Shown: positions 1 through 64,000 of the stretch, one piece after another
Layout: the number at the start of each line of letters is the position of its first letter
Numbering within the stretch: position 1 is the first letter of the stretch
NCBI GenBank assembly: GCA_902567855.1
Contig: CACFOQ010000002.1
Coordinates: 79,163 to 143,162 of the forward strand
Direction: 5' to 3'
DNA from: an uncultured Alphaproteobacteria bacterium
GTDB taxonomy: Bacteria > Pseudomonadota > Alphaproteobacteria > HIMB59 > GCA-002718135
Length of the DNA stretch: 64,000 nt
Notes under the pieces: model-generated
The model's database searches: none
What the model was told of the DNA's origin: nothing
Seen by the model: the letters and a program-made list of their open reading frames with translations, nothing else
Translations under genes and position numbers: made by a program

Positions 1-12
1 AAAAAAAGGCTA

Positions 13-1197
13 CTAAATTTTATTAAAATAATTTTCTAATAATTTTAGATATACTTTTTGAAGCATTTTAATATCCTCTATAAAAACAAATTCATCAACT
101 TGGTGAAGTGTTTGATTTCTAATGCCTAATTCAACTACTTCACAATAGTCTTTAATAAAACGAGCATCTGAAGTTCCACCATCAGTAGCTAATTCAGGTT
201 TACTATTTCTACCAGTTACTTCGGAAATTGATTTGGTTATTAACGTACTTAATTTTCCTGGTTTCGTTAAAAACGATTCTCCATTTGCTTCTACTTCAAA
301 TACGCAACTAGCTTTATCTATTTTATCAAATACATCATTAATGTGTTTTTGCATCCATTCAGTTAGGCTTTTGCTGTTGTGTAAATCATTGTATCGAATA
401 TTAACTGTTGCTTTTGCCATTTCTGGAATAATGTTAGCAGCAGTATTGCCAACGTCTATCGTTGCTATTTGAATTGAAGAAGGTAAAAAATTTTTATTTC
501 CATTATCTAAAGGTGCTGAAATCAAATTATTTAATAATTTAGTTAAATGATGTGTTGCATTTTCTGCACGGTGAGCACTAGCCGTATGACCTTGAATGCC
601 CTTTACTGAAAGATAAAAAGTTATTATTCCTCTTCTACCTACTTTAATTTTGTCTCCTATTTCTTGATTAGAAGTGGGTTCCCCAACAATACATTGATCT
701 AAAACAATATTGTTTTGTTTTGACCATTCCAACATTTTTTTTGTACCATTAACAGCATCTTTTTCTTCATCACCTGTAATGATGAAAGACAATTTCCCTC
801 CAAATTCTTTTCCATATTTTGATATAAATTCATTAGTAGCTGATATAAAACAAGCTATATTACTTTTCATATCTTCTGATCCGCGTCCATAAAGTTTGTT
901 GTTATCAATTGTTGCAGAAAAAGGCGGATATTTCCAAGACTCTTCGTTGCCTGGAGGAACAACATCTGTATGTCCTGCAAAAGCTAAATGTTTTCCAGTA
1001 GTTCCAATTGTTGCAAATAGATTATTAACCTCATAAGAATTATCTCCTGAAAAAGGAAGTTTTTGACAATTAAAACCTAAATTATTTAAATGATTTTCAA
1101 TTATATCTAATGCACCAGAATCCTTAGGTGTTATACTTGGACACCTCACAAGATTTTGGGTCAAAACTATTGGATCAAAATTTAAATTATTCATCAA
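13..1197 (-). CDS. dapE: Succinyl-diaminopimelate desuccinylase
   Basis: This M20-family metallohydrolase removes succinate from N-succinyl-LL-diaminopimelate in the succinylase branch of lysine and peptidoglycan precursor synthesis. The 394-residue length is normal for the family. The first metal-ligand motif GHTDVVPPG lies at 75-83 (H76, D78), the bridging aspartate in GRGSEDMK is D109, and the catalytic acid pair sits in TGDEEK at E144/E145, with E173 in VGEPTS. A C-terminal histidine in NQTLHQVDE near 367 completes the zinc sites. It overlaps dapD by 4 bases and is the last gene of a long minus-strand operon that starts at rpmH. The position after GDEE is K instead of the more usual G, which is not expected to matter. 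Confidence 0.96.
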   Translation of the reverse strand: MMNNLNFDPIVLTQNLVRCPSITPKDSGALDIIENHLNNLGFNCQKLPFSGDNSYEVNNLFATIGTTGKHLAFAGHTDVVPPGNEESWKYPPFSATIDNNKLYGRGSEDMKSNIACFISATNEFISKYGKEFGGKLSFIITGDEEKDAVNGTKKMLEWSKQNNIVLDQCIVGEPTSNQEIGDKIKVGRRGIITFYLSVKGIQGHTASAHRAENATHHLTKLLNNLISAPLDNGNKNFLPSSIQIATIDVGNTAANIIPEMAKATVNIRYNDLHNSKSLTEWMQKHINDVFDKIDKASCVFEVEANGESFLTKPGKLSTLITKSISEVTGRNSKPELATDGGTSDARFIKDYCEVVELGIRNQTLHQVDEFVFIEDIKMLQKVYLKLLENYFNKI

Positions 1198-2024
1198 TCA
1201 CGTAATAAGTCATTAATTGATGTTTTAGATCGTGTTTTTTCGTCAACTTTTTTTATAATTACCGCACAACTTAAAGAAGGCGCACTTGGATTATTTTTAT
1301 CTGGTAATGACCCCGGCACAATAACCGAATAAGCAGGAATTTTTCCATAAGTAATTTCACCAGACTTTCTATCAACAATTTTTGTTGATTGACCAATGTA
1401 CATACCCATACTAATCACAGATCCTTCACCTACAATTACTCCTTCTACAACTTCTGACATTGCACCTAGAAAAACATTATCTTCAATTATTGTAGGCAAA
1501 GCTTGCGCTGGTTCTAATACTCCCCCAACTCCACTTCCCGCAGATATATGACAATTTTTTCCAATTTGACAACAAGATCCTGCTCTTGAAAATGTATCCA
1601 TCATAGTTCCAGAATCTATATATGCCCCAGTATTAATAAAGCACGGCATTAAAACAACATTTTTTGCTATGTATGAACCTTTTCTAACTGGTGAATTGGG
1701 AACCATTCTAAAACCAGCTTTTTCAAAATCTTCTTTATTCCATCCAGCAGTTTTTCCTTTAAGCAAGTGTGCTTTATCATACCAAGAACTATAAGGACCT
1801 GACAAGGCTTCCATTCCATGAATTCTAAAACTCAGCATTATTGCTTTCTTAATATATTGATGAGTAACCCATTCATTATTAATTTTCTCTGCAACACGAA
1901 TTTTTCCAGCATCTAAATCTTCAATAATTTGATTTATTGAATCAATTATTGTTGCTTCTGAATTTTGATTAATATCTTCTTTTTTCCCCCATGCATCTTC
2001 AATAATTTTTTCTATTTCACTCAT
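1194..2024 (-). CDS. dapD: Tetrahydrodipicolinate N-succinyltransferase
   Basis: This enzyme transfers succinyl from succinyl-CoA to tetrahydrodipicolinate, the step that feeds DapE. The 276 residues comprise an N-terminal helical region (about 1-95) and a left-handed beta-helix of hexapeptide repeats (about 105-235). Family-typical segments are FINTGAYIDSGTMMD and SAGSGVGGVLEPAQA. The gene overlaps both neighbours by 4 bases (dapE downstream, the HAD phosphatase upstream), so the three are surely co-transcribed. DapD next to DapE shows that this organism uses the succinylase branch and not the acetylase or dehydrogenase branch. Confidence 0.96.
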   Translation of the reverse strand: MSEIEKIIEDAWGKKEDINQNSEATIIDSINQIIEDLDAGKIRVAEKINNEWVTHQYIKKAIMLSFRIHGMEALSGPYSSWYDKAHLLKGKTAGWNKEDFEKAGFRMVPNSPVRKGSYIAKNVVLMPCFINTGAYIDSGTMMDTFSRAGSCCQIGKNCHISAGSGVGGVLEPAQALPTIIEDNVFLGAMSEVVEGVIVGEGSVISMGMYIGQSTKIVDRKSGEITYGKIPAYSVIVPGSLPDKNNPSAPSLSCAVIIKKVDEKTRSKTSINDLLRD

Positions 2025-2698
2025 ATTTCACCTTTATTAACTTGATTTAAAAAATTTGATATATTTTTAGTTTCATAATCTAGATATTTTTTAGAACTAG
2101 CTATATCATCACTAAAATTTTCATACCCTGCATCTATCCAAACAGAAGTAAAACCTACATTTTTTGCTGGAACAAGATTTTTAGCTATATCATCAAACAT
2201 TATTGTACTTTCTGGATCAATATTAAAATCTTTTATAAATTGATTATAGGGAGATATTTCTGGTTTTGGAATATAATTAGCTTTTTTAATGTCAAAAATA
2301 TCAGTAAACATATTTGTTAATTGAAGTTTTTCCAATACATCGACAGTATGCTGAAGGTTTGCGTTAGTATAAATAATTTTTCTACCTTCTAAAATTTTCA
2401 ATTCTTCGTTTAAATCAATATTTGGACCAATAATTGAATAATCCAGCTTATGAACTTCAGATAAAAAATAATCAGGATCAACCCCATGATTATCCATCAT
2501 TCCTCTTAAAGTTGTGCCATGTTGTTTATAATATTTACGTTGTATTTCTTTTGCTTCTTTAATATTAATATTTAAATGCTTAGAAACAAATTCACCCATT
2601 AAAACATGAACTTGTTGAAAAATACCACTATCTGCAGAATATAGTGTGTTATCTAAGTCGAAAACCCAAGTATTAATTTTATTTTTTATTTTTGACAT
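2021..2698 (-). CDS. HAD-superfamily pyrimidine 5'-nucleotidase-like hydrolase
   Basis: This soluble 225-residue HAD hydrolase has motif I FDLDNTLY at 13-20 (nucleophile D14, acid/base D16), motif II around IIYTNAN near 110, a motif III lysine in KPEIS near 145, and motif IV MFDDIAKN near 168. The helical cap lies between motifs I and II. It belongs to the pyrimidine 5'-nucleotidase (SDT1/YjjG-like) subgroup often found between argB and dapD in Alphaproteobacteria. The sequence does not settle the true substrate; dephosphorylation of UMP or CMP is the family expectation. The start overlaps argB by 20 bases. Confidence 0.85.
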   Translation of the reverse strand: MSKIKNKINTWVFDLDNTLYSADSGIFQQVHVLMGEFVSKHLNINIKEAKEIQRKYYKQHGTTLRGMMDNHGVDPDYFLSEVHKLDYSIIGPNIDLNEELKILEGRKIIYTNANLQHTVDVLEKLQLTNMFTDIFDIKKANYIPKPEISPYNQFIKDFNIDPESTIMFDDIAKNLVPAKNVGFTSVWIDAGYENFSDDIASSKKYLDYETKNISNFLNQVNKGEI

Positions 2699-3614
2699 TT
2701 ATTTTTGAATAAATTTGAGTCCCTATACCATGTTCTGTAAATAATTCTAAAATTAATGCATGAGATATTCTTCCATCAAGAATAGTTGCCTCATTAACCC
2801 CTTTTGATATGGCTTCTATACATGTTGCAATTTTAGGCTTCATTCCACCAGATATATATTTTTTTTTATAAATTTTTAACGCTTCTTTATAACTAAGAGA
2901 AGATATTAACTTATTATTTTGATCAAGTATTCCATCGACGTCAGTTAATAATAGTAATTTACTTGCTTTGAGAGCTCCTGCTACTGCCCCAGCAACTGTA
3001 TCTGCATTTATATTGTATGTGTTGCCATTTTTATCAATTCCTAGTGGAGCTATAACCGGTATTTTACCGTTTTTTATGGATATTAAAATTTTTTTTATAT
3101 TTATCTTTGTTGGCTCTCCTACAAAACCCAAATCTAAAATTCTTTCAATATTAGAATCACTTTCCTTAATAGCAATTTTCAATTTTTTTGCTTGAATTAA
3201 ATTATTTATATTGCCTGAAAAACTCTCAGCTTTACCTCCTGTTAGATTAATATCTGAAACTATCTTTTTATTGATATCTTTTGATAAAACTTTCTCAACA
3301 ATTTTTACTGTTTTTTTATCTGTAATTCTTAAGCCCTCAACAAATTTTGTTTTAATATTTTTCTTTTTTAACATTGCCCCTATTTGTGGACCTCCTCCAT
3401 GAACTATAATAGGATTTATTCCTACCTCTTTTATTAAACCTATGTCTTGAGAGAATTTTTTAGCCAGTGCAGCATCTCCCATTGCATGTCCACCATATTT
3501 AATTACTATATTTTTCCCAGTATGCTGACGAATGTATGGAAGAGCTTCAGCTAATGTAGAGGCTTTATTAATCAAATAATTTTGAACACTTTTTGAAAGA
3601 AAATTAAATTTCAT
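2679..3614 (-). CDS. argB: Acetylglutamate kinase
   Basis: ArgB phosphorylates N-acetylglutamate with ATP, the second step of arginine synthesis. The 311-residue protein has the amino-acid-kinase fold: the phosphate-binding KYGGHAMGD at 39-47, the substrate/ATP loop VHGGGPQIG at 71-79, and the C-terminal block YISGGMKPK with the conserved lysine. An N-terminal helix of about 25 residues precedes the core, as in the hexameric arginine-inhibitable ArgBs, so feedback inhibition is plausible but inferred. It overlaps engB by 11 bases upstream and the HAD gene by 20 bases downstream. Confidence 0.96.
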   Translation of the reverse strand: MKFNFLSKSVQNYLINKASTLAEALPYIRQHTGKNIVIKYGGHAMGDAALAKKFSQDIGLIKEVGINPIIVHGGGPQIGAMLKKKNIKTKFVEGLRITDKKTVKIVEKVLSKDINKKIVSDINLTGGKAESFSGNINNLIQAKKLKIAIKESDSNIERILDLGFVGEPTKINIKKILISIKNGKIPVIAPLGIDKNGNTYNINADTVAGAVAGALKASKLLLLTDVDGILDQNNKLISSLSYKEALKIYKKKYISGGMKPKIATCIEAISKGVNEATILDGRISHALILELFTEHGIGTQIYSKINVKNKK

Positions 3615-4233
3615 TATTTTTTGATAAATTAAATATTTTTTTTTGTATATCTATAATACCTAAATTTTTAATACTACTCACGTTAAATATCTCTACAAAA
3701 TTTTTTTTATAATTTTTTGCTAAAGAGACTAAAGAATTGCTTTGATTTTTAACAAAATTTATAGAGCACTTGTCAATTTTAGTTAAAATAATTGAAAATT
3801 TTTTATTTGTTTCTCCAATTTTATCAAACATATCTATATCAGTATTTTTTATACCTATCTTGCAATCAATTAAAACAAAGATTTTAATTAAGTTATTTCT
3901 ATTAATAATATAATCTTCAATTAAAGAAGATAATGAATCTCTTTTAATTTTAGATACTTTTGCATAACCATATCCAGGCAAATCACAAAGATTTATTTTA
4001 TTGTTAATATTAAATAAATTTATAGATTGTGTTCTTCCTGGAGTTTTGCTTATTTTGGCTAATTTTTTAGAATTAGTAATGGCATTTATTATACTTGATT
4101 TTCCAACATTTGATCTACCAACAAAACAAAATTCAGGTAGTTGATTTTCCAAAATCTTTTTAACATCAATGTAAGAACCGATAAAATTATTTTTAGAAAA
4201 AAAAATCTTTAAAGCTTTATTTTCTCTAGGCAT
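3604..4233 (-). CDS. engB: Ribosome biogenesis GTPase EngB (YihA/YsxC)
   Basis: EngB is an essential small GTPase that acts in late 50S assembly. In these 209 residues the G1 loop GRSNVGKS is at 39-46, G3 DLPGYGYAKV near 84-93, and G4 TKIDK near 151-155. The residues between G1 and G3 include the TPGRTQSIN segment typical of this family (G2/switch I). Length and architecture are normal. It overlaps yidC by 8 bases and argB by 11 bases within the rpmH-dapE operon. Confidence 0.95.
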   Translation of the reverse strand: MPRENKALKIFFSKNNFIGSYIDVKKILENQLPEFCFVGRSNVGKSSIINAITNSKKLAKISKTPGRTQSINLFNINNKINLCDLPGYGYAKVSKIKRDSLSSLIEDYIINRNNLIKIFVLIDCKIGIKNTDIDMFDKIGETNKKFSIILTKIDKCSINFVKNQSNSLVSLAKNYKKNFVEIFNVSSIKNLGIIDIQKKIFNLSKNNEI

Positions 4234-5965
4234 TTTTTGCTAAAATTCTTCGTTGTATAAACCACTGCTGGGCTATTGATAATATGTTATTAATTGACCA
4301 ATAGAGCACTAGTCCTGCCGCAAATCCGGCAAGAACAAATGTAAAGACAAATGGTAATAAAGCAAAGATTTTAGCTTGGGTAGGGTCTGCAGGTGCAGGA
4401 TTTAATTTTTGTTGTAACCACATAGTGAATCCCATAAATATTGGTAAAATACCAATGTTTAACAGGGATAAAAAACCAGGAACATCCCAAGAGATCAAAC
4501 CAAATATTGTAAGAATACCAAGAGGATCAGGAGCTGATAAATCATGAATCCATCCATAGAAAGGAGCATGATACATTTCAATAGTTACAAACAAAACTTT
4601 ATATAAGGAAAAGAAAATTGGAATTTGTACTATAACTGGTAGACAACCGGCAACTGGATTTGCTCCTTCTTTTTTATAGAGAGCCATCAACTCTTGTTGC
4701 ATTTTTTGTCTATCATCCGGATATGTTTCTTTAAGTCTTTGCATTTCAGGTTGAAGTTTTTTCATTTTAGCCATTGATTTAAATGATGCTTGTGCAAGTG
4801 GAAAAAGAATTAATCGCATCAATATTGTAAAAGCAATTATTGCTAAACCAAAATTTCCAACATAACCATAAAACCAATTAAGAGCATATGATATTGGTTT
4901 AGTTAGAAAAGCAAACCAACCCCAGTCAATTGAATCAGTAAATTTAGGTATACCATCTTCCATATAATTAGATAAGATTTTTAAACTTTTAGCTCCAGCA
5001 AAAATTTTACCATTATATGAAATATTTTGTTGTGGAGATATTTCCATATTATCTCCTACATAACCAACTCTAAAATCATCCCTACCATTGTTCCCATGTC
5101 TATAGTTTGCAGTGATGGTTTTTTCTTGGTCAGGAATAAGTGTTGCCATCCAGTATTTATCTGTAAATCCTAACCATCCACCGGTGGTAGTATCGTCACA
5201 AAATAATTTTTTTGTATTAGAAGTAGAAGAGCAGTCATCTAATAAATGATCATATTTTTTTTCTAGAAGTTTATCATTTGTTAAACTTATTAAGCCTTCG
5301 TGTAGAATGAAAAAATTAATAGTATTAGGAAGATTAATTCTTTTAATTAGCCTGTAAGGAAATAGTTTTATTTCAGATGAACTATTATTTTCAACTGTTT
5401 GAGTAACATCAAAAAGATAGTCATTATCTACAGAGAATTTTAGTTGAAATTTAATATTTTGGCTATTAACCCATGATAGAACTACAGGTTTTTCAGGAGT
5501 TAGTTCTAAACTTGACGCTGTCCATTTTGTTTCATGATTGGGAAGATCAACTTTGATTTCACTCCCTTTTAATTGATTCCAACCTAGCTCAAAGTAGTAA
5601 GGATTATTTGTGCCATCAGGAGAAAAAAGAGTAATTTGTTCTGAGTCATCATTAAGTCTTTTATTATATTTTGTTAATATTAAGTCATCTAAAATTCCTC
5701 CTGTTAAATTAATTGATCCTATTAAAGAAGAAGTTTTAATATTTACTCTATTAGATTTAGAGATAATCTCATTTCTTGATTTAATTGTTGTAATTGAAGT
5801 GCTTTGATTATCATCTATAGAACTTGAAGGTTCTATAATTTCTTGATTAGCTTCTTTATTTATAGGTTTATCAACTAGTGCTTGTTGAGGAAATAAAAGT
5901 TGAAAAATTACAATTATTGCAATTGATAAACCAATAGCCAAGAATAAATTTTTTTGTTCTCCCAT
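4226..5965 (-). CDS. yidC: Membrane protein insertase YidC
   Basis: YidC inserts and folds inner-membrane proteins, alone or with SecYEG. The 579-residue protein has the Gram-negative layout: an N-terminal membrane segment (about 6-25), a Q/S/T-rich linker, a large periplasmic P1 domain (about 60-340), and a C-terminal five-helix Oxa1 core. In the core, the conserved cytoplasmic hairpin contains KMKKLQPEMQRLKE, followed by GCLPVIVQIPIF. The yidD start codon lies immediately upstream with no gap after the yidD stop, so the two are translated from one message. Confidence 0.97.
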   Translation of the reverse strand: MGEQKNLFLAIGLSIAIIVIFQLLFPQQALVDKPINKEANQEIIEPSSSIDDNQSTSITTIKSRNEIISKSNRVNIKTSSLIGSINLTGGILDDLILTKYNKRLNDDSEQITLFSPDGTNNPYYFELGWNQLKGSEIKVDLPNHETKWTASSLELTPEKPVVLSWVNSQNIKFQLKFSVDNDYLFDVTQTVENNSSSEIKLFPYRLIKRINLPNTINFFILHEGLISLTNDKLLEKKYDHLLDDCSSTSNTKKLFCDDTTTGGWLGFTDKYWMATLIPDQEKTITANYRHGNNGRDDFRVGYVGDNMEISPQQNISYNGKIFAGAKSLKILSNYMEDGIPKFTDSIDWGWFAFLTKPISYALNWFYGYVGNFGLAIIAFTILMRLILFPLAQASFKSMAKMKKLQPEMQRLKETYPDDRQKMQQELMALYKKEGANPVAGCLPVIVQIPIFFSLYKVLFVTIEMYHAPFYGWIHDLSAPDPLGILTIFGLISWDVPGFLSLLNIGILPIFMGFTMWLQQKLNPAPADPTQAKIFALLPFVFTFVLAGFAAGLVLYWSINNILSIAQQWFIQRRILAKNA

Positions 5966-6223
5966 TTATATTTCTTTCTTAGTATTTTTTGGAACAGGAT
6001 CAAAACCCTCACCACCTAAGGGATGACAATTTAAAATTCTCTTAAGAGATAGGTACACACCTTTTATTATTCCATGTTTTTTAAGTGACTCTATTGAATA
6101 TTCAGAACATGTGGGAAGATATCGGCAATTATTTTTTAATAATGGTGAGATAAACCATTGGTAAATTTTAATTAAAAATATCAAAATAGAAATAATAATT
6201 GTTTTAATTGTTTTAAATATCAT
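5966..6223 (-). CDS. yidD: Membrane protein insertion efficiency factor YidD
   Basis: This 85-residue protein assists YidC-dependent insertion. It has a short hydrophobic/amphipathic N-terminus (about 5-28) and the three-cysteine signature CRYLPTCSEYS near 33-43 plus NCHPLGGEGFDPVP near 65-78. It overlaps rnpA by 4 bases and abuts yidC, the classic rpmH-rnpA-yidD-yidC order. Confidence 0.94.
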   Translation of the reverse strand: MIFKTIKTIIISILIFLIKIYQWFISPLLKNNCRYLPTCSEYSIESLKKHGIIKGVYLSLKRILNCHPLGGEGFDPVPKNTKKEI

Positions 6224-6549
6224 TTTATAATTTTTATCAGTTCACTTTCTAGGTTTTTAAATGTTGTTTTTAATAAAGAATTTTTAGCTATTATCACATA
6301 ATAAAAATTTTTTTTACCATATTTTAAAATTACTTTTTTTGCCAATTCTCTCATAATTCTTTTTGCCTTATTTCTTTTTATTGCATTCCCTAATCTTTTT
6401 GTAGCTGTATAGCCAACATTGATATTATTGTCCAAGCTCATATCTTTTAGAATTTGAATATTAAAAGAAAATGAACGTAAAAATTGTCCTTTTTTCTTAA
6501 CATTTAAAAATGTTGATCGTTTTTTAATTGTGTTCAGCGTTTGGGCCAT
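6220..6549 (-). CDS. rnpA: Ribonuclease P protein component
   Basis: RnpA is the protein subunit that helps RNase P RNA cleave the 5' leader of tRNA precursors. The open frame extends back to 6666, but the first 39 codons of that frame lie inside rpmH in another frame and show no RnpA homology. The start chosen here (MAQTLNTIKKRSTF) begins 10 bases after the rpmH stop and gives the usual size, 109 residues. The RNR-like signature is KRLGNAIKRNKAKRIMRE, preceded by a conserved aromatic N-terminal region. A translation start inside rpmH, as known in Thermus, is formally possible but unlikely here. Confidence 0.9.
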   Translation of the reverse strand: MAQTLNTIKKRSTFLNVKKKGQFLRSFSFNIQILKDMSLDNNINVGYTATKRLGNAIKRNKAKRIMRELAKKVILKYGKKNFYYVIIAKNSLLKTTFKNLESELIKIIK

Positions 6550-6559
6550 TAGGCCGCCT

Positions 6560-6694
6560 TTATGTACTAAGTTGCGATCTTCCCTTAGCTCTTCGACGAT
6601 TGATAATTTGTCTACCAGCTTTTGTTGCCATTCGTGCACGAAATCCATGACGTCTTTTGCGCACAATATTACTAGGTTGATAAGTTCTTTTCAT
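6560..6694 (-). CDS. rpmH: 50S ribosomal protein L34
   Basis: This 44-residue basic protein was found by translating the reverse strand from the ATG at 6694 to the TAA at 6560. It reads MKRTYQPSN, then the core [13 protein letters not shown], and ends in [12 protein letters not shown], which is diagnostic for L34. It is the first gene of the rpmH-rnpA-yidD-yidC-engB-argB-HAD-dapD-dapE cluster, and its promoter must lie in the 67-base divergent gap shared with panC (6695-6761). It is shorter than many ORF-length cut-offs and is easily lost under the longer spurious N-terminal extension of rnpA. Confidence 0.97.
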
Positions 6695-6761
6695 AAGTTT
6701 AATTAAAAAAAACCCTATTACGAATTGATGATGTATAAGTCAAATAATTACTAGAAACTAT

Positions 6762-7595
6762 ATGAAAATATTAGAAAATAAGAGAGAATTAGATGAATTA
6801 TTAGCTAAAATTAGGACTAATGGGACAAAGATTGGCCTTATTCCAACTATGGGCAGTATTCATAATGGCCACTTATCTTTGGTAGAAAATTCAATGAAAG
6901 AAAATTTTTTTTCAATAACATCTATATTTGTTAATCCAACTCAATTTAATGATCTTAAAGATTTTAAAAAATATCCACAAAATAAAAAACAAGATATTGA
7001 AAAACTTAATACAGTGAAATGTGACGCAGTATTTTTTCCTCAGATTGAAGAACTTTATCCTGAAGGCATAAAAAGAAAAAAAACAATTTCAAAATATAGA
7101 GATATTTTATGTGATAAATTTCGACCAGGTCATTTTGATGGGGTGACAACTGTAGTAAAGTCATTATTTGATATTGTTACTCCAGATGCAGTCTTTTTTG
7201 GAGAAAAAGATTTTCAACAGTTAAAAATAATTAAAGAATTAATTAAAAAAAATAATTTACCTATTCAGTTAATAGATTGTCCATCTGTGCGATCAAAAAA
7301 TGGCATGAGTTTATCATCAAGGTATAATAATTTTAATACTAATCAAGAAATTCTTTTCAATCAAATTTCTTTAAAAGTTAATAATTGTGTAAATCTATTA
7401 AAAAAACAAATTGATATAAATAATTTAAAAAATTTAAATCAATATTTAGAAGAAGATAAAAAAATTAAAGTTGATTATTTAGAAGTCAGAGATGATGATG
7501 AATTATTACTTACACAAAAAAATAAAAATGCACGATTATTTATATCTTTTTATATTGAAGATATTCGAATAATTGATAATTTTAAATTATACTAA
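6762..7595 (+). CDS. panC: Pantothenate synthetase
   Basis: PanC condenses pantoate and beta-alanine using ATP to make pantothenate. The 277 residues show the adenylate-forming HIGH-like element IPTMGSIHNGH at 27-37, GEKDFQQLKI near 147, and the VRSKNGMSLSSR loop that matches the KMSKS-equivalent region. It stands divergently from rpmH and converges on the next gene with a 4-base overlap. No panB or panD is adjacent. The SKNGMSLSS version of the usual READGLAMSS block is a small divergence, but the catalytic pattern appears intact. Confidence 0.95.
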   Translation: MKILENKRELDELLAKIRTNGTKIGLIPTMGSIHNGHLSLVENSMKENFFSITSIFVNPTQFNDLKDFKKYPQNKKQDIEKLNTVKCDAVFFPQIEELYPEGIKRKKTISKYRDILCDKFRPGHFDGVTTVVKSLFDIVTPDAVFFGEKDFQQLKIIKELIKKNNLPIQLIDCPSVRSKNGMSLSSRYNNFNTNQEILFNQISLKVNNCVNLLKKQIDINNLKNLNQYLEEDKKIKVDYLEVRDDDELLLTQKNKNARLFISFYIEDIRIIDNFKLY

Positions 7596-8188
7596 GGAAT
7601 TAACCAGCTAAATTCAGGTATATTATTTTTGAAGTTAATGCTCAATCTTTTATGTCCAGAGTAACTTAAGTACAACCAATCTATACTTTCTATTTTATTT
7701 TGAATTACTGCAAAGTTATTATAACCCCCCTCACTTTCATTTTTTGTTGGGTCTATGCCTTGTAAATGCTTTGGCAAACCATCTTCGGGTATATTTGTTT
7801 TTGATGAAGGTCTTTTTTTCGTTAGGTAACATTTACGACTTGATAACTGTGTTAAATCCCAGCTTTGTTTTGCTATTTCGTTTTGATTATTAATACTCGA
7901 TATTGTTTTAATACGAAGCTGTATTTTTATTAAGTGATCATAAAATAAAAATGATGAATTATTATTTTTTTTTAAATCTAATATCTTTGGCGATCGAAAA
8001 TCTGTATGGAAATTTAAGAATAATTTTTCCTCATCAAATTTACGCAAAACTACAATCCTTGATTCTAGAGTCATTTTCTTTGAAATATTAGAAAAAGTAG
8101 GAGTATGAAAGGAGTGTTTTCTATTTTTTGCCCCTAAATATAATAGGTTTTTTATTTCTTTAAATATAGATTCAAAATTTTTATTCAT
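7592..8188 (-). CDS. Pyridoxamine 5'-phosphate oxidase-family flavoprotein
   Basis: This 198-residue protein has a split-barrel FMN-binding fold related to PdxH. The FMN-contacting pattern is visible as RIVVLRKF near 44-51, followed by FHTDFRSPKI near 60-69 and a central QLRIKT segment; a C-terminal WLIP tail replaces the usual RLxP end. It resembles the Alr4036/Pyridox_oxase_2 subgroup more than classical PdxH, so PNP/PMP oxidation is possible but not assured. It is transcribed alone, with a 55-base gap to the divergent tRNA nucleotidyltransferase-like gene. Confidence 0.75.
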   Translation of the reverse strand: MNKNFESIFKEIKNLLYLGAKNRKHSFHTPTFSNISKKMTLESRIVVLRKFDEEKLFLNFHTDFRSPKILDLKKNNNSSFLFYDHLIKIQLRIKTISSINNQNEIAKQSWDLTQLSSRKCYLTKKRPSSKTNIPEDGLPKHLQGIDPTKNESEGGYNNFAVIQNKIESIDWLYLSYSGHKRLSINFKNNIPEFSWLIP

Positions 8189-8243
8189 TTCAGATATCTT
8201 TTATTTTATTCATATATAGTAAAATAATTTTAATTTTAATTAA

Positions 8244-9035
8244 ATGGATAATTATTCAATAGATTTTTTACTTAATATAGAAGAAGTAAATAAAATTGTA
8301 AGTATTTTTCAAAATGAAAAAGCTGAAATTAGGCTAGTTGGAGGATGTGTTCGTAATGCATTGTTGAATAAAAATTATAAAGATATTGACTGCGCAGTTA
8401 ATATTCACCCTAATGATACAACTAAAATACTTCAAAAAAATAATATTAAATTTCAAGATTTTGCAAAAAAATATGGATCAGTTTCCGCATTTATTAATGA
8501 TAAAAAGATAGAGATTACATCGTTAAGAAAAGACATTGCACAAAAAGGAAGACATACTGATGTTTTGTATACTGAAGATTGGAAAATAGATGCAGATAGA
8601 AGAGATTTTACAATAAATGCATTATATTTAACGAGTGAAGGAAGATTAATTGATTATTTTGATGGCCTTAGGGATCTAAAAGAAAATAAAATTAAATTTA
8701 TTGGAAACATAGAAAAAAGAATTAAAGAAGATTTTTTAAGAATTTATAGATATTTTCGTTTTTTGGGAATTTTTGAAGAACCTAATATAATTTCAAACTA
8801 TGAAGACATTTTAAATCAATATTTAATAGAATCTTTTCATTACTTGTCTAATGAGATTATTAGAAATGAAATTTTAAAGATGTTAAAGAATCCTTTCCCA
8901 TTAAATTCTTTTAGCAATTTTCATAATCCTGAAAAAAAATATTATTGGTTAGAAAAAACAACCCAACATTTTTTAAAACAAAAATATCAATTAGGTATAG
9001 AAAAATGTTTAAATAAAGTTGAAGAATTTTTTTAA
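8244..9035 (+). CDS. Class II CCA-adding / poly(A) polymerase family nucleotidyltransferase, short
   Basis: The N-terminal head domain is clear: LVGGCVRNALL at 31-41, the catalytic DID at 47-49, and RRDFTINAL at 119-127. A neck segment RIKEDFLRIYRYFRF follows near 160-174. This is the class II tRNA nucleotidyltransferase core that adds CCA to tRNA 3' ends. At 263 residues it is well short of the roughly 400 residues usual in Alphaproteobacteria, so the C-terminal body/tail RNA-binding region is reduced or absent. The stop overlaps gshB by 4 bases on the opposite strand, leaving no room for an extension. Poly(A) polymerase or a split enzyme are alternatives. Confidence 0.82.
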   Translation: MDNYSIDFLLNIEEVNKIVSIFQNEKAEIRLVGGCVRNALLNKNYKDIDCAVNIHPNDTTKILQKNNIKFQDFAKKYGSVSAFINDKKIEITSLRKDIAQKGRHTDVLYTEDWKIDADRRDFTINALYLTSEGRLIDYFDGLRDLKENKIKFIGNIEKRIKEDFLRIYRYFRFLGIFEEPNIISNYEDILNQYLIESFHYLSNEIIRNEILKMLKNPFPLNSFSNFHNPEKKYYWLEKTTQHFLKQKYQLGIEKCLNKVEEFF

Positions 9036-9979
9036 AAAAATTTGTTTTCTAATTTATTCCAATAAATTTTTTCTAGTTTTATATTATTCAAAAGATTTAT
9101 TTGTTTTAAACCAGTAGGAGAGGTAACATTAATTTCTGTTAGATAATCACCAATTACATCAATTCCTACTAAAAAAAGATCCTTTAGTTTTAAATCTTTA
9201 GATAAGGCATTACAAATTTCTTCATCTTTTCTTATAAGTTCAGTTTTTTGGGGCTTTCCTCCTGCATGAAAATTAGCTTTAAGATTATTTTTTTCAGGTA
9301 TTCTTGCAACAGATCCAGCATATTCACCATCTATAAGGATAATTCTTCTATCCCCCTCAATTATTTCTGGAATGTACTTTTGAACAATAATTGGTTCATT
9401 TAAATTTGTTTTACTTTCATCAATTCCTTGTAATTTATTATTTTCTATTCTTGATCTGAAGATGCCTTCTCCTCCATTGCCATAAAGGGGTTTTGTAACA
9501 ATATCTTGATGTTCTAATAAAAACTCTTTTATAGTCACAATATTCTGAGTAATTATTGTTGGTGCCATAAACTTTTCAAATTCAAGAGGATATATTTTTT
9601 CAGATGAATTTCTAATTGAAGACGGATTGTTTAATACTGTAGTTGAAGATGATAATTTTTCTAGAAGATAAGTAGATGTAATATAATTCATATCAAAAGG
9701 AGGGTCTTGCCTGATAAGTATGACATCGGCATTTTCAAGATTAAATATTTCTTTTTTACTACTTAAATAATTATAATATTTATTTTTATCGTTAAATAAT
9801 TCAACAAAATGACCTAAAGCAAATATTGATCTGTTTTTATACTCTAGATCTTTAGGATTATAATAAAAAATTTCATATCCTCTGTCCTGGGCTTCTTTTG
9901 CTAATAAAAAAGAAGTATCAAAATCCAAATCAATTTTTTCAATAGGATCCATTTGTATTGCTACTTTTTTAATTGTCAT
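9032..9979 (-). CDS. gshB: Glutathione synthetase
   Basis: GshB joins gamma-glutamylcysteine and glycine with ATP in the second step of glutathione synthesis. The 315 residues show the N-terminal substrate motif VILIRQDPPFDMNY near 85-98 and the ATP-grasp KPLYGNGGEGIFR glycine-rich loop near 161-173; the C-terminal block ends with EINVTSPTGLKQI, the metal-binding and glycine-site region. It shares one base with the upstream gshA-type gene, so both steps of glutathione synthesis are in one operon. Confidence 0.94.
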   Translation of the reverse strand: MTIKKVAIQMDPIEKIDLDFDTSFLLAKEAQDRGYEIFYYNPKDLEYKNRSIFALGHFVELFNDKNKYYNYLSSKKEIFNLENADVILIRQDPPFDMNYITSTYLLEKLSSSTTVLNNPSSIRNSSEKIYPLEFEKFMAPTIITQNIVTIKEFLLEHQDIVTKPLYGNGGEGIFRSRIENNKLQGIDESKTNLNEPIIVQKYIPEIIEGDRRIILIDGEYAGSVARIPEKNNLKANFHAGGKPQKTELIRKDEEICNALSKDLKLKDLFLVGIDVIGDYLTEINVTSPTGLKQINLLNNIKLEKIYWNKLENKFF

Positions 9980-11319
9980 TAGAAAATATTTTCCTCATAA
10001 ATTGGTAGGAGATTTTTATTCCACTTATTTAAATATTTATCAATTAATATATCTGCTGGAGATAAACCTTTTTCTAAATTTTCTTCTACAGATTGTAAGT
10101 ATTGCCTTTCATCATTTTCATTATTTGAAGAAATGTAATTTCTTTTCTTAAGCCCACTTAAGGATATTTTTAAAACTTTTTTAGCGAGATCTAAAATAGT
10201 ACCTTTTTTAAATTTAGTATTTAACCCATATTTTGGAACATTTTTATATAAGTAATCTCTATCATTGTTATCCCATTCTTTAATAATAGAATAAATTTCA
10301 TTAAGACTATCTTGATTATATAAAAGACCTGTCCAAAAGGCAGGTTGACCACATATTTGATCCCAAGAACAAGCATCCATAGAGCGAATTTCTAAATATT
10401 TTTTTAACCTTACCTGAGGAAATAGTGTTGTTAAATGACTTTCCCAGTCATACTCGGTAGCAAATTCACCAGGAATTTTATCTAGTTTTCCATTTAAAAA
10501 ATTACGAAAATTGCAACCTGTGACATCAATATATTTTTTATTTCTTTCGATAAAATACATAGGTACATCAAGAGCATAATCTACATATGTTTCAAAATTA
10601 AAATTTTCATTAAATACAAAAGGCGTTATTCCTGTTCTTTGATTGTCAGTATTCATCCAATAAAAAGATCTTAAACTTTTAAAATCTGTTAATTTATTTT
10701 TAGAAAAAGGTGAATTAGCAAAAATAGCAGTTCCTAAAGATTCCAGAGATAATAATACACGAAATTTTTTAATCATGTCTTTTTCTGAAATAAAATCAAA
10801 ATTAATTTGTGTTGAGCAAGTTCTTTGCATCATATCTAAACCATTATTACCAACCTTAGGCATATAATTTTTCATAATATTATAACGTTTTTTTGGCATC
10901 CAAGGAAAATTGTCTAAATTTGATTTTGGCTCAACGCCTAAACCTAATAAAATAAAGTTATGTTTTTTTGATAATTCTTTCATTTGATTAAGGTGAGTTG
11001 TAATTTCACTACATGTTTCATGAATATTTCTTAGAGGTTGACCAGACAGTTCAAATTGTCCAGCAGGTTCTAAAGAAATATTTTGTTGATTTTGTTTTAA
11101 TCCAATTATAGTTTCTTCTTTTCCCTCTATTATTGGTTTCCAACCTAAATCTATAAGACTTAGAAAAATATTATTTATTCCATTTTCTTCATCATATTTT
11201 AGAGGAAGAAATGTATCTTTGTTTAAAATAAATTTTTCATGCTCTGTTCCAATTTTTAAATTAGCATTTGATTTGATACCATTTTCAAAATATTTGATTA
11301 AATTTTGTTTATTTAACAT
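9979..11319 (-). CDS. gshA: Glutamate-cysteine ligase, GCS2 (plant/alphaproteobacterial) type
   Basis: This enzyme makes gamma-glutamylcysteine, the first step of glutathione synthesis. The 446 residues match the class found in Alphaproteobacteria and plants and not the E. coli GshA class. Recognisable blocks are KIGTEHEKFIL near 22-32, SLEPAGQFELSGQPL near 80-94 and a central MQRTCSTQINFDF. A segment with SMDACSWDQICGQPAFWTG near 312-330 is characteristic. It is followed directly by gshB, which supports the assignment, and preceded by trmL with a 3-base gap. Confidence 0.94.
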   Translation of the reverse strand: MLNKQNLIKYFENGIKSNANLKIGTEHEKFILNKDTFLPLKYDEENGINNIFLSLIDLGWKPIIEGKEETIIGLKQNQQNISLEPAGQFELSGQPLRNIHETCSEITTHLNQMKELSKKHNFILLGLGVEPKSNLDNFPWMPKKRYNIMKNYMPKVGNNGLDMMQRTCSTQINFDFISEKDMIKKFRVLLSLESLGTAIFANSPFSKNKLTDFKSLRSFYWMNTDNQRTGITPFVFNENFNFETYVDYALDVPMYFIERNKKYIDVTGCNFRNFLNGKLDKIPGEFATEYDWESHLTTLFPQVRLKKYLEIRSMDACSWDQICGQPAFWTGLLYNQDSLNEIYSIIKEWDNNDRDYLYKNVPKYGLNTKFKKGTILDLAKKVLKISLSGLKKRNYISSNNENDERQYLQSVEENLEKGLSPADILIDKYLNKWNKNLLPIYEENIF

Positions 11320-11322
11320 ATA

Positions 11323-11775
11323 TTATAAACTATTTAATTGCCGACAAGCTTCACCTGCTACGATTGCTACTGAACTGCTTACATTAATAGATCTTAAACC
11401 TTTAACCATAGGAATAGTTAGTTGTTCATTTACTGACTGATGAACATATTTTGGTACACCTGCACTTTCGCGACCAAAAAGTAGAATATCATTTTCCTGA
11501 AAAGAATAGTCAGTATATTTTTTTTGAGATTTAGTAGTAAATAAAACTATTCTATAATTATTATTTTCTGACCAATTAAAAAAATTATCCCAATCTAGAT
11601 GCCTTTTATATTTAATATACTTTATATAATCCATCGATGAGCGTCTAAATCTTTTATCATCAAACACATAACCAGTGGGTTCAATGATATCTATTTCAAT
11701 CCCTAGACAAGCCCCTAAACGAAAAATATTCCCAGTATTTTGAGGAATGTCAGGTTCAAAAAGTGCTATTCTCAT
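11323..11775 (-). CDS. trmL: tRNA (cytidine/uridine-34-2'-O)-methyltransferase TrmL
   Basis: TrmL is a SPOUT methyltransferase that 2'-O-methylates the wobble base of tRNA-Leu. The 150-residue length is typical of the minimal trefoil-knot enzyme. Motif 1 is EPDIPQNTGNIFRLGACLG at 7-25, motif 2 is LLFGRESAGVP near 94-104, and motif 3 RSINVSSSVAIVAGEA forms the knot near 127-142. It heads the trmL-gshA-gshB minus-strand operon and is divergent from the petABC operon. Confidence 0.93.
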   Translation of the reverse strand: MRIALFEPDIPQNTGNIFRLGACLGIEIDIIEPTGYVFDDKRFRRSSMDYIKYIKYKRHLDWDNFFNWSENNNYRIVLFTTKSQKKYTDYSFQENDILLFGRESAGVPKYVHQSVNEQLTIPMVKGLRSINVSSSVAIVAGEACRQLNSL

Positions 11776-11974
11776 ATATTAATTCAACTAATTCTAATTT
11801 AAAGACAATTATAAATATTAAATTTTCTTTAATATATCTTATAACTTGTATAATTTTCTACTATTGACTTGATTTACAGGTAAATATTTCGAGCTCATTA
11901 ACCAATAATTGCGTCAAGCTGGCACATTATTTGTAGTATTTTTATCATTATTTAGGATATAAGAATTAAATTTT

Positions 11975-12502
11975 ATGGCGGAAGTTAAGAATAATAAAAG
12001 AAGAAGTTTTCTACAGTTAAGTACTATATCTTTAGGTGCAGTAGGAACTGCAGCTTTTATATGGCCTTTCCTTAAAAGTATGAATCCTGCTGAGGATACC
12101 TTAGCTTTAGGTTCTACAGAAGTTAATATTGCTGATATTGAAGAAGGTCAGGGCATTACAGTAAAATGGAGAGGAAAACCTGTTTTTATTCGTAAAAGAA
12201 CACAACAAGAAATCAGTGAAGCAAAAACTGTTAATCTAGAGGACTTAAAAGATCCAGCTATTGATGATGATCGTGTCAAAAAAGATGAATGGTTGGTACT
12301 TGTTGGAATTTGTACACACTTAGGTTGTGTACCTCTTGGTCAAAAAATTACAGACATGAAGGGTGAGTATAATGGTTGGTATTGCCCTTGTCATGGCTCA
12401 CACTATGACTCTTCAGGTCGTATTAGAAAGGGACCAGCACCAACTAATCTCGCTGTTCCTCCCTATAGCTTTATAAACGATACAACAATTAAAATAGGTT
12501 AA
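11975..12502 (+). CDS. petA: Ubiquinol-cytochrome c reductase Rieske iron-sulfur subunit
   Basis: This is the 2Fe-2S subunit of the bc1 complex (complex III), which carries electrons from quinol at the Qo site to cytochrome c1. The 175 residues start with a twin-arginine KRRSFL motif at 8-13 and a single membrane anchor (about 16-34), consistent with Tat export. The cluster ligands are C113/H115 in CTHLGC and C137/H140 in CPCHGS, with the disulfide cysteines C118 and C139 also present. It is the first gene of petABC, 2 bases before petB, and follows the largest intergenic gap in the window (199 bases), where its promoter should be. Confidence 0.96.
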   Translation: MAEVKNNKRRSFLQLSTISLGAVGTAAFIWPFLKSMNPAEDTLALGSTEVNIADIEEGQGITVKWRGKPVFIRKRTQQEISEAKTVNLEDLKDPAIDDDRVKKDEWLVLVGICTHLGCVPLGQKITDMKGEYNGWYCPCHGSHYDSSGRIRKGPAPTNLAVPPYSFINDTTIKIG

Positions 12503-12504
12503 GT

Positions 12505-13734
12505 ATGAGCGGACCAGCTGAGCCTAAAAAATATAAGAATCCTGTTCTAAATTGGATTGAATTTAGATTACCCATTATATCTTATTTTGAGAGAGAGTAT
12601 GGAGATTATCCAATGCCAAAGAACTGTAATTATTTTTGGAGCTTTGGAGCATTAGCAACTATAATTTTAGTAGTGATGATAGTAAGTGGAATATTTCTTG
12701 CTATGAATTACACACCTCATACAGATATGGCTTTTGATAGTGTTGAGAGAATAATGCGTGATGTAAATTATGGATGGCTATTAAGATATATTCATTCCAA
12801 TGGTGCAGCGTTCTTTTTTATAGTTATTTACATTCATATTTTACGAGGAATGTATTACGGCTCTTATAAATACCCAAGAGAACTTAATTGGATATTGGGT
12901 GTTTTCATTTATCTTCTTATGATGGCCACATCTTTTTTAGGTTATACGCTTCCATGGGGCCAAATGTCTTATTGGGGCGCTACAGTTATTACAAATTTAT
13001 TTAGTGCTATTCCAATTATTGGTGAAGGTTTAAAAACATGGTTACTTGGAGATTATACAGTAGGCAATGCAACCCTTAATCGTTTTTTTGCTCTTCATTA
13101 TGTACTTCCTTTTGTAATATTTGGAGTTGTGGCATTACATGTAGCAGCAGTGCATGTGCATGGATCTAATAACCCTGCTGGAATTGATATTAAATCAAAA
13201 GGCGATACAGTTACTTTCTTTCCTTATATGTTATTTAAGGATGCCTTAGCTGTTTGTGCATTTGGCGTTCTTATTTCTGCAGTTATATTTTTTGGTCCTA
13301 ACCTTATGGCTGAAGTAGATAATTATATTCCAGCTGATCCTCTAGTTACGCCAGCTCATATTGTCCCCAATTGGTACCTTGCTCCCTTTTATGCAATTTT
13401 AAGAGCTGTTCCTGATAAGTTAGGAGGAGTTTTATTAATGTTTGGAGCTATAGCCATTTTATTTTTCTTACCATGGCTAGATAGATCAAAAGTTAGAAGT
13501 TGTAATTACAGACCTATGTATAAATGGTTTATGATGTTATTTTTTGTTAATTTTTTTATATTAGGATATGTAGGTTTAAAACCAGCAGAGGGTTTATATT
13601 TGTTAATTGCTAGATTAGGGTTAATCTATTATTTTGGTTTCTTTTTAATTATAACTCCCTTTATAAATTGGATTGAAAAACCCAAAACTCTCCCAGCGAG
13701 TATTAGCGATATTTATTTAGGAATGAATAAATGA
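12505..13734 (+). CDS. petB: Cytochrome b of the bc1 complex, with PNWY Qo motif
   Basis: This is the diheme membrane subunit of complex III, with 409 residues and about eight transmembrane helices. The heme ligands are H97/H111 in helix B and H198/H212 in helix D, at the same numbers and spacing as in Rhodobacter capsulatus as I recall them. The Qo-site loop reads IVPNWYLAPFYAILRA, with N289 (codon 13369-13371) where nearly all alphaproteobacterial and mitochondrial proteins have the catalytic glutamate of PEWY. Every other landmark is intact, so this looks like a real variant and not decay. petC overlaps by 4 bases. Confidence 0.96.
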   Translation: MSGPAEPKKYKNPVLNWIEFRLPIISYFEREYGDYPMPKNCNYFWSFGALATIILVVMIVSGIFLAMNYTPHTDMAFDSVERIMRDVNYGWLLRYIHSNGAAFFFIVIYIHILRGMYYGSYKYPRELNWILGVFIYLLMMATSFLGYTLPWGQMSYWGATVITNLFSAIPIIGEGLKTWLLGDYTVGNATLNRFFALHYVLPFVIFGVVALHVAAVHVHGSNNPAGIDIKSKGDTVTFFPYMLFKDALAVCAFGVLISAVIFFGPNLMAEVDNYIPADPLVTPAHIVPNWYLAPFYAILRAVPDKLGGVLLMFGAIAILFFLPWLDRSKVRSCNYRPMYKWFMMLFFVNFFILGYVGLKPAEGLYLLIARLGLIYYFGFFLIITPFINWIEKPKTLPASISDIYLGMNK

Positions 13735-14486
13735 AAATTTTCATTTTGTTTTTTCTTTTATTTTTTTATACCTCAAATCTTTTCGCAGCAGAAAGTTCAA
13801 CTAAAAGTTTACCTCAGCATGAATGGTCTTTTGAGGGTATAACTGGAACTTTTGATAGAGGAGCTCTGCAAAGAGGATATCAAGTTTATAGCGAAGTATG
13901 TTCAGGCTGTCATTCTATGAAATTATTGTATTATAGAGATTTAATTGATATTGGATTTTCTGAAGATCAAGTAAAAGCAATAGCTTCTGAATTTACAGTT
14001 ATAGATGGACCAAATGATGAGGGAGAAATGTTTGAAAGAGATGCTAGACCTGCAGACAGGTTTGTGTCACCTTATCTAAATGACAATGAAGCAAGAGCAA
14101 ATAATAATGGTGCTTACCCACCTGATTTAAGCGTTATAACCAAGGCAAAAAAAGATGGAGCTAACTATATTTATAATCTCTTATTAGGATATAAAGATCC
14201 CCCTGCAGATATGGAAGTTGGAGAGGGAATGTATTATAATATTTACATGGCGGGTAACCAAATTGCGATGCCTCAACCGATATATGATGAATCTGTTGAT
14301 TATGCTGATGGAACCAATAACAGTGCAGAACAACTCGCCGAAGATTTGGTAGTTTTTTTAACCTGGGCAGCAGAACCTGAATTAGAAGTAAGAAAAAATT
14401 TAGGAATCAAAGTTATTTTATTTTTTATTATTTTAGGATTTATTATTTTTTTAGCAAAAAATCGTTTGTGGAGAGAAGTTCACTAA
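13731..14486 (+). CDS. petC: Cytochrome c1 of the bc1 complex
   Basis: This is the periplasmic c-type heme subunit of complex III, which passes electrons to soluble or membrane cytochrome c. The 251-residue protein has a Sec signal peptide (about 1-20, cleavage after LFAA), the heme-binding CSGCH at 57-61, and a C-terminal membrane anchor near 228-243. The heme's methionine ligand is most likely in NQIAMPQP near 180. The start overlaps petB by 4 bases, and the 3' end overlaps the convergent ychF by 4 bases. Confidence 0.95.
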   Translation: MKIFILFFLLFFYTSNLFAAESSTKSLPQHEWSFEGITGTFDRGALQRGYQVYSEVCSGCHSMKLLYYRDLIDIGFSEDQVKAIASEFTVIDGPNDEGEMFERDARPADRFVSPYLNDNEARANNNGAYPPDLSVITKAKKDGANYIYNLLLGYKDPPADMEVGEGMYYNIYMAGNQIAMPQPIYDESVDYADGTNNSAEQLAEDLVVFLTWAAEPELEVRKNLGIKVILFFIILGFIIFLAKNRLWREVH

Positions 14487-15580
14487 ACATTAAATAGAAA
14501 ATGCATCACATCGCCATCATTTATAATATAATCTTTTCCTTCCTGTCTTAGTTTACCTGCGTCTCTACAGGCAGATTCTCCTTCAAGCTCAACGAAATCA
14601 TTGTAAGTAATTGTCTCAGCTCGAATAAAGCCTTTTTCAAAATCAGAATGAATTTTACCAGCTCCTTCGGGAGCTAATGTATTTTTTGTAACTGTCCAAG
14701 CTCGTGATTCTTTTGGTCCAGAAGTAAAATACGTTATTAAATTTAAAATATTGTATCCTGAATTAATGACCTTTACCAATGTTGTTTCTTCTAAGCCTAA
14801 TTCTTTTAAGAATTCATATTTTTCTTCTATTTTTAATTCTGCTATTTGTGATTCAATTGATGCAGATACAATAACACTATTATTTTGTTCTGTTTTTGCA
14901 TGATCTATCACTTTTTGGGATAAAATATTACCTTTTACAATAGATTTTTCATCAACATTACAAATATATAGCATTGGTTTTATAGAGATTAAATTTAATG
15001 ATTTTATAAAATATAAATCTTCATTACTAAAATCAATATTTCTTATATTTATTTCATTGCTTAATTTTTCTAATAATTGTTCAATTATCTTTAATTGATT
15101 TTTAATTTCTTTATCTCCTTGTTTAGATTTTTTTTCTAATGAGTTAAATTTATTTTGTAGCGTTTCAATATCTGCAAGATTTAATTCTGTAGTGATAATT
15201 TTGACATCACTCAAGGGATCAATTTTTGATGATACATGTGTTATATCATTATCTTCAAAACATCTAACTACATGAGCAATTGCATCAACTTCTCTTATAT
15301 GTGATAAAAATTTGTTACCTAACCCCTCACCTTTAGAAGCACCTTCAACAAGACCCGCTATATCCACAAAGTCTATATATGTTGGTATAGTTTTTTCACT
15401 TTTACTTATTTTAGAGAGAATATTTAATCTTTGATCTGGGACAGCCACTCTTCCAATATTCGGCTCTATAGTAGCAAAAGGATAATTTGCAGCTTCAGCT
15501 TTATTAGATTCTGTTAAAGCATTAAACAAAGTTGATTTTCCAACATTAGGCAAACCAATAATTCCACACTTAAATCCCAT
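14483..15580 (-). CDS. ychF: Redox-regulated ATPase YchF (Obg-like)
   Basis: YchF/OLA1 is a ribosome-associated P-loop nucleotidase of the Obg family that prefers ATP. The 365-residue protein has the P-loop GLPNVGKST at 9-17, a DIAGLVEGASKGEGLGN G3 region near 73-89, a coiled helical insert (about 130-190), and a C-terminal TGS domain with the family block GAGKIHSDFEKGFIRAE near 308-324. It is 7 bases downstream of pth, the order conserved across many Proteobacteria (rplY-pth-ychF). Confidence 0.96.
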   Translation of the reverse strand: MGFKCGIIGLPNVGKSTLFNALTESNKAEAANYPFATIEPNIGRVAVPDQRLNILSKISKSEKTIPTYIDFVDIAGLVEGASKGEGLGNKFLSHIREVDAIAHVVRCFEDNDITHVSSKIDPLSDVKIITTELNLADIETLQNKFNSLEKKSKQGDKEIKNQLKIIEQLLEKLSNEINIRNIDFSNEDLYFIKSLNLISIKPMLYICNVDEKSIVKGNILSQKVIDHAKTEQNNSVIVSASIESQIAELKIEEKYEFLKELGLEETTLVKVINSGYNILNLITYFTSGPKESRAWTVTKNTLAPEGAGKIHSDFEKGFIRAETITYNDFVELEGESACRDAGKLRQEGKDYIINDGDVMHFLFNV

Positions 15581-15587
15581 AAGTTAT

Positions 15588-16142
15588 TTACAATGCTATT
15601 TTTGTTAAAAGTAATCCTTCATTTTGAAAAACTAAAGAAAAATATTTGGTCAGTAAATCAATTTTTTTATCTATAATTTTTCTTTCGTTCTTTAAAAATT
15701 TTTTTAAAACATATTTAGAAACTAATTCTTTAGATCCTGGATGGCTTACGCCAATTCTAATTCTTTTATAATTAACTCCGATTGATTCATCAATGCTTGC
15801 AAGACCATTATGACCACCATTACCTCCACCAATTTTAGTTTTTATTTTACCAGTAACTAGATCAATATCATCGTGTATAATTATTATTTTTTGTTTTGGT
15901 ATTTTGTAGAATTTTATTATTTCAGATACTACTGGTCCAGATAAGTTCATATAATTTAGAGGTTTGCAAATAAAGCACTTCTCTTTATCTATATATCCTT
16001 GATATAATTCTTTCTTATTGTCCTTTTTTAGTACTTTAAATTTATAATAATTTACTAAGCTATCTGCTACATCAAATCCCAAATTATGTCGTGTCAACTT
16101 ATGTACAAAATCTGGATTACCTAAACCTCCTATAAACCACAT
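15588..16142 (-). CDS. pth: Peptidyl-tRNA hydrolase
   Basis: Pth releases peptides from prematurely dissociated peptidyl-tRNAs. The 184 residues contain GLGNP at 6-10, the catalytic H19 in LTRHNLGF, the NYMNLSG block near 64-70, and IIHDDIDL near 90-97. The glycine-rich KIGGGNGGHNGLASI, which binds the tRNA acceptor, follows. It lies between ychF and rplY in the ychF-pth-rplY-prs block. Confidence 0.95.
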   Translation of the reverse strand: MWFIGGLGNPDFVHKLTRHNLGFDVADSLVNYYKFKVLKKDNKKELYQGYIDKEKCFICKPLNYMNLSGPVVSEIIKFYKIPKQKIIIIHDDIDLVTGKIKTKIGGGNGGHNGLASIDESIGVNYKRIRIGVSHPGSKELVSKYVLKKFLKNERKIIDKKIDLLTKYFSLVFQNEGLLLTKIAL

Positions 16143-16178
16143 AACGCTTATATAAATTGTGAAATTAAAGTTGTCTTG

Positions 16179-16892
16179 TTATTTAGATTTTTCTTCAGAA
16201 GAGCCTTCTTTTTTGTCTCCTGTAGCATCCTTTTCACTAGCGTCTTTATCTGTACTACTAGCATCTTTTGTCTCCCCTTCAGTTTTTTCTGCATCAGCAC
16301 CTTCTTCAGAGGATTCAGGTTTAGCTTCTTCAACTTCAACAGTTGGTGGAACTAGAGTAGCTATGACAAAATCTCTATCTTTAATTGTAGGCTGAACACC
16401 TTCAGGTAAATTAATATTACTGATTTTAACAGCATCACCTATTTCAGAAGAAGCTAAATCAAACTCAAGTTTTTCTGGAATGTTGTTTGCATTACAGTTT
16501 AATTCAACCAATCTTCTAACCAAATTTAATACACCACCTTTTTTTAAGCCTGGGCAAGTTTCTTTATTGAGAAAATCAACAGTAACTTCTACATTAACTT
16601 TTGTATCATCTTGAACTCTTAAAAAATCAAAATGAATTAACTTATCAGTTACTGGATGATATTGAAGTTGTTTTGGTAAAACTTTTTCAATTTTTCCATC
16701 CATATCAAGATCAATAATTTTAGAATAAAAACCGCCTTTTTCCATTAATTTTTTAAGAATTTTATTTTCAAAAGCTATTTTAGTAGAGTCTGTATTTTTT
16801 CCATAGATAATTCCTGGAACTAAACCTTTTTTTAAAAGTGATTTAGTTGATCCCAATTCTTTAGATCTAGATATTATTTTAAAGCTTTCCAT
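16179..16892 (-). CDS. rplY: 50S ribosomal protein L25 (CTC/TL5 type) with long acidic tail
   Basis: L25 binds 5S rRNA. The 237-residue protein has the general-stress-protein CTC layout: an N-terminal L25 beta barrel (about 1-90, with GLVPGIIYG and HFDFLRV) and a TL5 C-terminal beta domain (about 95-185). After residue 188 comes a low-complexity tail of roughly 50 residues made almost only of E, K, D, S, A, T and G. Tails of this sort occur in some alphaproteobacterial L25 proteins, but the function is unknown. It lies 36 bases upstream of pth and 16 bases downstream of prs. Confidence 0.94.
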   Translation of the reverse strand: MESFKIISRSKELGSTKSLLKKGLVPGIIYGKNTDSTKIAFENKILKKLMEKGGFYSKIIDLDMDGKIEKVLPKQLQYHPVTDKLIHFDFLRVQDDTKVNVEVTVDFLNKETCPGLKKGGVLNLVRRLVELNCNANNIPEKLEFDLASSEIGDAVKISNINLPEGVQPTIKDRDFVIATLVPPTVEVEEAKPESSEEGADAEKTEGETKDASSTDKDASEKDATGDKKEGSSEEKSK

Positions 16893-16908
16893 TTTTATCT
16901 ATTTTTTA

Positions 16909-17844
16909 CTAATCAAACAGAGCAGAGACAGAAGAATCACTATTGATCCGTTTAATCGCCTCCCCCATTAAAGGAGCAATGCTAATATGTCTAATATTTT
17001 TTGATTTTTTTACTGCATCCGACGCTAGAATACTGTCAGTTAATACGAGTTCTTTAATGTTTGAATTTTGTATTTTTTCCAGTGCTTTTCCTGACAATAC
17101 TCCATGTGCAATATAAGAATAAATTTCTCTTGCTCCATGATCTTTTAGAGCTTCAGCAGCATTACATAATGTACCTGCTGAATCAGCAATGTCATCTAGC
17201 AAAATACAAGTTTTGTCTTTGACTTCACCAATTATATGCATTACCTCAGATTCTCCGGCTTTTTCTCTTCTTTTGTCAGCAATTGCAAGCCCTGCATTTA
17301 ATCTTTTGGCAAAAGCTCTAGCTCTTACCACTCCACCAACATCTGGAGAAGAAATAACAAGATCACTATTTCCAGCAAATTTTTCTTTCATATCTTTTAT
17401 GATTGGAGGGGCCGAAAAAATATTATCAAGAGGGATATCAAAAAATCCCTGGATTTGTCCTGCATGCAAATCCATTGTTAGGACTCGATCTGCTCCGGCT
17501 GAAGTAATTAAATTTGCGACTAATTTTGCAGTTATTGGTGTTCTTGGTCCAGTTTTTCTATCTTGTCTAGCATATCCGTAATATGGCATTACCGCAGTTA
17601 TTCTTTTTGCTGATCCTCTTTTTGCAGCATCTATGCTTATTAATAATTCCATTAAATGATCATTCGCAGGGTGGGAAGTAGATTGAATTATGAAAACATC
17701 TTCACCACGAATATTTTCATTGATTTCAACAAAAATTTCATCATCGGCAAATTTACGCATGGATGCATCTGCTAAATTTACACCTATATATGAGGCAATT
17801 GATTTTGCTAATTCTTGATTACTATTGCAAGAAATAATCTTCAT
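16909..17844 (-). CDS. prs: Ribose-phosphate pyrophosphokinase
   Basis: This enzyme makes PRPP from ribose 5-phosphate and ATP for nucleotide, histidine and tryptophan synthesis. The 311 residues are typical of class I. The pyrophosphate/ATP region includes [15 protein letters not shown] near 54-68 and the metal-binding [15 protein letters not shown] near 119-133. The PRPP loop [14 protein letters not shown] lies near 212-225. It leads the prs-rplY-pth-ychF set on the minus strand, and its N-terminus follows a 61-base gap after pgeF. Confidence 0.96.
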
Positions 17845-17905
17845 TATTAAGTTAATTATTTCTTATAGAAGAAATTGAATAGTGCAAGTATAAAAAATTG
17901 ATTAG

Positions 17906-18685
17906 TTATTTCCTAAAACCAATTATGTTAATCATTCTTCCCGTGGGTAAATTCTTCAAATGGGTAGATCTACGGTGACTAAAAAAAAGCTGTACATTTG
18001 AGTAAGTATCCTCTTTGATATCTTCAATATTATTAATATTTTCATCTTTTAGCTGCTGTCTGATCAAAGCTCTCATATTAAAGAGGCTTTTATTTCCTCC
18101 TAAAATATCCTCAAAAAATGAATTATATAAAGGGTTTTTTTTAAGAAAATTAATCTTAAAAATTTTATCAACTTCAAAATTTTTTTTACCTAAACAAGGC
18201 CCTATGATACTTCTTATTTTTTTATTGTTTGGTTGAATTTTATTTATTTTTTTAAAAGCATTTTTAACTATATTTTTATAGACTCCTCTCCATCCAGCAT
18301 GCAGACATGCAATAAATTTTGAGTCAATATCAAAAATAAAAATTGGACAGCAATCTGCTGTTAGAATAGCCAAACTAATATTGATATCTTGTGTAATCAT
18401 TCCGTCACATTCAATTTTCTTATTTAAATTATTATTAGTAATTTCTAATATTTTATTAGAATGAATTTGTTTTACAGTTTTTAAAGAACTTTTTTCTAAA
18501 TGAAGTTTTTTTAGAGCTATATTTATATTTTCTTTAACTGATTTTTGATTATCTCCAGAACTTAAGCTACAGTTCAAGGAAGAATAATTATTTTTTGATA
18601 TACCTCCAAAACGAGTAAAAAATCCAAATTTAATTTTAGATTTAGAATAATTTTTCGAGTAAAAACTTTTTTTTTTTAATTCCAT
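17906..18685 (-). CDS. pgeF: Purine nucleoside phosphorylase / peptidoglycan-editing factor, YfiH (DUF152) family
   Basis: This 259-residue copper/zinc-fold protein belongs to the laccase-domain family (YfiH, PgeF, FAMIN/LACC1), whose members act on purine nucleosides or help edit peptidoglycan precursors. The metal and active-site residues are visible: QIHSNKI near 86, TADCCPIF near 118-125, CLHAGWRGV near 135-143, GPCLGKKN near 174 and the closing FFSHRR near 240. The gene overlaps the upstream NDUFAF7-type methyltransferase by 10 bases and ends the lgt-midA-pgeF operon. Confidence 0.9.
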   Translation of the reverse strand: MELKKKSFYSKNYSKSKIKFGFFTRFGGISKNNYSSLNCSLSSGDNQKSVKENINIALKKLHLEKSSLKTVKQIHSNKILEITNNNLNKKIECDGMITQDINISLAILTADCCPIFIFDIDSKFIACLHAGWRGVYKNIVKNAFKKINKIQPNNKKIRSIIGPCLGKKNFEVDKIFKINFLKKNPLYNSFFEDILGGNKSLFNMRALIRQQLKDENINNIEDIKEDTYSNVQLFFSHRRSTHLKNLPTGRMINIIGFRK

Positions 18686-19740
18686 TTTGATAAAACTAAT
18701 ACCTTAAATAAATTTCCCATATCTCTTTTATCTGTAATTCTTTTTACGCCTTTTTGGATCAAAATTCTTTGTTTATTATTTGCAACCTTCAAAATCTTGT
18801 CCTCTCTTTCTTTTATTCCATTATTTAATAAAAATTCTCTTTGTGATGAAAAGTATTCAACTTTAAGGTAATTTTTTTTGCCTAAATCAATTAATTTATT
18901 GAAGTCGACTAAAGAGCTGATGTCTTGTTTACCTATGTTATCCAGCAAATTTGATTTTTTATTATTATAGACTGATTGTAATGTGAAGTGTCCTGGATGA
19001 TTTTTATATCCATAATCAATAACTATTATCATGCCTCCAAATTTGAATATATGCTTACAGATTCTATTAAAATATTTATCTCGAGAATTAGAAATTTCTA
19101 AAACTTCAGAATTTTTATATTGATCTAATTGTTTTAAGGTTTTTTTGTCATTAATTATGACATCTTTAAATTTTATTGAAGATTCATTATATTTTATTTC
19201 TATCATTTTTTCATACCAAGTTTGATTTTTTTTAAAAAACTGTCTTACTGGGAAGCAGTCAAAAAATTCATTAGCAAAAATTATATTTGGATATTGGTTT
19301 TTTTTCGAGAAATTTTTTAACCAGCTAATTTTGTTAGGATTATAATTAAAACTTAAGATATTGCTTTTTTGCACTTCAATGAGTTTAATATTTTTTTCTA
19401 TTAGATAAATATTCATAGATTTTTGAAAATCATTAAATCTTTTAGTTATATTCAATAAATCAATTAATAATGTTCCTTTTCCTGGACCAAGTTCATAAAA
19501 ATTAAATTTTTTTTTTAAATTTATTTTCCAATGATATAAAATAAACAAACCAATTATGTCTCCAAATAATTGAGAGATTTCTGGAGAAGTAATAAAGTCA
19601 CCTTTTTTACCAATCACATTTGAATGATTATAATATCCAAATTTTCCATATAGACAGGCTTCTGTGAATTCTTCTATTGAAATAATTTTTGACTTAAATT
19701 TCTTTTTAATTATTTCCTTTAATATTTTTTCTTTATACAT
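18676..19740 (-). CDS. SAM-dependent methyltransferase, NDUFAF7/MidA family
   Basis: NDUFAF7 proteins are class I methyltransferases. The mitochondrial one dimethylates an arginine of complex I subunit NDUFS2 and is needed for complex I assembly. The 354 residues show the family block GDFITSPEISQLFGDIIG near 47-64, the SAM-binding ELGPGKGTLLIDLL near 83-96, and NEFFDCFPVRQF near 157-168. The bacterial substrate is not proven; NuoD is the natural guess. It lies between lgt (8-base overlap) and pgeF (10-base overlap), a gene order common in Alphaproteobacteria. Confidence 0.9.
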   Translation of the reverse strand: MYKEKILKEIIKKKFKSKIISIEEFTEACLYGKFGYYNHSNVIGKKGDFITSPEISQLFGDIIGLFILYHWKINLKKKFNFYELGPGKGTLLIDLLNITKRFNDFQKSMNIYLIEKNIKLIEVQKSNILSFNYNPNKISWLKNFSKKNQYPNIIFANEFFDCFPVRQFFKKNQTWYEKMIEIKYNESSIKFKDVIINDKKTLKQLDQYKNSEVLEISNSRDKYFNRICKHIFKFGGMIIVIDYGYKNHPGHFTLQSVYNNKKSNLLDNIGKQDISSLVDFNKLIDLGKKNYLKVEYFSSQREFLLNNGIKEREDKILKVANNKQRILIQKGVKRITDKRDMGNLFKVLVLSKWN

Positions 19741-20515
19741 TTCTTTTTATTAATAATAAAAAACCAAACAATAATAGGGGTAGGCTTAATAATTGCCCCA
19801 TGGATAACAAGTTAAAAAATAAACCTAAATTTGCATCAGGCTCTCTAATAAATTCAACTGAAAATCTAAATAATCCATAAAATAATAGAAATAATCCTGA
19901 TAGTTTTCCTATCATTTTTTTGTTATAAAATTTTATAAAGAAAAAATATAAAATGAAAAATAATATTAATCCTTCAAAAAAAGCTTCATATAATTGTGAC
20001 GGATGACGAGGTAAATTATCTATGGTTGAGTATATTACTGCTATAGGAAAAGTAGTAACTTTACCTATTAATTCTACATTAATAAAATTAGCTATTCTTC
20101 CAAAAAAGAGTCCAATAGGAGCAACTAATGTAATTAGATCGGATAAATAAAAAAAACTAATATTTTTGATTTTGGAAAAAAAATATGTACTTGTTATGAT
20201 ACCTATTAACCCACCATGAAAAGACATTCCTCCTTCCCATATGTAAAAAATGTAAAATGGATCATTAAGAAAAATTAAAGTTTGATAAAATATTACGTAG
20301 CCCAATCTGCCACCTACAATTACGCCAATTATTGACCAGATAAAAAAATCATCAATTATTTTAGTATTTATATTATCTTGAATTTTATTATTAAATCTTT
20401 TCATCAATTGAATTCCTATGAGAAAAGCGGCAACATAAGCCAGTCCATACCAACGTATTTCAATACTACCCAAAGAAAAAATTACGGGATCTATTGAAGG
20501 ATGTAAGAAAATCAT
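19733..20515 (-). CDS. lgt: Prolipoprotein diacylglyceryl transferase
   Basis: Lgt transfers diacylglyceryl from phosphatidylglycerol to the lipobox cysteine of prolipoproteins at the outer face of the inner membrane. The 260-residue protein has about seven membrane segments. The Lgt signature is recognisable as GRIANFINVELIGK near 139-152, preceded by GGRLGYVIFY and GGMSFHGGLIG, and the conserved RHPSQLYEAFFEG lies near 169-181. It heads the lgt-midA-pgeF operon and is divergent from ubiK, with only 28 bases between the start codons. Confidence 0.95.
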   Translation of the reverse strand: MIFLHPSIDPVIFSLGSIEIRWYGLAYVAAFLIGIQLMKRFNNKIQDNINTKIIDDFFIWSIIGVIVGGRLGYVIFYQTLIFLNDPFYIFYIWEGGMSFHGGLIGIITSTYFFSKIKNISFFYLSDLITLVAPIGLFFGRIANFINVELIGKVTTFPIAVIYSTIDNLPRHPSQLYEAFFEGLILFFILYFFFIKFYNKKMIGKLSGLFLLFYGLFRFSVEFIREPDANLGLFFNLLSMGQLLSLPLLLFGFLLLIKRNV

Positions 20516-20543
20516 TATATTAGTTTAAACTATTATTATAATC

Positions 20544-20831
20544 ATGGTTAATAAATCAAAAATTTTATCTGATCTATCGAAAATGGCTGTAGATGCTATG
20601 GGCACTTTTTCAGGTTTAAAAAAAGAAGTTGAAACAATTGTAAGCCTAAAAGTCAACAAGGTAATTAACAAAATGAATCTTGTAAAAAGAGATGAATTTG
20701 AAGTATTAAAAAAATTAGTCCAGAAGTTAGTTGAAGAAAATGAAAAATTAAGACAGAAAAAAACTTCAAAAAAGAAGACTTCAAAAGTTATTAGAAAGAA
20801 AGTAAAAGCAAAAAAAAGTATAAAAAAATAA
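20544..20831 (+). CDS. ubiK: Ubiquinone biosynthesis accessory factor UbiK (BMFP domain)
   Basis: UbiK is a small coiled-coil protein that aids the soluble Ubi complex in ubiquinone synthesis, likely through membrane lipid contact. The 95 residues include an N-terminal helix, a central KRDEFEVLKKLVQKLVEENE coiled coil near 48-67, and a Lys/Ser-rich basic tail from 70 to the end that is longer than the core needs. Position next to lgt and ahead of a YbjN gene matches the alphaproteobacterial order. The lysine tail may aid membrane or nucleic-acid contact; this is inference. Confidence 0.85.
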   Translation: MVNKSKILSDLSKMAVDAMGTFSGLKKEVETIVSLKVNKVINKMNLVKRDEFEVLKKLVQKLVEENEKLRQKKTSKKKTSKVIRKKVKAKKSIKK

Positions 20832-20901
20832 GGTTATTCACAATAATTTTATACAAATACCTAATTTCCTTGCTAAAATCTAAATCAATTTAGTAAACTA
20901 G

Positions 20902-20933
20902 ATATAGTATATATCAAATAACATATACTATAT
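20902..20933. promoter_or_regulatory. Perfect 11-bp inverted repeat just ahead of the YbjN gene
   Basis: The arms ATATAGTATAT (20902-20912) and ATATACTATAT (20923-20933) are exact reverse complements with a 10-base spacer. The right arm ends 5 bases before the ATG at 20939, so the palindrome covers the place where a ribosome-binding site would be. It could be an operator or a weak translational hairpin. The high AT content of the region makes chance partly credible. Confidence 0.4.
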
Positions 20934-20938
20934 AGAGT

Positions 20939-21421
20939 ATGGATAATTTTACATTAAATCCCATAGATGTAGTTGAAGAGGTAATATATTCGAAAAAATG
21001 GACATTTAGTAGGGCTGATGATTATGAGTTAGTAGCTGAAATTGCTTCTAAGTGGTGTCAATATAGATTGTATTTTACTTGGTCAGAGCAAATAAGAGCT
21101 ATAAGCTTAACTGTTACATTTGATTTAAAATTTCCTTACGCAAAAATTAAAGATGCTCAGGAATTACTAGCTTTGATAAATGAAAAACTTTGGATAGGGC
21201 ATTTTGATATAACTTCAAAAAATGGAATACCGGCATACAGACACACTGTATTATCATTTCCAGAAGATGAAGTTTTACATTATCAATTAGAAAATTTAGT
21301 AGATATTGCTATTTATGAATGTGAGAAATTTTATCCTGCATTTCAACTAGTTTTATTTGAAGATAGTAATCCAAGTAAAGCCTTAGCTATCAGCACTTTT
21401 GATACAATAGGAGTAGCGTAA
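20939..21421 (+). CDS. YbjN domain-containing protein
   Basis: This 160-residue soluble protein fits the YbjN/bacterial sensory-transduction-regulator family, whose fold resembles type III secretion chaperones and whose role is poorly known. Family-like segments are an N-terminal WTFSRADDYELVAEI near 21-35, an RLYFTWSEQIRAISLT strand region near 43-58 and LWIGHFDI near 87. The gene stands 107 bases after ubiK and 37 bases before proC; the ubiK-ybjN-proC order recurs in Rhodospirillales. A perfect AT-rich inverted repeat sits immediately before its start. Confidence 0.82.
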   Translation: MDNFTLNPIDVVEEVIYSKKWTFSRADDYELVAEIASKWCQYRLYFTWSEQIRAISLTVTFDLKFPYAKIKDAQELLALINEKLWIGHFDITSKNGIPAYRHTVLSFPEDEVLHYQLENLVDIAIYECEKFYPAFQLVLFEDSNPSKALAISTFDTIGVA

Positions 21422-21458
21422 TACTTTACATTTCTGAGTTATATTTTATTCATGAAGA

Positions 21459-22268
21459 ATGAATAAAATTTTACTAATAGGTTGTGGACATATGGGCTCA
21501 GCATTATTGCAAGCTTGGTTGCTACAAAAGAATATCTATTTTTATGTTGTTGATCCTATTAACTATAAAAAAATTAATAAAAAAAAATATAATAAAGTTA
21601 AAGCTTATAAAAGTTTATTAGATATAAAAGATATATCGTCAATAGATATTGTAATTTTCGCTATTAAACCTCAAATAATCCAAGAAGTTTTAAAAGAAGT
21701 TTCTTTTTTTAATTTTAATAAAAAAACAATTTTTGTTAGTATAGTAGCAGGTATACAAATGAGTCTTTTCAATAAATTTTTAAAAAAAAACAATCAATTT
21801 ATTAGAGTTATGCCAAATATGCCTGCTTTAGTGAACAAAGGTATGTCGTGCTTGGTAGCAAATAAAACTATAACAACTAAAAATAAAAATAAAATAAATT
21901 CATTGTTTTTAAAAGTTGGTAAAACTCTTTGGTTAAAAAAAGAAAAAGACATTAACATAGTTACAGCTATTTCTGGAAGTGGACCAGGTTATATTTTTTT
22001 ATTAGTAGATGCTTTTGAAAAAGCTGCATTAAAATTAGGCTTAAATGAAAAAGATTCTAAGGAATTAGTTTATCAAACTTTTTTTGGATCTATAGAATTA
22101 CTTTTAAAAAATAATAGTTCAGCTTTAAAATTAGCTAAAAATATTGCTGTTAGTGGTGGCACAACTGAAGCTGCCTTTAAAATTTTTCTTGATAAAAAAA
22201 TACTTCACAAGACTTTTGAAAGAGCAATAAGTGCTGCTTATACAAAATCAATTAAATTAAGCAAGTAA
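21459..22268 (+). CDS. proC: Pyrroline-5-carboxylate reductase
   Basis: ProC catalyses the last step of proline synthesis, NAD(P)H reduction of pyrroline-5-carboxylate. The 269 residues start with the Rossmann motif ILLIGCGHMGSALLQAW at 4-20, followed by FAIKPQ near 67-72 and MPNMPALVNKG near 118-128. The C-terminal signature includes AISGSGPGYIFLL near 167-179 and VSGGTTEAA near 233-241. The glycine motif GCGHMG has C-G-H where most ProCs have GxGNMG, a mild change. It is 6 bases ahead of the TetR/COQ9-like gene. Confidence 0.95.
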   Translation: MNKILLIGCGHMGSALLQAWLLQKNIYFYVVDPINYKKINKKKYNKVKAYKSLLDIKDISSIDIVIFAIKPQIIQEVLKEVSFFNFNKKTIFVSIVAGIQMSLFNKFLKKNNQFIRVMPNMPALVNKGMSCLVANKTITTKNKNKINSLFLKVGKTLWLKKEKDINIVTAISGSGPGYIFLLVDAFEKAALKLGLNEKDSKELVYQTFFGSIELLLKNNSSALKLAKNIAVSGGTTEAAFKIFLDKKILHKTFERAISAAYTKSIKLSK

Positions 22269-22274
22269 GCAATT

Positions 22275-22829
22275 GTGAATAAGGATTATAAAAAAATAGC
22301 AGAAACAACCTTAAAAATTTTAGATAAAAAACCTTGGCTTGATATTACGTTAAAAGAAATTCAAACTAAATCTAAAGTTGAAAAATTTAATTTATTAATT
22401 AAAAATAAAAAAGATTTATTAATAAAATTAAATAATTATTTTGATTATAAAGTTTCATCTAAAATTTCTAATATTGAAAATAGCAATTATAAAGATATGA
22501 TTTTTGAAGTAATTATGATGAGATTTGATGTATTGCAGGAGAATCGCAAGGGTATAAAATCAATTTTCGATTCTTTTAAAAGTAAACCTAAATTGTTATT
22601 TTTTTTGTTACCTGAATTATTAGATAGCATTTTAATTATGGTTAAATCTATTAATTTACCTATAAAAGGTGTTCTGGGACAGTTAAAAATTAAAGGTATT
22701 TTTATTATCTATGTATCAAGTTTTTTTGTTTGGTTAAATGATGAAACTATAGCTTTAGATAAGACCATGACAGCTTTGGACAAGTATTTAGATCAAGCTA
22801 ATAATATTTTAAAATTTATGAATAAATGA
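22275..22829 (+). CDS. TetR/COQ9-like protein
   Basis: This 184-residue all-helical protein begins with a GTG at 22275. Residues 5-45 resemble a degenerate TetR helix-turn-helix (AETTLKILDKKPWLDITLKEI), without the canonical glycine/aromatic pattern. The C-terminal part ends with FVWLNDETIALDKTMTALDK, a pattern seen in alphaproteobacterial TetR-annotated relatives of the COQ9 fold. It could be a repressor or a lipid-binding protein that lost DNA binding. It overlaps the CsaA-like gene by 4 bases and follows proC by 6 bases, so it is part of a proC operon. Confidence 0.6.
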   Translation: MNKDYKKIAETTLKILDKKPWLDITLKEIQTKSKVEKFNLLIKNKKDLLIKLNNYFDYKVSSKISNIENSNYKDMIFEVIMMRFDVLQENRKGIKSIFDSFKSKPKLLFFLLPELLDSILIMVKSINLPIKGVLGQLKIKGIFIIYVSSFFVWLNDETIALDKTMTALDKYLDQANNILKFMNK

Positions 22830-23164
22830 ATAATATTTCATTTGATGATTTTATGAAGGTTGAAATTTGTGTAGGAACCATTCTTACTGCTGAAATAAAC
22901 AAAAATTTAAATAATCCTGCTATAGTTTTAACAATTGATTTTGGAAAAAAAATTGGTATCAAAAAAAGTTCTGCACAACTAATAGCTAATTATACATGTG
23001 ATAGTCTTATAAAAAGACAAATTCTTGCAGTTGTAAATTTTGCTCCAAGACAAGTTGGGAAAATTATTTCAGAAGTACTGGTACTTGGGCTGTCTGACAA
23101 TAATAATCAGCCAGTTTTAATCTCACCTGATTCAAATATAAAAAATGGAAAAAAACTATATTAA
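22826..23164 (+). CDS. csaA: CsaA-like tRNA-binding-domain protein
   Basis: This 112-residue OB-fold protein resembles Bacillus CsaA and the C-terminal domain of MetRS (EMAP II-like). It begins with FDDFMKVEICVGTILTAE near 6-23 and has the conserved KKSSAQLIANYT near 49-60 and VVNFAPRQVGKIISEVLVLG near 72-91. Such proteins bind tRNA or act as secretion-related chaperones; no specific role is shown here. It converges on the sensor kinase gene with no gap. Confidence 0.87.
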   Translation: MNNISFDDFMKVEICVGTILTAEINKNLNNPAIVLTIDFGKKIGIKKSSAQLIANYTCDSLIKRQILAVVNFAPRQVGKIISEVLVLGLSDNNNQPVLISPDSNIKNGKKLY

Positions 23165-24460
23165 CTACAAAGGTAAATATAAAAGTATTTTTAAACCATT
23201 CATTTTTGATTTTGAAAGTTTTATTTCTCCTCCGTGAGATCTTATTATATCTCTAGTAATAGTTAATCCTAGTCCACTTTCTCCTTTAAGTTTATTGCGC
23301 GAAGGATCTAAAGTAAAAAAAGGTTTAAAAACATCTTCATAATTTTTTTCTGGTATACCAGGACCATTATCAGCAATTTTAATATATAATTCATTATTTT
23401 TAGTTCCTAAATCAATTTCTATTTTGTCAGCATATCTTTTTGCATTATCAAAAATATTTTGAAGAGCTCGTTTTATTTGAATAGGTCTACATAAAGTTTT
23501 AATATTTTTTTCAAAATTATATTTAATTGTAAAATTATCTGATGAATTTGATTTGCATATATTTTCAATAAGTTCATTAATATTTGTTTCTTCAATTTTC
23601 TCCGCAGCTTCACCTCTAACAAAGCTTACGTAGCTATTCAGCATAGCTGTCATTTCATTGATATCATGTTCAAGTTCTTTTTTTGCACTATCATCTTTCA
23701 TTAAAGATAATTGCAATTTCATTCTGGTTAATGGCGTTCTCAAATCATGACTGACTCCTGCTAGCATTTCAGTACGCTGTTTTAAAAATCTTTTAATTCT
23801 ATTTTGCATTAGGTTAAAAGCATTTGTTGTTTGCCTAATTTCCAATGATCCCGACCCTTTTAATTCAGGTGCATCAAGTCCTCGGCCAAATGTTTCAGCA
23901 ATAATTGCTAACCTTTTCAAAGGTCTCATTTGCCCTTTCATAAAATAATAAGCTAGAAAAAGTAATATTAGTGATGCAAAAAACATCCAAATAAGAAAAA
24001 CAAATGCTGATTCGCTATACAATCTATCTTTATCTACAGTAATTTGAAGTAAATTTGTATTTATTTGAAGTGAAATAATTGCACCCTTGTCTAAATTGGT
24101 TAAATCATAACTAAATGGAATATTTATTTCATTTAGTGCTTGTTTTAATCTTTTAGAAAGAATGCCTCTTTGTTCATAAAAAATAATATCATTAAGATTT
24201 GCATTTTCTTTTAATTCAACTTTCATTTTAAAATCTTCCTTTGCTAGTTTTATAGCAGTTAACTTTAGATCTTGATCAATAAGTTTAACAATTACATTTA
24301 TATCAGCGACTACTGATTGAGTGAGACGTTTACTAATGATATTCCAAGAAGTTTGATAAAATATAAATGTTGTCAATGTTACTAAAGTAATAATTGGAAT
24401 AAAAACAATAATTAATGATCTTCCTAGCAAAGATGATGGTATTATTTTTTTAAATTTCAT
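23165..24460 (-). CDS. EnvZ-type sensor histidine kinase
   Basis: This inner-membrane sensor pairs with the upstream response regulator, overlapping it by 4 bases. The 431 residues have two membrane segments (about 14-36 and 153-173) flanking a periplasmic domain of roughly 115 residues, then a HAMP linker (about 174-230) and a dimerisation domain with the phospho-acceptor H238 in AGVSHDLRTPLTRMK. The ATPase domain includes N-box FDNAKRYAD near 337, DNGPGIP near 365 and GLGLTI near 400. The EnvZ-like class with HAMP and no PAS suggests envelope or osmotic input, which is inference. Confidence 0.9.
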   Translation of the reverse strand: MKFKKIIPSSLLGRSLIIVFIPIITLVTLTTFIFYQTSWNIISKRLTQSVVADINVIVKLIDQDLKLTAIKLAKEDFKMKVELKENANLNDIIFYEQRGILSKRLKQALNEINIPFSYDLTNLDKGAIISLQINTNLLQITVDKDRLYSESAFVFLIWMFFASLILLFLAYYFMKGQMRPLKRLAIIAETFGRGLDAPELKGSGSLEIRQTTNAFNLMQNRIKRFLKQRTEMLAGVSHDLRTPLTRMKLQLSLMKDDSAKKELEHDINEMTAMLNSYVSFVRGEAAEKIEETNINELIENICKSNSSDNFTIKYNFEKNIKTLCRPIQIKRALQNIFDNAKRYADKIEIDLGTKNNELYIKIADNGPGIPEKNYEDVFKPFFTLDPSRNKLKGESGLGLTITRDIIRSHGGEIKLSKSKMNGLKILLYLPL

Positions 24461-25137
24461 AGTGCGTTACATATTAATTTATAACCTTTTCCTCTTATTG
24501 TTTTCAAAAAATGAGGTTGCTTAGGGTTAGTTTCTATTTTTTGTCTTAATCTAGTTACTTGTACATCAACTTTTCTTAATTCACTTTCATCATAATCTTG
24601 TTCAGCAAGTTCTTCTCTTAATACTATTTCATTCTTTTTATTTATTAGTTTAATCAAAAGTTTGTTTTCACCCTCAGTTAGATATATTATTTTATTTTTT
24701 CTTTTTAATTGTAGATCATTAATATTGTATGTAAAATCGCCAAAATTAATTATTTCAGAATTTTCATTAATATCACTAAATAAATTTAATAATTTTTGAA
24801 TTCTCAAATATAATTCCTCTGGTTCAAAAGGTTTTGCCAAATAATCATCAGCACCAATTTTTAATCCTTCAATTTTATTTTCAGGCTCTCCCATAGCAGT
24901 AAGTAAAATAATTGGCGTGTTACTTTTTTCTTTAATAATATTAACTAAATTAATACCATCTCCTGATGGCATCATTCTATCTACAATCACTAAGTCAAAA
25001 ATAAAATACTCAATAATTTCTTTACCGGAATTAAAATCATCACAATGATAAATCTTATAATTTTTTTCTGTCAAATATTCATCGAGTAATTCTCTTAATC
25101 TTTCATCATCATCGATAATCAAAATATTTTTTAGCAT
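24457..25137 (-). CDS. OmpR-family response regulator (PetR/OmpR-like)
   Basis: This 226-residue protein has a receiver domain (acid pocket D10/D11, phospho-acceptor D53 in VIVDRMMP, lysine in LAKPFEP near 102) and a C-terminal winged helix ending in FLKTIRGKGYKL. It is the partner of the EnvZ-type kinase next door. Together with the MarR gene 6 bases upstream, it resembles the petP-petR pair, which in Rhodobacter capsulatus sits by and is needed for the bc1 genes. Here the bc1 operon is 12 kb away, so that link is only by homology. Confidence 0.92.
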   Translation of the reverse strand: MLKNILIIDDDERLRELLDEYLTEKNYKIYHCDDFNSGKEIIEYFIFDLVIVDRMMPSGDGINLVNIIKEKSNTPIILLTAMGEPENKIEGLKIGADDYLAKPFEPEELYLRIQKLLNLFSDINENSEIINFGDFTYNINDLQLKRKNKIIYLTEGENKLLIKLINKKNEIVLREELAEQDYDESELRKVDVQVTRLRQKIETNPKQPHFLKTIRGKGYKLICNAL

Positions 25138-25143
25138 TTATTT

Positions 25144-25629
25144 TTACTCATTAAGTTTATTAAATATTTTTTTTGATTTTTCATCAATCATTGAATATAA
25201 AATTTTTTTAAAACCATTTATATCAGACTCTTTTGCGTTATTAATTATACTTTTTATTTTATTAATTTGTATTTTGGATAATTTTGCTTCTAGATCTAAT
25301 CCTTTTTGAGTAAGACATAATTTTTTAGTTCTTTTATCTTCGCCAATTGAAACAAGAATATATTTTTCTTTTACTAGTTGATTCAATACCCTTGAAAGAC
25401 TTTGCTTTGTAATTTTTAAAATTCCAAGAAGGTCTTTTATCGTAATATTTTTTTGCTTTCCTACGAAATAAATTACTCTGTGGTGGGCTCTACCATAATT
25501 AATTTTATTTAAAATTTCATCTGGACCCAAAGTAAACTCTCTATATGAGAAAAAAATCAATTCAATTATTTTCTTTATTTCTTTTTCGCTTAAAAACAAA
25601 GGTGTTAACAATTTATTTAGGTCAGTCAT
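25144..25629 (-). CDS. MarR-family transcriptional regulator (PetP-like)
   Basis: This 161-residue winged-helix protein has the recognition-helix region ITIKDLLGILKITKQSLSRV near 62-81 and the wing GEDKRTKKLCLTQKGLDLE near 96-114, as in MarR proteins. It is first of a three-gene set with the response regulator and kinase, and diverges from ilvE with a 56-base gap, where it may bind. Position resembles PetP in Rhodobacter. Effector and targets cannot be read from the sequence. Confidence 0.87.
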   Translation of the reverse strand: MTDLNKLLTPLFLSEKEIKKIIELIFFSYREFTLGPDEILNKINYGRAHHRVIYFVGKQKNITIKDLLGILKITKQSLSRVLNQLVKEKYILVSIGEDKRTKKLCLTQKGLDLEAKLSKIQINKIKSIINNAKESDINGFKKILYSMIDEKSKKIFNKLNE

Positions 25630-25685
25630 ATTGACTTAATTATGCATCACTGATAGTCACTTGTCATTAAAAATTATAAAATATA

Positions 25686-26570
25686 ATGAATAAAACCTTT
25701 GATGATAGAGAGGGATGGATATGGATGAATGGTTCATTTGTCCCTTGGAGAAATGCCACTATACCTATTGTGACGCAAGGTTTACATTATGCTAGTACTG
25801 TTTTCGAAGGTGAAAGAGCATATAATGGTAAAATATTTAAATCTCTTGAACATACTAAACGTTTATTTAGATCTGCTGAAATAATAGGAATGAAAATTCC
25901 ATTTAGTGAAAATGAAATTGAGCAAGCTAAAAAAGACTTAATAAGTAAAATGGATTTTAAAAACTGTTATGTTAGACCAGTTGTATGGAGAGGATCTCAA
26001 CAAATGGGCTTATCGACAGCTAAAGCTGATATAAATGTTGCAATTGCCGCGTGGGATGATTGGCATTCTTATTTTAATGAAAAAGATAGACTTGAAGGCT
26101 TAACTCTTGTTACTTCTCCATGGAAAAAACCAGCACCAGATACAGCTCCTTATGAAGCTAAAGCTTCAGGCCCATATATTATTTGCACTATGTCAAAACA
26201 ATTTGCAGAAAATAAAGGCTATAAAGATGCCTTAATGCTAGATTATCGAGGTTACGTAGCTGAGGGAACAGGTGCAAATATTTTTTTTATTAAAGGTGAT
26301 AATATACACACGCCAATTCCTGATTGTTTTTTAAATGGAATAACTAGGCAAGCAGTAATTGAAATTGTTAAAAATAAAGGCTTCAAATTGATTGAAAAAC
26401 ATATTCTTCCTGAAGAAATTGATCAATATGATGAGGCTTTTCTAACAGGAACTGCTGCCGAAATTACTCCAATTAAATCTATAGATAAAATAGAATACAA
26501 TGTTGGCAACAACACTACAGGTTATGAATTGATAAAAGATTTTACTAATTTAGTTAATTCAAGTTTATAA
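25686..26570 (+). CDS. ilvE: Branched-chain amino acid aminotransferase
   Basis: This PLP fold-type IV enzyme transfers amino groups to or from valine, leucine and isoleucine. The 294 residues show the entry motif FEGERAYNGKIF near 39-50, the PLP lysine in YEAKASGPYI near 158-167, and GTGANIFFIKGD near 196-207. A later FLTGTAAEITPI matches the phosphate-binding loop near 258-269. It is divergent from the MarR gene and convergent with moaE. D-amino acid aminotransferase is a related alternative, but the blocks fit IlvE better. Confidence 0.92.
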   Translation: MNKTFDDREGWIWMNGSFVPWRNATIPIVTQGLHYASTVFEGERAYNGKIFKSLEHTKRLFRSAEIIGMKIPFSENEIEQAKKDLISKMDFKNCYVRPVVWRGSQQMGLSTAKADINVAIAAWDDWHSYFNEKDRLEGLTLVTSPWKKPAPDTAPYEAKASGPYIICTMSKQFAENKGYKDALMLDYRGYVAEGTGANIFFIKGDNIHTPIPDCFLNGITRQAVIEIVKNKGFKLIEKHILPEEIDQYDEAFLTGTAAEITPIKSIDKIEYNVGNNTTGYELIKDFTNLVNSSL

Positions 26571-26572
26571 TA

Positions 26573-26977
26573 TTAAAGCCAGCTCGACTCATCGTCATAA
26601 AATTCTTTTTTCCAAAAAGGAGCTTCTTTTTTTAAATAGTCCATTATATAATTACATGATTTGTTGCTGTCCTTACGATGCTTTGCAAAAGTTGCTACTA
26701 AAACAATTTTTTCATTTACTTTTAATTTACCAAAACGATGTATTACTAATGTATCAATAAGATTCCATCTTTTTTTACTTTCATTGCATATTTTTTCTAG
26801 AGATTTAAAGGCCATATTTTCATAAACTTCTAAATATATTGAATTTACTTTTTTATTTTGGTTTATGTTTCTTACATAACCAACAAAAGTAGAAACAGCA
26901 CCAATTTCTTTATTTTTAGACTTAATTAAATCTATTTCTTTATCTAAAGAAAAATTATTTTTTTGTATTTTAATCAT
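26573..26977 (-). CDS. moaE: Molybdopterin synthase catalytic subunit
   Basis: MoaE inserts sulfur from MoaD into precursor Z (cPMP) to make molybdopterin. The 134 residues include GAVSTFVGYVRN near 26-37, IHRFGKLKVNEKIVLV near 80-95, the AKHRKDS loop, and the catalytic lysine in KKEAPFWKKE near 117-126. It shares one base with moaD. Molybdenum cofactor synthesis implies at least one molybdoenzyme elsewhere in the genome; none is encoded here. Confidence 0.94.
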   Translation of the reverse strand: MIKIQKNNFSLDKEIDLIKSKNKEIGAVSTFVGYVRNINQNKKVNSIYLEVYENMAFKSLEKICNESKKRWNLIDTLVIHRFGKLKVNEKIVLVATFAKHRKDSNKSCNYIMDYLKKEAPFWKKEFYDDESSWL

Positions 26978-27225
26978 TATCCACCACTTACAGGAGGAAA
27001 AAAAGCTATCTCATCAATTTCTTTCAATTTTTTATTACTTTGTATATATTCTAAATTAACAGCTATTCTTATCAGATCTTTTTGTTTAATATATTTCTTA
27101 AGTTCTGGATATTTTTCACATAAAAAATTCTTTAAGTTTTCAATATTTTTAATATTTATGTCAGAAATATTTTCCTCATCAATTTTAGTTATTTTTTTTA
27201 ACCAAGAAAAATATTTAATTTTCAT
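26977..27225 (-). CDS. moaD: Molybdopterin synthase sulfur carrier subunit
   Basis: This 82-residue ubiquitin-like protein carries sulfur as a C-terminal thiocarboxylate. It starts with MKIKYFSWLKKITKI and ends in AFFPPVSGG, the diagnostic terminal Gly-Gly that is adenylated and thiolated. It abuts pgsA and shares one base with moaE, so uvrC-pgsA-moaD-moaE is one minus-strand unit. Confidence 0.93.
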   Translation of the reverse strand: MKIKYFSWLKKITKIDEENISDINIKNIENLKNFLCEKYPELKKYIKQKDLIRIAVNLEYIQSNKKLKEIDEIAFFPPVSGG

Positions 27226-27774
27226 TTAAAAATGTTTAAATCCTGACTTCAAATAATCATAAGCAGTATAAAGCGTTAAGATACCTGCAGCCCAAAGAGC
27301 TATTTTACCAATAAACAAAATTGGAATTATTGAAATACCACTCTCGCTTAGAATAAGAATAGCTAATGCTATTAATTGAAGAGAAGTTTTTAGTTTTGCT
27401 ATTTTAGAAACAGGAACGCTTATCTTAATTCCTGCTAAATATTCTCTTAATCCAGAAACTGCAATTTCTCTCAAAAGAATTATTAAAGCTGGAATAACTT
27501 CCCAGTCTGTAATTACTTCTTTCGAAGTTAAAATTAAAATTACAGCTGCAACTAATAATTTATCAGCAATAGGATCTAAAAAAGTTCCTAGATTTGAAAC
27601 TTCATTTCTTAATCTTGCCAGATATCCATCAAAATAATCAGTAATACTAGCTAAACAAAATAATATAAAAGCTGTCCATCCATACCATGGACTTTTCAAA
27701 TAAATACAAGCAACTATAATAGGTATTACTATAATACGAGTTAAAGTTAGGATATTCGAAATATTAAGCCTCAT
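27226..27774 (-). CDS. pgsA: CDP-diacylglycerol-glycerol-3-phosphate 3-phosphatidyltransferase
   Basis: PgsA makes phosphatidylglycerol phosphate, the precursor of phosphatidylglycerol and cardiolipin. The 182-residue protein has several membrane helices and the CDP-alcohol phosphotransferase signature, spread over ITDYFDGYLAR and NLGTFLDPIADKL near 44-73, with the spaced aspartates intact. It lies 28 bases after uvrC and abuts moaD. Confidence 0.94.
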   Translation of the reverse strand: MRLNISNILTLTRIIVIPIIVACIYLKSPWYGWTAFILFCLASITDYFDGYLARLRNEVSNLGTFLDPIADKLLVAAVILILTSKEVITDWEVIPALIILLREIAVSGLREYLAGIKISVPVSKIAKLKTSLQLIALAILILSESGISIIPILFIGKIALWAAGILTLYTAYDYLKSGFKHF

Positions 27775-27802
27775 CTAATCAATTTTTTAGACTAAGTTTA
27801 AT

Positions 27803-29701
27803 TTAATGACTATTAAAAAAATCATAAATTTTGTTTATTATTGCTTTTGGAAGCCCATTTACTAATTCCAGTTCTTTTTTAGAGGCTTTCTTTATTTTTT
27901 CAAAAGAACCAAAGTGTTCCATAAGCTGTTTTTTTCTTTTTGCTCCAACTCCAGGCAATTCATCAAAAACACTTTTTAGAGTATTTTTATTTCTTTTAAC
28001 TCGATGTGTAGTAATTGCGAATCTATGTGCTTCATCTCTAATTCTTTGAATAAAAAATAAAAGAGAATTATTTGGCTCAAGGTTAATATTTGTATTTTCT
28101 AAATGCAAAATTTCTCTACCAGTATTTCTTTTTATACCTTTAGATACACTTAATAAATTTATATTTAATTTTTTTTCCTTAAGAATTTTATGTACTGCAT
28201 TATATTGACCTCTTCCTCCGTCGATAATAATAACATCTGGATAAACCGCATCCAAAGAATTTGGATTTTTAAATCTACGATTTAATACTTCTTGCATCAT
28301 ATAATAATCATCGACTTTGGAAGATTTGGATTGATCATATCGTATATTATATTTTCTATAATTTTTTGGACTAAAACCCTCTTCATCTACAACTATCATT
28401 ACTCCAACTGATTCTTTTCCAAAAGTATGGCTATTATCATATACCTCTATCCGTTTTGGTTGATCATTGAGGTTTAGTAAATCTTTTAATTTTCTTAGAG
28501 CTAACTGATGATTTTGTAAGCTAGCCTTTTTAATCTTAATACTTTCATTAGCATTTTTTTCAGCTAATTTTATATGTTTAAACTTTTCACCAGTTAAAGG
28601 TTTTATAATTTTTATTTTAACACTATTTTTAGTATTTAATAATTTTTCAACATTTTTAAAATGTAAAGGATCTTGATTAATTAGTATTTTAGGAGGAGCA
28701 TCTTTGTTAGAATAAAACTGAAATAAAAAAGATTCTAGTATCTCTATTTCGGTAGCATTTATATCATGATTAGTAAAAAAAGATTTGTTACCATAGTTAC
28801 TACCATTTCTATAAAATTTCCCATGAATGCAACTTTTTCCATCAATAATTTTAACTGCAAAGATATCAATATTTCTCATATCTTTTACATATACTGATTG
28901 ATATTTTTGAATTTGATTAATTGATTTAATACGATCTCTAATTCTAGCAGCCTCTTCATACATTTGTTTTTTACTTGCTAAAGACATTTCTTTATTAAGT
29001 TTATTTTCAATCTGTTTTGTATTTCCAGATAAAAATTTTTTTGCGTCATTGATAGATTCAAGATATTTTTTTTCATTAATATACTCCACACACGGAGCAC
29101 TGCATCTTTTAATATCGTATAGAAGACAAGGTCTTTTGCGATTATTAAATACTGTTTCAGAGCAACTTCTTAATAAAAACGCTTTTTGTAAAGATAATAA
29201 TGTATAATCTGCTACAGAGGGAGAAACAAAAGGGCCAAAGTAATTTCCTTTTAATTTTTTAGCTCCTCTGTATTTTTGAATTCTTGCAAATTTAAATTCT
29301 TTGTTAATCAATATATAAGGAAAAGATTTATCATCTCTCAAAATTATATTAAATCTAGGCTTGTGTCTTTTAATAAGGTTACATTCTAAAAGCAGTGCTT
29401 CAATTTCAGTATTAGTTACAGAAAAACTCATGTTTACTGTTAAATTAACCATTCTTTGTAATCGTCTAGTTAAATTATTTAATGAGGTATAATTTAATAC
29501 CCTTTTAGATAAATTTTTTGCTTTTCCTATATAGAGAATTTCTTCTTTTTCATTTTCCATTTGATAGACACCAGGTTTTTTAGGTAGGATTTTTGCAAAA
29601 GACTTTATAACTTCCAGTCCCTTAAAATTCGCATTTATTTTATCACCAGGAAAAGCGTCATTTATTTTAGGTGCGTTTAAAGGTTTAGTTGCTTTAGCCA
29701 T
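27803..29701 (-). CDS. uvrC: Excinuclease ABC subunit C
   Basis: UvrC makes both incisions in nucleotide excision repair. The 632 residues contain the GIY-YIG nuclease (KPGVYQMENEKEEILYIGKA near 42-61), a cysteine cluster region with RPCLLYDIKRCSAPC near 190-204, the UVR interaction domain near 225-265 (KKQMYEEAARIRDRI), the RNase H-like half (EVYDNSH near 420 and VIIDGGRGQ near 495), and C-terminal helix-hairpin-helix repeats (LPGVGAKRKKQL). All domains are present, so it should be functional. It is first in the uvrC-pgsA-moaD-moaE unit and diverges from xsc. Confidence 0.96.
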   Translation of the reverse strand: MAKATKPLNAPKINDAFPGDKINANFKGLEVIKSFAKILPKKPGVYQMENEKEEILYIGKAKNLSKRVLNYTSLNNLTRRLQRMVNLTVNMSFSVTNTEIEALLLECNLIKRHKPRFNIILRDDKSFPYILINKEFKFARIQKYRGAKKLKGNYFGPFVSPSVADYTLLSLQKAFLLRSCSETVFNNRKRPCLLYDIKRCSAPCVEYINEKKYLESINDAKKFLSGNTKQIENKLNKEMSLASKKQMYEEAARIRDRIKSINQIQKYQSVYVKDMRNIDIFAVKIIDGKSCIHGKFYRNGSNYGNKSFFTNHDINATEIEILESFLFQFYSNKDAPPKILINQDPLHFKNVEKLLNTKNSVKIKIIKPLTGEKFKHIKLAEKNANESIKIKKASLQNHQLALRKLKDLLNLNDQPKRIEVYDNSHTFGKESVGVMIVVDEEGFSPKNYRKYNIRYDQSKSSKVDDYYMMQEVLNRRFKNPNSLDAVYPDVIIIDGGRGQYNAVHKILKEKKLNINLLSVSKGIKRNTGREILHLENTNINLEPNNSLLFFIQRIRDEAHRFAITTHRVKRNKNTLKSVFDELPGVGAKRKKQLMEHFGSFEKIKKASKKELELVNGLPKAIINKIYDFFNSH

Positions 29702-29790
29702 AAATTTCTCTAGATAATATAGATATAATATTATAATCGAAAATTTAAATTAAACAGATTAAACTAGGCATATTAAATATATAAATTAGC

Positions 29791-29796
29791 AGGAGA
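29791..29796 (+). promoter_or_regulatory. Strong Shine-Dalgarno of xsc
   Basis: AGGAGA lies 8 bases before the xsc ATG at 29805. Most genes in this window have no clear Shine-Dalgarno; those with one include xsc, aprM/B/A and the peptide-type binding protein, suggesting high translation of these. Confidence 0.7.
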
Positions 29797-29804
29797 TAAA
29801 TAAG

Positions 29805-31571
29805 ATGGCAAAAATGACAACTGAAGAGGCTTTTATAAAGGTATTGCAAATGCATGGAATAGAACATGCTTTTGGAATTATCGGATCTGCATTTATGCCA
29901 ATATCTGATTTATTTCCTAAAGCTGGGATAACTTTTTGGGATGTAGCACACGAATCAAATGGTGGACTAATTGCTGACGGATATACAAGATCTACTGGTA
30001 AAATTGCTATGTGTATAGCTCAAAATGGACCAGGAATTACTGGTTTTGTTACACCTATAAAAACAGCGTATTGGAATCATACGCCTATGCTTTTAGTTAC
30101 TCCTCAGGCAGCTAATAAAACTATAGGTCAAGGTGGTTTTCAAGAAGTTGAACAAATGAATTTATTCAAAGATATGGTTTGTTATCAAGAAGAAGTTAGA
30201 GATGCTTCAAGAATGGCAGAGGTACTTAATAGAGTTATTGAAAAAGCAATTAGAGGATCTGCTCCTGCACAAATTAACGTTCCAAGAGATTTATGGACTC
30301 AGGTAATTGATATTGAATTACCTTCAATTATCAGAATGGAAAGACAAGCAGGAGGAGTAGAAGCAATAAATAAAGCGACTGAACTTTTATCTAACGCTAA
30401 ATTTCCAGTTATATTATCTGGAGCCGGAGTAGTATTAGCAAATGCAATTGAAGATTGCGTTAAATTAGCAGAGAAGCTTGATGCGCCTGTAGCTTGTGGC
30501 TATCAACACAATGATAGTTTTCCTGGTAAACATCCATTAGCTGTTGGACCACTTGGTTATAATGGATCAAAAGCAGCAATGGAGATTATTTCTAAAGCTG
30601 ATGTCGTTCTTGCTTTAGGAACAAGACTTAATCCATTTTCTACTTTGCCTGGTTATGGAATTGATTATTGGCCTAAAGAAGCAAGCATTATTCAAGTTGA
30701 TATTAATGCAGATAGAATAGGCTTAACAAAAAAAGTATCCGTTGGTATTTGCGGTGATGCTAAACTAGTAGCACAACAAATACTTTCCAAATTGGATTCT
30801 AAAGCTGGAGATATAGGTCGTGAAGATCGTAAGTCCTTAATTCACCAAACTAAATCAGCTTGGTTACAAACTTTGACAAGTCTTGATCATGAAGAGGATG
30901 ATGAAGGAACAACTTGGAATAAAGATTCACGAGAAAGAGATCCTCACAGAATGTCACCGCGTATGGCTTGGAGAGCAATTCAGGCAGGACTTCCAGAAGA
31001 CGCTATAATATCAAGTGATATAGGAAATAATTGTGCAATTGGAAATGCGTATCCAACTTTTGAAAAAGGAAGAAAATATTTAGCACCTGGTCTTTTTGGT
31101 CCATGTGGATATGGTTTTCCTTCAGTATTAGGAGCTAAAATTGGTTGTCCTGATACCCCTGTTGTTGGTTTTGCAGGAGATGGAGCATTTGGAATTAGTA
31201 TGTCAGAGATGACATCTTGTAACCGAAAAGAATGGCCTAATATTACTATGGTTATCTTTCGTAATTATCAATGGGGTGCTGAAAAAAGAAATTCTATTTT
31301 ATGGTATGACAATAATTTTGTTGGAACTGAATTAGACCCAGAACTTAGTTATGCTAAAATTGCTGAAGCATGTGGTTCTAAAGGTGTGCTTGTTAAAACA
31401 CAAAATGAATTAACTGAAGCAATAAGAGTTTCATGTCAGGAACAGCAAAAAGGTATAACGACTTTTATTGAAGTCATTCTTAATCAAGAATTAGGAGAAC
31501 CTTTTAGACGTGATGCAATGAAAGCTCCTGTAGAAGTAGCAGGAATTAATTCTGCCGATATGCAAAACTAG
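29805..31571 (+). CDS. xsc: Sulfoacetaldehyde acetyltransferase
   Basis: Xsc is a thiamine-diphosphate enzyme that converts sulfoacetaldehyde and phosphate to acetyl phosphate and sulfite, the desulfonation step in taurine and related C2-sulfonate use. The 588-residue protein shows Xsc-specific blocks not seen in acetolactate synthases: FGIIGSAFMPISDLFP near 18-33, GPGITGFVTPIKTAYWNH near 75-92 and QGGFQEVEQMNLF near 111-123. The ThDP/Mg motif GDGAFGIS lies near 454, followed by VIFRNYQWGAEKRN near 480. It stands alone on the plus strand; its partner genes (aminotransferase, alanine dehydrogenase, Pta-like, AprMBA) are 12-22 kb downstream. Sulfite made here is the natural substrate for AprBA. 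Confidence 0.96.
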   Translation: MAKMTTEEAFIKVLQMHGIEHAFGIIGSAFMPISDLFPKAGITFWDVAHESNGGLIADGYTRSTGKIAMCIAQNGPGITGFVTPIKTAYWNHTPMLLVTPQAANKTIGQGGFQEVEQMNLFKDMVCYQEEVRDASRMAEVLNRVIEKAIRGSAPAQINVPRDLWTQVIDIELPSIIRMERQAGGVEAINKATELLSNAKFPVILSGAGVVLANAIEDCVKLAEKLDAPVACGYQHNDSFPGKHPLAVGPLGYNGSKAAMEIISKADVVLALGTRLNPFSTLPGYGIDYWPKEASIIQVDINADRIGLTKKVSVGICGDAKLVAQQILSKLDSKAGDIGREDRKSLIHQTKSAWLQTLTSLDHEEDDEGTTWNKDSRERDPHRMSPRMAWRAIQAGLPEDAIISSDIGNNCAIGNAYPTFEKGRKYLAPGLFGPCGYGFPSVLGAKIGCPDTPVVGFAGDGAFGISMSEMTSCNRKEWPNITMVIFRNYQWGAEKRNSILWYDNNFVGTELDPELSYAKIAEACGSKGVLVKTQNELTEAIRVSCQEQQKGITTFIEVILNQELGEPFRRDAMKAPVEVAGINSADMQN

Positions 31572-33169
31572 TTTTTTTGATCTGCTAAAATCAAATCAGC
31601 AGCTTTTTCTGCTATCATTATTGTAGGGGCATTTGTATTACCTGAAGTAATATGAGGCATTACAGAAGCATCTACTATTCTTAAACCTTCTAATCCATGA
31701 GCTAACAATCTGTCATTAACAACAGCTTTGTTGTCATTTCCCATTTTGCAAGTGCCTACAGGATGAAATAATGTATTGGCATATTTAGAAATTTCTCTAA
31801 TTATTTCTTCATCACTTAAATCTTTCCCTGGTCTCATTTCTTCAGGCATATAAGGTTTAAAAGCATTTGATTTTAATACAATATCACGGGTAAGTTTAAT
31901 GGATCTTACTGCTACATCTATATCTTCTTTAGTAGAAAGATAATTTAAATTTATTTCAGGATAAATTCTAGTGTCATTGTTTTCAATGCGAACATAACCT
32001 CTGCTTGTAGGCCTTACATTAGTAACTGTAGGAGTAAAGGCAGGAAAGGTATGAAGTGTAGTTGCTCCAAGAGTATCCATGCTTAAGGGAGCTACATGAA
32101 ATTGTAAATCAGGAGTTTCTAAAGAAGGATTGCTTTTAGTAAATCCGCATAATTGTGAAGGACCCATTGTCATTGCCCCAGAGCGAAAGAATAAATATTC
32201 AAGTCCTACTAAAAATTTTCTATAATAACTGTGATACAATTGATTAAGAGTATCAATATTTTTTACAGTGTAAACAGGACGTAACATAAGATGATCTTGT
32301 AAATTTTCCCCAACATTTTCATTGTCTTTTATTACTTCTATACCTTTTGATTTTAATAAATTTGGTGAACCAACACCAGATGCTTGCAGAATATGAGGAG
32401 ATCCTATTGCTCCAGCTGAAAGTATAATTTCTTTGTTACATTTTATTTTTATTAATTCGTTATTTTGCCAGTATTCAACTCCAATAGCTTTCAAACCATC
32501 AAAAATGATTTTTTTGATGTGAGCTTTAATTTCAATTGACAAATTCTCTCTTTTTTTTGCAGGGTTAAGATAACCAACTGCTGTACTACATCGAAGTCCA
32601 TTTTTTTCTGTTACATGAAAGTACCCACAACCTTCGTTTGAGCCAGTATTAAAGTCAGAAGTGTGAGGTATTCCAAACTCTTTTGCTGCTTCTATAAATG
32701 TATCAAGTAACTTAAGTTTAATTCTTTGATCACTAACAGAGAGAGGCCCTCCAGTTCCATGAAATTCATTTTCACCATGCTCAAAGTTTTCAGCTTTTCT
32801 AAAATAAGGCAATACATCTTCCCAGCTCCACCCAACATTACCTAATTGTCGCCAATAGTTGTAGTCATTTGATTGACCACGAATATAAAGTAACCCATTA
32901 ATGGATGAGCTTCCTCCCAAAACTTTACCTCGAGGAAAATTCATGATTCTATTACCTAATCCTGGACCACTTTTAACCTTAAAGCACCAATCAACCTTGG
33001 GATTGTGCATTGTTTTTGTATATCCAACAGGAATATGTATCCAAGGATAATTATCTTTTTTTCCTGCTTCTAATAACAATACTTTATTTGATTTATTAGC
33101 TGTTAATCGGTTTGCTAACACACACCCAGCAGAACCAGCACCAATAATTATATAGTCAAAATTACTCAT
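31568..33169 (-). CDS. GMC-family FAD alcohol/choline dehydrogenase-like protein
   Basis: This 533-residue glucose-methanol-choline oxidoreductase resembles choline dehydrogenase (BetA) and alcohol dehydrogenase AlkJ. The FAD dinucleotide fold is IIGAGSAGCVLANRL at 8-22, GMC signature 1 is PRGKVLGGSSSINGLLYIRG near 79-98, and signature 2 is GAIGSPHILQASGVG near 253-267. The catalytic pair is the histidine in FHPVGTCKMG near 465 and the one or two residues in NTNAPTIMIAEKAAD near 513-527. Choline to betaine aldehyde is one possibility, but no betB or betI is nearby, so substrate is open. It overlaps xsc convergently by 4 bases. Confidence 0.85.
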   Translation of the reverse strand: MSNFDYIIIGAGSAGCVLANRLTANKSNKVLLLEAGKKDNYPWIHIPVGYTKTMHNPKVDWCFKVKSGPGLGNRIMNFPRGKVLGGSSSINGLLYIRGQSNDYNYWRQLGNVGWSWEDVLPYFRKAENFEHGENEFHGTGGPLSVSDQRIKLKLLDTFIEAAKEFGIPHTSDFNTGSNEGCGYFHVTEKNGLRCSTAVGYLNPAKKRENLSIEIKAHIKKIIFDGLKAIGVEYWQNNELIKIKCNKEIILSAGAIGSPHILQASGVGSPNLLKSKGIEVIKDNENVGENLQDHLMLRPVYTVKNIDTLNQLYHSYYRKFLVGLEYLFFRSGAMTMGPSQLCGFTKSNPSLETPDLQFHVAPLSMDTLGATTLHTFPAFTPTVTNVRPTSRGYVRIENNDTRIYPEINLNYLSTKEDIDVAVRSIKLTRDIVLKSNAFKPYMPEEMRPGKDLSDEEIIREISKYANTLFHPVGTCKMGNDNKAVVNDRLLAHGLEGLRIVDASVMPHITSGNTNAPTIMIAEKAADLILADQKN

Positions 33170-33254
33170 TTAAAATTTAGTGTATCAGAATTAAATCTTA
33201 AAATTAACATATTTAAATCACGAACTTGTCAAATTTAATAAATAAAAATGTTTT

Positions 33255-33674
33255 ATGGTATTGGGGCGAAGTTCTTTTTTCATAATTATTCTCACTGTTA
33301 TAATTACCTCTATTTCGCCCCTTAAAGCCAATGATGATCCAGTTGGTTTAGGTGTTGGCACAAGAACATGTTCTAATTTTATTATTGAAACGGTAGAAAT
33401 TGGAGATGATGGTGATCTTACTGAAAGAGCTTTGAAAAGACGATTAGTATATCTGCAATGGGCCAATGGTTTTATGACTGCTTTAAATATCCGCTATTTT
33501 GAAAAGAATAATGAATTTAAAAATTTAAATACTGTAGTAAATCATAATGATTTTTATAATCAAATTCTTTCTAGCTGTAATTACATAATAGATGAGGGTG
33601 ATTATAATGATTTCTCCATAGCAACATTTGTTTTGTTTGATAATATACCCCAAGAGGAAAACAAAGAAGACTAA
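33255..33674 (+). CDS. Small secreted protein of unknown function
   Basis: I do not recognise a named family. The 139-residue product has a likely signal peptide (hydrophobic 7-23, cleavage near PLKA-ND) and a mature domain starting with GVGTRTCSNF. Its central LQWANGFMTALN and a second cysteine in SSCNYI near 115 suggest a small disulfide-linked helical periplasmic protein, similar in pattern to other short alphaproteobacterial secreted proteins with C...W..G. The acidic C-terminus ends in EENKED. It stands alone between a GMC gene and a Ca2+/Na+ antiporter. Confidence 0.65.
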   Translation: MVLGRSSFFIIILTVIITSISPLKANDDPVGLGVGTRTCSNFIIETVEIGDDGDLTERALKRRLVYLQWANGFMTALNIRYFEKNNEFKNLNTVVNHNDFYNQILSSCNYIIDEGDYNDFSIATFVLFDNIPQEENKED

Positions 33675-33748
33675 GTGTAATAAATAATTATATAGTCAAA
33701 CTCATTCATTAATTTATAAGACTCAATAAATAAAATAAATAATTATTA

Positions 33749-34726
33749 ATGTTTATAATTTTGTTATCAATAATAGGTGGCATCATTTCTTTAGGTATTG
33801 GAGCTGAAATGATTGTCAGAAGCTCAGTTAATTTAGCTAACATTTATAAAGTTAGCGGATATTTTATAGGTTTTACTGTTGTTGCTTTAGGAACAAGTCT
33901 TCCAGAATTAGCTGCAACTATACAAGCTGTAAGTGTAGTTGATAGCATGGAGATAGCTTTAGGTAATATTATAGGATCTAATATTGCAAATATTCTTTTA
34001 ATATTAGGTGTGGTTTCAATTTTACAGCCTATTATTTTTTCAGAAAAAAAAGGACAAAAAAATCAGACTATTATGGTTCTTTTAATTACAATCATTGCAG
34101 CTGTAATTTTTTATATTGTAACAAATATTCCAAGTTCTAATCCTTTTATTTTTGGAATTATTTTAATTGCAATTTTTGTTTTTTTCTTATTTTTTCAATA
34201 CAAAATGGAACTTGATTTTAAAAATGAAGAAACATTTTCTGCTAAATACTCCCAAATATTTTCTTATATCTTATTACTTATTGGACTTATTTTTTTATAT
34301 TATGGATCAAAATATTTTATTTTAGGTTCAAATGAGCTTGCTATATATTTTCAAGTTCCTGAATCAATCATTGGTTTAACCTTGGTAGCTTTTGGAACAT
34401 CTTTACCAGAACTTGCAACAGGGGTTGTAGCTGCTCTTAGAAGGCAATCTAATATTGCAGTAGGTACAATTTTAGGTTCTAATATATATAATATAGTTGG
34501 CATTTTTGCTCTTATACTTTTCCTAAAGCCAGAAGGTTTACCTGCTAATTCTGGTATATTATTAACAAATGTAATTCTGATGACTTTAGTAACTTTATTA
34601 TTTGTTTATAAAGTCAGATTTGGGTTTCAATTATTCAAAATAAAACCCTTTCATTTAGGAAGATCTAGTGGAATTTTATTTTTAATTTTATATCTTTTGT
34701 ATAACTTTTATAATTATATTAACTAA
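33749..34726 (+). CDS. Calcium/sodium antiporter, CaCA family (YrbG-like)
   Basis: This inner-membrane exchanger of 325 residues has about ten transmembrane helices in two inverted halves. Each half carries the alpha-repeat signature: ALGTSLPELAATIQ with GNIIGSNIANILLILG near 46-87, and AFGTSLPELATGVV with GTILGSNIYNIVGI near 210-247. Those acidic residues bind the cations. Bacterial YrbG-type proteins exchange Ca2+ for Na+ or H+. Its end overlaps the convergent carboxymuconolactone decarboxylase-like gene by 4 bases. Confidence 0.93.
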   Translation: MFIILLSIIGGIISLGIGAEMIVRSSVNLANIYKVSGYFIGFTVVALGTSLPELAATIQAVSVVDSMEIALGNIIGSNIANILLILGVVSILQPIIFSEKKGQKNQTIMVLLITIIAAVIFYIVTNIPSSNPFIFGIILIAIFVFFLFFQYKMELDFKNEETFSAKYSQIFSYILLLIGLIFLYYGSKYFILGSNELAIYFQVPESIIGLTLVAFGTSLPELATGVVAALRRQSNIAVGTILGSNIYNIVGIFALILFLKPEGLPANSGILLTNVILMTLVTLLFVYKVRFGFQLFKIKPFHLGRSSGILFLILYLLYNFYNYIN

Positions 34727-35103
34727 AGTTTATTGTTTTCTTCTAATACTTTTCTTGCTACACGAAAACATTCTAGTGCCTGAGGAACACCACAATATAT
34801 ACCTATGACATGTATAATTGCTCTTATTTCCTCTTTACTAACACCATTTGTAATAGCTCCTCTGCAATGAATTTCCCATTCCGTCATTTTTCCTAGGGCG
34901 CCTATCATTGATAAATTCATCATTGATCTTGTTTTTACATTTATTGTTTCATCTCCCCAACCAAAACCCCAACACCATTCTGTCATAGCTTTTTGAAAAG
35001 GAAGAGTAAAGTCATCAGCATTATCTAAATTTTTTTGTACATATTCAGATCCTAGAGTGGCTTTTCTTTTTTCTAATCCTTTTTTAAATAATTCTTCGTC
35101 CAT
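34723..35103 (-). CDS. Carboxymuconolactone decarboxylase-family protein
   Basis: This 126-residue all-alpha protein resembles PcaC/AhpD. The family block runs from RSMMNLSMIGALGKMTEWE near 59-77 to EIHCRGAITNGVSKEEI near 77-93 and HVIGIYCGVPQALE near 98-111. It lacks the AhpD CxxC redox pair: one cysteine sits in the EIHCRG block and another in YCG. In marine bacteria such genes often accompany catabolic clusters without ring cleavage, so 4-carboxymuconolactone is not a safe substrate call. It is divergent from the DddP-like gene. Confidence 0.82.
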   Translation of the reverse strand: MDEELFKKGLEKRKATLGSEYVQKNLDNADDFTLPFQKAMTEWCWGFGWGDETINVKTRSMMNLSMIGALGKMTEWEIHCRGAITNGVSKEEIRAIIHVIGIYCGVPQALECFRVARKVLEENNKL

Positions 35104-35180
35104 ATATTTCCTTTTCTAATTACTTCTTTATATATCTTATTTCACTTTTTTGTTACATATTAAGATGAATATTTAGTTAT

Positions 35181-36461
35181 ATGAATATGTTTGAAAGTAA
35201 AAAAATAGATAGAAAAATTGGACCTAAATTTGGTGATGAAGACAACAACGGCGTAATTAATCAATTCAAACCAAAGCTATATGAAGATCAAATAAATTTT
35301 GATCGTATGAGAATGTATCGATTAAATAGGGTAAGGGAACAACTTGAAAAAAACAATATAGGTGCATGTATTTTATTTGATCCAATCAATATTCGTTATG
35401 CTACCGATACTAGAAATATGGCTGTTTTTTCTTTTCACTTAATGACACGTTATGTTTTTATTCCTGTGAATGGACCAGTAACACTATTTGAGTATCCAAA
35501 ATGTGAACATATCTATGAGAATAATTGTACAATAGATGAGGTAAGAGAAGTACTAAGCTGGGACCATTTTTCTTGGGGCAATAAAGTTTATGATCAAGCT
35601 GTTGAGTGGTCAAAGATTATTGATGATCTAATGAAACAATATAGTTCTGAAAATAACAATCTTGCCATTGATGTTTGTGATCCTGCAGGAATTAATGCTT
35701 TAAATGATAATTATAATTACAAAATAACTAACGCTCAAAAATTTTTAGAAATTGCTAGATCAATTAAATCAGAAGATGAAATAATATGTATGAAAGCTGC
35801 TGTTAAAACAGCTGAAAAAGGTATTTCATTAATGCATGAGAGTTTGCAAGCAGGAATGACGGAGGAAGAACTTTGGTCTATCCTTCATAAAACTAATATT
35901 GAGAATGGAGGTGAATGGTTTGAGACTAGGTTGCTTAATTCAGGTCCTAAAACAAATCCTTGGTTTCAAGAATGCAGTAACAGAATTATTCAAAAAGGTG
36001 AAATAGTTGCTTTTGATACAGATATGGTTGGTCCTTATGGATATTGTGCAGATATTTCTAGAACATTTGTTGAGGGAAGAAAGTTGAGTAATTATCAAAA
36101 GAAAATTCACAGCTTAGCGTATGAAAATGTAAAATATAATGCAGAATTAATTAAACCAGAGTTATCTTTTAGAGAATTTGCAGAAAAAGCTTGGAAGCTT
36201 CCTGAAAATTGTTTTGATAATCATTATCCTTGTCAGATACATGGAGTTGGTATGAGTGACGAATGGCCTTTTATTGCTTATCCAGATAAAGATTATACTA
36301 ACGGAGATTATAGCGGAATATTTAAAGAAAATATGGTTATTTGTGTTGAGAGTTATATTGGAGAAGAGGATGGAAATGAGGGTGCAAAGTTAGAGGATCA
36401 GTATTTAGTTACTAAAAACGGTCTTGATAAATTAAGCAGCCTTCCTCTTGATCTAATATAG
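35181..36461 (+). CDS. dddP: DddP-like M24-family protein (candidate DMSP lyase)
   Basis: This 426-residue M24-fold protein most closely resembles DddP, which cleaves dimethylsulfoniopropionate to DMS and acrylate. A DddP-typical stretch lies at 243-265, including GGEWFETRLL and TNPWFQEC. Metal ligands are D279, D281, D291, H354, E390 and E405. As I recall Ruegeria lacuscaerulea DddP (D295, D297, D307, H371, E406, E421), the offsets are constant at 16-17. D360 in HGVGMSD aligns with its catalytic base D377, which ordinary M24 peptidases lack. The N-terminal FDPINIRYATDTRNM also matches. A non-DMSP M24 hydrolase such as an ectoine-hydrolase relative is the alternative. It is 19 bases ahead of a carnitine-dehydrogenase-like gene. 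Confidence 0.78.
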   Translation: MNMFESKKIDRKIGPKFGDEDNNGVINQFKPKLYEDQINFDRMRMYRLNRVREQLEKNNIGACILFDPINIRYATDTRNMAVFSFHLMTRYVFIPVNGPVTLFEYPKCEHIYENNCTIDEVREVLSWDHFSWGNKVYDQAVEWSKIIDDLMKQYSSENNNLAIDVCDPAGINALNDNYNYKITNAQKFLEIARSIKSEDEIICMKAAVKTAEKGISLMHESLQAGMTEEELWSILHKTNIENGGEWFETRLLNSGPKTNPWFQECSNRIIQKGEIVAFDTDMVGPYGYCADISRTFVEGRKLSNYQKKIHSLAYENVKYNAELIKPELSFREFAEKAWKLPENCFDNHYPCQIHGVGMSDEWPFIAYPDKDYTNGDYSGIFKENMVICVESYIGEEDGNEGAKLEDQYLVTKNGLDKLSSLPLDLI

Positions 36462-36480
36462 TTTTATAATAATTTAAGAG

Positions 36481-37476
36481 ATGAATAAAATAAAAACTAT
36501 TGGTTTATTAGGAACTGGTGTCATAGGAGCGGGATGGGCAGCACGTGCTTTACATACTGGCATTAATGTTGTTGCATCTGACATAGATCCAAAAATGGAA
36601 GATTGGATAAATGAAGCTGTAGAAAATGCTCTTCCTTCTCTTCAATCTCTTACAGAAGGCATTACTTTGCCACCTAAAGGTAAATTAACTTTTACAACTG
36701 ATCCTATTTCTATGTCTCAGCAGGTAGATTTTATTCAAGAAAATATACCTGAAGTTTTAGATATAAAAAGAAAATCTCTTAAATCTATTGCAGAAGTAAC
36801 AAATAAAGAGATTATAATTTCTTCTTCAACTTCTGGTTTTATGCCAACAGAATTACAACAAGGTATGACTTTCCCTGAACGATTTATAGTCGGACATCCT
36901 TTTAATCCTGTTTATCTTTGTCCACTAGTTGAAATAGTTGGAGGAAAAGAAACTTCCGATAAAGTTAAAAAAATTGCTAAAATTTTTTATGAATCAATGG
37001 GTATGCACACTTTAATGCTTCGAAAAGAAGTCCCAGGACATATTTCTGATCGTCTACAAGAAGCAATGTGGCGCGAAATATTACATGCTTTGAATGATGA
37101 TATTGCTACAACCGGAGAGCTTGATGAAAGTATAGTTTATGGACCAGGTCTGCGTTGGTCAATTATGGGGATGAATCAAATTTATATGATTGCTGGGGGC
37201 AAAGGAGGGGCTAGACATTTTATAGAACAATTTGGTCCAGCATTAAAATGGCCTTGGTCACACTTAAAAGCTCCAGAATTATCTAATGAAATTATAGATC
37301 GATTCGTAGAGGGTGTAGAGGCTCAATCTCAAGGAAAATCCATTAGAGAAATGGAAAAAATTCGTGATGAGTGTTTAGTTGCTATTCAAAAAGTATTATC
37401 AAAACATAATATGGGAGCTGGGAAAACTCTTAATGAGTTTAAAAAAAAGATAGAATCTATCAACAAGAAATCTTAA
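36481..37476 (+). CDS. L-carnitine 3-dehydrogenase / 3-hydroxyacyl-CoA dehydrogenase-like
   Basis: This 331-residue NAD-dependent enzyme has a Rossmann fold (GLLGTGVIGAGWA at 8-20) and a C-terminal helical domain. The catalytic block VGHPFNPVYLCPLVEIVGG near 137-155 is typical of carnitine dehydrogenase and short 3-hydroxyacyl-CoA dehydrogenases, and the stretch GPGLRWSIMG near 221-230 is characteristic of the carnitine/lambda-crystallin-like subgroup. Carnitine to 3-dehydrocarnitine is the leading guess, but another 3-hydroxy acid from the neighbouring DddP pathway is possible. It is 19 bases after the DddP-like gene, so probably co-transcribed. Confidence 0.83.
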   Translation: MNKIKTIGLLGTGVIGAGWAARALHTGINVVASDIDPKMEDWINEAVENALPSLQSLTEGITLPPKGKLTFTTDPISMSQQVDFIQENIPEVLDIKRKSLKSIAEVTNKEIIISSSTSGFMPTELQQGMTFPERFIVGHPFNPVYLCPLVEIVGGKETSDKVKKIAKIFYESMGMHTLMLRKEVPGHISDRLQEAMWREILHALNDDIATTGELDESIVYGPGLRWSIMGMNQIYMIAGGKGGARHFIEQFGPALKWPWSHLKAPELSNEIIDRFVEGVEAQSQGKSIREMEKIRDECLVAIQKVLSKHNMGAGKTLNEFKKKIESINKKS

Positions 37477-37542
37477 CGCTTAATAATTTATTGTTGTGTC
37501 AATAAAATTCTAGATTTACCGAATTATATATTAATAAAATTG

Positions 37543-38391
37543 ATGATGATGAAAAAAGAATTGTCTTATTTTGTAAACCTAAACGAATTTCCTATTCATG
37601 ATAGTGATAATTCAAAATATAAAAAAATTGTTCAAGAAGCTAGAGAGGCTTTAAGTTTAGATGGTTGCTATGTTTTAAAATCAATTATTAATATGGAAGC
37701 AATTTATGAGATGCAAAAAGAGGCTTCTAAGATTGAAAATTTAGCACATTACACAACAAACAAAGTAAATGTTTATTTTTCAAAAGACGATCCATCGTAT
37801 CCTAAAGATCATCCTAGGCGTTTTTTTATGGAACGCAGTAACGGGTTTGTTTCAGGCGATAAATTTCCTAAGAATTCTATAATTAAAGAATTATATTATT
37901 CAAAGATTTTAAAAGAATTTATAGCGGACTGTTTAAATGTTAAAATGTATCATTATGCAGACCCACTTGCCTCTCTAACAATTAACGTCAATAAACCTGG
38001 GGATAGATTTTCTTGGCATTACGATACAAATGAATTTACAGTTACTATGTTGGTGCAAGATTGTGATGAGGGCGGTGTTTTTCAATACGTACCAAATATT
38101 AGAAACAAAGAAGACGAATGCTATGATGAAGTTTTAAAATTACTTAAAGGAGATCAGACGCGAGTTAAAGAAATTAAATTAAATGAGGGTGATTTACAGT
38201 TATTTAAAGGGAGATATGCTTTACATCGTGCAACAAGAGCAGAAGGTAATAAAACTCGTAATTTAGTTGTATTTACTTATACTGAAAAAGAGAATGTCAT
38301 AGGGGCAAGTTATAGATCAAATGAATTGTATGGAAAAACTCTTGATGTTCATAATGAAAAAAGAATTAGAAGTGATAGTTTGACTGATTAA
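37543..38391 (+). CDS. 2-oxoglutarate/Fe(II) oxygenase, HalD/BesD-related, with HxD
   Basis: The soluble protein of about 282 residues has the jelly-roll facial triad: H160 and D162 in FSWHYDTNEF, and H229 in YALHRATR, with R240 as the likely 2-oxoglutarate anchor (numbers count from a TTG at 37540 followed by three ATG codons; an ATG is the more likely start). It resembles proteins labelled HalD/BesD-family halogenase, but those halogenases have G or A in place of the aspartate, so this one should hydroxylate and not halogenate. Segment GGVFQYVPNIRNKEDE is shared with that family. Substrate is unknown; context suggests an amino acid or osmolyte. It sits 63 bases after the carnitine-dehydrogenase-like gene. 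Confidence 0.75.
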   Translation: MMMKKELSYFVNLNEFPIHDSDNSKYKKIVQEAREALSLDGCYVLKSIINMEAIYEMQKEASKIENLAHYTTNKVNVYFSKDDPSYPKDHPRRFFMERSNGFVSGDKFPKNSIIKELYYSKILKEFIADCLNVKMYHYADPLASLTINVNKPGDRFSWHYDTNEFTVTMLVQDCDEGGVFQYVPNIRNKEDECYDEVLKLLKGDQTRVKEIKLNEGDLQLFKGRYALHRATRAEGNKTRNLVVFTYTEKENVIGASYRSNELYGKTLDVHNEKRIRSDSLTD

Positions 38392-38415
38392 ATAATTAAA
38401 AGTGGAGTTTAAATT

Positions 38416-39348
38416 ATGAAAAAGATTGGAGTTATAGGATTAGGCAATATGGGTAGTGCTGTAGCTCGCAATATACAGAGAGCTAATTTTCCTCTTTATG
38501 TTCATGACATTAGAAAAGATGTTGGTAAAAAATTAATTGAAAAAGGTGCAATTTGGAAAAATTCACCTAAGGAATTAATGGATGATGTTGATATAGTTGT
38601 TTCTATGGTTTTTGGACCAAAAGAAATAGAAGCGGTAATGAAAAATGAAAATGGAATTCTTCAATCTTCATGTAAAGATAAAGGGTGGATTGATCTTACT
38701 ACAAGTAGTCCTTCTCTTATGAGAAATTTGGCTAAAGAATTTGAAGCTTTAGGAGGTTTTGCCGTAGATTCACCTGTTACTGGTTCTTTAGATGCAGCAA
38801 TTCGAGGTGATATGATTATGTTTGTTGGAGGATCTGAAAAAGCTATAAGTAATGCCAAGGAGGTTCTCGAAGTTATTGGAGAAATTAGATGTGTTGGAGA
38901 TTATGGTAATGGATATGTCGCCAAATTAGTAAATAATCAGTTGTGGAAAATTCATGCCACGGCTATTGGAGAAGCAATGGTATTGGCTAAAAAAGCAGGT
39001 CTTGAGCCTGAATTATGGTGGAAAGTAATGAAGGGCGGTGCGGCTGATAGTTTTGTTTTACAGCATGATGTCCCTTCTATTTTTTCAGGTCATTATGATC
39101 CTTCTTTTCGTTTAGAGCTAGCTTTAAAAGATTTAGATTTAATTCAAGATTTAATTAAAGAACATGGAACTCGATCAGAATTAACCCAAGCTTGTCATGA
39201 GCGTTTTCAAGAAGCTGCTAACCGGTATGGAGATGAAGCAGGTGAAATGACTGTTTGTAAATTAATAGAAGAAGATGCGAACATAAATCTTAGAGTTAAG
39301 GGTAATTGGATAGCCCCTTGGGATGTAAAACATTCAAGTGAAGAATAA
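38416..39348 (+). CDS. Beta-hydroxyacid (3-hydroxyisobutyrate-type) dehydrogenase
   Basis: This 310-residue NAD(P)-dependent enzyme carries the family N-terminal motif IGVIGLGNMGSAVARNI at 4-20, the substrate loop DSPVTGSLDAAIRGDM near 118-133, and the catalytic lysine in NGYVAKLVNNQ near 170-180. Members reduce or oxidise 3-hydroxyisobutyrate, tartronate semialdehyde, or related succinic semialdehydes. The neighbours are two 2-oxoglutarate oxygenases, so it may process a hydroxylated product. It lies 24 bases after the first oxygenase and its stop is inside the 5' end of the second. Confidence 0.87.
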   Translation: MKKIGVIGLGNMGSAVARNIQRANFPLYVHDIRKDVGKKLIEKGAIWKNSPKELMDDVDIVVSMVFGPKEIEAVMKNENGILQSSCKDKGWIDLTTSSPSLMRNLAKEFEALGGFAVDSPVTGSLDAAIRGDMIMFVGGSEKAISNAKEVLEVIGEIRCVGDYGNGYVAKLVNNQLWKIHATAIGEAMVLAKKAGLEPELWWKVMKGGAADSFVLQHDVPSIFSGHYDPSFRLELALKDLDLIQDLIKEHGTRSELTQACHERFQEAANRYGDEAGEMTVCKLIEEDANINLRVKGNWIAPWDVKHSSEE

Positions 39349-40351
39349 CTTATTGAATATGTATCCATTTGACATTCAAAAAAATAAACCAAAAGGATTT
39401 CCTTCAATAAAAAAAGAACCAGTTTTTAATTCAAAAACAGATTTGCAATTAGAAAAACCTAAGAAAATAAAAAATCTTAAAGAATTAGGATATTCAAATA
39501 AAGAATTAAAAAATCTTTCTACGCAGTTTGCTTTTTCATCACCAACAAGAATTTTAAGTGAGGAGGGAATAGGAAAGTTATATGAAGTAGTAAAATTATT
39601 AGAACCTTATGCAAAATCCTCTGAACGTATTCCGAGAATGGTTAGAGGTGGTGTTTACCAATCTAAATTTCTTAGAGATTTTTCTTTATCTGAAGATATA
39701 ACTAAATTTTTTTCAGAAATTACAAATCTTGAATTACAACCTCATACAATTCCTCATCAACTTGGACATATAAATTATAACCCTTTAAAAAAAGGTATAA
39801 ATATAGATAAGTGGCATACAGATACCCTTCGCTATGATTATGTTTTGTTTGTTACTGATCCTAATAAAGTTACTGGAGGAGAGTTTGAATATTTTCTTGG
39901 AACAAAAAAACAAATAGAAAAAATACATGCCAAAGGTGTTAAAATTCCCTCTAAAAAAATAATTTCCATAAAACCACCTGCACCCGGTTACGCAATTTTC
40001 TTACATGGAAATATGGTTGTTCATAGAGCAAAAGGTATAGATTCTAATGGAGAAAGAATAACACTTGTTAACGGATATGTTGCAAGAGATATGGTTAAAA
40101 ACCCTGATTTTACAAATTTTGAAGAGTCTTATTTAACTGAACCAAAACATGTAGGAACATCTGAATTTGCAAAACATACTGCTTTAATTGCTAGAGAGCA
40201 TTTAAACAAATGTATAAATGACGTTGAATTTTCTGAAGACAGAGAAAAATATATCAAAGAGCTTGATAGTACTTCTAAAATTTTAACTGAAGCTATAAAA
40301 AAAATTAAAAAAGTAGGAATAAAAGCTAAAAGTAAACATTTTGGAGATTAA
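39338..40351 (+). CDS. Second 2-oxoglutarate/Fe(II) oxygenase-like protein
   Basis: The 337-residue protein is a distant homologue of the oxygenase at 37.5 kb: H160 and D162 in DKWHTDTLRYD, H229 in NMVVHRAKG and R240 in GERITLV occupy the same numbered positions (counted from the GTG at 39338). GGEFEYFLGTK aligns with GGVFQYVPNIR of the first protein. The N-terminal 60 residues are lysine-rich with no clear match. The GTG start overlaps the dehydrogenase by 11 bases, and an in-frame ATG at 39359, 10 bases after that stop, may be the true start. Enzyme class is inferred from the triad only. Confidence 0.68.
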   Translation: MKNNLLNMYPFDIQKNKPKGFPSIKKEPVFNSKTDLQLEKPKKIKNLKELGYSNKELKNLSTQFAFSSPTRILSEEGIGKLYEVVKLLEPYAKSSERIPRMVRGGVYQSKFLRDFSLSEDITKFFSEITNLELQPHTIPHQLGHINYNPLKKGINIDKWHTDTLRYDYVLFVTDPNKVTGGEFEYFLGTKKQIEKIHAKGVKIPSKKIISIKPPAPGYAIFLHGNMVVHRAKGIDSNGERITLVNGYVARDMVKNPDFTNFEESYLTEPKHVGTSEFAKHTALIAREHLNKCINDVEFSEDREKYIKELDSTSKILTEAIKKIKKVGIKAKSKHFGD

Positions 40352-40974
40352 TTTTTTTTAGCAATACAAAGCCAAGCTTCAATCTCTTTATTAACTATGT
40401 AAGAGCATTTTGATATATCAATAATATCCCATAACTTATCATCTGATAGTTGTTTTATTTTTAAATCAAATTGATACTTTTTATAAATTCCCTCATTTAT
40501 TGTAAAACAAATTAATCCTTTTTTCTTTAAAATACGAATTAGTTCATTTAATGCATTAGCTTTTACATGACCGTAGGTAAAGGTACCTACGCAAGTAATG
40601 GCATCAAAAAAATTATCCTCGTATTTTAATTTTTCATTTAAATCTATTAATTCTAATTGATGATAAATATTATTAGGAATTAAATCGAGCATTTCCTGCG
40701 AAAAATCAGCTCCTGTTATTTTAGTATATCCAAATTTTTGTAATTCAATTCCTACGAGACCTGATCCACAACCAGCATCCAAAATATTTATATCTTTATT
40801 TGGTGCATGTTTATCAAAAAGTTTTACAGTATTTTGTGGAGCTTGATAATTCCACGAAATCATATTTTTGTTATATTCACCCTTCTTTGTCCAGTTAATA
40901 TAATATTTTAAAACTTTTTCTTTAGAATCTAATTGATATATTGGGATTTTATTATCTATATCTTTAGTATTCAT
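40348..40974 (-). CDS. Class I SAM-dependent methyltransferase
   Basis: The 208 residues contain motif I NILDAGCGSGLVGIEL near 63-78, motif II TGADFSQEMLDLI near 88-100, and a motif III/IV region FFDAITCVGTFTYGHV near 121-136. The target cannot be named: methyl transfer to a small amine or acid is typical for this class (Methyltransf_11/25). It sits 6 bases downstream of the Rieske oxygenase, so the two are an operon, and overlaps the second 2-oxoglutarate oxygenase convergently by 4 bases. Confidence 0.8.
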   Translation of the reverse strand: MNTKDIDNKIPIYQLDSKEKVLKYYINWTKKGEYNKNMISWNYQAPQNTVKLFDKHAPNKDINILDAGCGSGLVGIELQKFGYTKITGADFSQEMLDLIPNNIYHQLELIDLNEKLKYEDNFFDAITCVGTFTYGHVKANALNELIRILKKKGLICFTINEGIYKKYQFDLKIKQLSDDKLWDIIDISKCSYIVNKEIEAWLCIAKKN

Positions 40975-40980
40975 GGCAAT

Positions 40981-42162
40981 TTATTTGCATAAAGAAGTAG
41001 CTACCCATTTATTAAAATGGTGAGTAGGATTATCTAATACTGGAGAAAAATTACCACCATTATAGATAGGTGAATTACGTCCTTCTTGCATACCTTCAAT
41101 AATCATTAAGTCTTCTGATTGAATACTATGCCACTGTTTGAAATTTTGTTCTCGTAAAGGTTTGTATTTTTCTGACAATGCTGCCTCTTCTCCCACATAA
41201 TATATTTCCATGTGTTCTTTAGTATAATTATGGCTCACGGGTTCCAGCCAATATGCATAGTAATGATCTTTATGTATACCTAACATAACATTTGGGAAGA
41301 GAGCTACATACTCCGCATGTACTACTTTATCTTCAGCCCAACCAGGAAAGGTAGGAAATTCTTCATTATTTTCAAAGCGAGGATTATAAACAACGGTACC
41401 TTGTCCTGCAAAACGATTAGGTAAACCTTGTATATGATAATGATCATCAATTTTTGAATATTCATTTAATCCTGGATGTACAAAAGGTAAGTGATAACTT
41501 TCACAATAGTTTTCTATAGCAAATTTCCAATTGCATTTTGCCTCTAACGAAAAGTGCCCATAGTCTTTGGCATGACAAATCATTTCTTGATCTTTTTTTG
41601 TCCAAAATGAAGACCATCTATCTTCAAGTGGTTTAATATATTCTTCAAACGAAACTTCATTATTAGATATATTAACTAATATTAAATCAAGCCAGACAGC
41701 AGATCGCACTTTTTTCAAACCACTTTTAGATTTATGAAATTTTTCATGGTCATGCTTATTAATTCCTCCTAGATGTGGAGTAGCAACTAAATTTCCCTCA
41801 AAGTCATAAGACCAGGAATGATATGGGCAACGTAGTACATTTTTTAAAGAACATTTTTCATTAACAAGTTTGTAACCTCTGTGACTACAAACATTGTGAA
41901 ATACTCGCACTTTATTTTTTTTGTCCCTTATAATAATTAGAGGAATTCCTAGTAAATCAAATGGAATTGTATCTCCTGGATTGGGGACTGAACTAGCAGT
42001 TCCTATGGTGACCCACTTATCTTCAAATATTTTTTTACGCTCAATCTTGGTATACGGACCTTCTAAATAACATTCATTAGGAAGACCATGCGCTTTTTCA
42101 ATAGATTCACTAACTATATCTAGCTTTTGTTTATCAATAATATTAAATATTTCTTCAGTCAT
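40981..42162 (-). CDS. Rieske non-heme iron oxygenase alpha subunit (GbcA/CntA-like)
   Basis: This 393-residue oxygenase binds a Rieske 2Fe-2S centre through C92/H94 in NVCSHRG and C112/H115 in RCPYHSW. The mononuclear iron site includes ENYCESYHLPFVHPGL near 217-232 with two histidines, and a C-terminal acidic residue completes it. It resembles the group that demethylates or cleaves quaternary amines (glycine betaine, carnitine, stachydrine) more than aromatic-ring dioxygenases. No ferredoxin reductase lies nearby, so it must use one encoded elsewhere. The methyltransferase immediately downstream is co-transcribed, and a carnitine-dehydrogenase-like gene lies 5 kb away. Confidence 0.85.
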   Translation of the reverse strand: MTEEIFNIIDKQKLDIVSESIEKAHGLPNECYLEGPYTKIERKKIFEDKWVTIGTASSVPNPGDTIPFDLLGIPLIIIRDKKNKVRVFHNVCSHRGYKLVNEKCSLKNVLRCPYHSWSYDFEGNLVATPHLGGINKHDHEKFHKSKSGLKKVRSAVWLDLILVNISNNEVSFEEYIKPLEDRWSSFWTKKDQEMICHAKDYGHFSLEAKCNWKFAIENYCESYHLPFVHPGLNEYSKIDDHYHIQGLPNRFAGQGTVVYNPRFENNEEFPTFPGWAEDKVVHAEYVALFPNVMLGIHKDHYYAYWLEPVSHNYTKEHMEIYYVGEEAALSEKYKPLREQNFKQWHSIQSEDLMIIEGMQEGRNSPIYNGGNFSPVLDNPTHHFNKWVATSLCK

Positions 42163-42212
42163 ATATAACTATCAAATCTTTATTTTAGGTTTTATAAAAG
42201 TCAAATAAATTT

Positions 42213-43010
42213 ATGATCGATAATAATAAAAATTTATTAATAGATGTATCAAATATAGCATTAAATGCTGGCAGAGAAATAATGAATTATTACAATTCTA
42301 ATTCTCATGTTCTTACAAAAGAGGATAAATCTCCTTTAACGGAAGCTGACTTAGCCTCAAATAATATAATTATTGAAAAATTAAGATTACTAAATGATGA
42401 TATCCCAATTCTATCTGAAGAATCTTTAGTTGAATGGGAAGAAAGAAAAAATTGGAATACTTATTGGCTTATTGATCCTCTAGATGGAACAAAAGAATTT
42501 ATAAATAAAAATGGTGAATTTACTGTCAATATTGCTTTAATAAAAAATGCAAAACCGATTTTAGGAATAATATATTCACCTTTTTTATCAGAATTGTATT
42601 TTGCTCAAAAAGATCAAGGTGCTTATAAAATCAATTGTTCTGACACAATTAAATCTCTAGAAAATTCTGTAAAAATTTTATCAAATAATAAAAAAAATTC
42701 TGATGAAATTATTATTATTGGTAGTAGATCTCATTCTAATAATAAATTTAATGAATGGATAAATAAAAATTATAAAAATTATCAAATACTCCAAAAAGGA
42801 AGCTCATTAAAATTTTGTGAAATAGCTAATGGAAATGCTGATCTATATCCAAGATTTGGACCTACTTCTGAATGGGATATTGCAGCTGGTCATATAATAC
42901 TTGAAGAAGCAGGTGGTTTTTTAAAGACTTTTGAAAATCAATCCATAAAATATAATTCTAAAGAAAGCTTAATTAATCCAGAGTTTCTTGCTTCTTGCAA
43001 AATTATTTAG
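42213..43010 (+). CDS. cysQ: 3'(2'),5'-bisphosphate nucleotidase CysQ (IMPase fold)
   Basis: CysQ hydrolyses PAP (from sulfotransfer or PAPS reduction) to AMP, and its relatives take inositol phosphates. The 265-residue protein shows the Li-sensitive metal site: EES near 68, the LIDPLDGTKEFI block near 90-101, and WDIAAGHIILEEAGG near 221-235. The block with TKEF instead of TxxF of inositol monophosphatases, and EESLVEW, favour CysQ. Its neighbours are the AprMBA genes with an APS-kinase-like gene beyond, so a role in APS/PAPS turnover is plausible. It abuts the 116-residue gene at its 3' end. Confidence 0.88.
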   Translation: MIDNNKNLLIDVSNIALNAGREIMNYYNSNSHVLTKEDKSPLTEADLASNNIIIEKLRLLNDDIPILSEESLVEWEERKNWNTYWLIDPLDGTKEFINKNGEFTVNIALIKNAKPILGIIYSPFLSELYFAQKDQGAYKINCSDTIKSLENSVKILSNNKKNSDEIIIIGSRSHSNNKFNEWINKNYKNYQILQKGSSLKFCEIANGNADLYPRFGPTSEWDIAAGHIILEEAGGFLKTFENQSIKYNSKESLINPEFLASCKII

Positions 43011-43361
43011 TTAAAAAATAGTAGCTCCAAATACTTTAATGGCATTTTCTTCCACTCCTAATACAAGTCTTCCTAAAAATTCACCTGGTAGTTTAGTGCT
43101 AGTTTGTTTGTATAATACACTGACATAAGACCCTCTTCTTAAACAGCCTAAACAAGTTTTATCACTTGATAGATTTACTAATAATTCATTAGTCGACCAT
43201 TGTTTTCCTATTTCAATTTCATTTGCGCCATAAAGCATTTCAGCTGAGAAATCTCTGGTAAATCCGCTGTAATCTTTTTTGTTAGAACTAACTATTAAAT
43301 TATTCCAAAATGGTTCAGCAATTTTTATAATTTCTTCATCAGTTTTTTCAAGAAGATTCAT
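43011..43361 (-). CDS. Small protein downstream of aprA, unknown
   Basis: I do not recognise this family. The 116-residue product has no signal peptide or membrane segment. It starts with a helical acidic stretch (EKTDEEIIKIAEPFWNNL), followed by a central TNELLVNL, then KTCLGCLRRGSYVSVLY, and ends with VLGVEENAIKVFGATIF. The sheet-like second half resembles the SnoaL/NTF2 (cone) fold or small beta proteins, and CLGC holds two cysteines that could be functional. Being 16 bases after aprA on the same strand, it is likely part of the aprM-aprB-aprA transcript. Confidence 0.6.
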   Translation of the reverse strand: MNLLEKTDEEIIKIAEPFWNNLIVSSNKKDYSGFTRDFSAEMLYGANEIEIGKQWSTNELLVNLSSDKTCLGCLRRGSYVSVLYKQTSTKLPGEFLGRLVLGVEENAIKVFGATIF

Positions 43362-43377
43362 TATTTAATAATTTATA

Positions 43378-45240
43378 TTAAGAGGCAGCAAACTTTTTTT
43401 CTTCATCATCTATTATATGATACACAGGCATCTTTTCCATAGTAAATTTACCCGTTTTTGGATCACGTCTAGATACAGTTAAGCAATGCCAATTCTCATC
43501 ATCTAATTTCATATGATCACCTCTATAATAATACCCAGGCCATCGCGTTTCTTCTCTGAATAAAGTGTGCTCTGTAACACATTGAGAAGTAAGAGTTCTA
43601 TGTTTCAATTCCCATGCTCTCATAAGTTGATGGTAATCTTCAGCTCCAACATGCTCTAAATCTTCTTTTAATAAATCTAATAACTCTAATCCTCTTTTAA
43701 GAGTATTTTCGTTTGTCATATAATTAAAAGAAATACCCCCTACATATTCATCCATAATTTTTTGAAGACGTTGTAATCCCTGAAGTGGCAAAATATAACT
43801 CGGAGAAACTGTTCCTGCAGTAATTTCATTTCTTCCCACTTTATAATTCTCTAAAGGCTTATAAATTATTTCTCTAAAGTTTTCGCATTGTTTTTCGCTT
43901 ACATCTATATCTTCTGCTTTTTGATCTTGGATATATTTCACTGCTGCTTTTGCTGCTAATCGTCCTTCAGTAAATGAACCTGAAGAAAATTTATGGGCAC
44001 TTCCGCCTACAGTATCACCAGCTCCAAAAAGCCCCTCAACTGTTGTCATTCTATTATATCCCCAAAAGTATTCAGGTGGAGATAAATCCTCTGGCCCACT
44101 TACCCAAGCACCTGAACATGTTGCATGTGAACCCATTACATACGGTTCAGAAGTAGTTAATTCAGGATTTTGATATTTAGGATCAATATTTTGAGAGGCC
44201 CAAACTACTGCTTGCCCAACTGTCATTCCTAAAAAATTTTCCCAACCAATGGTTTCCAAATGAGGATCTTGGAAAGCTTCTTTAGTCACCATATGAATTG
44301 GACCACGTCCAGCCATAACTTCTTGTATAAATGCATGGTTACGTAAGCATGTAGGAGTAGGATGGTGATCTATGTATTCACCTACCAACTCTTTTGTTTG
44401 GTCGTACCACTTTTTTTCATAATTTTCTCCATTTGCATTTTGTGTATATGTTTTAAGATGTAAAAAATATGCTCCAACTGGTCCATAACCATCTTTAAAT
44501 CTACACAATACAATACGATTTTCCATTTGTGTCATTTTAGCTCCGACATCAATTGGTAATGCATATGCTGAACCATTGCTCCACGGTGCATACCAAGTTC
44601 TTCCCATTCCTTCTCCTACTGCTCTAGGTTTAAAAATGTGGGATGCCCCACCTGCTGCTACAATTACGGTTTTTGCTCTAAAGACATGATAATTTCCTGT
44701 TCGCATATTAAAACCAACTGCTCCACCAACTCTATTTTCTTTAGTTTCATCCATTAAAAGATGAGTAATCATAATTCTATTATAGATTTTATCAGCGGAT
44801 TTTTTTGCTGCTTCAGCAACAATAGGTTTGTAGCTTTCTCCATGAATCATTATTTGCCATTTACCTTCTCTTTGGTATCTGCCGGTTTCTTCATTACGCA
44901 TCATGGGGAGTCCCCATTCATCAAACATATGTACAGTTGAATCGACATGACGAGCCATATCATAACCCAAATCTTCACGAACAAGTCCCATTAAATCATT
45001 ACGAGCATAACGAACATGATCTTCAGGTTGATTTTCACCCCATTGCATTCCCATATAACAATTGATTGCATAAAGACCTTGTGCAACAGCACCACTTCTA
45101 TCTATATTGGCTTTTTCTACACAAATTATTTTTAGATCTCTTCCCCAATGCCTTGCTTCAAAAGTTGCCCCCGTTCCAGCCATTCCGCCACCTACAACTA
45201 ATACATCGCAATTTTCATAAACTGTTTTATTTTTTGGCAT
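43378..45240 (-). CDS. aprA: Adenylylsulfate reductase alpha subunit
   Basis: AprA is the FAD subunit that, with AprB, interconverts sulfite plus AMP and APS. Here oxidation of sulfite from Xsc or other sulfonates is the expected direction. The 620-residue protein has the FAD motif VVGGGMAGTGATFEARH at 15-31, AprA-specific RNHAFIQEVMAGRGPIHM near 302-319, HATCSGAWVSG near 377-387 and GAGDTVGGSAHKFSSGSF near 408-425. The start lies on the same base as the aprB stop, with AAGGAG 10 bases before the ATG. It resembles the AprBA lineage carried by SAR11-type and other sulfur-oxidising bacteria. No ATP sulfurylase (sat) gene is in this window. Confidence 0.96.
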   Translation of the reverse strand: MPKNKTVYENCDVLVVGGGMAGTGATFEARHWGRDLKIICVEKANIDRSGAVAQGLYAINCYMGMQWGENQPEDHVRYARNDLMGLVREDLGYDMARHVDSTVHMFDEWGLPMMRNEETGRYQREGKWQIMIHGESYKPIVAEAAKKSADKIYNRIMITHLLMDETKENRVGGAVGFNMRTGNYHVFRAKTVIVAAGGASHIFKPRAVGEGMGRTWYAPWSNGSAYALPIDVGAKMTQMENRIVLCRFKDGYGPVGAYFLHLKTYTQNANGENYEKKWYDQTKELVGEYIDHHPTPTCLRNHAFIQEVMAGRGPIHMVTKEAFQDPHLETIGWENFLGMTVGQAVVWASQNIDPKYQNPELTTSEPYVMGSHATCSGAWVSGPEDLSPPEYFWGYNRMTTVEGLFGAGDTVGGSAHKFSSGSFTEGRLAAKAAVKYIQDQKAEDIDVSEKQCENFREIIYKPLENYKVGRNEITAGTVSPSYILPLQGLQRLQKIMDEYVGGISFNYMTNENTLKRGLELLDLLKEDLEHVGAEDYHQLMRAWELKHRTLTSQCVTEHTLFREETRWPGYYYRGDHMKLDDENWHCLTVSRRDPKTGKFTMEKMPVYHIIDDEEKKFAAS

Positions 45241-45710
45241 TAGTAGTAAACTCCTTTTTTAAAAGAGTCCTTATTTATTGTTGGCAATTCTTTTTTTGTA
45301 TTTAAACCTTCAGGTTCAGAATATAAAATTTGTGAATTGATTTCTCCTTGATTAGGTAGATCTGCTTCAGCTAATTTTGGAATATATTCCCCCCAAGGTT
45401 TAGTTGTAATTGGAGAGACAAAATTTTTTTCTGTTCCATTTCTAAATTTAATTCTCCAAGAAATAGTTCCCTTTTCTTCTTCTCTAAGAACTCTAACACT
45501 ATGTCCCATTGGAGCAAAGTCAGCATATCCTCTAGCATCAATAGCTTCATTTGGACATGCTTTAACACAGGAGTAACATTCCCAACACATATTAGGCTCA
45601 ATATTTACTGCACGTCTGGTAGTTGGATCTATGTGCATAATATCTGATGGACATATATCAACACAATGACCACAGCCATCACATTTAGTCATATATACAA
45701 AAGTTGACAT
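45240..45710 (-). CDS. aprB: Adenylylsulfate reductase beta subunit
   Basis: AprB carries two 4Fe-4S clusters that exchange electrons with the FAD of AprA. The 156 residues show CDGCGHCVDICPSD near 10-23 and CWECYSCVKACPNEA near 42-56, with the standard CxxCxxC...C spacing. A C-terminal tail with KKELPTINKD, which in other AprBs wraps around AprA, is present. The gene has an AAGGAG Shine-Dalgarno and shares one base with aprA. It lies 51 bases after aprM. Confidence 0.95.
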   Translation of the reverse strand: MSTFVYMTKCDGCGHCVDICPSDIMHIDPTTRRAVNIEPNMCWECYSCVKACPNEAIDARGYADFAPMGHSVRVLREEEKGTISWRIKFRNGTEKNFVSPITTKPWGEYIPKLAEADLPNQGEINSQILYSEPEGLNTKKELPTINKDSFKKGVYY

Positions 45711-45761
45711 TTTAATTTAACTCCTTTTTTATTTTATTTTTTCCTTTTTTCATATCTAAAA

Positions 45762-46559
45762 TCAATAATGTTTTGGAGCTTCTCTTTTTATACCTAAACC
45801 AAATTGTTTAGGTTGATCAGAAGGCTCAGGTAGATTATCTCTAGAACCATCTGCTTCAGCTAAATTTCTTTGAATTGCAGCTCCAGGTTTATAAAACATA
45901 TGTGCAAACTTTGACCAATATACACCTCCAAATAAAACTAAATTAGATAATCCAAATAAGATAAGAAAAAATATACTCCAACCTATAACATTGTATGATT
46001 GTAAGAAAGACCATAAAAGAGCAAAAGTAGAAGTAATTACAAGTGACAGAACAAATAAGTCAGCTTGAATTATACGGTACCATGGATGAGCTTCAGCTGA
46101 AACATCTACCCTAAGAAAAAACCAAAACCAGTATCCACCTAAACATGTCATAATTGCACCAACATGCCAAAGAATTGGATATATAATAGGAGTCTTTATA
46201 GTTGAGGAGGAATAACAAAAAATCAAAATAACAGATGTAGCCCAAAAAAGTAAAGTGCCGTACATCCCTAATAAATGTGCTACTCTTCTTTTACCTGCGC
46301 CTAACTCTGAAGTTGTTAAAATTTCACTTGCAAAAGTTTTAGCTATTATTGATGTTTTTTCATTTGAAGATAAATTTCTTTTTGCTTGGGATTTGGCTTT
46401 TTTTGCATTTTGAAAAAAATATTTTACATTTTTTTTATGTATAATATCAAACAATGTACCTAAAATTACTAAAACAACCATTAAGATAACAAATACTTGC
46501 ATTATAATTGAAGGCAAAAATACCGAAAGTGTAGCAAATGGATTATTTGAAATTATCAA
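45762..46559 (-). CDS. aprM: Adenylylsulfate reductase membrane anchor AprM
   Basis: AprM is the probable electron-transfer/anchor partner of AprBA in sulfur-oxidisers and SAR11-type bacteria. The 265-residue protein has about five or six hydrophobic segments and several histidines that could bind heme: VAHLLGMYG near 90, ILWHVGAI near 130, SAEAHPWYR near 154 and FAHMFYKPG near 221. It uses a TTG start codon (46559) preceded by AAAGGAG. Transcript order is aprM-aprB-aprA-116-aa gene. It diverges from the APS-kinase-like gene over 134 bases. Confidence 0.85.
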   Translation of the reverse strand: MIISNNPFATLSVFLPSIIMQVFVILMVVLVILGTLFDIIHKKNVKYFFQNAKKAKSQAKRNLSSNEKTSIIAKTFASEILTTSELGAGKRRVAHLLGMYGTLLFWATSVILIFCYSSSTIKTPIIYPILWHVGAIMTCLGGYWFWFFLRVDVSAEAHPWYRIIQADLFVLSLVITSTFALLWSFLQSYNVIGWSIFFLILFGLSNLVLFGGVYWSKFAHMFYKPGAAIQRNLAEADGSRDNLPEPSDQPKQFGLGIKREAPKHY

Positions 46560-46693
46560 GACTGCTCCTTTTATGTAAATCTAATATTAATAAAATAGCT
46601 ATTTTTACAATTCTTCAAGTAGTCTCTTAAAGTTTTTTTACCTAAAAACAAACATTTATTGCTTATTAAAAATAAATACTTAATAAAAGATTT

Positions 46694-47188
46694 ATGAAAA
46701 TTTTGATATTTGGATTGCCTGGATCTGGCAAAACTTGGTTAGCTGAGAGGTTGGTTAAAGAAATAGATAATTGTGCTTGGTATAATGCTGATTTTGTAAG
46801 AAGATATGCCAATGACTGGGATTTTGAGATTTCAGGTAGGATAAGGCAAGCGAATCGAATGAAAACCTTTGCAGATTTTGAAAAATCACAAGGAAGATGG
46901 GTTATTTGTGATTTTGTTGCACCTACTGAGGAAGCTAGAAAAGCTTTTGATGCAGACTACTTAATATGGCTTGATACATTTGATGAAGGTCGAGTCGTAT
47001 CATCTAAATTAAAAGAATTAAAAAATATTAAAAATTTGCCATTTGATGCAACTAATCTTGCTAAAAGTAAAAAATTTGATGACACTACTAAGATGTTTGA
47101 AAAACCAAATAACGTAGATTTTCATATTACTAAATTTTTAAACAATAAAGAAATAGAAAAATTGGCTGATAAAATAAAAAATGTTTAA
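46694..47188 (+). CDS. APS-kinase-like (CysC-related) P-loop protein
   Basis: This 164-residue P-loop protein resembles the adenylylsulfate kinase family. The Walker A is GLPGSGKTW at 7-15, and the segment NADFVRRY lines up with the DGDNVRHG substrate loop of CysC. GRIRQANRMK follows it as in DRKENIRRV, and VICDFVAPTEEARKAF matches the ISPYRxxRD region. CysC phosphorylates APS to PAPS; here that is a guess because the substrate loop is divergent. It sits beside aprMBA (divergent) and overlaps the next gene by 8 bases, so the pair is an operon. A different small-molecule kinase of the same superfamily is possible. Confidence 0.72.
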   Translation: MKILIFGLPGSGKTWLAERLVKEIDNCAWYNADFVRRYANDWDFEISGRIRQANRMKTFADFEKSQGRWVICDFVAPTEEARKAFDADYLIWLDTFDEGRVVSSKLKELKNIKNLPFDATNLAKSKKFDDTTKMFEKPNNVDFHITKFLNNKEIEKLADKIKNV

Positions 47189-47582
47189 TTGGAAAAAACC
47201 AACTGTAGAAATGTTAGGTAGGTGGCAACCTTGGCACGATGGGCACACTGCACTTTTTAAAAAAGCATTAAAAAAAACAGGACAAGTTTGTATTATGTAT
47301 AGAGATGTTGGGGGTGTTGATGCTGGTATAGAAGGTCAGTCTGATAATCCTTTTGATTTTGATGAAGTTAAAAAAAATATTATTGAAGGTTTAAAACCTC
47401 ATGGATTTGAAGAAGGAAGAGAATATATTGTTTTAAAGGTTCCTAATATCGTAGATATTTCTTATGGAAGAGGAGTGGGATACACATTTACGGAACATGA
47501 TCTTGGTGAAGAAATTCATAAAATTTCTGCAACAAAAATTAGAAAAGAAATGCGTAATAAGGGTGATTTAAAAAACAATTAA
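47181..47582 (+). CDS. Small HxGH-motif nucleotidylyltransferase-like protein
   Basis: This 133-residue protein carries the nucleotidylyltransferase signature GRWQPWHDGH at 13-22 (H19 and H22) and a C-terminal ISATKIRKEMR near 116-126, equivalent to ISSTxIR in NadM/CoaD/PanC-type enzymes. The region between has a VGGVDAGIEG loop of unknown use. ATP sulfurylase shares the HxGH fold but is far longer, so this is at most a minimal relative. It is 8 bases overlapped with the APS-kinase-like gene. Substrate is unknown; the APS kinase and apr context hints at sulfur-nucleotide chemistry, without proof. Confidence 0.7.
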   Translation: MFNWKKPTVEMLGRWQPWHDGHTALFKKALKKTGQVCIMYRDVGGVDAGIEGQSDNPFDFDEVKKNIIEGLKPHGFEEGREYIVLKVPNIVDISYGRGVGYTFTEHDLGEEIHKISATKIRKEMRNKGDLKNN

Positions 47583-48481
47583 TTGATAATCGCTCGATCT
47601 GCTTGCACAGGTTTGTTTGTTCCTCTTTTTTTAAATGTTTCTCTATAAGTGATATATACAACAGAGAAAAAGATTATTAATCCTCCAATCCATGTCCATA
47701 AATCAGGTATTTCAGAAAAAACAAAAAAACCAAATAATGAAGCCCAAATTAATTTTGTAAACTGTAAAGGCATCACAAAAGTAGTATCACTTAAACGAAA
47801 GGCTTGAGTTAAGCACCAATGTGATAATAAACCAGCGCCACCTATAAATATAAAAATAAATAATTGATTGATATTTATATTTTGCCAATAAAATATTGAT
47901 AGTATGAAAAATACTGGTGTTGAAATTAATAAATGATAAAAAATAATAGTTAGGCTTGAGTCAACAGAAGAGAGTTTTTTAACAAAAATTAATACAAAAG
48001 AAAAGCTTAGTGATGCTATTAGCATTAAAATTGTGCCAGTTTCTAAAGGAATATAACCTGGTCGAATAATTATAAAAATACCAATAAAACCTATTATTAG
48101 TGCAGTAGTTCTATGAAAACGAATTACTTCACCAAGTAAAATTACTGCTAATATTGTTGTAAAAAGAGGAGTAGTAAAACCTAATGCGGTAGCTTTTTCT
48201 AAATGCATTGTTCCTAAAGCAGTAAACCAACAGATCATAGAAATAATATTTATCAAAGCTCTTATAAATTGAAATTTATAATTTTTTGATTTTACTGCAG
48301 CAAAGTTATTTTTAATAATAAAGGGAGAAAGTAAAATCAATCCTGCAATACATCTAAAAAAACATATCATTATTGGATTAAGATCTTTTGATAAATACTT
48401 GACACTTAAAGCCATAAGAGCAGCAAAAAAAGTTGCAGCAATTGCTAAAACAGCAACGTATAAAGTTTTATTATTGAACAC
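47579..48481 (-). CDS. EamA/DMT-family transporter (first copy)
   Basis: This 300-residue inner-membrane protein has about ten helices in two EamA repeats (first near 10-140, second near 152-285). Family residues include the proline/arginine-rich GRCIAG-like region ICFFRCIAGLILLSP and the GEVIRFHR turn near 115-122. DMT proteins export or import amino acids, metabolites or drugs; specificity cannot be deduced. It abuts the upstream pta-like gene with no gap, so both are one operon that includes an acyl-phosphate enzyme. A TauE-type sulfite exporter would be a different fold and is not seen. Confidence 0.85.
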   Translation of the reverse strand: MFNNKTLYVAVLAIAATFFAALMALSVKYLSKDLNPIMICFFRCIAGLILLSPFIIKNNFAAVKSKNYKFQFIRALINIISMICWFTALGTMHLEKATALGFTTPLFTTILAVILLGEVIRFHRTTALIIGFIGIFIIIRPGYIPLETGTILMLIASLSFSFVLIFVKKLSSVDSSLTIIFYHLLISTPVFFILSIFYWQNININQLFIFIFIGGAGLLSHWCLTQAFRLSDTTFVMPLQFTKLIWASLFGFFVFSEIPDLWTWIGGLIIFFSVVYITYRETFKKRGTNKPVQADRAIIN

Positions 48482-49393
48482 TTATTGTGCAGCTATTATG
48501 GAAGCAGCAATTGAGGCTAATCTAGAAGCTGTGTTATCAGCTCTACTTGTGACAACAACAGGTACTTTACCTCCAACTATAAATCCTGCAGCACAAGCTC
48601 CCATAAAATATACCATGATCTTAGATAATGAGTTACCTGTTTCTAAATTTGGAACTAAAAGAATATCAGCTTTTCCAGCTACTTCATTGTTAATCTTTTT
48701 TATTTTAGCTGCTTCAGGAGAAACAGCATTGTCAAAGGCTAAAGGTCCATGGACAAAAGCATCAATGTTATCTTTGATAGCTCTTTCCATAATTGTTTTT
48801 GCATCCATTGAGCTTGGCATACTTTCTATAGGATCTTCAGTTCCAGATAATATTGCTACTTTTGGTTTTGTAATATTTATTTTTTTTGCAAACTCAACTA
48901 CGTTGTTTAATATATGCATTTTTACATCAACTCTTGGAGAAACATTCAATGCTCCGTCAGTGATAAATAAAGGTTTAGAATTTTTTGGTGTAGTCATGTG
49001 CCATATATGACTTAGTCTTTTTGTTCCCAATAAACTAAAATCTTTTTTTAAATAGGTACGCATAAGTATGTCTGTGTGAATATTACCTTTGATTATAACT
49101 TTTATTTGATTTTCTTTAGCAAGACTTGCTGCTTCAATTACAGAGTTTTGATCATTTTCACAGTCAATAATTTTAAAGTTATCAATATCCCAATTAATTT
49201 TTTCTGCTTTATTAATAATTTGTGATTTGATGCCAATAAAAATAGGATCAATTAAATTTAAATCATAAGCTTGTTTTGCTGATTCAATTACAGACTCTTG
49301 ATGAGCACACACAATAGCTACAGGAACTTTTGGTGTTTTTTTTGCTAATTGAATGAGACTTTCCGGGACAATGGCTTTTATATTAGATAACAT
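48482..49393 (-). CDS. Phosphate acetyl/butyryltransferase (Pta/Ptb family)
   Basis: This 303-residue enzyme has the Pta/Ptb fold: VAIVCAHQESVIESA near 26-40, IIKGNIHTDILMR near 100-112, the LSHIWHM segment, and the C-terminal GPLAFDNAVSPEAA and ILLVPNLETGNSLSK near 215-262. Such enzymes convert acetyl phosphate and CoA to acetyl-CoA. Xsc makes acetyl phosphate, so this is the likely next step in sulfonate catabolism. The subgroup is nearer the short phosphate butyryltransferase-like type than the long E. coli Pta. It diverges from the aminotransferase operon and abuts a DMT transporter gene downstream. Confidence 0.87.
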   Translation of the reverse strand: MLSNIKAIVPESLIQLAKKTPKVPVAIVCAHQESVIESAKQAYDLNLIDPIFIGIKSQIINKAEKINWDIDNFKIIDCENDQNSVIEAASLAKENQIKVIIKGNIHTDILMRTYLKKDFSLLGTKRLSHIWHMTTPKNSKPLFITDGALNVSPRVDVKMHILNNVVEFAKKINITKPKVAILSGTEDPIESMPSSMDAKTIMERAIKDNIDAFVHGPLAFDNAVSPEAAKIKKINNEVAGKADILLVPNLETGNSLSKIMVYFMGACAAGFIVGGKVPVVVTSRADNTASRLASIAASIIAAQ

Positions 49394-49523
49394 TACTAAA
49401 TCTGTTTCTATACTAGGGTACCATTTTTTCCTATGAATTTTACTTTTTTTTGAGATTTCTTCTTGGACTAATCATTTCTATCATGTACTGCTAAGAAAAA
49501 ATTCAATATTTAGGAATATTAGT

Positions 49524-50864
49524 ATGAGTACAGAGAACAGATTAGAACTTCCAAATTCTTTAGAAGAACATTGGATGCCATTTACTTCCAATCAGGATTT
49601 TAAAGAAAATCCAAGACTTATGGTAAAGGCGGAGGGAGTTTATTATACAGACCATTACGGAAAAAAATTAATTGATGCAAGTTCTGGATTATTTTGTAGT
49701 CCGGCTGGTCATGGAAGATCTGAAATCAGAAAAGCAGTTTATGATCAACTTGAACGTCTAGATTATGTTCAACCTTTCCAACAAGGTTATAATGGTTCTT
49801 TTGAATTAGCACGTAAAATTTCTCAACATACACCAGGTGATCTTAATAGAATTTTTTTTACTATATGTGGATCGTCAGCTGTAGAAACTGCTATTAAAAC
49901 AGCCATTGCATATTTTAAAGCAAAAGGCGAAGGACATAGATCACATATAGTTGGAAGAGAAAGAGGTTATCATGGCATGAACATAGGAGGAATTTCTGTT
50001 GGTGGAATGATAGCTAATAGAAAAACTTTTTCAAATATTTTAATGCCTAATGTCCATCATCTTCGACACACACATTTACCTGAAAATCATTTTGTAAAAG
50101 GACAGCCGGAAACGGGAGCAGATTTAGCAGATGATTTAGAGAGAATTGCAGGACATATAGGGGCTGAAAATATTGCTGCATGTATTGTAGAACCAGTAGC
50201 TGGCTCAACAGGGACATTAGTTCCACCTAAAGGTTATTTACAAAGATTAAGAGAAATTTGTGACAAACACGGAATACTTCTTATTTTTGATGAAGTAATT
50301 ACTGGTTGGGGTCGAATGGGAGAACCATTTGCAGCTCAAGCTTTTGGAGTAACTCCTGATATGATGACTATGGCAAAAGCTGTTACTAATGGCGTAGTTC
50401 CTCTAGGAGCTGTTGCTTCTAGTGAAAAAATTTATGATGCAATGATGGATGCTGCACCTAAAGGAGCTATAGAATTTTTTCATGGTTATACTTATTCAGC
50501 AATTCCTTGTTCTGTTGCTGCTGGTTTAGCTATGCAAGATATTATAGAAAAAGAAAATTTATTTCAAAGAGCAAAAGATATGTCTCCATACTTTTTAGAT
50601 GGATTATTTAGTCTTAAAGATATCGACGGCATAGTTGATATTCGAGGTTATGGAATGATGGGTGGAATTGATATTCGTATGGATGAACGACTTGGTAAAG
50701 CAGGATATGCTTGTTTTAAATCATTGTTTGCAAATGGATTAAGTCTAAAAGCCACGGGAGATTGTTTAATTGTAGCGCCACCTTTTATATGTGAAAAAAA
50801 ACATATTGATGAAATAATTGAAAAACTTAGAACAGGTATTACAAATTATTTTAAATCTAACTAA
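49524..50864 (+). CDS. Omega-amino acid:pyruvate aminotransferase (candidate taurine:pyruvate transaminase)
   Basis: This class III PLP aminotransferase has 446 residues. The PLP lysine is K285 in MMTMAKAVTNG, preceded by the cofactor aspartate D256 in LLIFDEVITGWGRMG; the N-terminal EEHWMPFT and YTDHYGKKLIDASSGL are typical of the beta-alanine/omega-amino-acid:pyruvate group. Such enzymes act on beta-alanine, taurine or hypotaurine. Pairing with alanine dehydrogenase, one base overlapped, gives the Tpa/Ald couple of taurine use, with Xsc present in the same window. Beta-alanine:pyruvate is the main alternative. It leads a four-gene operon with ald, a ureohydrolase and a DUF1989 gene. Confidence 0.85.
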   Translation: MSTENRLELPNSLEEHWMPFTSNQDFKENPRLMVKAEGVYYTDHYGKKLIDASSGLFCSPAGHGRSEIRKAVYDQLERLDYVQPFQQGYNGSFELARKISQHTPGDLNRIFFTICGSSAVETAIKTAIAYFKAKGEGHRSHIVGRERGYHGMNIGGISVGGMIANRKTFSNILMPNVHHLRHTHLPENHFVKGQPETGADLADDLERIAGHIGAENIAACIVEPVAGSTGTLVPPKGYLQRLREICDKHGILLIFDEVITGWGRMGEPFAAQAFGVTPDMMTMAKAVTNGVVPLGAVASSEKIYDAMMDAAPKGAIEFFHGYTYSAIPCSVAAGLAMQDIIEKENLFQRAKDMSPYFLDGLFSLKDIDGIVDIRGYGMMGGIDIRMDERLGKAGYACFKSLFANGLSLKATGDCLIVAPPFICEKKHIDEIIEKLRTGITNYFKSN

Positions 50865-51979
50865 TGAAAATAGGAGTTCCTAAAGAAATTAAGGCTCAAG
50901 AATCTCGAGTTGGACTAACACCTATAAGTGTTCAAGAGTTAACTAATCACGGTCACGAAGTGATAATTCAAGATAATGCAGGTTTTGGAGCAGGATTTGA
51001 AAATACTGACTATGAAAAAGTAGGTGCAAAAATAGCGCCTAGTGCTGGCGATATATTTAATGATTCAGATATGATTGTTAAAGTTAAAGAACCTTTAAGT
51101 AATGAAGTTTCAATGCTTCGAGAGAATCAGATTCTCTTTACTTATCTCCACTTGTCTGCAGCTCCAGATTTAACAAAAGGTTTAGTAAATTCAAAATCTA
51201 TTTGTATAGCTTACGAAACAGTAACGGATGAATATAAACGTTTACCTTTATTAGCACCAATGAGTGCTGTTGCTGGTAGAATGTCCATACAAGCAGGAGC
51301 TCGATCTCTAGAAAAACCTTTAGGAGGAAGGGGTTTATTAATAGGTGGCGCACCAGGTGTAAATCCAGGATCAGTTTTAATTTTAGGAGGAGGAGTAGTT
51401 GGAGAAAATGCTGCAATTATAGCAGCTGGAATGCAATCAAAGGTTTTTATTGTAGATAAATCAGAAGAAAGATTGAATCAATTAAAGTCTAAATTTGGAG
51501 AAAGCGTTAAAACACTTCTTTCTAATGAAATTAAATTAGAAGAACTTGTTGAAGACTGCGACCTATTAATAGGAGGTGTTTTAATACCTGGAGCAAATGC
51601 TCCAAAATTAGTTTCCAAAGAAATGATTAAAAAAATGAAACGCGGATCTGTTATTGTAGATGTGGCAATTGATCAAGGTGGTTGTGTTGAGACAAGCAAA
51701 CCAACAACTCATGCTAATCCAACTTATATTGTTGATGATGTAGTGCATTATTGTGTAGCCAATATGCCAGGAGGTGTTCCAATGACTTCAACTCTAGCTT
51801 TAAATGCTGCTACGTTACCTTTTGTATTAAAACTTGCTCAAGAAGGTTATAAAAATGCTTTAGCAAGTGATGCTAATTTTCTAGCTGGTCTTAATGTTTG
51901 CCAAGGCAATATTACTTATAAGGCAGTAGCTGATGATTTAGGCTTAGAATTCATTGACCCAAGCAAGGCAATAAACTAA
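50864..51979 (+). CDS. ald: Alanine dehydrogenase
   Basis: Ald oxidises alanine with NAD to pyruvate and ammonia, regenerating the amino acceptor for the preceding aminotransferase. The 371 residues show the family N-terminus MKIGVPKEIKAQESRVGLTP, the KVKEP block near 73, the NAD-binding GGGVVGENAAIIAAGM near 173-188, and VDVAIDQGGCVETSKPT near 263-279. Substrate-binding LHLSAA near 91-96 is also present. The ATG overlaps the aminotransferase stop by one base and the next gene follows 10 bases later. Confidence 0.95.
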   Translation: MKIGVPKEIKAQESRVGLTPISVQELTNHGHEVIIQDNAGFGAGFENTDYEKVGAKIAPSAGDIFNDSDMIVKVKEPLSNEVSMLRENQILFTYLHLSAAPDLTKGLVNSKSICIAYETVTDEYKRLPLLAPMSAVAGRMSIQAGARSLEKPLGGRGLLIGGAPGVNPGSVLILGGGVVGENAAIIAAGMQSKVFIVDKSEERLNQLKSKFGESVKTLLSNEIKLEELVEDCDLLIGGVLIPGANAPKLVSKEMIKKMKRGSVIVDVAIDQGGCVETSKPTTHANPTYIVDDVVHYCVANMPGGVPMTSTLALNAATLPFVLKLAQEGYKNALASDANFLAGLNVCQGNITYKAVADDLGLEFIDPSKAIN

Positions 51980-51989
51980 TTGATTAAAT

Positions 51990-52967
51990 ATGACTGACTC
52001 AAATGATGAGTTAATGATGGAAACAATGTATTGGTGGGGAATACCAACATTGTTTCGTTGTGAGCATAATAAAGATTTATCAAGTTGTGACATTGCATTA
52101 GTAGGTGTGCCTCATAGTACGGGAAATGGAACAACAGAAAGAGATCAACATTTGGGCCCAAGAGCTGTTCGTCATGTTTCAGCTGGACTTAGAAGAGTTC
52201 ATTTAGATTTTAATATCAATCCTTGGAAAAAGAAAAAGATTTTTGATTTAGGTGATGTTGCTTTACCCCATGCAAATAACAATGAAAAATGTATTGAAGA
52301 TATAACTAATTTTTATAAAAAAATTGCTAATGAAAATAAACCTGTTGTTTCTATAGGTGGCGATCATTCTATTACAGGGGGAATTTTACAAGGCTTAGGA
52401 TCTAATAGTTTAGAAATGACTAAGGGAAAAAAAATATCCTTTTTGCATATTGATGCCCATACAGATACTTTCAGTCAACTTGATCATTTTATGGGAGCAA
52501 AAAAAAGTGCTGCTCACTGGGGAGCTTATCTAGTTGAACAGGGCATTATAGATCCCAAAACTAGTATGCAAATTGGTATGCGAGGTAATCCTCGCACGCT
52601 AGATTGGTTACAGCCAAGTTATGATCTTGGATATAACGTAGTTACTATGGATGAATTTCAAAAAAGAGGTATTGATGATGTTATAAAAGAGACTTTAGAT
52701 AAAATAGGAGACAATCCAGTTTATATTACTTTCGATTTAGACTCATTAGATTCATCTGTTGCTCCTGCAGTTTCAAATATAGAACCTGGTTTTACTGGCT
52801 TTACAATTGATGAGGCTAAATCTTTAATTCAATCAGTGAAAAATAAAAATGTAATTGGTGGTGATGTTGTGTGTTTAATGCCCACCAAAGATCAAAAAAA
52901 TAATATTACTGCAATGGTGGCTGCATCAATTATGTTTGAAATAATAAGTGTCATTGCTTTTAAGTAA
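51990..52967 (+). CDS. Ureohydrolase-superfamily protein (agmatinase-like, altered loop)
   Basis: The 325-residue protein has all six binuclear manganese ligands of the arginase/agmatinase fold: H126 in GGDHS, D155/H157/D159 in IDAHTD, and D249/D251 in FDLDSLD. The substrate loop that in ordinary agmatinases reads like DP...APGTGTPE is here DSSVAPAVSNIEPGFTG (residues 254-270), so the guanidino substrate is likely different. Sharing an operon with an omega-amino acid transaminase and Ald suggests a guanidino acid such as guanidinopropionate or taurocyamine, giving urea plus an omega-amino acid. Agmatine remains possible. The stop overlaps the DUF1989 start by one base. Confidence 0.82.
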   Translation: MTDSNDELMMETMYWWGIPTLFRCEHNKDLSSCDIALVGVPHSTGNGTTERDQHLGPRAVRHVSAGLRRVHLDFNINPWKKKKIFDLGDVALPHANNNEKCIEDITNFYKKIANENKPVVSIGGDHSITGGILQGLGSNSLEMTKGKKISFLHIDAHTDTFSQLDHFMGAKKSAAHWGAYLVEQGIIDPKTSMQIGMRGNPRTLDWLQPSYDLGYNVVTMDEFQKRGIDDVIKETLDKIGDNPVYITFDLDSLDSSVAPAVSNIEPGFTGFTIDEAKSLIQSVKNKNVIGGDVVCLMPTKDQKNNITAMVAASIMFEIISVIAFK

Positions 52968-53827
52968 TGAAAAATAATTCTCAACATCCTAAACCTGAAG
53001 ATGGAGAAAAAAGAAAATTAAAAAAACCGGTTATTTGTTATCCAAATAAATCAATAAAAATAGATCGTTGGTCAGATTATCAGGTTGCTAGAAAAGATTT
53101 AGATAAAATAGATGAAATAATTATTCCTCCAAGAGATGCTAAATGTTTTGAAGTTAAAGCAGGAAATTTTTTTAGAATAGAAAGTATCGATGGACCTCAA
53201 GTTGGTGATCTTAATTTATTCAATTTAGATAATTATGATGAAAAATTCTATTCTGGCAAAACAAGAGCTCTTCATGGAACACACCTTTCATCAAAAGATC
53301 AAATGTGGAGTTCATTTCCTTATTTACGACCACTTGTAACAATTACATATGATACATTAGATTGGTATGGATTTGATCAAGATGGAGGTTCCGTTCATGA
53401 TGTAATTGGAACGAGATGTGACCCATATACTAAAAATTTACTTTCAAATGATCAGTATCATTTTTGCTGTCACTCAAATTTAACAAGAGCATTAGTAAAT
53501 GAAAAAAACCTTGAACAAAAAGAGGCGGAGAGCCTTGTCCATGACGTGTTAAATGTTTTTATGTGTACAGGATTTACAAATGATACTCATCAATATTTTA
53601 TGAAGGCCAGTCCAGTAAGACCCGGAGACTATATTGAATTTTTTGCAGAACTTGATTTGTTGGGAGTATTATCAGCGTGTCCAGGAGGAGATTGTAGCGC
53701 TGAACATTCTTCAGATGCAGCTAATTGTTATCCATTAAAAGTGTCAATTTTCAATTCTAATTCAAATGTTTTAAAAGATTGGGAATCTCCACCAATTTCT
53801 AAATATAACCAATCTCATGGCTTTTAG
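52967..53827 (+). CDS. DUF1989 / urea-carboxylase-associated family protein
   Basis: This 286-residue protein belongs to DUF1989, a family long labelled urea carboxylase-associated and in part now known (CgdA/CgdB) to be carboxyguanidine deiminases. The core segments are a GNFFRIESIDGPQVGDLNLF region near 66-85 and FPYLRPLVTITYDT, then a C-terminal LSACPGGDCSAEHSSDA cysteine-rich block near 243-259. A single-gene version without a partner or a guanidine/urea carboxylase, and about 50 residues longer than typical CgdA/B, suggests another subgroup. It is the last gene of the aminotransferase-Ald-ureohydrolase operon. Confidence 0.8.
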   Translation: MKNNSQHPKPEDGEKRKLKKPVICYPNKSIKIDRWSDYQVARKDLDKIDEIIIPPRDAKCFEVKAGNFFRIESIDGPQVGDLNLFNLDNYDEKFYSGKTRALHGTHLSSKDQMWSSFPYLRPLVTITYDTLDWYGFDQDGGSVHDVIGTRCDPYTKNLLSNDQYHFCCHSNLTRALVNEKNLEQKEAESLVHDVLNVFMCTGFTNDTHQYFMKASPVRPGDYIEFFAELDLLGVLSACPGGDCSAEHSSDAANCYPLKVSIFNSNSNVLKDWESPPISKYNQSHGF

Positions 53828-53828
53828 G

Positions 53829-54881
53829 CTATTTAAATTTTTTTGCTGCTAAAGACATAATTTTTAACTTCTTTATCGCAAGTTCTCTACTTAAATGGCC
53901 AAGGCCGCAATCAGGTGCAACAATTAATTGTTCTTTAGAAATAAATTTTAATGTCTCTTTCATTCTATTTTCAATTTCTTCAACTGTTTCAATTTTAGAA
54001 CTGGCAATTTTAATGACCCCAAAAATTATTTTAGTATTTTTGTAATTTTTTAGTAATGATAAATCATTATATCGATGTGCGTCTTCCAGAGATACACTAT
54101 CAATTTTGGAACTATCAAGAGCCTTAGCAATTTTTTTATAAGAATCTAATGGTGCTTTAGGATAATTTACTGCATCTATTTTATCTGGATAACCGCAACA
54201 AATATGCGTTATTTTTTCAACATTATTTTGATTTATTCCTTCAAAACATTTTTCTAAATTTTTTATTCCAAAAGCTAGAGCATTATCAGGCTTTCTGGCA
54301 AATAAAGGTTCATCAACTTGAATATATTCACATCCTGCATCTACTAATCTTTTAATTTCTACATTAATAGCAATTGCTAAATCGTAGCCCATTTCTTCAT
54401 CTGATGTGTAATGCGTATTAGCAATAGTGTCTGTAATTGTCATAGGTCCAGGAATAGTAACTTTAACTGGTTTATTCGAAAGACTTTGATTACTTTTCCA
54501 TTCATCTACTAAGAAGGGATCTGCAGCTGAAATTTTATTAGTTATAGTAGGTAACCAACATTTATAATTTCCTGTTCTTGCTACCTTTTCTGTAAGTGTA
54601 TTAAAATCAACTCCATTTAAATGCCTACAGTGATAATGAATATAATTTTCTCTTTTGATTTCTCCATCTGTAATAATATCTATCCCACAATCTAATTGAT
54701 CTTTAATAACTTCTTTAGCCGCTTTATCAAAAATTGCTTCAGCATCTACTCCCATTTTTTTAATTTCGTCTTCATAAAACTTTGTTGGAGTAGCAGTGTC
54801 AGTACCTCCTTTAGCATTAAACCAGTCTGTAATTTTTAGATAGTCAGGTTTAGGAAAAGCACCGATAACTGTTGTTAACAT
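53829..54881 (-). CDS. MetE-like (core, cobalamin-independent methionine synthase C-terminal-type) protein
   Basis: The 350 residues resemble the C-terminal catalytic half of MetE without the N-terminal half, a class called core-MetE. The zinc-site pieces are HICCGYP near 221-227 and APDCGLGHLS near 329-338 (with the terminal cysteine), and the N-terminal DGEIKRENYIHYHCRHLNG near 71-89 is typical. It may methylate homocysteine using an unusual methyl donor or demethylate a small metabolite. It is the downstream partner of the sulfatase (6-base gap) and convergent with the DUF1989 gene. Confidence 0.8.
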   Translation of the reverse strand: MLTTVIGAFPKPDYLKITDWFNAKGGTDTATPTKFYEDEIKKMGVDAEAIFDKAAKEVIKDQLDCGIDIITDGEIKRENYIHYHCRHLNGVDFNTLTEKVARTGNYKCWLPTITNKISAADPFLVDEWKSNQSLSNKPVKVTIPGPMTITDTIANTHYTSDEEMGYDLAIAINVEIKRLVDAGCEYIQVDEPLFARKPDNALAFGIKNLEKCFEGINQNNVEKITHICCGYPDKIDAVNYPKAPLDSYKKIAKALDSSKIDSVSLEDAHRYNDLSLLKNYKNTKIIFGVIKIASSKIETVEEIENRMKETLKFISKEQLIVAPDCGLGHLSRELAIKKLKIMSLAAKKFK

Positions 54882-54887
54882 TTGTTT

Positions 54888-56417
54888 CTAATTATTTAAT
54901 CTTCTTGTATTAGGCCCAGAATTTATTTTAACTCCTTTTGAAGATAACATAGTGTTAGATAATTGTCTTTCTTGATGAAGCATTCGGTGACTTAATAATT
55001 TGGATAAAAGATCATTTTTAATAGATTGATATTCAGGTAAGTCAGCAAGATTTATGACTTCATTAGGATCATCTTCCATATTAAATAATAATGAAGAAAG
55101 AGAAGGAAAGTGAACATATTTCCATTTTTTAGTTCTAATAACTGATAAATTACATTCTTCAGGAGCAAGTTTTTCCTCTGCAACAAATGAAGTCCATTCT
55201 CTAAAATCATAATCAAAAACTACATAATCTTTTGGTGAAATTTCACTTTTTAGATTATTTAAATAAGGCACTAACGATCGTCCATTCCAATCAACAGGTA
55301 TATCGCCCTCTAACCATTCAAGAATAGTTGGAGCAAGATCAACAGATTCTGTCATTTCATTTACTAAACGTGGTTGTTGACCTGGGATATGAATAATAAG
55401 TGGAATACGATAAGATGAGTCCCACCAACCTAATTTTCCCCATAGATTATTTTCACCTAACATTTCTCCGTGGTCACTTGTAAAAATAATCATAGTATTA
55501 TCTAGCTTTCCTGATGATTTTAAAAATTTTAAAATTTTTCCAATATTATGGTCTACTTCAGCACACATTCCAAAATAAACACTTTTAATATTTTTAATAT
55601 CTTTCTCTGTAAGTTTTGAAAATTTTATTTCTGTAAAATTTTCTTCATTAAGAAATTTTTTTGAAATTTCTTTTAATAAAGGATGTTTTGTTGAAAGTTC
55701 TTCCATTGAAGTATTAGTAATCGGTAATTCAATATCTTCTGGATTTATTTGATTAAACCAGGGATCAGCAACATGAAAAGGAGGATGGGGTTTTAAAAAA
55801 GATACATGTTTAAAAAAAGAATCATTAACTAATGCTAAATCTTCAATTGCTCTATCTGCTAAAAAAGCTGTATCAGAATGTTCTGTAGGAATATGATAAG
55901 GTTTATAAATAAAAGCCTCTTCTTTTTTTGCTGGGCGGCTTTTATACAATTCACTTGCGTGATTAATTTTAAAACCTTTCTTATTTAAATATTCGGCCCA
56001 GGCCTTTGGTTCACTACCTGGCAAAAGACATTTCGTATTGAATCCTTCCATAGGTGATTCATATGTAAAATTTTTTTCATCTTTTTCATTTAAATATCTT
56101 GGGTCCCATGACGTATCGGTATAACCATATAAGTCTGGTTCATATCCAATTTTTCTAACTTCTTTTGCAATGTTAGTAAAACGTTTATCTAAGGGGGCGC
56201 CATTAGTAACAGAACGATGAATAAAAGGATAAAGACCCGTTAGCATTGTTGTTCTAGCTGGTCCGCATGGAACAATTCCAGTGAAATGTGAAGTAAATAC
56301 TGTGCTTGTATTTGCTAAAGCATCAAGATTAGGAGTTAAAACATTTTTGTGTTTCATGAAACCAAAACAATCCCATCTCCACTGATCTGCACATATGAAA
56401 AGCACTGATTTTTTCAT
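54888..56417 (-). CDS. Type I sulfatase (formylglycine-dependent)
   Basis: This 509-residue sulfatase/alkaline-phosphatase fold protein has the metal aspartate D11 in CADQWRWDC and the formylglycine precursor C51 in CGPARTTMLTG (CxPxR), followed by a C-terminal metal cluster FTSDHGEMLGENNLWGK near 310-326. No signal peptide is seen, so it should act in the cytoplasm on an imported sulfate ester. Related enzymes include choline sulfatase and arylsulfatases; substrate here is not readable. It precedes the MetE-like gene by 6 bases and diverges from the binding protein gene. A formylglycine-generating or AtsB-type enzyme must be elsewhere. Confidence 0.88.
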   Translation of the reverse strand: MKKSVLFICADQWRWDCFGFMKHKNVLTPNLDALANTSTVFTSHFTGIVPCGPARTTMLTGLYPFIHRSVTNGAPLDKRFTNIAKEVRKIGYEPDLYGYTDTSWDPRYLNEKDEKNFTYESPMEGFNTKCLLPGSEPKAWAEYLNKKGFKINHASELYKSRPAKKEEAFIYKPYHIPTEHSDTAFLADRAIEDLALVNDSFFKHVSFLKPHPPFHVADPWFNQINPEDIELPITNTSMEELSTKHPLLKEISKKFLNEENFTEIKFSKLTEKDIKNIKSVYFGMCAEVDHNIGKILKFLKSSGKLDNTMIIFTSDHGEMLGENNLWGKLGWWDSSYRIPLIIHIPGQQPRLVNEMTESVDLAPTILEWLEGDIPVDWNGRSLVPYLNNLKSEISPKDYVVFDYDFREWTSFVAEEKLAPEECNLSVIRTKKWKYVHFPSLSSLLFNMEDDPNEVINLADLPEYQSIKNDLLSKLLSHRMLHQERQLSNTMLSSKGVKINSGPNTRRLNN

Positions 56418-56541
56418 AATTCATTCGATGATTACTAAATATTTGTAACTACATATAGTAAAAAAACAAAGGTAATACACAATATATTCAAATTTATGTA
56501 ACAAATAGTTCAAAATTTTTTTGTATTTTAGGTCTATTCAT

Positions 56542-56560
56542 GTAATGACTTTGTCATTAC
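56542..56560 (+). promoter_or_regulatory. Perfect 8-bp hairpin in leader of the binding-protein gene
   Basis: GTAATGAC (56542-56549), a TTT loop, and GTCATTAC (56553-56560) form a perfect stem 11 bases ahead of the strong AGAGGAGA Shine-Dalgarno. It could be an operator, or a stabilising 5' hairpin in the message of a highly made periplasmic protein. The loop is only 3 bases. Confidence 0.5.
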
Positions 56561-56571
56561 TTTAAATTTAA

Positions 56572-56579
56572 AGAGGAGA
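56572..56579 (+). promoter_or_regulatory. Strong Shine-Dalgarno of the ABC binding-protein gene
   Basis: AGAGGAGA lies 7 bases before the ATG at 56587 and fixes that start. It is among the strongest ribosome-binding sites in the window, as expected for an abundant periplasmic binding protein. Confidence 0.75.
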
Positions 56580-56586
56580 AAATAAT

Positions 56587-58644
56587 ATGTTTAAAAAATT
56601 AATTTTAGCTGTTGTCTTTTCTGTTCCACTAACTTGGAGTGGTTATTCTTTTGCTGGTGCTTGCGCTGGTAATGGTTCAACTCAAAGCAGTCCAAATGGT
56701 GTTGATGCAGGAATGTACTCACAACAGTATGAATTAGCAGAGTTTGAACAATTAGCAGGTTGTGAAATGCAATTTAAAGAAAATCCAAATATTGCAAGTA
56801 TCAATGCTAGTATTCAAGGTAATAAAGCTTTACCTCCATTAGCTGAGAGACTTCCGGAAGAACCACTAGTTGTTCGACCATATGATTCAATTGGTAAATA
56901 TGGTGGTACTATTAAATTCTTATCAAATGCAACTGAAGCTGGTACTTCGGATATGTTATCAACTCGTCACGTAAACTTAGTTCGTTTTGCTGATGACTTA
57001 TCTACAATAGTTCCAAACGTTGCTAAAAGCTTTGAGTGGAATGCTGATTTTACTACTTTAACCTTTACTCTTAGAAAAGGTCATAAGTGGTCTAATGGTG
57101 AGCCATTTACTGCTAGAGATGTAGAGTTTTGGTATGAAGATTTAATGATGAATCCTAAAATTAGAGAAAAACCTTATCCATATCTTCTTGTTGGTGGTGA
57201 GCCAATGACTGTAGATGTAGTGAATGATACGACAGTAAGATTTAACTTACCTTCTCCATTCCCTGGATTATTAGCTACTTTAGCATGGACTTATAACCAA
57301 GCTTTCATGCCAGCTCATTTCTTAGAACAGTTTCATCCAGAAATAGATTCTAACGCTGATGCAAATGCTCAAGCACTTGGATTTACTGATGGTTGGGATG
57401 CTCTTGCAGCATACTACGGAAACTCAGGTTGGACTGATACTCCAACTCCAATGTTAAGAAACCCTGATTTAGTTGCAGGCTTAGAATATGCAGCTTATCC
57501 TTCTTTAGAAGCTTATATGACAATTGAAGATACTACTGAAGGAAGAGTGTATGCAGCTAATCCATATTTCCATCAAGTTGATACTGCTGGAAATCAATTA
57601 CCATATATTGATTATCAAAATGAAAGATATATTAATGAAAACGAGATTAGACTTTTAAAACTTGTTAATGGTGAAGTTGATTATAAATCTCAGTCTGTAC
57701 AGCTTGAATCTGCACCTCAATTATTAGATGGTGCTGACTCTGGCGAATATAGTTTGCAAATCAACCCAGGTTGTGGTGCTGCATTATTTAGCTTTAACGT
57801 TACTCATCCAGACATGGAAAAACGTAAAGTTTATGGTGATATTCGTTTCCGTCAAGCAATGTCAATTGCTCTAGATAGAAATGAGATCAACGATGTAGCT
57901 TATTACGGAATGGGTGTAGTAGAGCAGTTTGTAGGTATTTCACCTGCACCTGACTTTGTTTCAGATGAAATCAAAATGCATATGACTGAATACGATCCAG
58001 CTAAAGCTAACGCTTTACTAGATGAAGTTGGATTGAAAGATGTTGATGGAGATGGATTTAGAGAACTTCCAAACGGATCACCTTTTGCAATGAACATTGA
58101 CTATGCTACTCAAGGTATAGGTGGTGTTGAAGTTGAATTAGTTGCTCGTATGTGGAACGATGTAGGGGTTAAAACTTCTTTTAAAGAGGTAACTCCAGAT
58201 GAATATCGTGGATCTCAATCATCTAACGCTCTTGATGTACATGCATGGGATAAAGGACAACCATTGGCGATTATTGCAGGTAACCCTGAAACATTTAAAG
58301 CGCCTTTTGGTAACTACTTTAACCATACTCAAGGTATGCTGTGGGCAGCTTACATTGATAGTGGAGGAACTGATGGTGTAGAACCTCCTCAGTGGGTATA
58401 TGATTTAAGTGATGGGATTGATAAATTCCAATCATATGAATTAGGTACTGCTGAATCAAATGAGTGGGGTGAAAAAATTACTACTATGTTAACAGAACAA
58501 ACTTTGTTAATTGGTACTGTAAAAGCACCTTTCCCAACATATCATAGAAATGCTTTGAAAAACTTCACGCAATTCAAAACAACTTCTTATGAGTATTACA
58601 GAACTTATCCGTATATGGCTACACAGTGGTGGCTTGACGAATAA
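56587..58644 (+). CDS. ABC transporter substrate-binding protein, dipeptide/nickel family (SBP_bac_5)
   Basis: The 685-residue secreted protein starts with a Sec signal peptide (about 1-23, cleavage near SFAGA) and binds a solute for the following permeases. The family core runs from about 85 (IGKYGGTIKF) to 660, with LRKGHKWSNGEPFTARDVEF near 157-176, IRFRQAMSIALDRNEI near 419-434 and many aromatic residues. At nearly 690 residues it is longer than classical DppA/OppA (about 540), as in the large marine and sugar-linked subgroup. Ligand is unknown. A hairpin and strong Shine-Dalgarno precede it and an intrinsic terminator follows it. Confidence 0.9.
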   Translation: MFKKLILAVVFSVPLTWSGYSFAGACAGNGSTQSSPNGVDAGMYSQQYELAEFEQLAGCEMQFKENPNIASINASIQGNKALPPLAERLPEEPLVVRPYDSIGKYGGTIKFLSNATEAGTSDMLSTRHVNLVRFADDLSTIVPNVAKSFEWNADFTTLTFTLRKGHKWSNGEPFTARDVEFWYEDLMMNPKIREKPYPYLLVGGEPMTVDVVNDTTVRFNLPSPFPGLLATLAWTYNQAFMPAHFLEQFHPEIDSNADANAQALGFTDGWDALAAYYGNSGWTDTPTPMLRNPDLVAGLEYAAYPSLEAYMTIEDTTEGRVYAANPYFHQVDTAGNQLPYIDYQNERYINENEIRLLKLVNGEVDYKSQSVQLESAPQLLDGADSGEYSLQINPGCGAALFSFNVTHPDMEKRKVYGDIRFRQAMSIALDRNEINDVAYYGMGVVEQFVGISPAPDFVSDEIKMHMTEYDPAKANALLDEVGLKDVDGDGFRELPNGSPFAMNIDYATQGIGGVEVELVARMWNDVGVKTSFKEVTPDEYRGSQSSNALDVHAWDKGQPLAIIAGNPETFKAPFGNYFNHTQGMLWAAYIDSGGTDGVEPPQWVYDLSDGIDKFQSYELGTAESNEWGEKITTMLTEQTLLIGTVKAPFPTYHRNALKNFTQFKTTSYEYYRTYPYMATQWWLDE

Positions 58645-58665
58645 GTTGGGTAGATAAATATCTTT

Positions 58666-58705
58666 AAAAAAGCGGCAATTTTATATTGCCGCTTTTCTTT
58701 TTTTA
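58666..58705 (+). terminator. Intrinsic terminator between binding protein and permease
   Basis: A stem GCGGCAA (58672-58678) pairs with TTGCCGC (58686-58692), extended by A-T pairs on both sides for 11 pairs in total, with a 7-base loop and a run of T after 58698. It lies after the binding-protein gene and before the permease genes, so it likely lowers readthrough to give more binding protein than membrane components. Confidence 0.88.
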
Positions 58706-58740
58706 ATTATTCTTATCTAGCAATTAACAGATTTTAAACT

Positions 58741-59754
58741 ATGATTAATTTTATACAGTTTACAATAACAAGAGCTTTTTTAGCCATAGTAACATTACTC
58801 ATAGTTTGTTTTATTGTTTTTTCTTTAATGGAATTAGTTCCAGGTACATGTGCGGAAAGATATTTAGCTTTTAAGAATACACAAGGTTCCCAAATAACAT
58901 TTGAAGATATTGAAGCAGAAAAAGTTCGCCTAGGTTTGGATAAACCTTTTTTCTATAGATATGGAAAATGGGTTTCAGATATTGTTGTTAGACAAGATTT
59001 TGGAGATAGTTGCATTCTTCGAATGAACATTAATGATCTTCTTAGTGGAAGGTTTGTTCTCTCACTGACTATTTGTTTAGTAGCTTTAATTTTTTCTTAT
59101 TTAATAGCGATTCCAGTTGGTATTATTTCCGCCACGACAAAATATGTTTCTTTAGATCAAAGTCTAAAATTTATTAGTTATCTAGGTATCGCATTACCTA
59201 ATTTTTTAGTAGCATTATGTATTATGCTTTTTATGACAGTATATTTTGGAGATACTATGACCGGTTTGTTTTCTCAAGAATATGAAAATGCTCCATGGTC
59301 TGCAGCTAAACTAAAGGATTTTCTTGGTCGAGCCTGGCTACCTATTTTTGTTTTAGGTTGGAATGCAACTGCATTTGCTTTGCAAACAGTTAGAGCTCTT
59401 ATGCTTGATGAAAATGATAAACTCTATGTAATGGCAGCTAGAGCAAGAGGTATATCAGGTATGAGTTTATTGTGGCGTTATCCTGCAAAACATTCGTTAG
59501 GACCAGTAATTAATTCTATTGGTTTTGATTTAAATAGAATTTTTAGTGCTTTACCAGTCGTCGCATTGATTTTAATTTTGACAGAAGCTGGTGCACTATT
59601 AATTGAAGCATTAGCAAGATCAAATGACCAACAATTGGCAGGTGCTATTATTTTCTTACTTACTGCGACAATAGTTTTTGTCAATTTTATTACTGATGTG
59701 CTTTTAGCAATTATGGATCCAAGAATTAGAAAAGGAGTTATGGGTGGAAGTTAG
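58741..59754 (+). CDS. ABC transporter permease, DppB/OppB type
   Basis: The 337-residue inner-membrane permease has about six transmembrane helices. The coupling-helix EAA-like motif appears as MAARARGISGMSLLWRYPA near 232-250, and the N-terminal block with ITRAFLAIVTLLIVCFIVFS near 8-27 is the first helix. The conserved N-terminal periplasmic segment has LGLDKPFFYRYGKW near 63-76. It is 96 bases after the binding protein gene and beyond the terminator; it overlaps the next permease by 11 bases. Confidence 0.92.
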   Translation: MINFIQFTITRAFLAIVTLLIVCFIVFSLMELVPGTCAERYLAFKNTQGSQITFEDIEAEKVRLGLDKPFFYRYGKWVSDIVVRQDFGDSCILRMNINDLLSGRFVLSLTICLVALIFSYLIAIPVGIISATTKYVSLDQSLKFISYLGIALPNFLVALCIMLFMTVYFGDTMTGLFSQEYENAPWSAAKLKDFLGRAWLPIFVLGWNATAFALQTVRALMLDENDKLYVMAARARGISGMSLLWRYPAKHSLGPVINSIGFDLNRIFSALPVVALILILTEAGALLIEALARSNDQQLAGAIIFLLTATIVFVNFITDVLLAIMDPRIRKGVMGGS

Positions 59755-60910
59755 TTCAAAAAAGAAAGAAGCTTATTATACCGCTACGCAAATGCAGTTA
59801 GTAAGAACTCGTTTCTTTGGAAACAAGTCAGCTATGATTGCAGGATCTATTCTCTTGTTCATGATAGTATGTAGTTTATTTTCAGGTTTTTTATCTCCTT
59901 ATGATCCTACAATTGCTGGTCGTGATAAAGATTATGAAAACGGCGCTCCTCAAATTCCAATGTTTTGGGATGAAAATGGATTTTCCCCAAGACCTTTTTT
60001 ACATACTTTAAGTAAATATAGAGGCGCAGATACAAATTTTAGATGGGAATATAAAATAGATACTAGCAAAAGAAGATATGTATATTTTTTTGTCAAAGGC
60101 TGGGAATATAAATATTTTAACTATAGTGTTAATCTTCCGGGTAAGGCATTAGATTTTAAAATTCCAGGCATAACTTTTGATACCCATTTATTTGGAGTTA
60201 AGGAAGGTGGTATTCATCTTTTTGGAACAGATAAAGCAGGAAAGGATTTATTTAGTAGGACGCTAAGTGCAATTTATATTTCTCTAGCTGTTGGTACAGT
60301 AGGTGTATTTATATCATTTGTTTTATCTTTAATTATTGGAGGAATATCAGGTTATTATGGAGGCTGGATTGATAGCTTATTACAAATGTTTACTGATGCT
60401 ATAAGGACGGTGCCTCCAATACCATTATTTATGTGTCTTGCAGCATTTGCGCCCTTGGAGTGGAGTTCAGAGTTAAGGTTTTTCTTTATATCATGTTTAT
60501 TAGGATTAATTTCCTGGCCTACCTTAGCCAGACGTGTTCGTACTCATTTATTAAGTGAGAGAAGTCAAGAATATATTTTAGCTGCTCAAATGTGCGGTGC
60601 TTCTTCTACTCATATAATTATTCGCCATCTATTACCAAGTTTTACAAGTTACATAATTGTTGATCTTGTTATTAGTTTTCCCTACATGCTTCTATCTGAA
60701 ACAGCGCTAAGTTTTATAGGTTTGGGTTTAAGAGAGCCCGTTAATTCTTTAGGAGTTCTTTTACAAAATGCTACTAAGGCTGACGTTTTATTAAATTATC
60801 AATGGTACTTCATACCAGTCTTCTTCTTAGTAGTATTAATTTTAACATTTGTTTATGTTGGTGACGGCCTCCGTGATGCCGCTGACCCTCATAAAACTAG
60901 CAATAAATAA
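59744..60910 (+). CDS. ABC transporter permease, DppC/OppC type
   Basis: The 388 residues include a first helix near 30-50, a large extracytoplasmic segment of roughly 140 residues (about 55-165), and about five core helices with the EAA-like AAQMCGASSTHIIIRHLLPS near 281-300. That N-terminal periplasmic region is longer than in DppC, matching the large binding protein upstream (YejE-like group). The IHLFGTDKAGKDLFSRT block near 161-177 is diagnostic for OppC-type permeases. It overlaps the preceding permease by 11 bases and stops just before the ATP-binding gene. Confidence 0.92.
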   Translation: MEVSSKKKEAYYTATQMQLVRTRFFGNKSAMIAGSILLFMIVCSLFSGFLSPYDPTIAGRDKDYENGAPQIPMFWDENGFSPRPFLHTLSKYRGADTNFRWEYKIDTSKRRYVYFFVKGWEYKYFNYSVNLPGKALDFKIPGITFDTHLFGVKEGGIHLFGTDKAGKDLFSRTLSAIYISLAVGTVGVFISFVLSLIIGGISGYYGGWIDSLLQMFTDAIRTVPPIPLFMCLAAFAPLEWSSELRFFFISCLLGLISWPTLARRVRTHLLSERSQEYILAAQMCGASSTHIIIRHLLPSFTSYIIVDLVISFPYMLLSETALSFIGLGLREPVNSLGVLLQNATKADVLLNYQWYFIPVFFLVVLILTFVYVGDGLRDAADPHKTSNK

Positions 60911-60911
60911 T

Positions 60912-61898
60912 ATGAAACATTTATTAGAGATAAATAATTTGGATGTTAAATTTGATACTGATGAAGGTCGTATCACAGCCATAGAAAATGTATCTCTTAC
61001 TCTAGATCAAGGAAAAGTTCTTGGTATTGTTGGAGAGTCTGGATCTGGTAAATCTGTTACAGCAAAATCTATCATGCAACTTAATCCAGGAAATACCATT
61101 TATAATGATAATGCTGAAATAATAATTGATGATGAAAATGTTTTAAAATTTACTTCTAAAAATGATTTAAAAAAAATTAGAGGAGGTAAAGTCTCAATGA
61201 TTTTTCAAGAACCAATGGCTAGCTTTGCTCCAGCCATTAAAATTGGAAATCAAATGGTTGAACAACTTATGATTCACAAACCTCAAGATAAAAAAGAAGC
61301 AAAAAATATATCAATAGATATGTTAAATAGAGTAGGGATAGCAGATGCAGAAAAAAGATTTAACCAGTATGCATTTGAATTATCTGGAGGCATGAGACAG
61401 CGTGCAATGATTGCTATGGCATTATCGACAATGCCTAAATTATTATTAGCTGACGAACCTACGACTGCTTTAGATGTAACTATACAAGCTCAAGTAATAA
61501 ATTTAATGAAAGATATTATTAAAGAATTTAACATGGGTGTTATTTTTATTACTCATGATTTAGGTGTAATTGCTCAAGTAGCCGATGATGTTGCAGTGAT
61601 GTATTTAGGTAGCGTTGTTGAGCAAGGCCCAGTAAATGAAATTTTAAAAAATCCAATGCATCCTTATACAAGAGGTTTAATTAATGCCCTTCCAGATATA
61701 AATAATTTAGATGCCCCGCTTACACCTATACCAGGTAATATTCCTAGTCCTTTAGATCGGCCAAGTGGGTGCGTTTTTAGAACAAGATGTCCTCATGCTT
61801 CACAAGAGGGAAAAGAAGCAGATATTAAGATGGGTTTAGTAGAAGTCAAGCCAGGTCATTGGCTAGATAATTGTGGCGTTAACTGTGGTAAAGTATGA
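60912..61898 (+). CDS. ABC transporter ATP-binding protein, DppD/OppD type
   Basis: The open frame begins upstream at 60849 inside the permease gene, but the true start is the ATG at 60912 (MKHLLEINNLDVKF), one base after the permease stop. The 328-residue ATPase has Walker A GESGSGKSVT near 38-47, the ABC signature LSGGMRQRAM near 159-168, Walker B LLLADEPTTALDV near 177-189, and a C-terminal OppD-type extension with CVFRTRCPHASQE. Cysteines there bind an iron-sulfur or zinc centre in some relatives. Its last 120 coding bases are nearly identical to those of the next gene. Confidence 0.92.
   Translation: MKHLLEINNLDVKFDTDEGRITAIENVSLTLDQGKVLGIVGESGSGKSVTAKSIMQLNPGNTIYNDNAEIIIDDENVLKFTSKNDLKKIRGGKVSMIFQEPMASFAPAIKIGNQMVEQLMIHKPQDKKEAKNISIDMLNRVGIADAEKRFNQYAFELSGGMRQRAMIAMALSTMPKLLLADEPTTALDVTIQAQVINLMKDIIKEFNMGVIFITHDLGVIAQVADDVAVMYLGSVVEQGPVNEILKNPMHPYTRGLINALPDINNLDAPLTPIPGNIPSPLDRPSGCVFRTRCPHASQEGKEADIKMGLVEVKPGHWLDNCGVNCGKV
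61773..61893 (+). repeat. 3'-end repeat unit A (shared with 62768-62888)
   Basis: The last about 121 coding bases of the first ATPase gene match 62768-62888 in the next gene almost base for base, at an offset of 995. The opening 29 bases, starting GTTTTTAGAACAAG, are identical, with only scattered differences after. The repeat encodes the CVFRTRCPHASQEGKEA region to the CGVNCG terminus. Confidence 0.9.
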
Positions 61899-62890
61899 GT
61901 GAAAATATTGTATCAGTAAACAATCTTTCGGTATCATTTGATTACCAAGAAAATTTTTTGTCAAAGAAACAAAAAATTAAAGCAGTAAATAATATTAACA
62001 TTAAGATAAAAAAAGGATCTTTCTTTGGTCTAGTTGGTGAGTCAGGGTCTGGTAAAACTACTCTTGGTAGAGCAATTTTAGGTGCAAATAAAATAAGTAC
62101 AGGCAATGTAATTTTTCATGATGAAGAAAGAGATTTTGATTTAACAACCATTACTCCAAAAGAAAAAAAGGAGTACAGAAAAAAAGCTCAACTAATTTTT
62201 CAAGATCCATATGCAGCACTTAGTCCTCGAATGACAGTTAGAGATATAATTGCTGAACCACTAGAGGTAATGAAGATAACTAAATCTAGAGAAGAAACTG
62301 ATGCAAGAGTTCGTGACATTGCTTCTAAATGTCGTTTAAATCTAGAGCATTTAAGAAGATTTCCCCATGCTTTTTCTGGAGGCCAACGTCAACGTATTTC
62401 TATAGCAAGAGCCCTTGTCAGCAATCCAAAATTTATTGTAGCTGATGAAAGTGTAGCAGCTTTAGATGTTTCAATTCAAGCAGATATTTTAAATCTTTTA
62501 AAACAACTTCAACACGAGCTTAATTTAACTTATTTATTTATAAGTCATGATCTAAGTGTAGTAGCACACGTCTGTGATATTGTAGCAGTCATGTATCTTG
62601 GTCATATTGTTGAGATGGCGCCTTCCAGAGAGCTTTTTAAAAATCCAAGACATCCTTATACAAAAGCATTATTATCCTCTATTCCATCTATTGATCCTGA
62701 AAATAAATCTAAAGCTATCGAACTTAAAGGAGAAATACCAAGCGCAATGAATCCTCCTTCAGGATGTGTTTTTAGAACAAGATGTCCTCATGCTTCTCAA
62801 GAGGGAAAAGAAGCAGAGATTAAGATGGGTTTAGTAGAAGTTGAACCAGGTCATTGGGTAGATAATTGTGGTGTGAATTGCGGCGCCTGA
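61895..62890 (+). CDS. ABC transporter ATP-binding protein, DppF/OppF type
   Basis: This 331-residue ATPase is the second nucleotide-binding subunit. Walker A is GESGSGKTTLG near 47-57, the signature motif FSGGQRQRISIAR near 161-173, Walker B FIVADESVAALDVS near 181-194 with V-A instead of P-T/V-S in the aspartate loop, and a switch histidine in FISHDLS near 216. The C-terminus carries the same CVFRTRCPHASQE block as its partner. It overlaps the first ATPase gene by 4 bases. Both ATPases should form the heterodimer for the DppBC-type permeases. Confidence 0.92.
   Translation: MSENIVSVNNLSVSFDYQENFLSKKQKIKAVNNINIKIKKGSFFGLVGESGSGKTTLGRAILGANKISTGNVIFHDEERDFDLTTITPKEKKEYRKKAQLIFQDPYAALSPRMTVRDIIAEPLEVMKITKSREETDARVRDIASKCRLNLEHLRRFPHAFSGGQRQRISIARALVSNPKFIVADESVAALDVSIQADILNLLKQLQHELNLTYLFISHDLSVVAHVCDIVAVMYLGHIVEMAPSRELFKNPRHPYTKALLSSIPSIDPENKSKAIELKGEIPSAMNPPSGCVFRTRCPHASQEGKEAEIKMGLVEVEPGHWVDNCGVNCGA
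62768..62888 (+). repeat. 3'-end repeat unit B (shared with 61773-61893)
   Basis: This is the second copy of the near-identical 121-base 3' segment shared by the two ATPase genes. The upstream halves of the genes differ strongly, so the similarity is confined to the 3' ends. Confidence 0.9.
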
Positions 62891-62906
62891 GACCAAAATC
62901 ATAACT

Positions 62907-63809
62907 TTGAAAAATAATCTTTTTATTGCAGTTTTATTATCTTTATCTGGTTTATTTCTAATGGATTTAATGGGGATCGCTATTAAATATTTAAGAAATG
63001 ATTATCCAGCAGCACAACTATCAGTTTTCAGAAATTTATTTGGGATGTTGCCATGTTTTATTGCTCTTTATTTTTCTAGAGATTGGCATACTAATGGTAG
63101 AACAGTAATCATTAAGGAATGGCGCTTAGGATTATTAAGAGGAGTCTTTGTATCACTAGCCCAACTTTGTCTTTATACATCATATTTTTATATCCCTTTC
63201 GCATTGGTAGCCACAATGGAATACACTGGACCAATGATGGTTACATTACTTTGTATTCCTTTATTAGGTGAAAAATTTGGATGGTTTAAAATGTCTGCAG
63301 TAATTTCTGGATTTATCGGAATTGTATTAATCATGCAGCCCTGGTCTTCTGATTTTAATATAATTATTCTTCTTCCTGTTTTAGCTGCTTTTGGATATTC
63401 GTTAGCCAGAGTAACAGCTTTAAATTTTCCAAGAGATGTTCCCACACCTCTAATTAATCTTTATGCTCAAGTAGGAACAATTATAGTTTCTATGATTTTA
63501 GTTATTACTTTTAATATGTGGTCAAATTTTAAAAATTTTGAAGACTTTATAATTGTTTGTTTAATGGGTTTAGCTGGAGGGACTGGAACTTTACTTTTAA
63601 TTTATGGGTCACGAAAAGCAGAATTAAGCAAAATTATGCCTTTTGACTATATTGAAATCTTTTTTGCTTTGTTGCTAGGTTGGATCTTCTTTAGGGAATG
63701 GCCAGTTGATCAATTGTTTCCAGGAGCTTTATTCATAGTTTTAGGAGGATTGATTATATATTGGCGACAAACTAACAAAAGTAGAACAAGAGATAGGAAA
63801 GCACAATGA
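62907..63809 (+). CDS. EamA/DMT-family transporter (second copy)
   Basis: This 300-residue inner-membrane protein has two EamA repeats with about ten helices. Landmarks are FRNLFGMLPCFIAL near 42-55, TMEYTGPMMVTLLCIPLLGE near 104-123 and the second-repeat FDYIEIFFALLLGWIFF near 243-259. It starts with TTG at 62907, 16 bases after the last transporter ATPase gene, so it may be co-transcribed with the ABC operon. The substrate is unknown. It differs from the copy at 47.6 kb except for the shared fold. The stop overlaps the start of the next gene (ATGA). Confidence 0.83.
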   Translation: MKNNLFIAVLLSLSGLFLMDLMGIAIKYLRNDYPAAQLSVFRNLFGMLPCFIALYFSRDWHTNGRTVIIKEWRLGLLRGVFVSLAQLCLYTSYFYIPFALVATMEYTGPMMVTLLCIPLLGEKFGWFKMSAVISGFIGIVLIMQPWSSDFNIIILLPVLAAFGYSLARVTALNFPRDVPTPLINLYAQVGTIIVSMILVITFNMWSNFKNFEDFIIVCLMGLAGGTGTLLLIYGSRKAELSKIMPFDYIEIFFALLLGWIFFREWPVDQLFPGALFIVLGGLIIYWRQTNKSRTRDRKAQ

Positions 63810-64000
63810 AATATGAAAGCAAAAAAATAGCTAGTTATAAAAATGAAGATATTTTTTCTGTTTCATTAATTAATGATAATAATTTTAAAATAAATTTTTA
63901 TAATTTTGGTGGTCATATACATCAAATTAATATTCCTTATCATAATAATATTGATAAAAATGAAGATGTTGTCCTGGGGTATGGCAATTTCAATGATTGT
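63806..64000 (+). CDS. Aldose 1-epimerase (GalM)-like protein, 5' part only
   Basis: The gene runs off the window end; only 65 codons are visible. The translation includes FYNFGGHIHQINIP near 31-44 and DVVLGYGNFNDC near 54-65, both typical of the N-terminal beta sandwich of aldose 1-epimerases (GG.....P then D.vLGy). The catalytic histidines and glutamate lie beyond the window. The ATGA overlap with the DMT transporter gene suggests co-translation. If real, it hints that the ABC transporter operon serves a carbohydrate-like compound. Confidence 0.7.
   Translation, partial: MKYESKKIASYKNEDIFSVSLINDNNFKINFYNFGGHIHQINIPYHNNIDKNEDVVLGYGNFNDC

Follow-up and report, generated by a model that had tools for sequence, protein, structure and literature searches.

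What do an arginase-family protein (hereafter UREO) and a DUF1989 protein do directly behind an omega-aminotransferase (AT) and an alanine dehydrogenase (Ald)? This question is raised by a 64,000-nucleotide stretch of DNA (the window) from an alphaproteobacterial genome of 1.35 Mb, 82% complete, for which MarineAlpha5_Bin5 is the nearest named relative that we found. An initial annotation had proposed that UREO splits a guanidino acid (taurocyamine or 3-guanidinopropionate) into urea and taurine or beta-alanine, which would then be consumed by AT, Ald and the sulfoacetaldehyde acetyltransferase Xsc. The features concerned are, in window positions:

29805..31571, + strand: Xsc, sulfoacetaldehyde acetyltransferase (TIGR03457, 949.6 bits; cut-off 676.4)
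48482..49393, - strand: phosphotransacetylase-like protein of the Pta/Ptb family (PF01515), divergent from AT-Ald
49524..50864, + strand: AT, class-III omega-aminotransferase of AptA/BauA type (NF052567 AptA, 594 bits, cut-off 500; Aminotran_3, 291 bits)
50864..51979, + strand: Ald, alanine dehydrogenase (TIGR00518, 494 bits, cut-off 391.9; AlaDh_PNT C/N, 276/156 bits)
51990..52967, + strand: UREO, arginase-family metallohydrolase of the Cys295 clade (PF00491 Arginase, 222 bits; cut-off 22)
52191..52193, + strand: UREO Arg68, aligned with GbuA Arg72 (substrate-acid cap)
52773..52790, + strand: UREO loop SNIEPG, residues 262-267, in place of GTGTPE
52872..52874, + strand: UREO Cys295, in place of the guanidinium-binding Glu (arginase Glu277)
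52967..53827, + strand: DUF1989 protein of SPO0365/3DI4 type (3di4_A, 427 bits; DUF1989, 149 bits, cut-off 27)

The near absence of spacing in the four-gene run, already remarked on in the initial annotation, is borne out by the coordinates of the open reading frames and by the Pfam matches: AT and Ald share one base, as do UREO and the DUF1989 gene, and 10 bases separate Ald from UREO. The domain assignments of all four proteins are secure. On the 3' side, the operon is directly followed by a gene conserved across the family (53829-54881, -) that encodes a 350-aa MetE-like protein (Meth_synt_2), similar to the short 'core-MetE' proteins of PMC12478193, and then by a gene for a sulfatase-family protein related to PehA (54888-56417, -; 445 against an NCBIfam cut-off of 900, thus below it). 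On the other side, two small genes (46694-47582, +), one for a P-loop kinase that resembles APS kinase and the other for a nucleotidyltransferase-like protein, are also kept in a genus mate (L242).

The closest solved relatives of AT are beta-alanine:pyruvate transaminases (4b98, 413 bits). AT scores above the cut-off of the AptA omega-aminotransferase model, and no taurine model is found among its best 25 families. AT is therefore probably a taurine or beta-alanine:pyruvate aminotransferase, and its match to AptA/BauA makes beta-alanine as likely a substrate as taurine on sequence alone. Xsc, for its part, scores above the threshold of its equivalog model. The roles of AT, Ald and Pta have been described in taurine degraders (PMC10356861), and these three proteins together with Xsc plausibly fit taurine dissimilation. 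The Tpa-Ald-Xsc-Pta system of 'Ca. Taurinisymbion' (PMC10356861) has in common with the window an aminotransferase, Ald, Xsc, Pta and nearby AprAB-like genes, but the AT of the window is of AptA type, and UREO and the DUF1989 gene are additional. The AprAB-like genes of the window (43378-45710, named from sequence and not by profile scan) lie with a membrane-subunit gene at 43378-46559 (-), near the taurine-type genes, and would fit sulfite oxidation. Overall, the proposed route through transaminase, Ald and Xsc stays plausible and is largely core to the family, with taurine itself being the substrate that we infer.

The distribution of the four genes was surveyed in 110 genomes of the same bacterial family as the window. 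AT is present in 87 of them and xsc in 91, compared to 19 for UREO and eight for the window-type DUF1989 gene, all eight being among the 19 UREO genomes. In every family genome that holds both AT and UREO (18/18), UREO lies directly behind Ald, so that its conservation beside the aminotransferase, on which the initial proposal depended, is observed; the four-gene order is also kept in relatives and is thus not a matter of chance. Three layers of gene order are found, pta being kept divergently beside AT-Ald in the family loci: (i) pta-AT-Ald alone (L237-L241, L244), (ii) pta-AT-Ald with UREO (L233-L236, L243), and (iii) the same with both UREO and DUF1989 (the window, L034, L042, L043, L045-L047). 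This layering indicates an AT-Ald core to which UREO and DUF1989 are stepwise add-ons. The four genes are thus a layered operon and not one fixed four-step pathway: the adjacency of UREO and AT that had been anticipated holds, whereas a fixed four-gene unit does not, since UREO and DUF1989 are optional. For all four genes, dN is far below dS. UREO has the lowest values (pN/pS 0.04-0.17), and those of the DUF1989 gene range from 0.18 to 0.26; both are under purifying selection, which is strong on UREO. Outside the family, neither UREO nor DUF1989 adjoins an AT-Ald pair of the window type. The peptide ABC transporter found downstream was considered as a UREO-specific partner and rejected, because it also follows AT-Ald in family genomes devoid of UREO (L237, L238, L244).

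The active site of UREO is where its peculiarity lies. As initially described, all six metal ligands of ureohydrolases are intact (H126, D155, H157, D159, D249, D251), and they are invariant across the clade; the replacement of the GTGTPE-like loop by SNIEPG is likewise confirmed, with Asn263 invariant in the clade. A change that the initial annotation did not mention is more telling than that of the loop. The position of arginase Glu277, the residue that binds the guanidinium group and sets its orientation (PMC9475637, PMC9224512), is a Cys in 29/29 clade members (UREO Cys295), compared to a Glu in 57 of the 60 background ureohydrolases that have a residue there and in all eight references. 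The position of Arg68, which corresponds to the GbuA Arg72 that caps the acid group of the substrate (PMC9772407), is by contrast kept, as R or K, in 28 of the 29 members. Ala174 aligns with the catalytic His141 (His in 44 of 63 background sequences) and a His, His176, is found two residues on, although this region of UREO has a two-residue insertion, which makes the correspondence with His141 approximate. A174-A175-H176-W177 is invariant in the clade, save for an N at 176 in one member, and further clade-specific invariants are H42-S43, N46, R51-D52-Q53-H54 and a K or R at 300. Retention of Arg68 combined with loss of the Glu suggests that the substrate is acidic and that its reactive end is something other than a guanidinium group bound in the normal way.

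In the phylogenetic tree, the UREO clade (28 rows) is monophyletic (support 100/100, stem of 1.39 changes per site) and does not group with GbuA and GpuA. It comprises members from the host family, from several other alphaproteobacterial lineages, from plasmids of Rhodobacterales including Ruegeria pomeroyi, whose orthologue is SPO_RS21005, and from plasmids of Rhodococcus qingshengii. A search of viral contigs for UREO found none, the phage records giving distant agmatinases only, and literature searches found no described function for the Cys295 clade. UREO scores 128.3 with the agmatinase model TIGR01230, below its cut-off of 174.3. The residues listed for the guanidine hydrolase GdmH are T105, H222, W313 and E344 (N. 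inopinata numbering; PMC11410670), the last of which, taken as the Glu277 equivalent, is a Cys in UREO. The AlphaFold model of UREO, obtained from a two-sequence alignment, had a pLDDT of 35 and was unusable, making a fold search on it meaningless.

These features bear directly on the hypothesis that UREO is a guanidino-acid hydrolase releasing urea and taurine or beta-alanine for AT, Ald and Xsc. The nearest solved structures to UREO are GpuA (3NIP) and GbuA (3NIO) of P. aeruginosa, which share with it the fold family, the six metal ligands and the acid-capping Arg; at the position of this Arg, human GDAH has been modelled as contacting the sulfonate of taurocyamine (PMC9772407). However, UREO differs from both by an identity of only about 30%, the Glu to Cys change, the rebuilt catalytic-His region with Ala at the His position, the SNxE loop and its separate clade. 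By the defining residue of guanidino-acid hydrolases, UREO would not belong to this group, and its chemistry is probably not the ordinary release of urea. Furthermore, the urease gene ureC is present in three of the 19 UREO genomes compared to 62 of the 91 other family genomes (Fisher p 4e-5), a contrast that is suggestive only because these genomes share ancestry and are incomplete MAGs; to that extent, the scarcity of urease lends no support to urea being a useful product. Moreover, the window genome already carries a canonical GpuA-like ureohydrolase (C2:144062-144877, -), some 900 bases beyond the end of the window and about 12 kb downstream of UREO, with 54% identity to 3NIP over the aligned part and with the Glu and other canonical residues present. 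This paralogue, whose gene lies near the end of a peptide-type ABC transporter cluster starting at 56587, appears to be a better candidate than UREO for the hydrolysis of guanidinopropionate or taurocyamine. Taken as a whole, the Cys in place of the Glu, the scarcity of urease and the nearby paralogue make plain guanidino-acid hydrolysis by UREO less likely than first thought, and we now regard it as unlikely.

Outside the host family, the neighbourhoods of UREO are diverse. In R. pomeroyi and two other Rhodobacterales, a betaine-type ABC transporter is followed by UREO and then by an overlapping GpuA-like gene, and two of these three also carry DDAH-like and M20 genes upstream of UREO, an arrangement that speaks for guanidino compounds. 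The overlapping pair also raises the question of whether UREO could be a non-catalytic or helper subunit of the canonical GpuA-like ureohydrolase, which the window genome encodes too. The metformin hydrolase MetCaCb, another member of the arginase family with a non-classical substrate, is likewise encoded by an adjacent gene pair. MetCa retains the Glu277 equivalent (E320; PMC11271267), which UREO lacks. However, MetCb has lost the metal ligands (PMC11271267) that are invariant in the UREO clade. As many clade members also have no ureohydrolase neighbour, a helper role for UREO is very improbable.

Other contexts include MetE-like and kynureninase genes (L126), a class-V aminotransferase gene (L245/L246), a peptide-type ABC transporter (L247 and L134), and an acyl-CoA dehydrogenase gene nearby with a DAO-type oxidase gene directly downstream (L248/L249). 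In L128, CuyA and an Xsc-like TPP enzyme are both encoded near UREO, the former scoring above and the latter below its cut-off, together with a sarcosine-dehydrogenase-like enzyme, a betaine-type transporter and a protein of the MTTB family; the gene for CuyA, a D-cysteate sulfo-lyase (L128:6606-7595), is two genes from the UREO orthologue, with the MTTB-family gene between them. HisD-like, SDR and Zn-dehydrogenase genes lie beside UREO in L126, L247 and L250, with TRAP genes in L126 and L250; NCBIfam recognized only hisD and generic dehydrogenase families in this cluster. We presume a likeness to the hpsKLM-NOP genes for DHPS (hps-like), which we treat as a lead and not as evidence. The thread that runs through these contexts is that an amine or amino acid is set free and then undergoes deamination or oxidation, and no single substrate follows from it.

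Several of these neighbours would fit an enzyme acting on a betaine- or creatine-like N-methylated zwitterion, the place of UREO behind AT-Ald then being incidental: the betaine-type transporters (immediately upstream of UREO in Rhodobacterales, in its vicinity in L128), the MTTB-family and sarcosine-dehydrogenase-like genes of L128, the DAO oxidase of L248/L249 and, around the Rhodococcus copy of UREO, genes of creatininase-like and ThiO-like type. However, the Rhodococcus creatininase-like protein is below its NCBIfam cut-off (179.7 against 235), the supporting genes are not common to all contexts, and the linkage of UREO to AT-Ald is strict within the family. We therefore consider such a substrate distinctly unlikely.

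The DUF1989 protein of the window matches PDB 3DI4 over residues 9-285 (277 residues) with 427 bits. This structure, which we take to be SPO0365 of R. pomeroyi, was deposited as uncharacterised. The initial annotation had likened the protein to CgdA/CgdB, with which it shares the PF09347 domain, but it belongs to a different subfamily: its scores with TIGR03424 and TIGR03425 (UAAP1/2), 42.6 against 284.7 and 19.6 against 205.95, are far below the NCBIfam cut-offs, which rules out this identity. Three conserved cysteines align with the zinc ligands C263/C279/C343 of the TMAO demethylase Tdm and are putative zinc ligands. Elsewhere in the same genome, a DUF1989 domain similar to TMAO demethylase occurs in a 792-aa frame (C10:13548-14105, -) that is common in the family. 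Sampling of 385 genomes of the class gave orthologues of the window protein in 39; their gene neighbours include a PLP decarboxylase gene and genes of 5-oxoprolinase type. In the neighbourhoods read outside the family, the wider relatives of the 3DI4 type do not adjoin UREO, and tblastn searches of these DUF1989 loci, with flanks mostly of 8-10 kb, found no UREO; a fixed partnership of DUF1989 with UREO was thus rejected for genomes outside the family.

The explanation that we favour, although we place it slightly short of an even chance, is that of a taurine-type core operon to which UREO and DUF1989 have been added, with UREO feeding a free amine to AT. AT would use taurine or a comparable omega-amino acid as amino donor to pyruvate, Ald would recycle the alanine and regenerate pyruvate for AT, and sulfoacetaldehyde would be converted to acetyl-CoA by Xsc and Pta. 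UREO, as a dimetal hydrolase, may act on an acidic amino compound, a sulfonate or a carboxylate, by stripping a substituent from its nitrogen. Since the clade has lost the guanidinium-holding Glu, a plain guanidino group is an improbable leaving part, and another amidine-, acyl- or N-methyl-modified group could be removed instead. The putative zinc DUF1989 enzyme might act on the UREO precursor or on the released part. This explanation is based on (i) the layered gene order, the constant position of UREO behind Ald and the restriction of DUF1989 to UREO genomes, (ii) the invariant metal ligands, the Cys in all clade members, the retained Arg68 and the monophyly of the clade, (iii) the purifying selection on UREO and the presence of a confirmed Xsc that is core to the family, and (iv) the PLP- or FAD-dependent amine-using genes near UREO elsewhere (L126, L128, L245, L246, L248, L249). 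Against it, the contexts outside the family vary and point to no one substrate, the GpuA-like, DDAH-like and M20 neighbours in Rhodobacterales point back to guanidino compounds, and the Cys might still support guanidine binding. A more specific proposal, tentative and in our view rather doubtful, is that the Cys295 clade is a new arginase-fold dimetal hydrolase, or an amidino- or acyl-transferring enzyme with a Cys nucleophile, that acts on N-substituted taurine, beta-alanine or betaine-like osmolytes.

It should be emphasized that the Cys295 arginase clade is the real point of interest of this locus. The guanidinium-orienting Glu is near universal in arginases, agmatinases and guanidino-acid hydrolases, and a strongly conserved clade that swaps it but keeps the metal site signals a change of substrate or chemistry, which residue-blind labels such as 'agmatinase' or 'arginase family protein' mask. 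Because R. pomeroyi, a marine model organism with an available arrayed library of transporter mutants, has a member of the clade, the substrate is directly testable. If UREO feeds taurine dissimilation, it would constitute an extra oceanic source of taurine-like carbon, nitrogen and sulfur; the new activity, if true, would be common among marine Alphaproteobacteria and would provide a route from modified osmolytes to taurine dissimilation.
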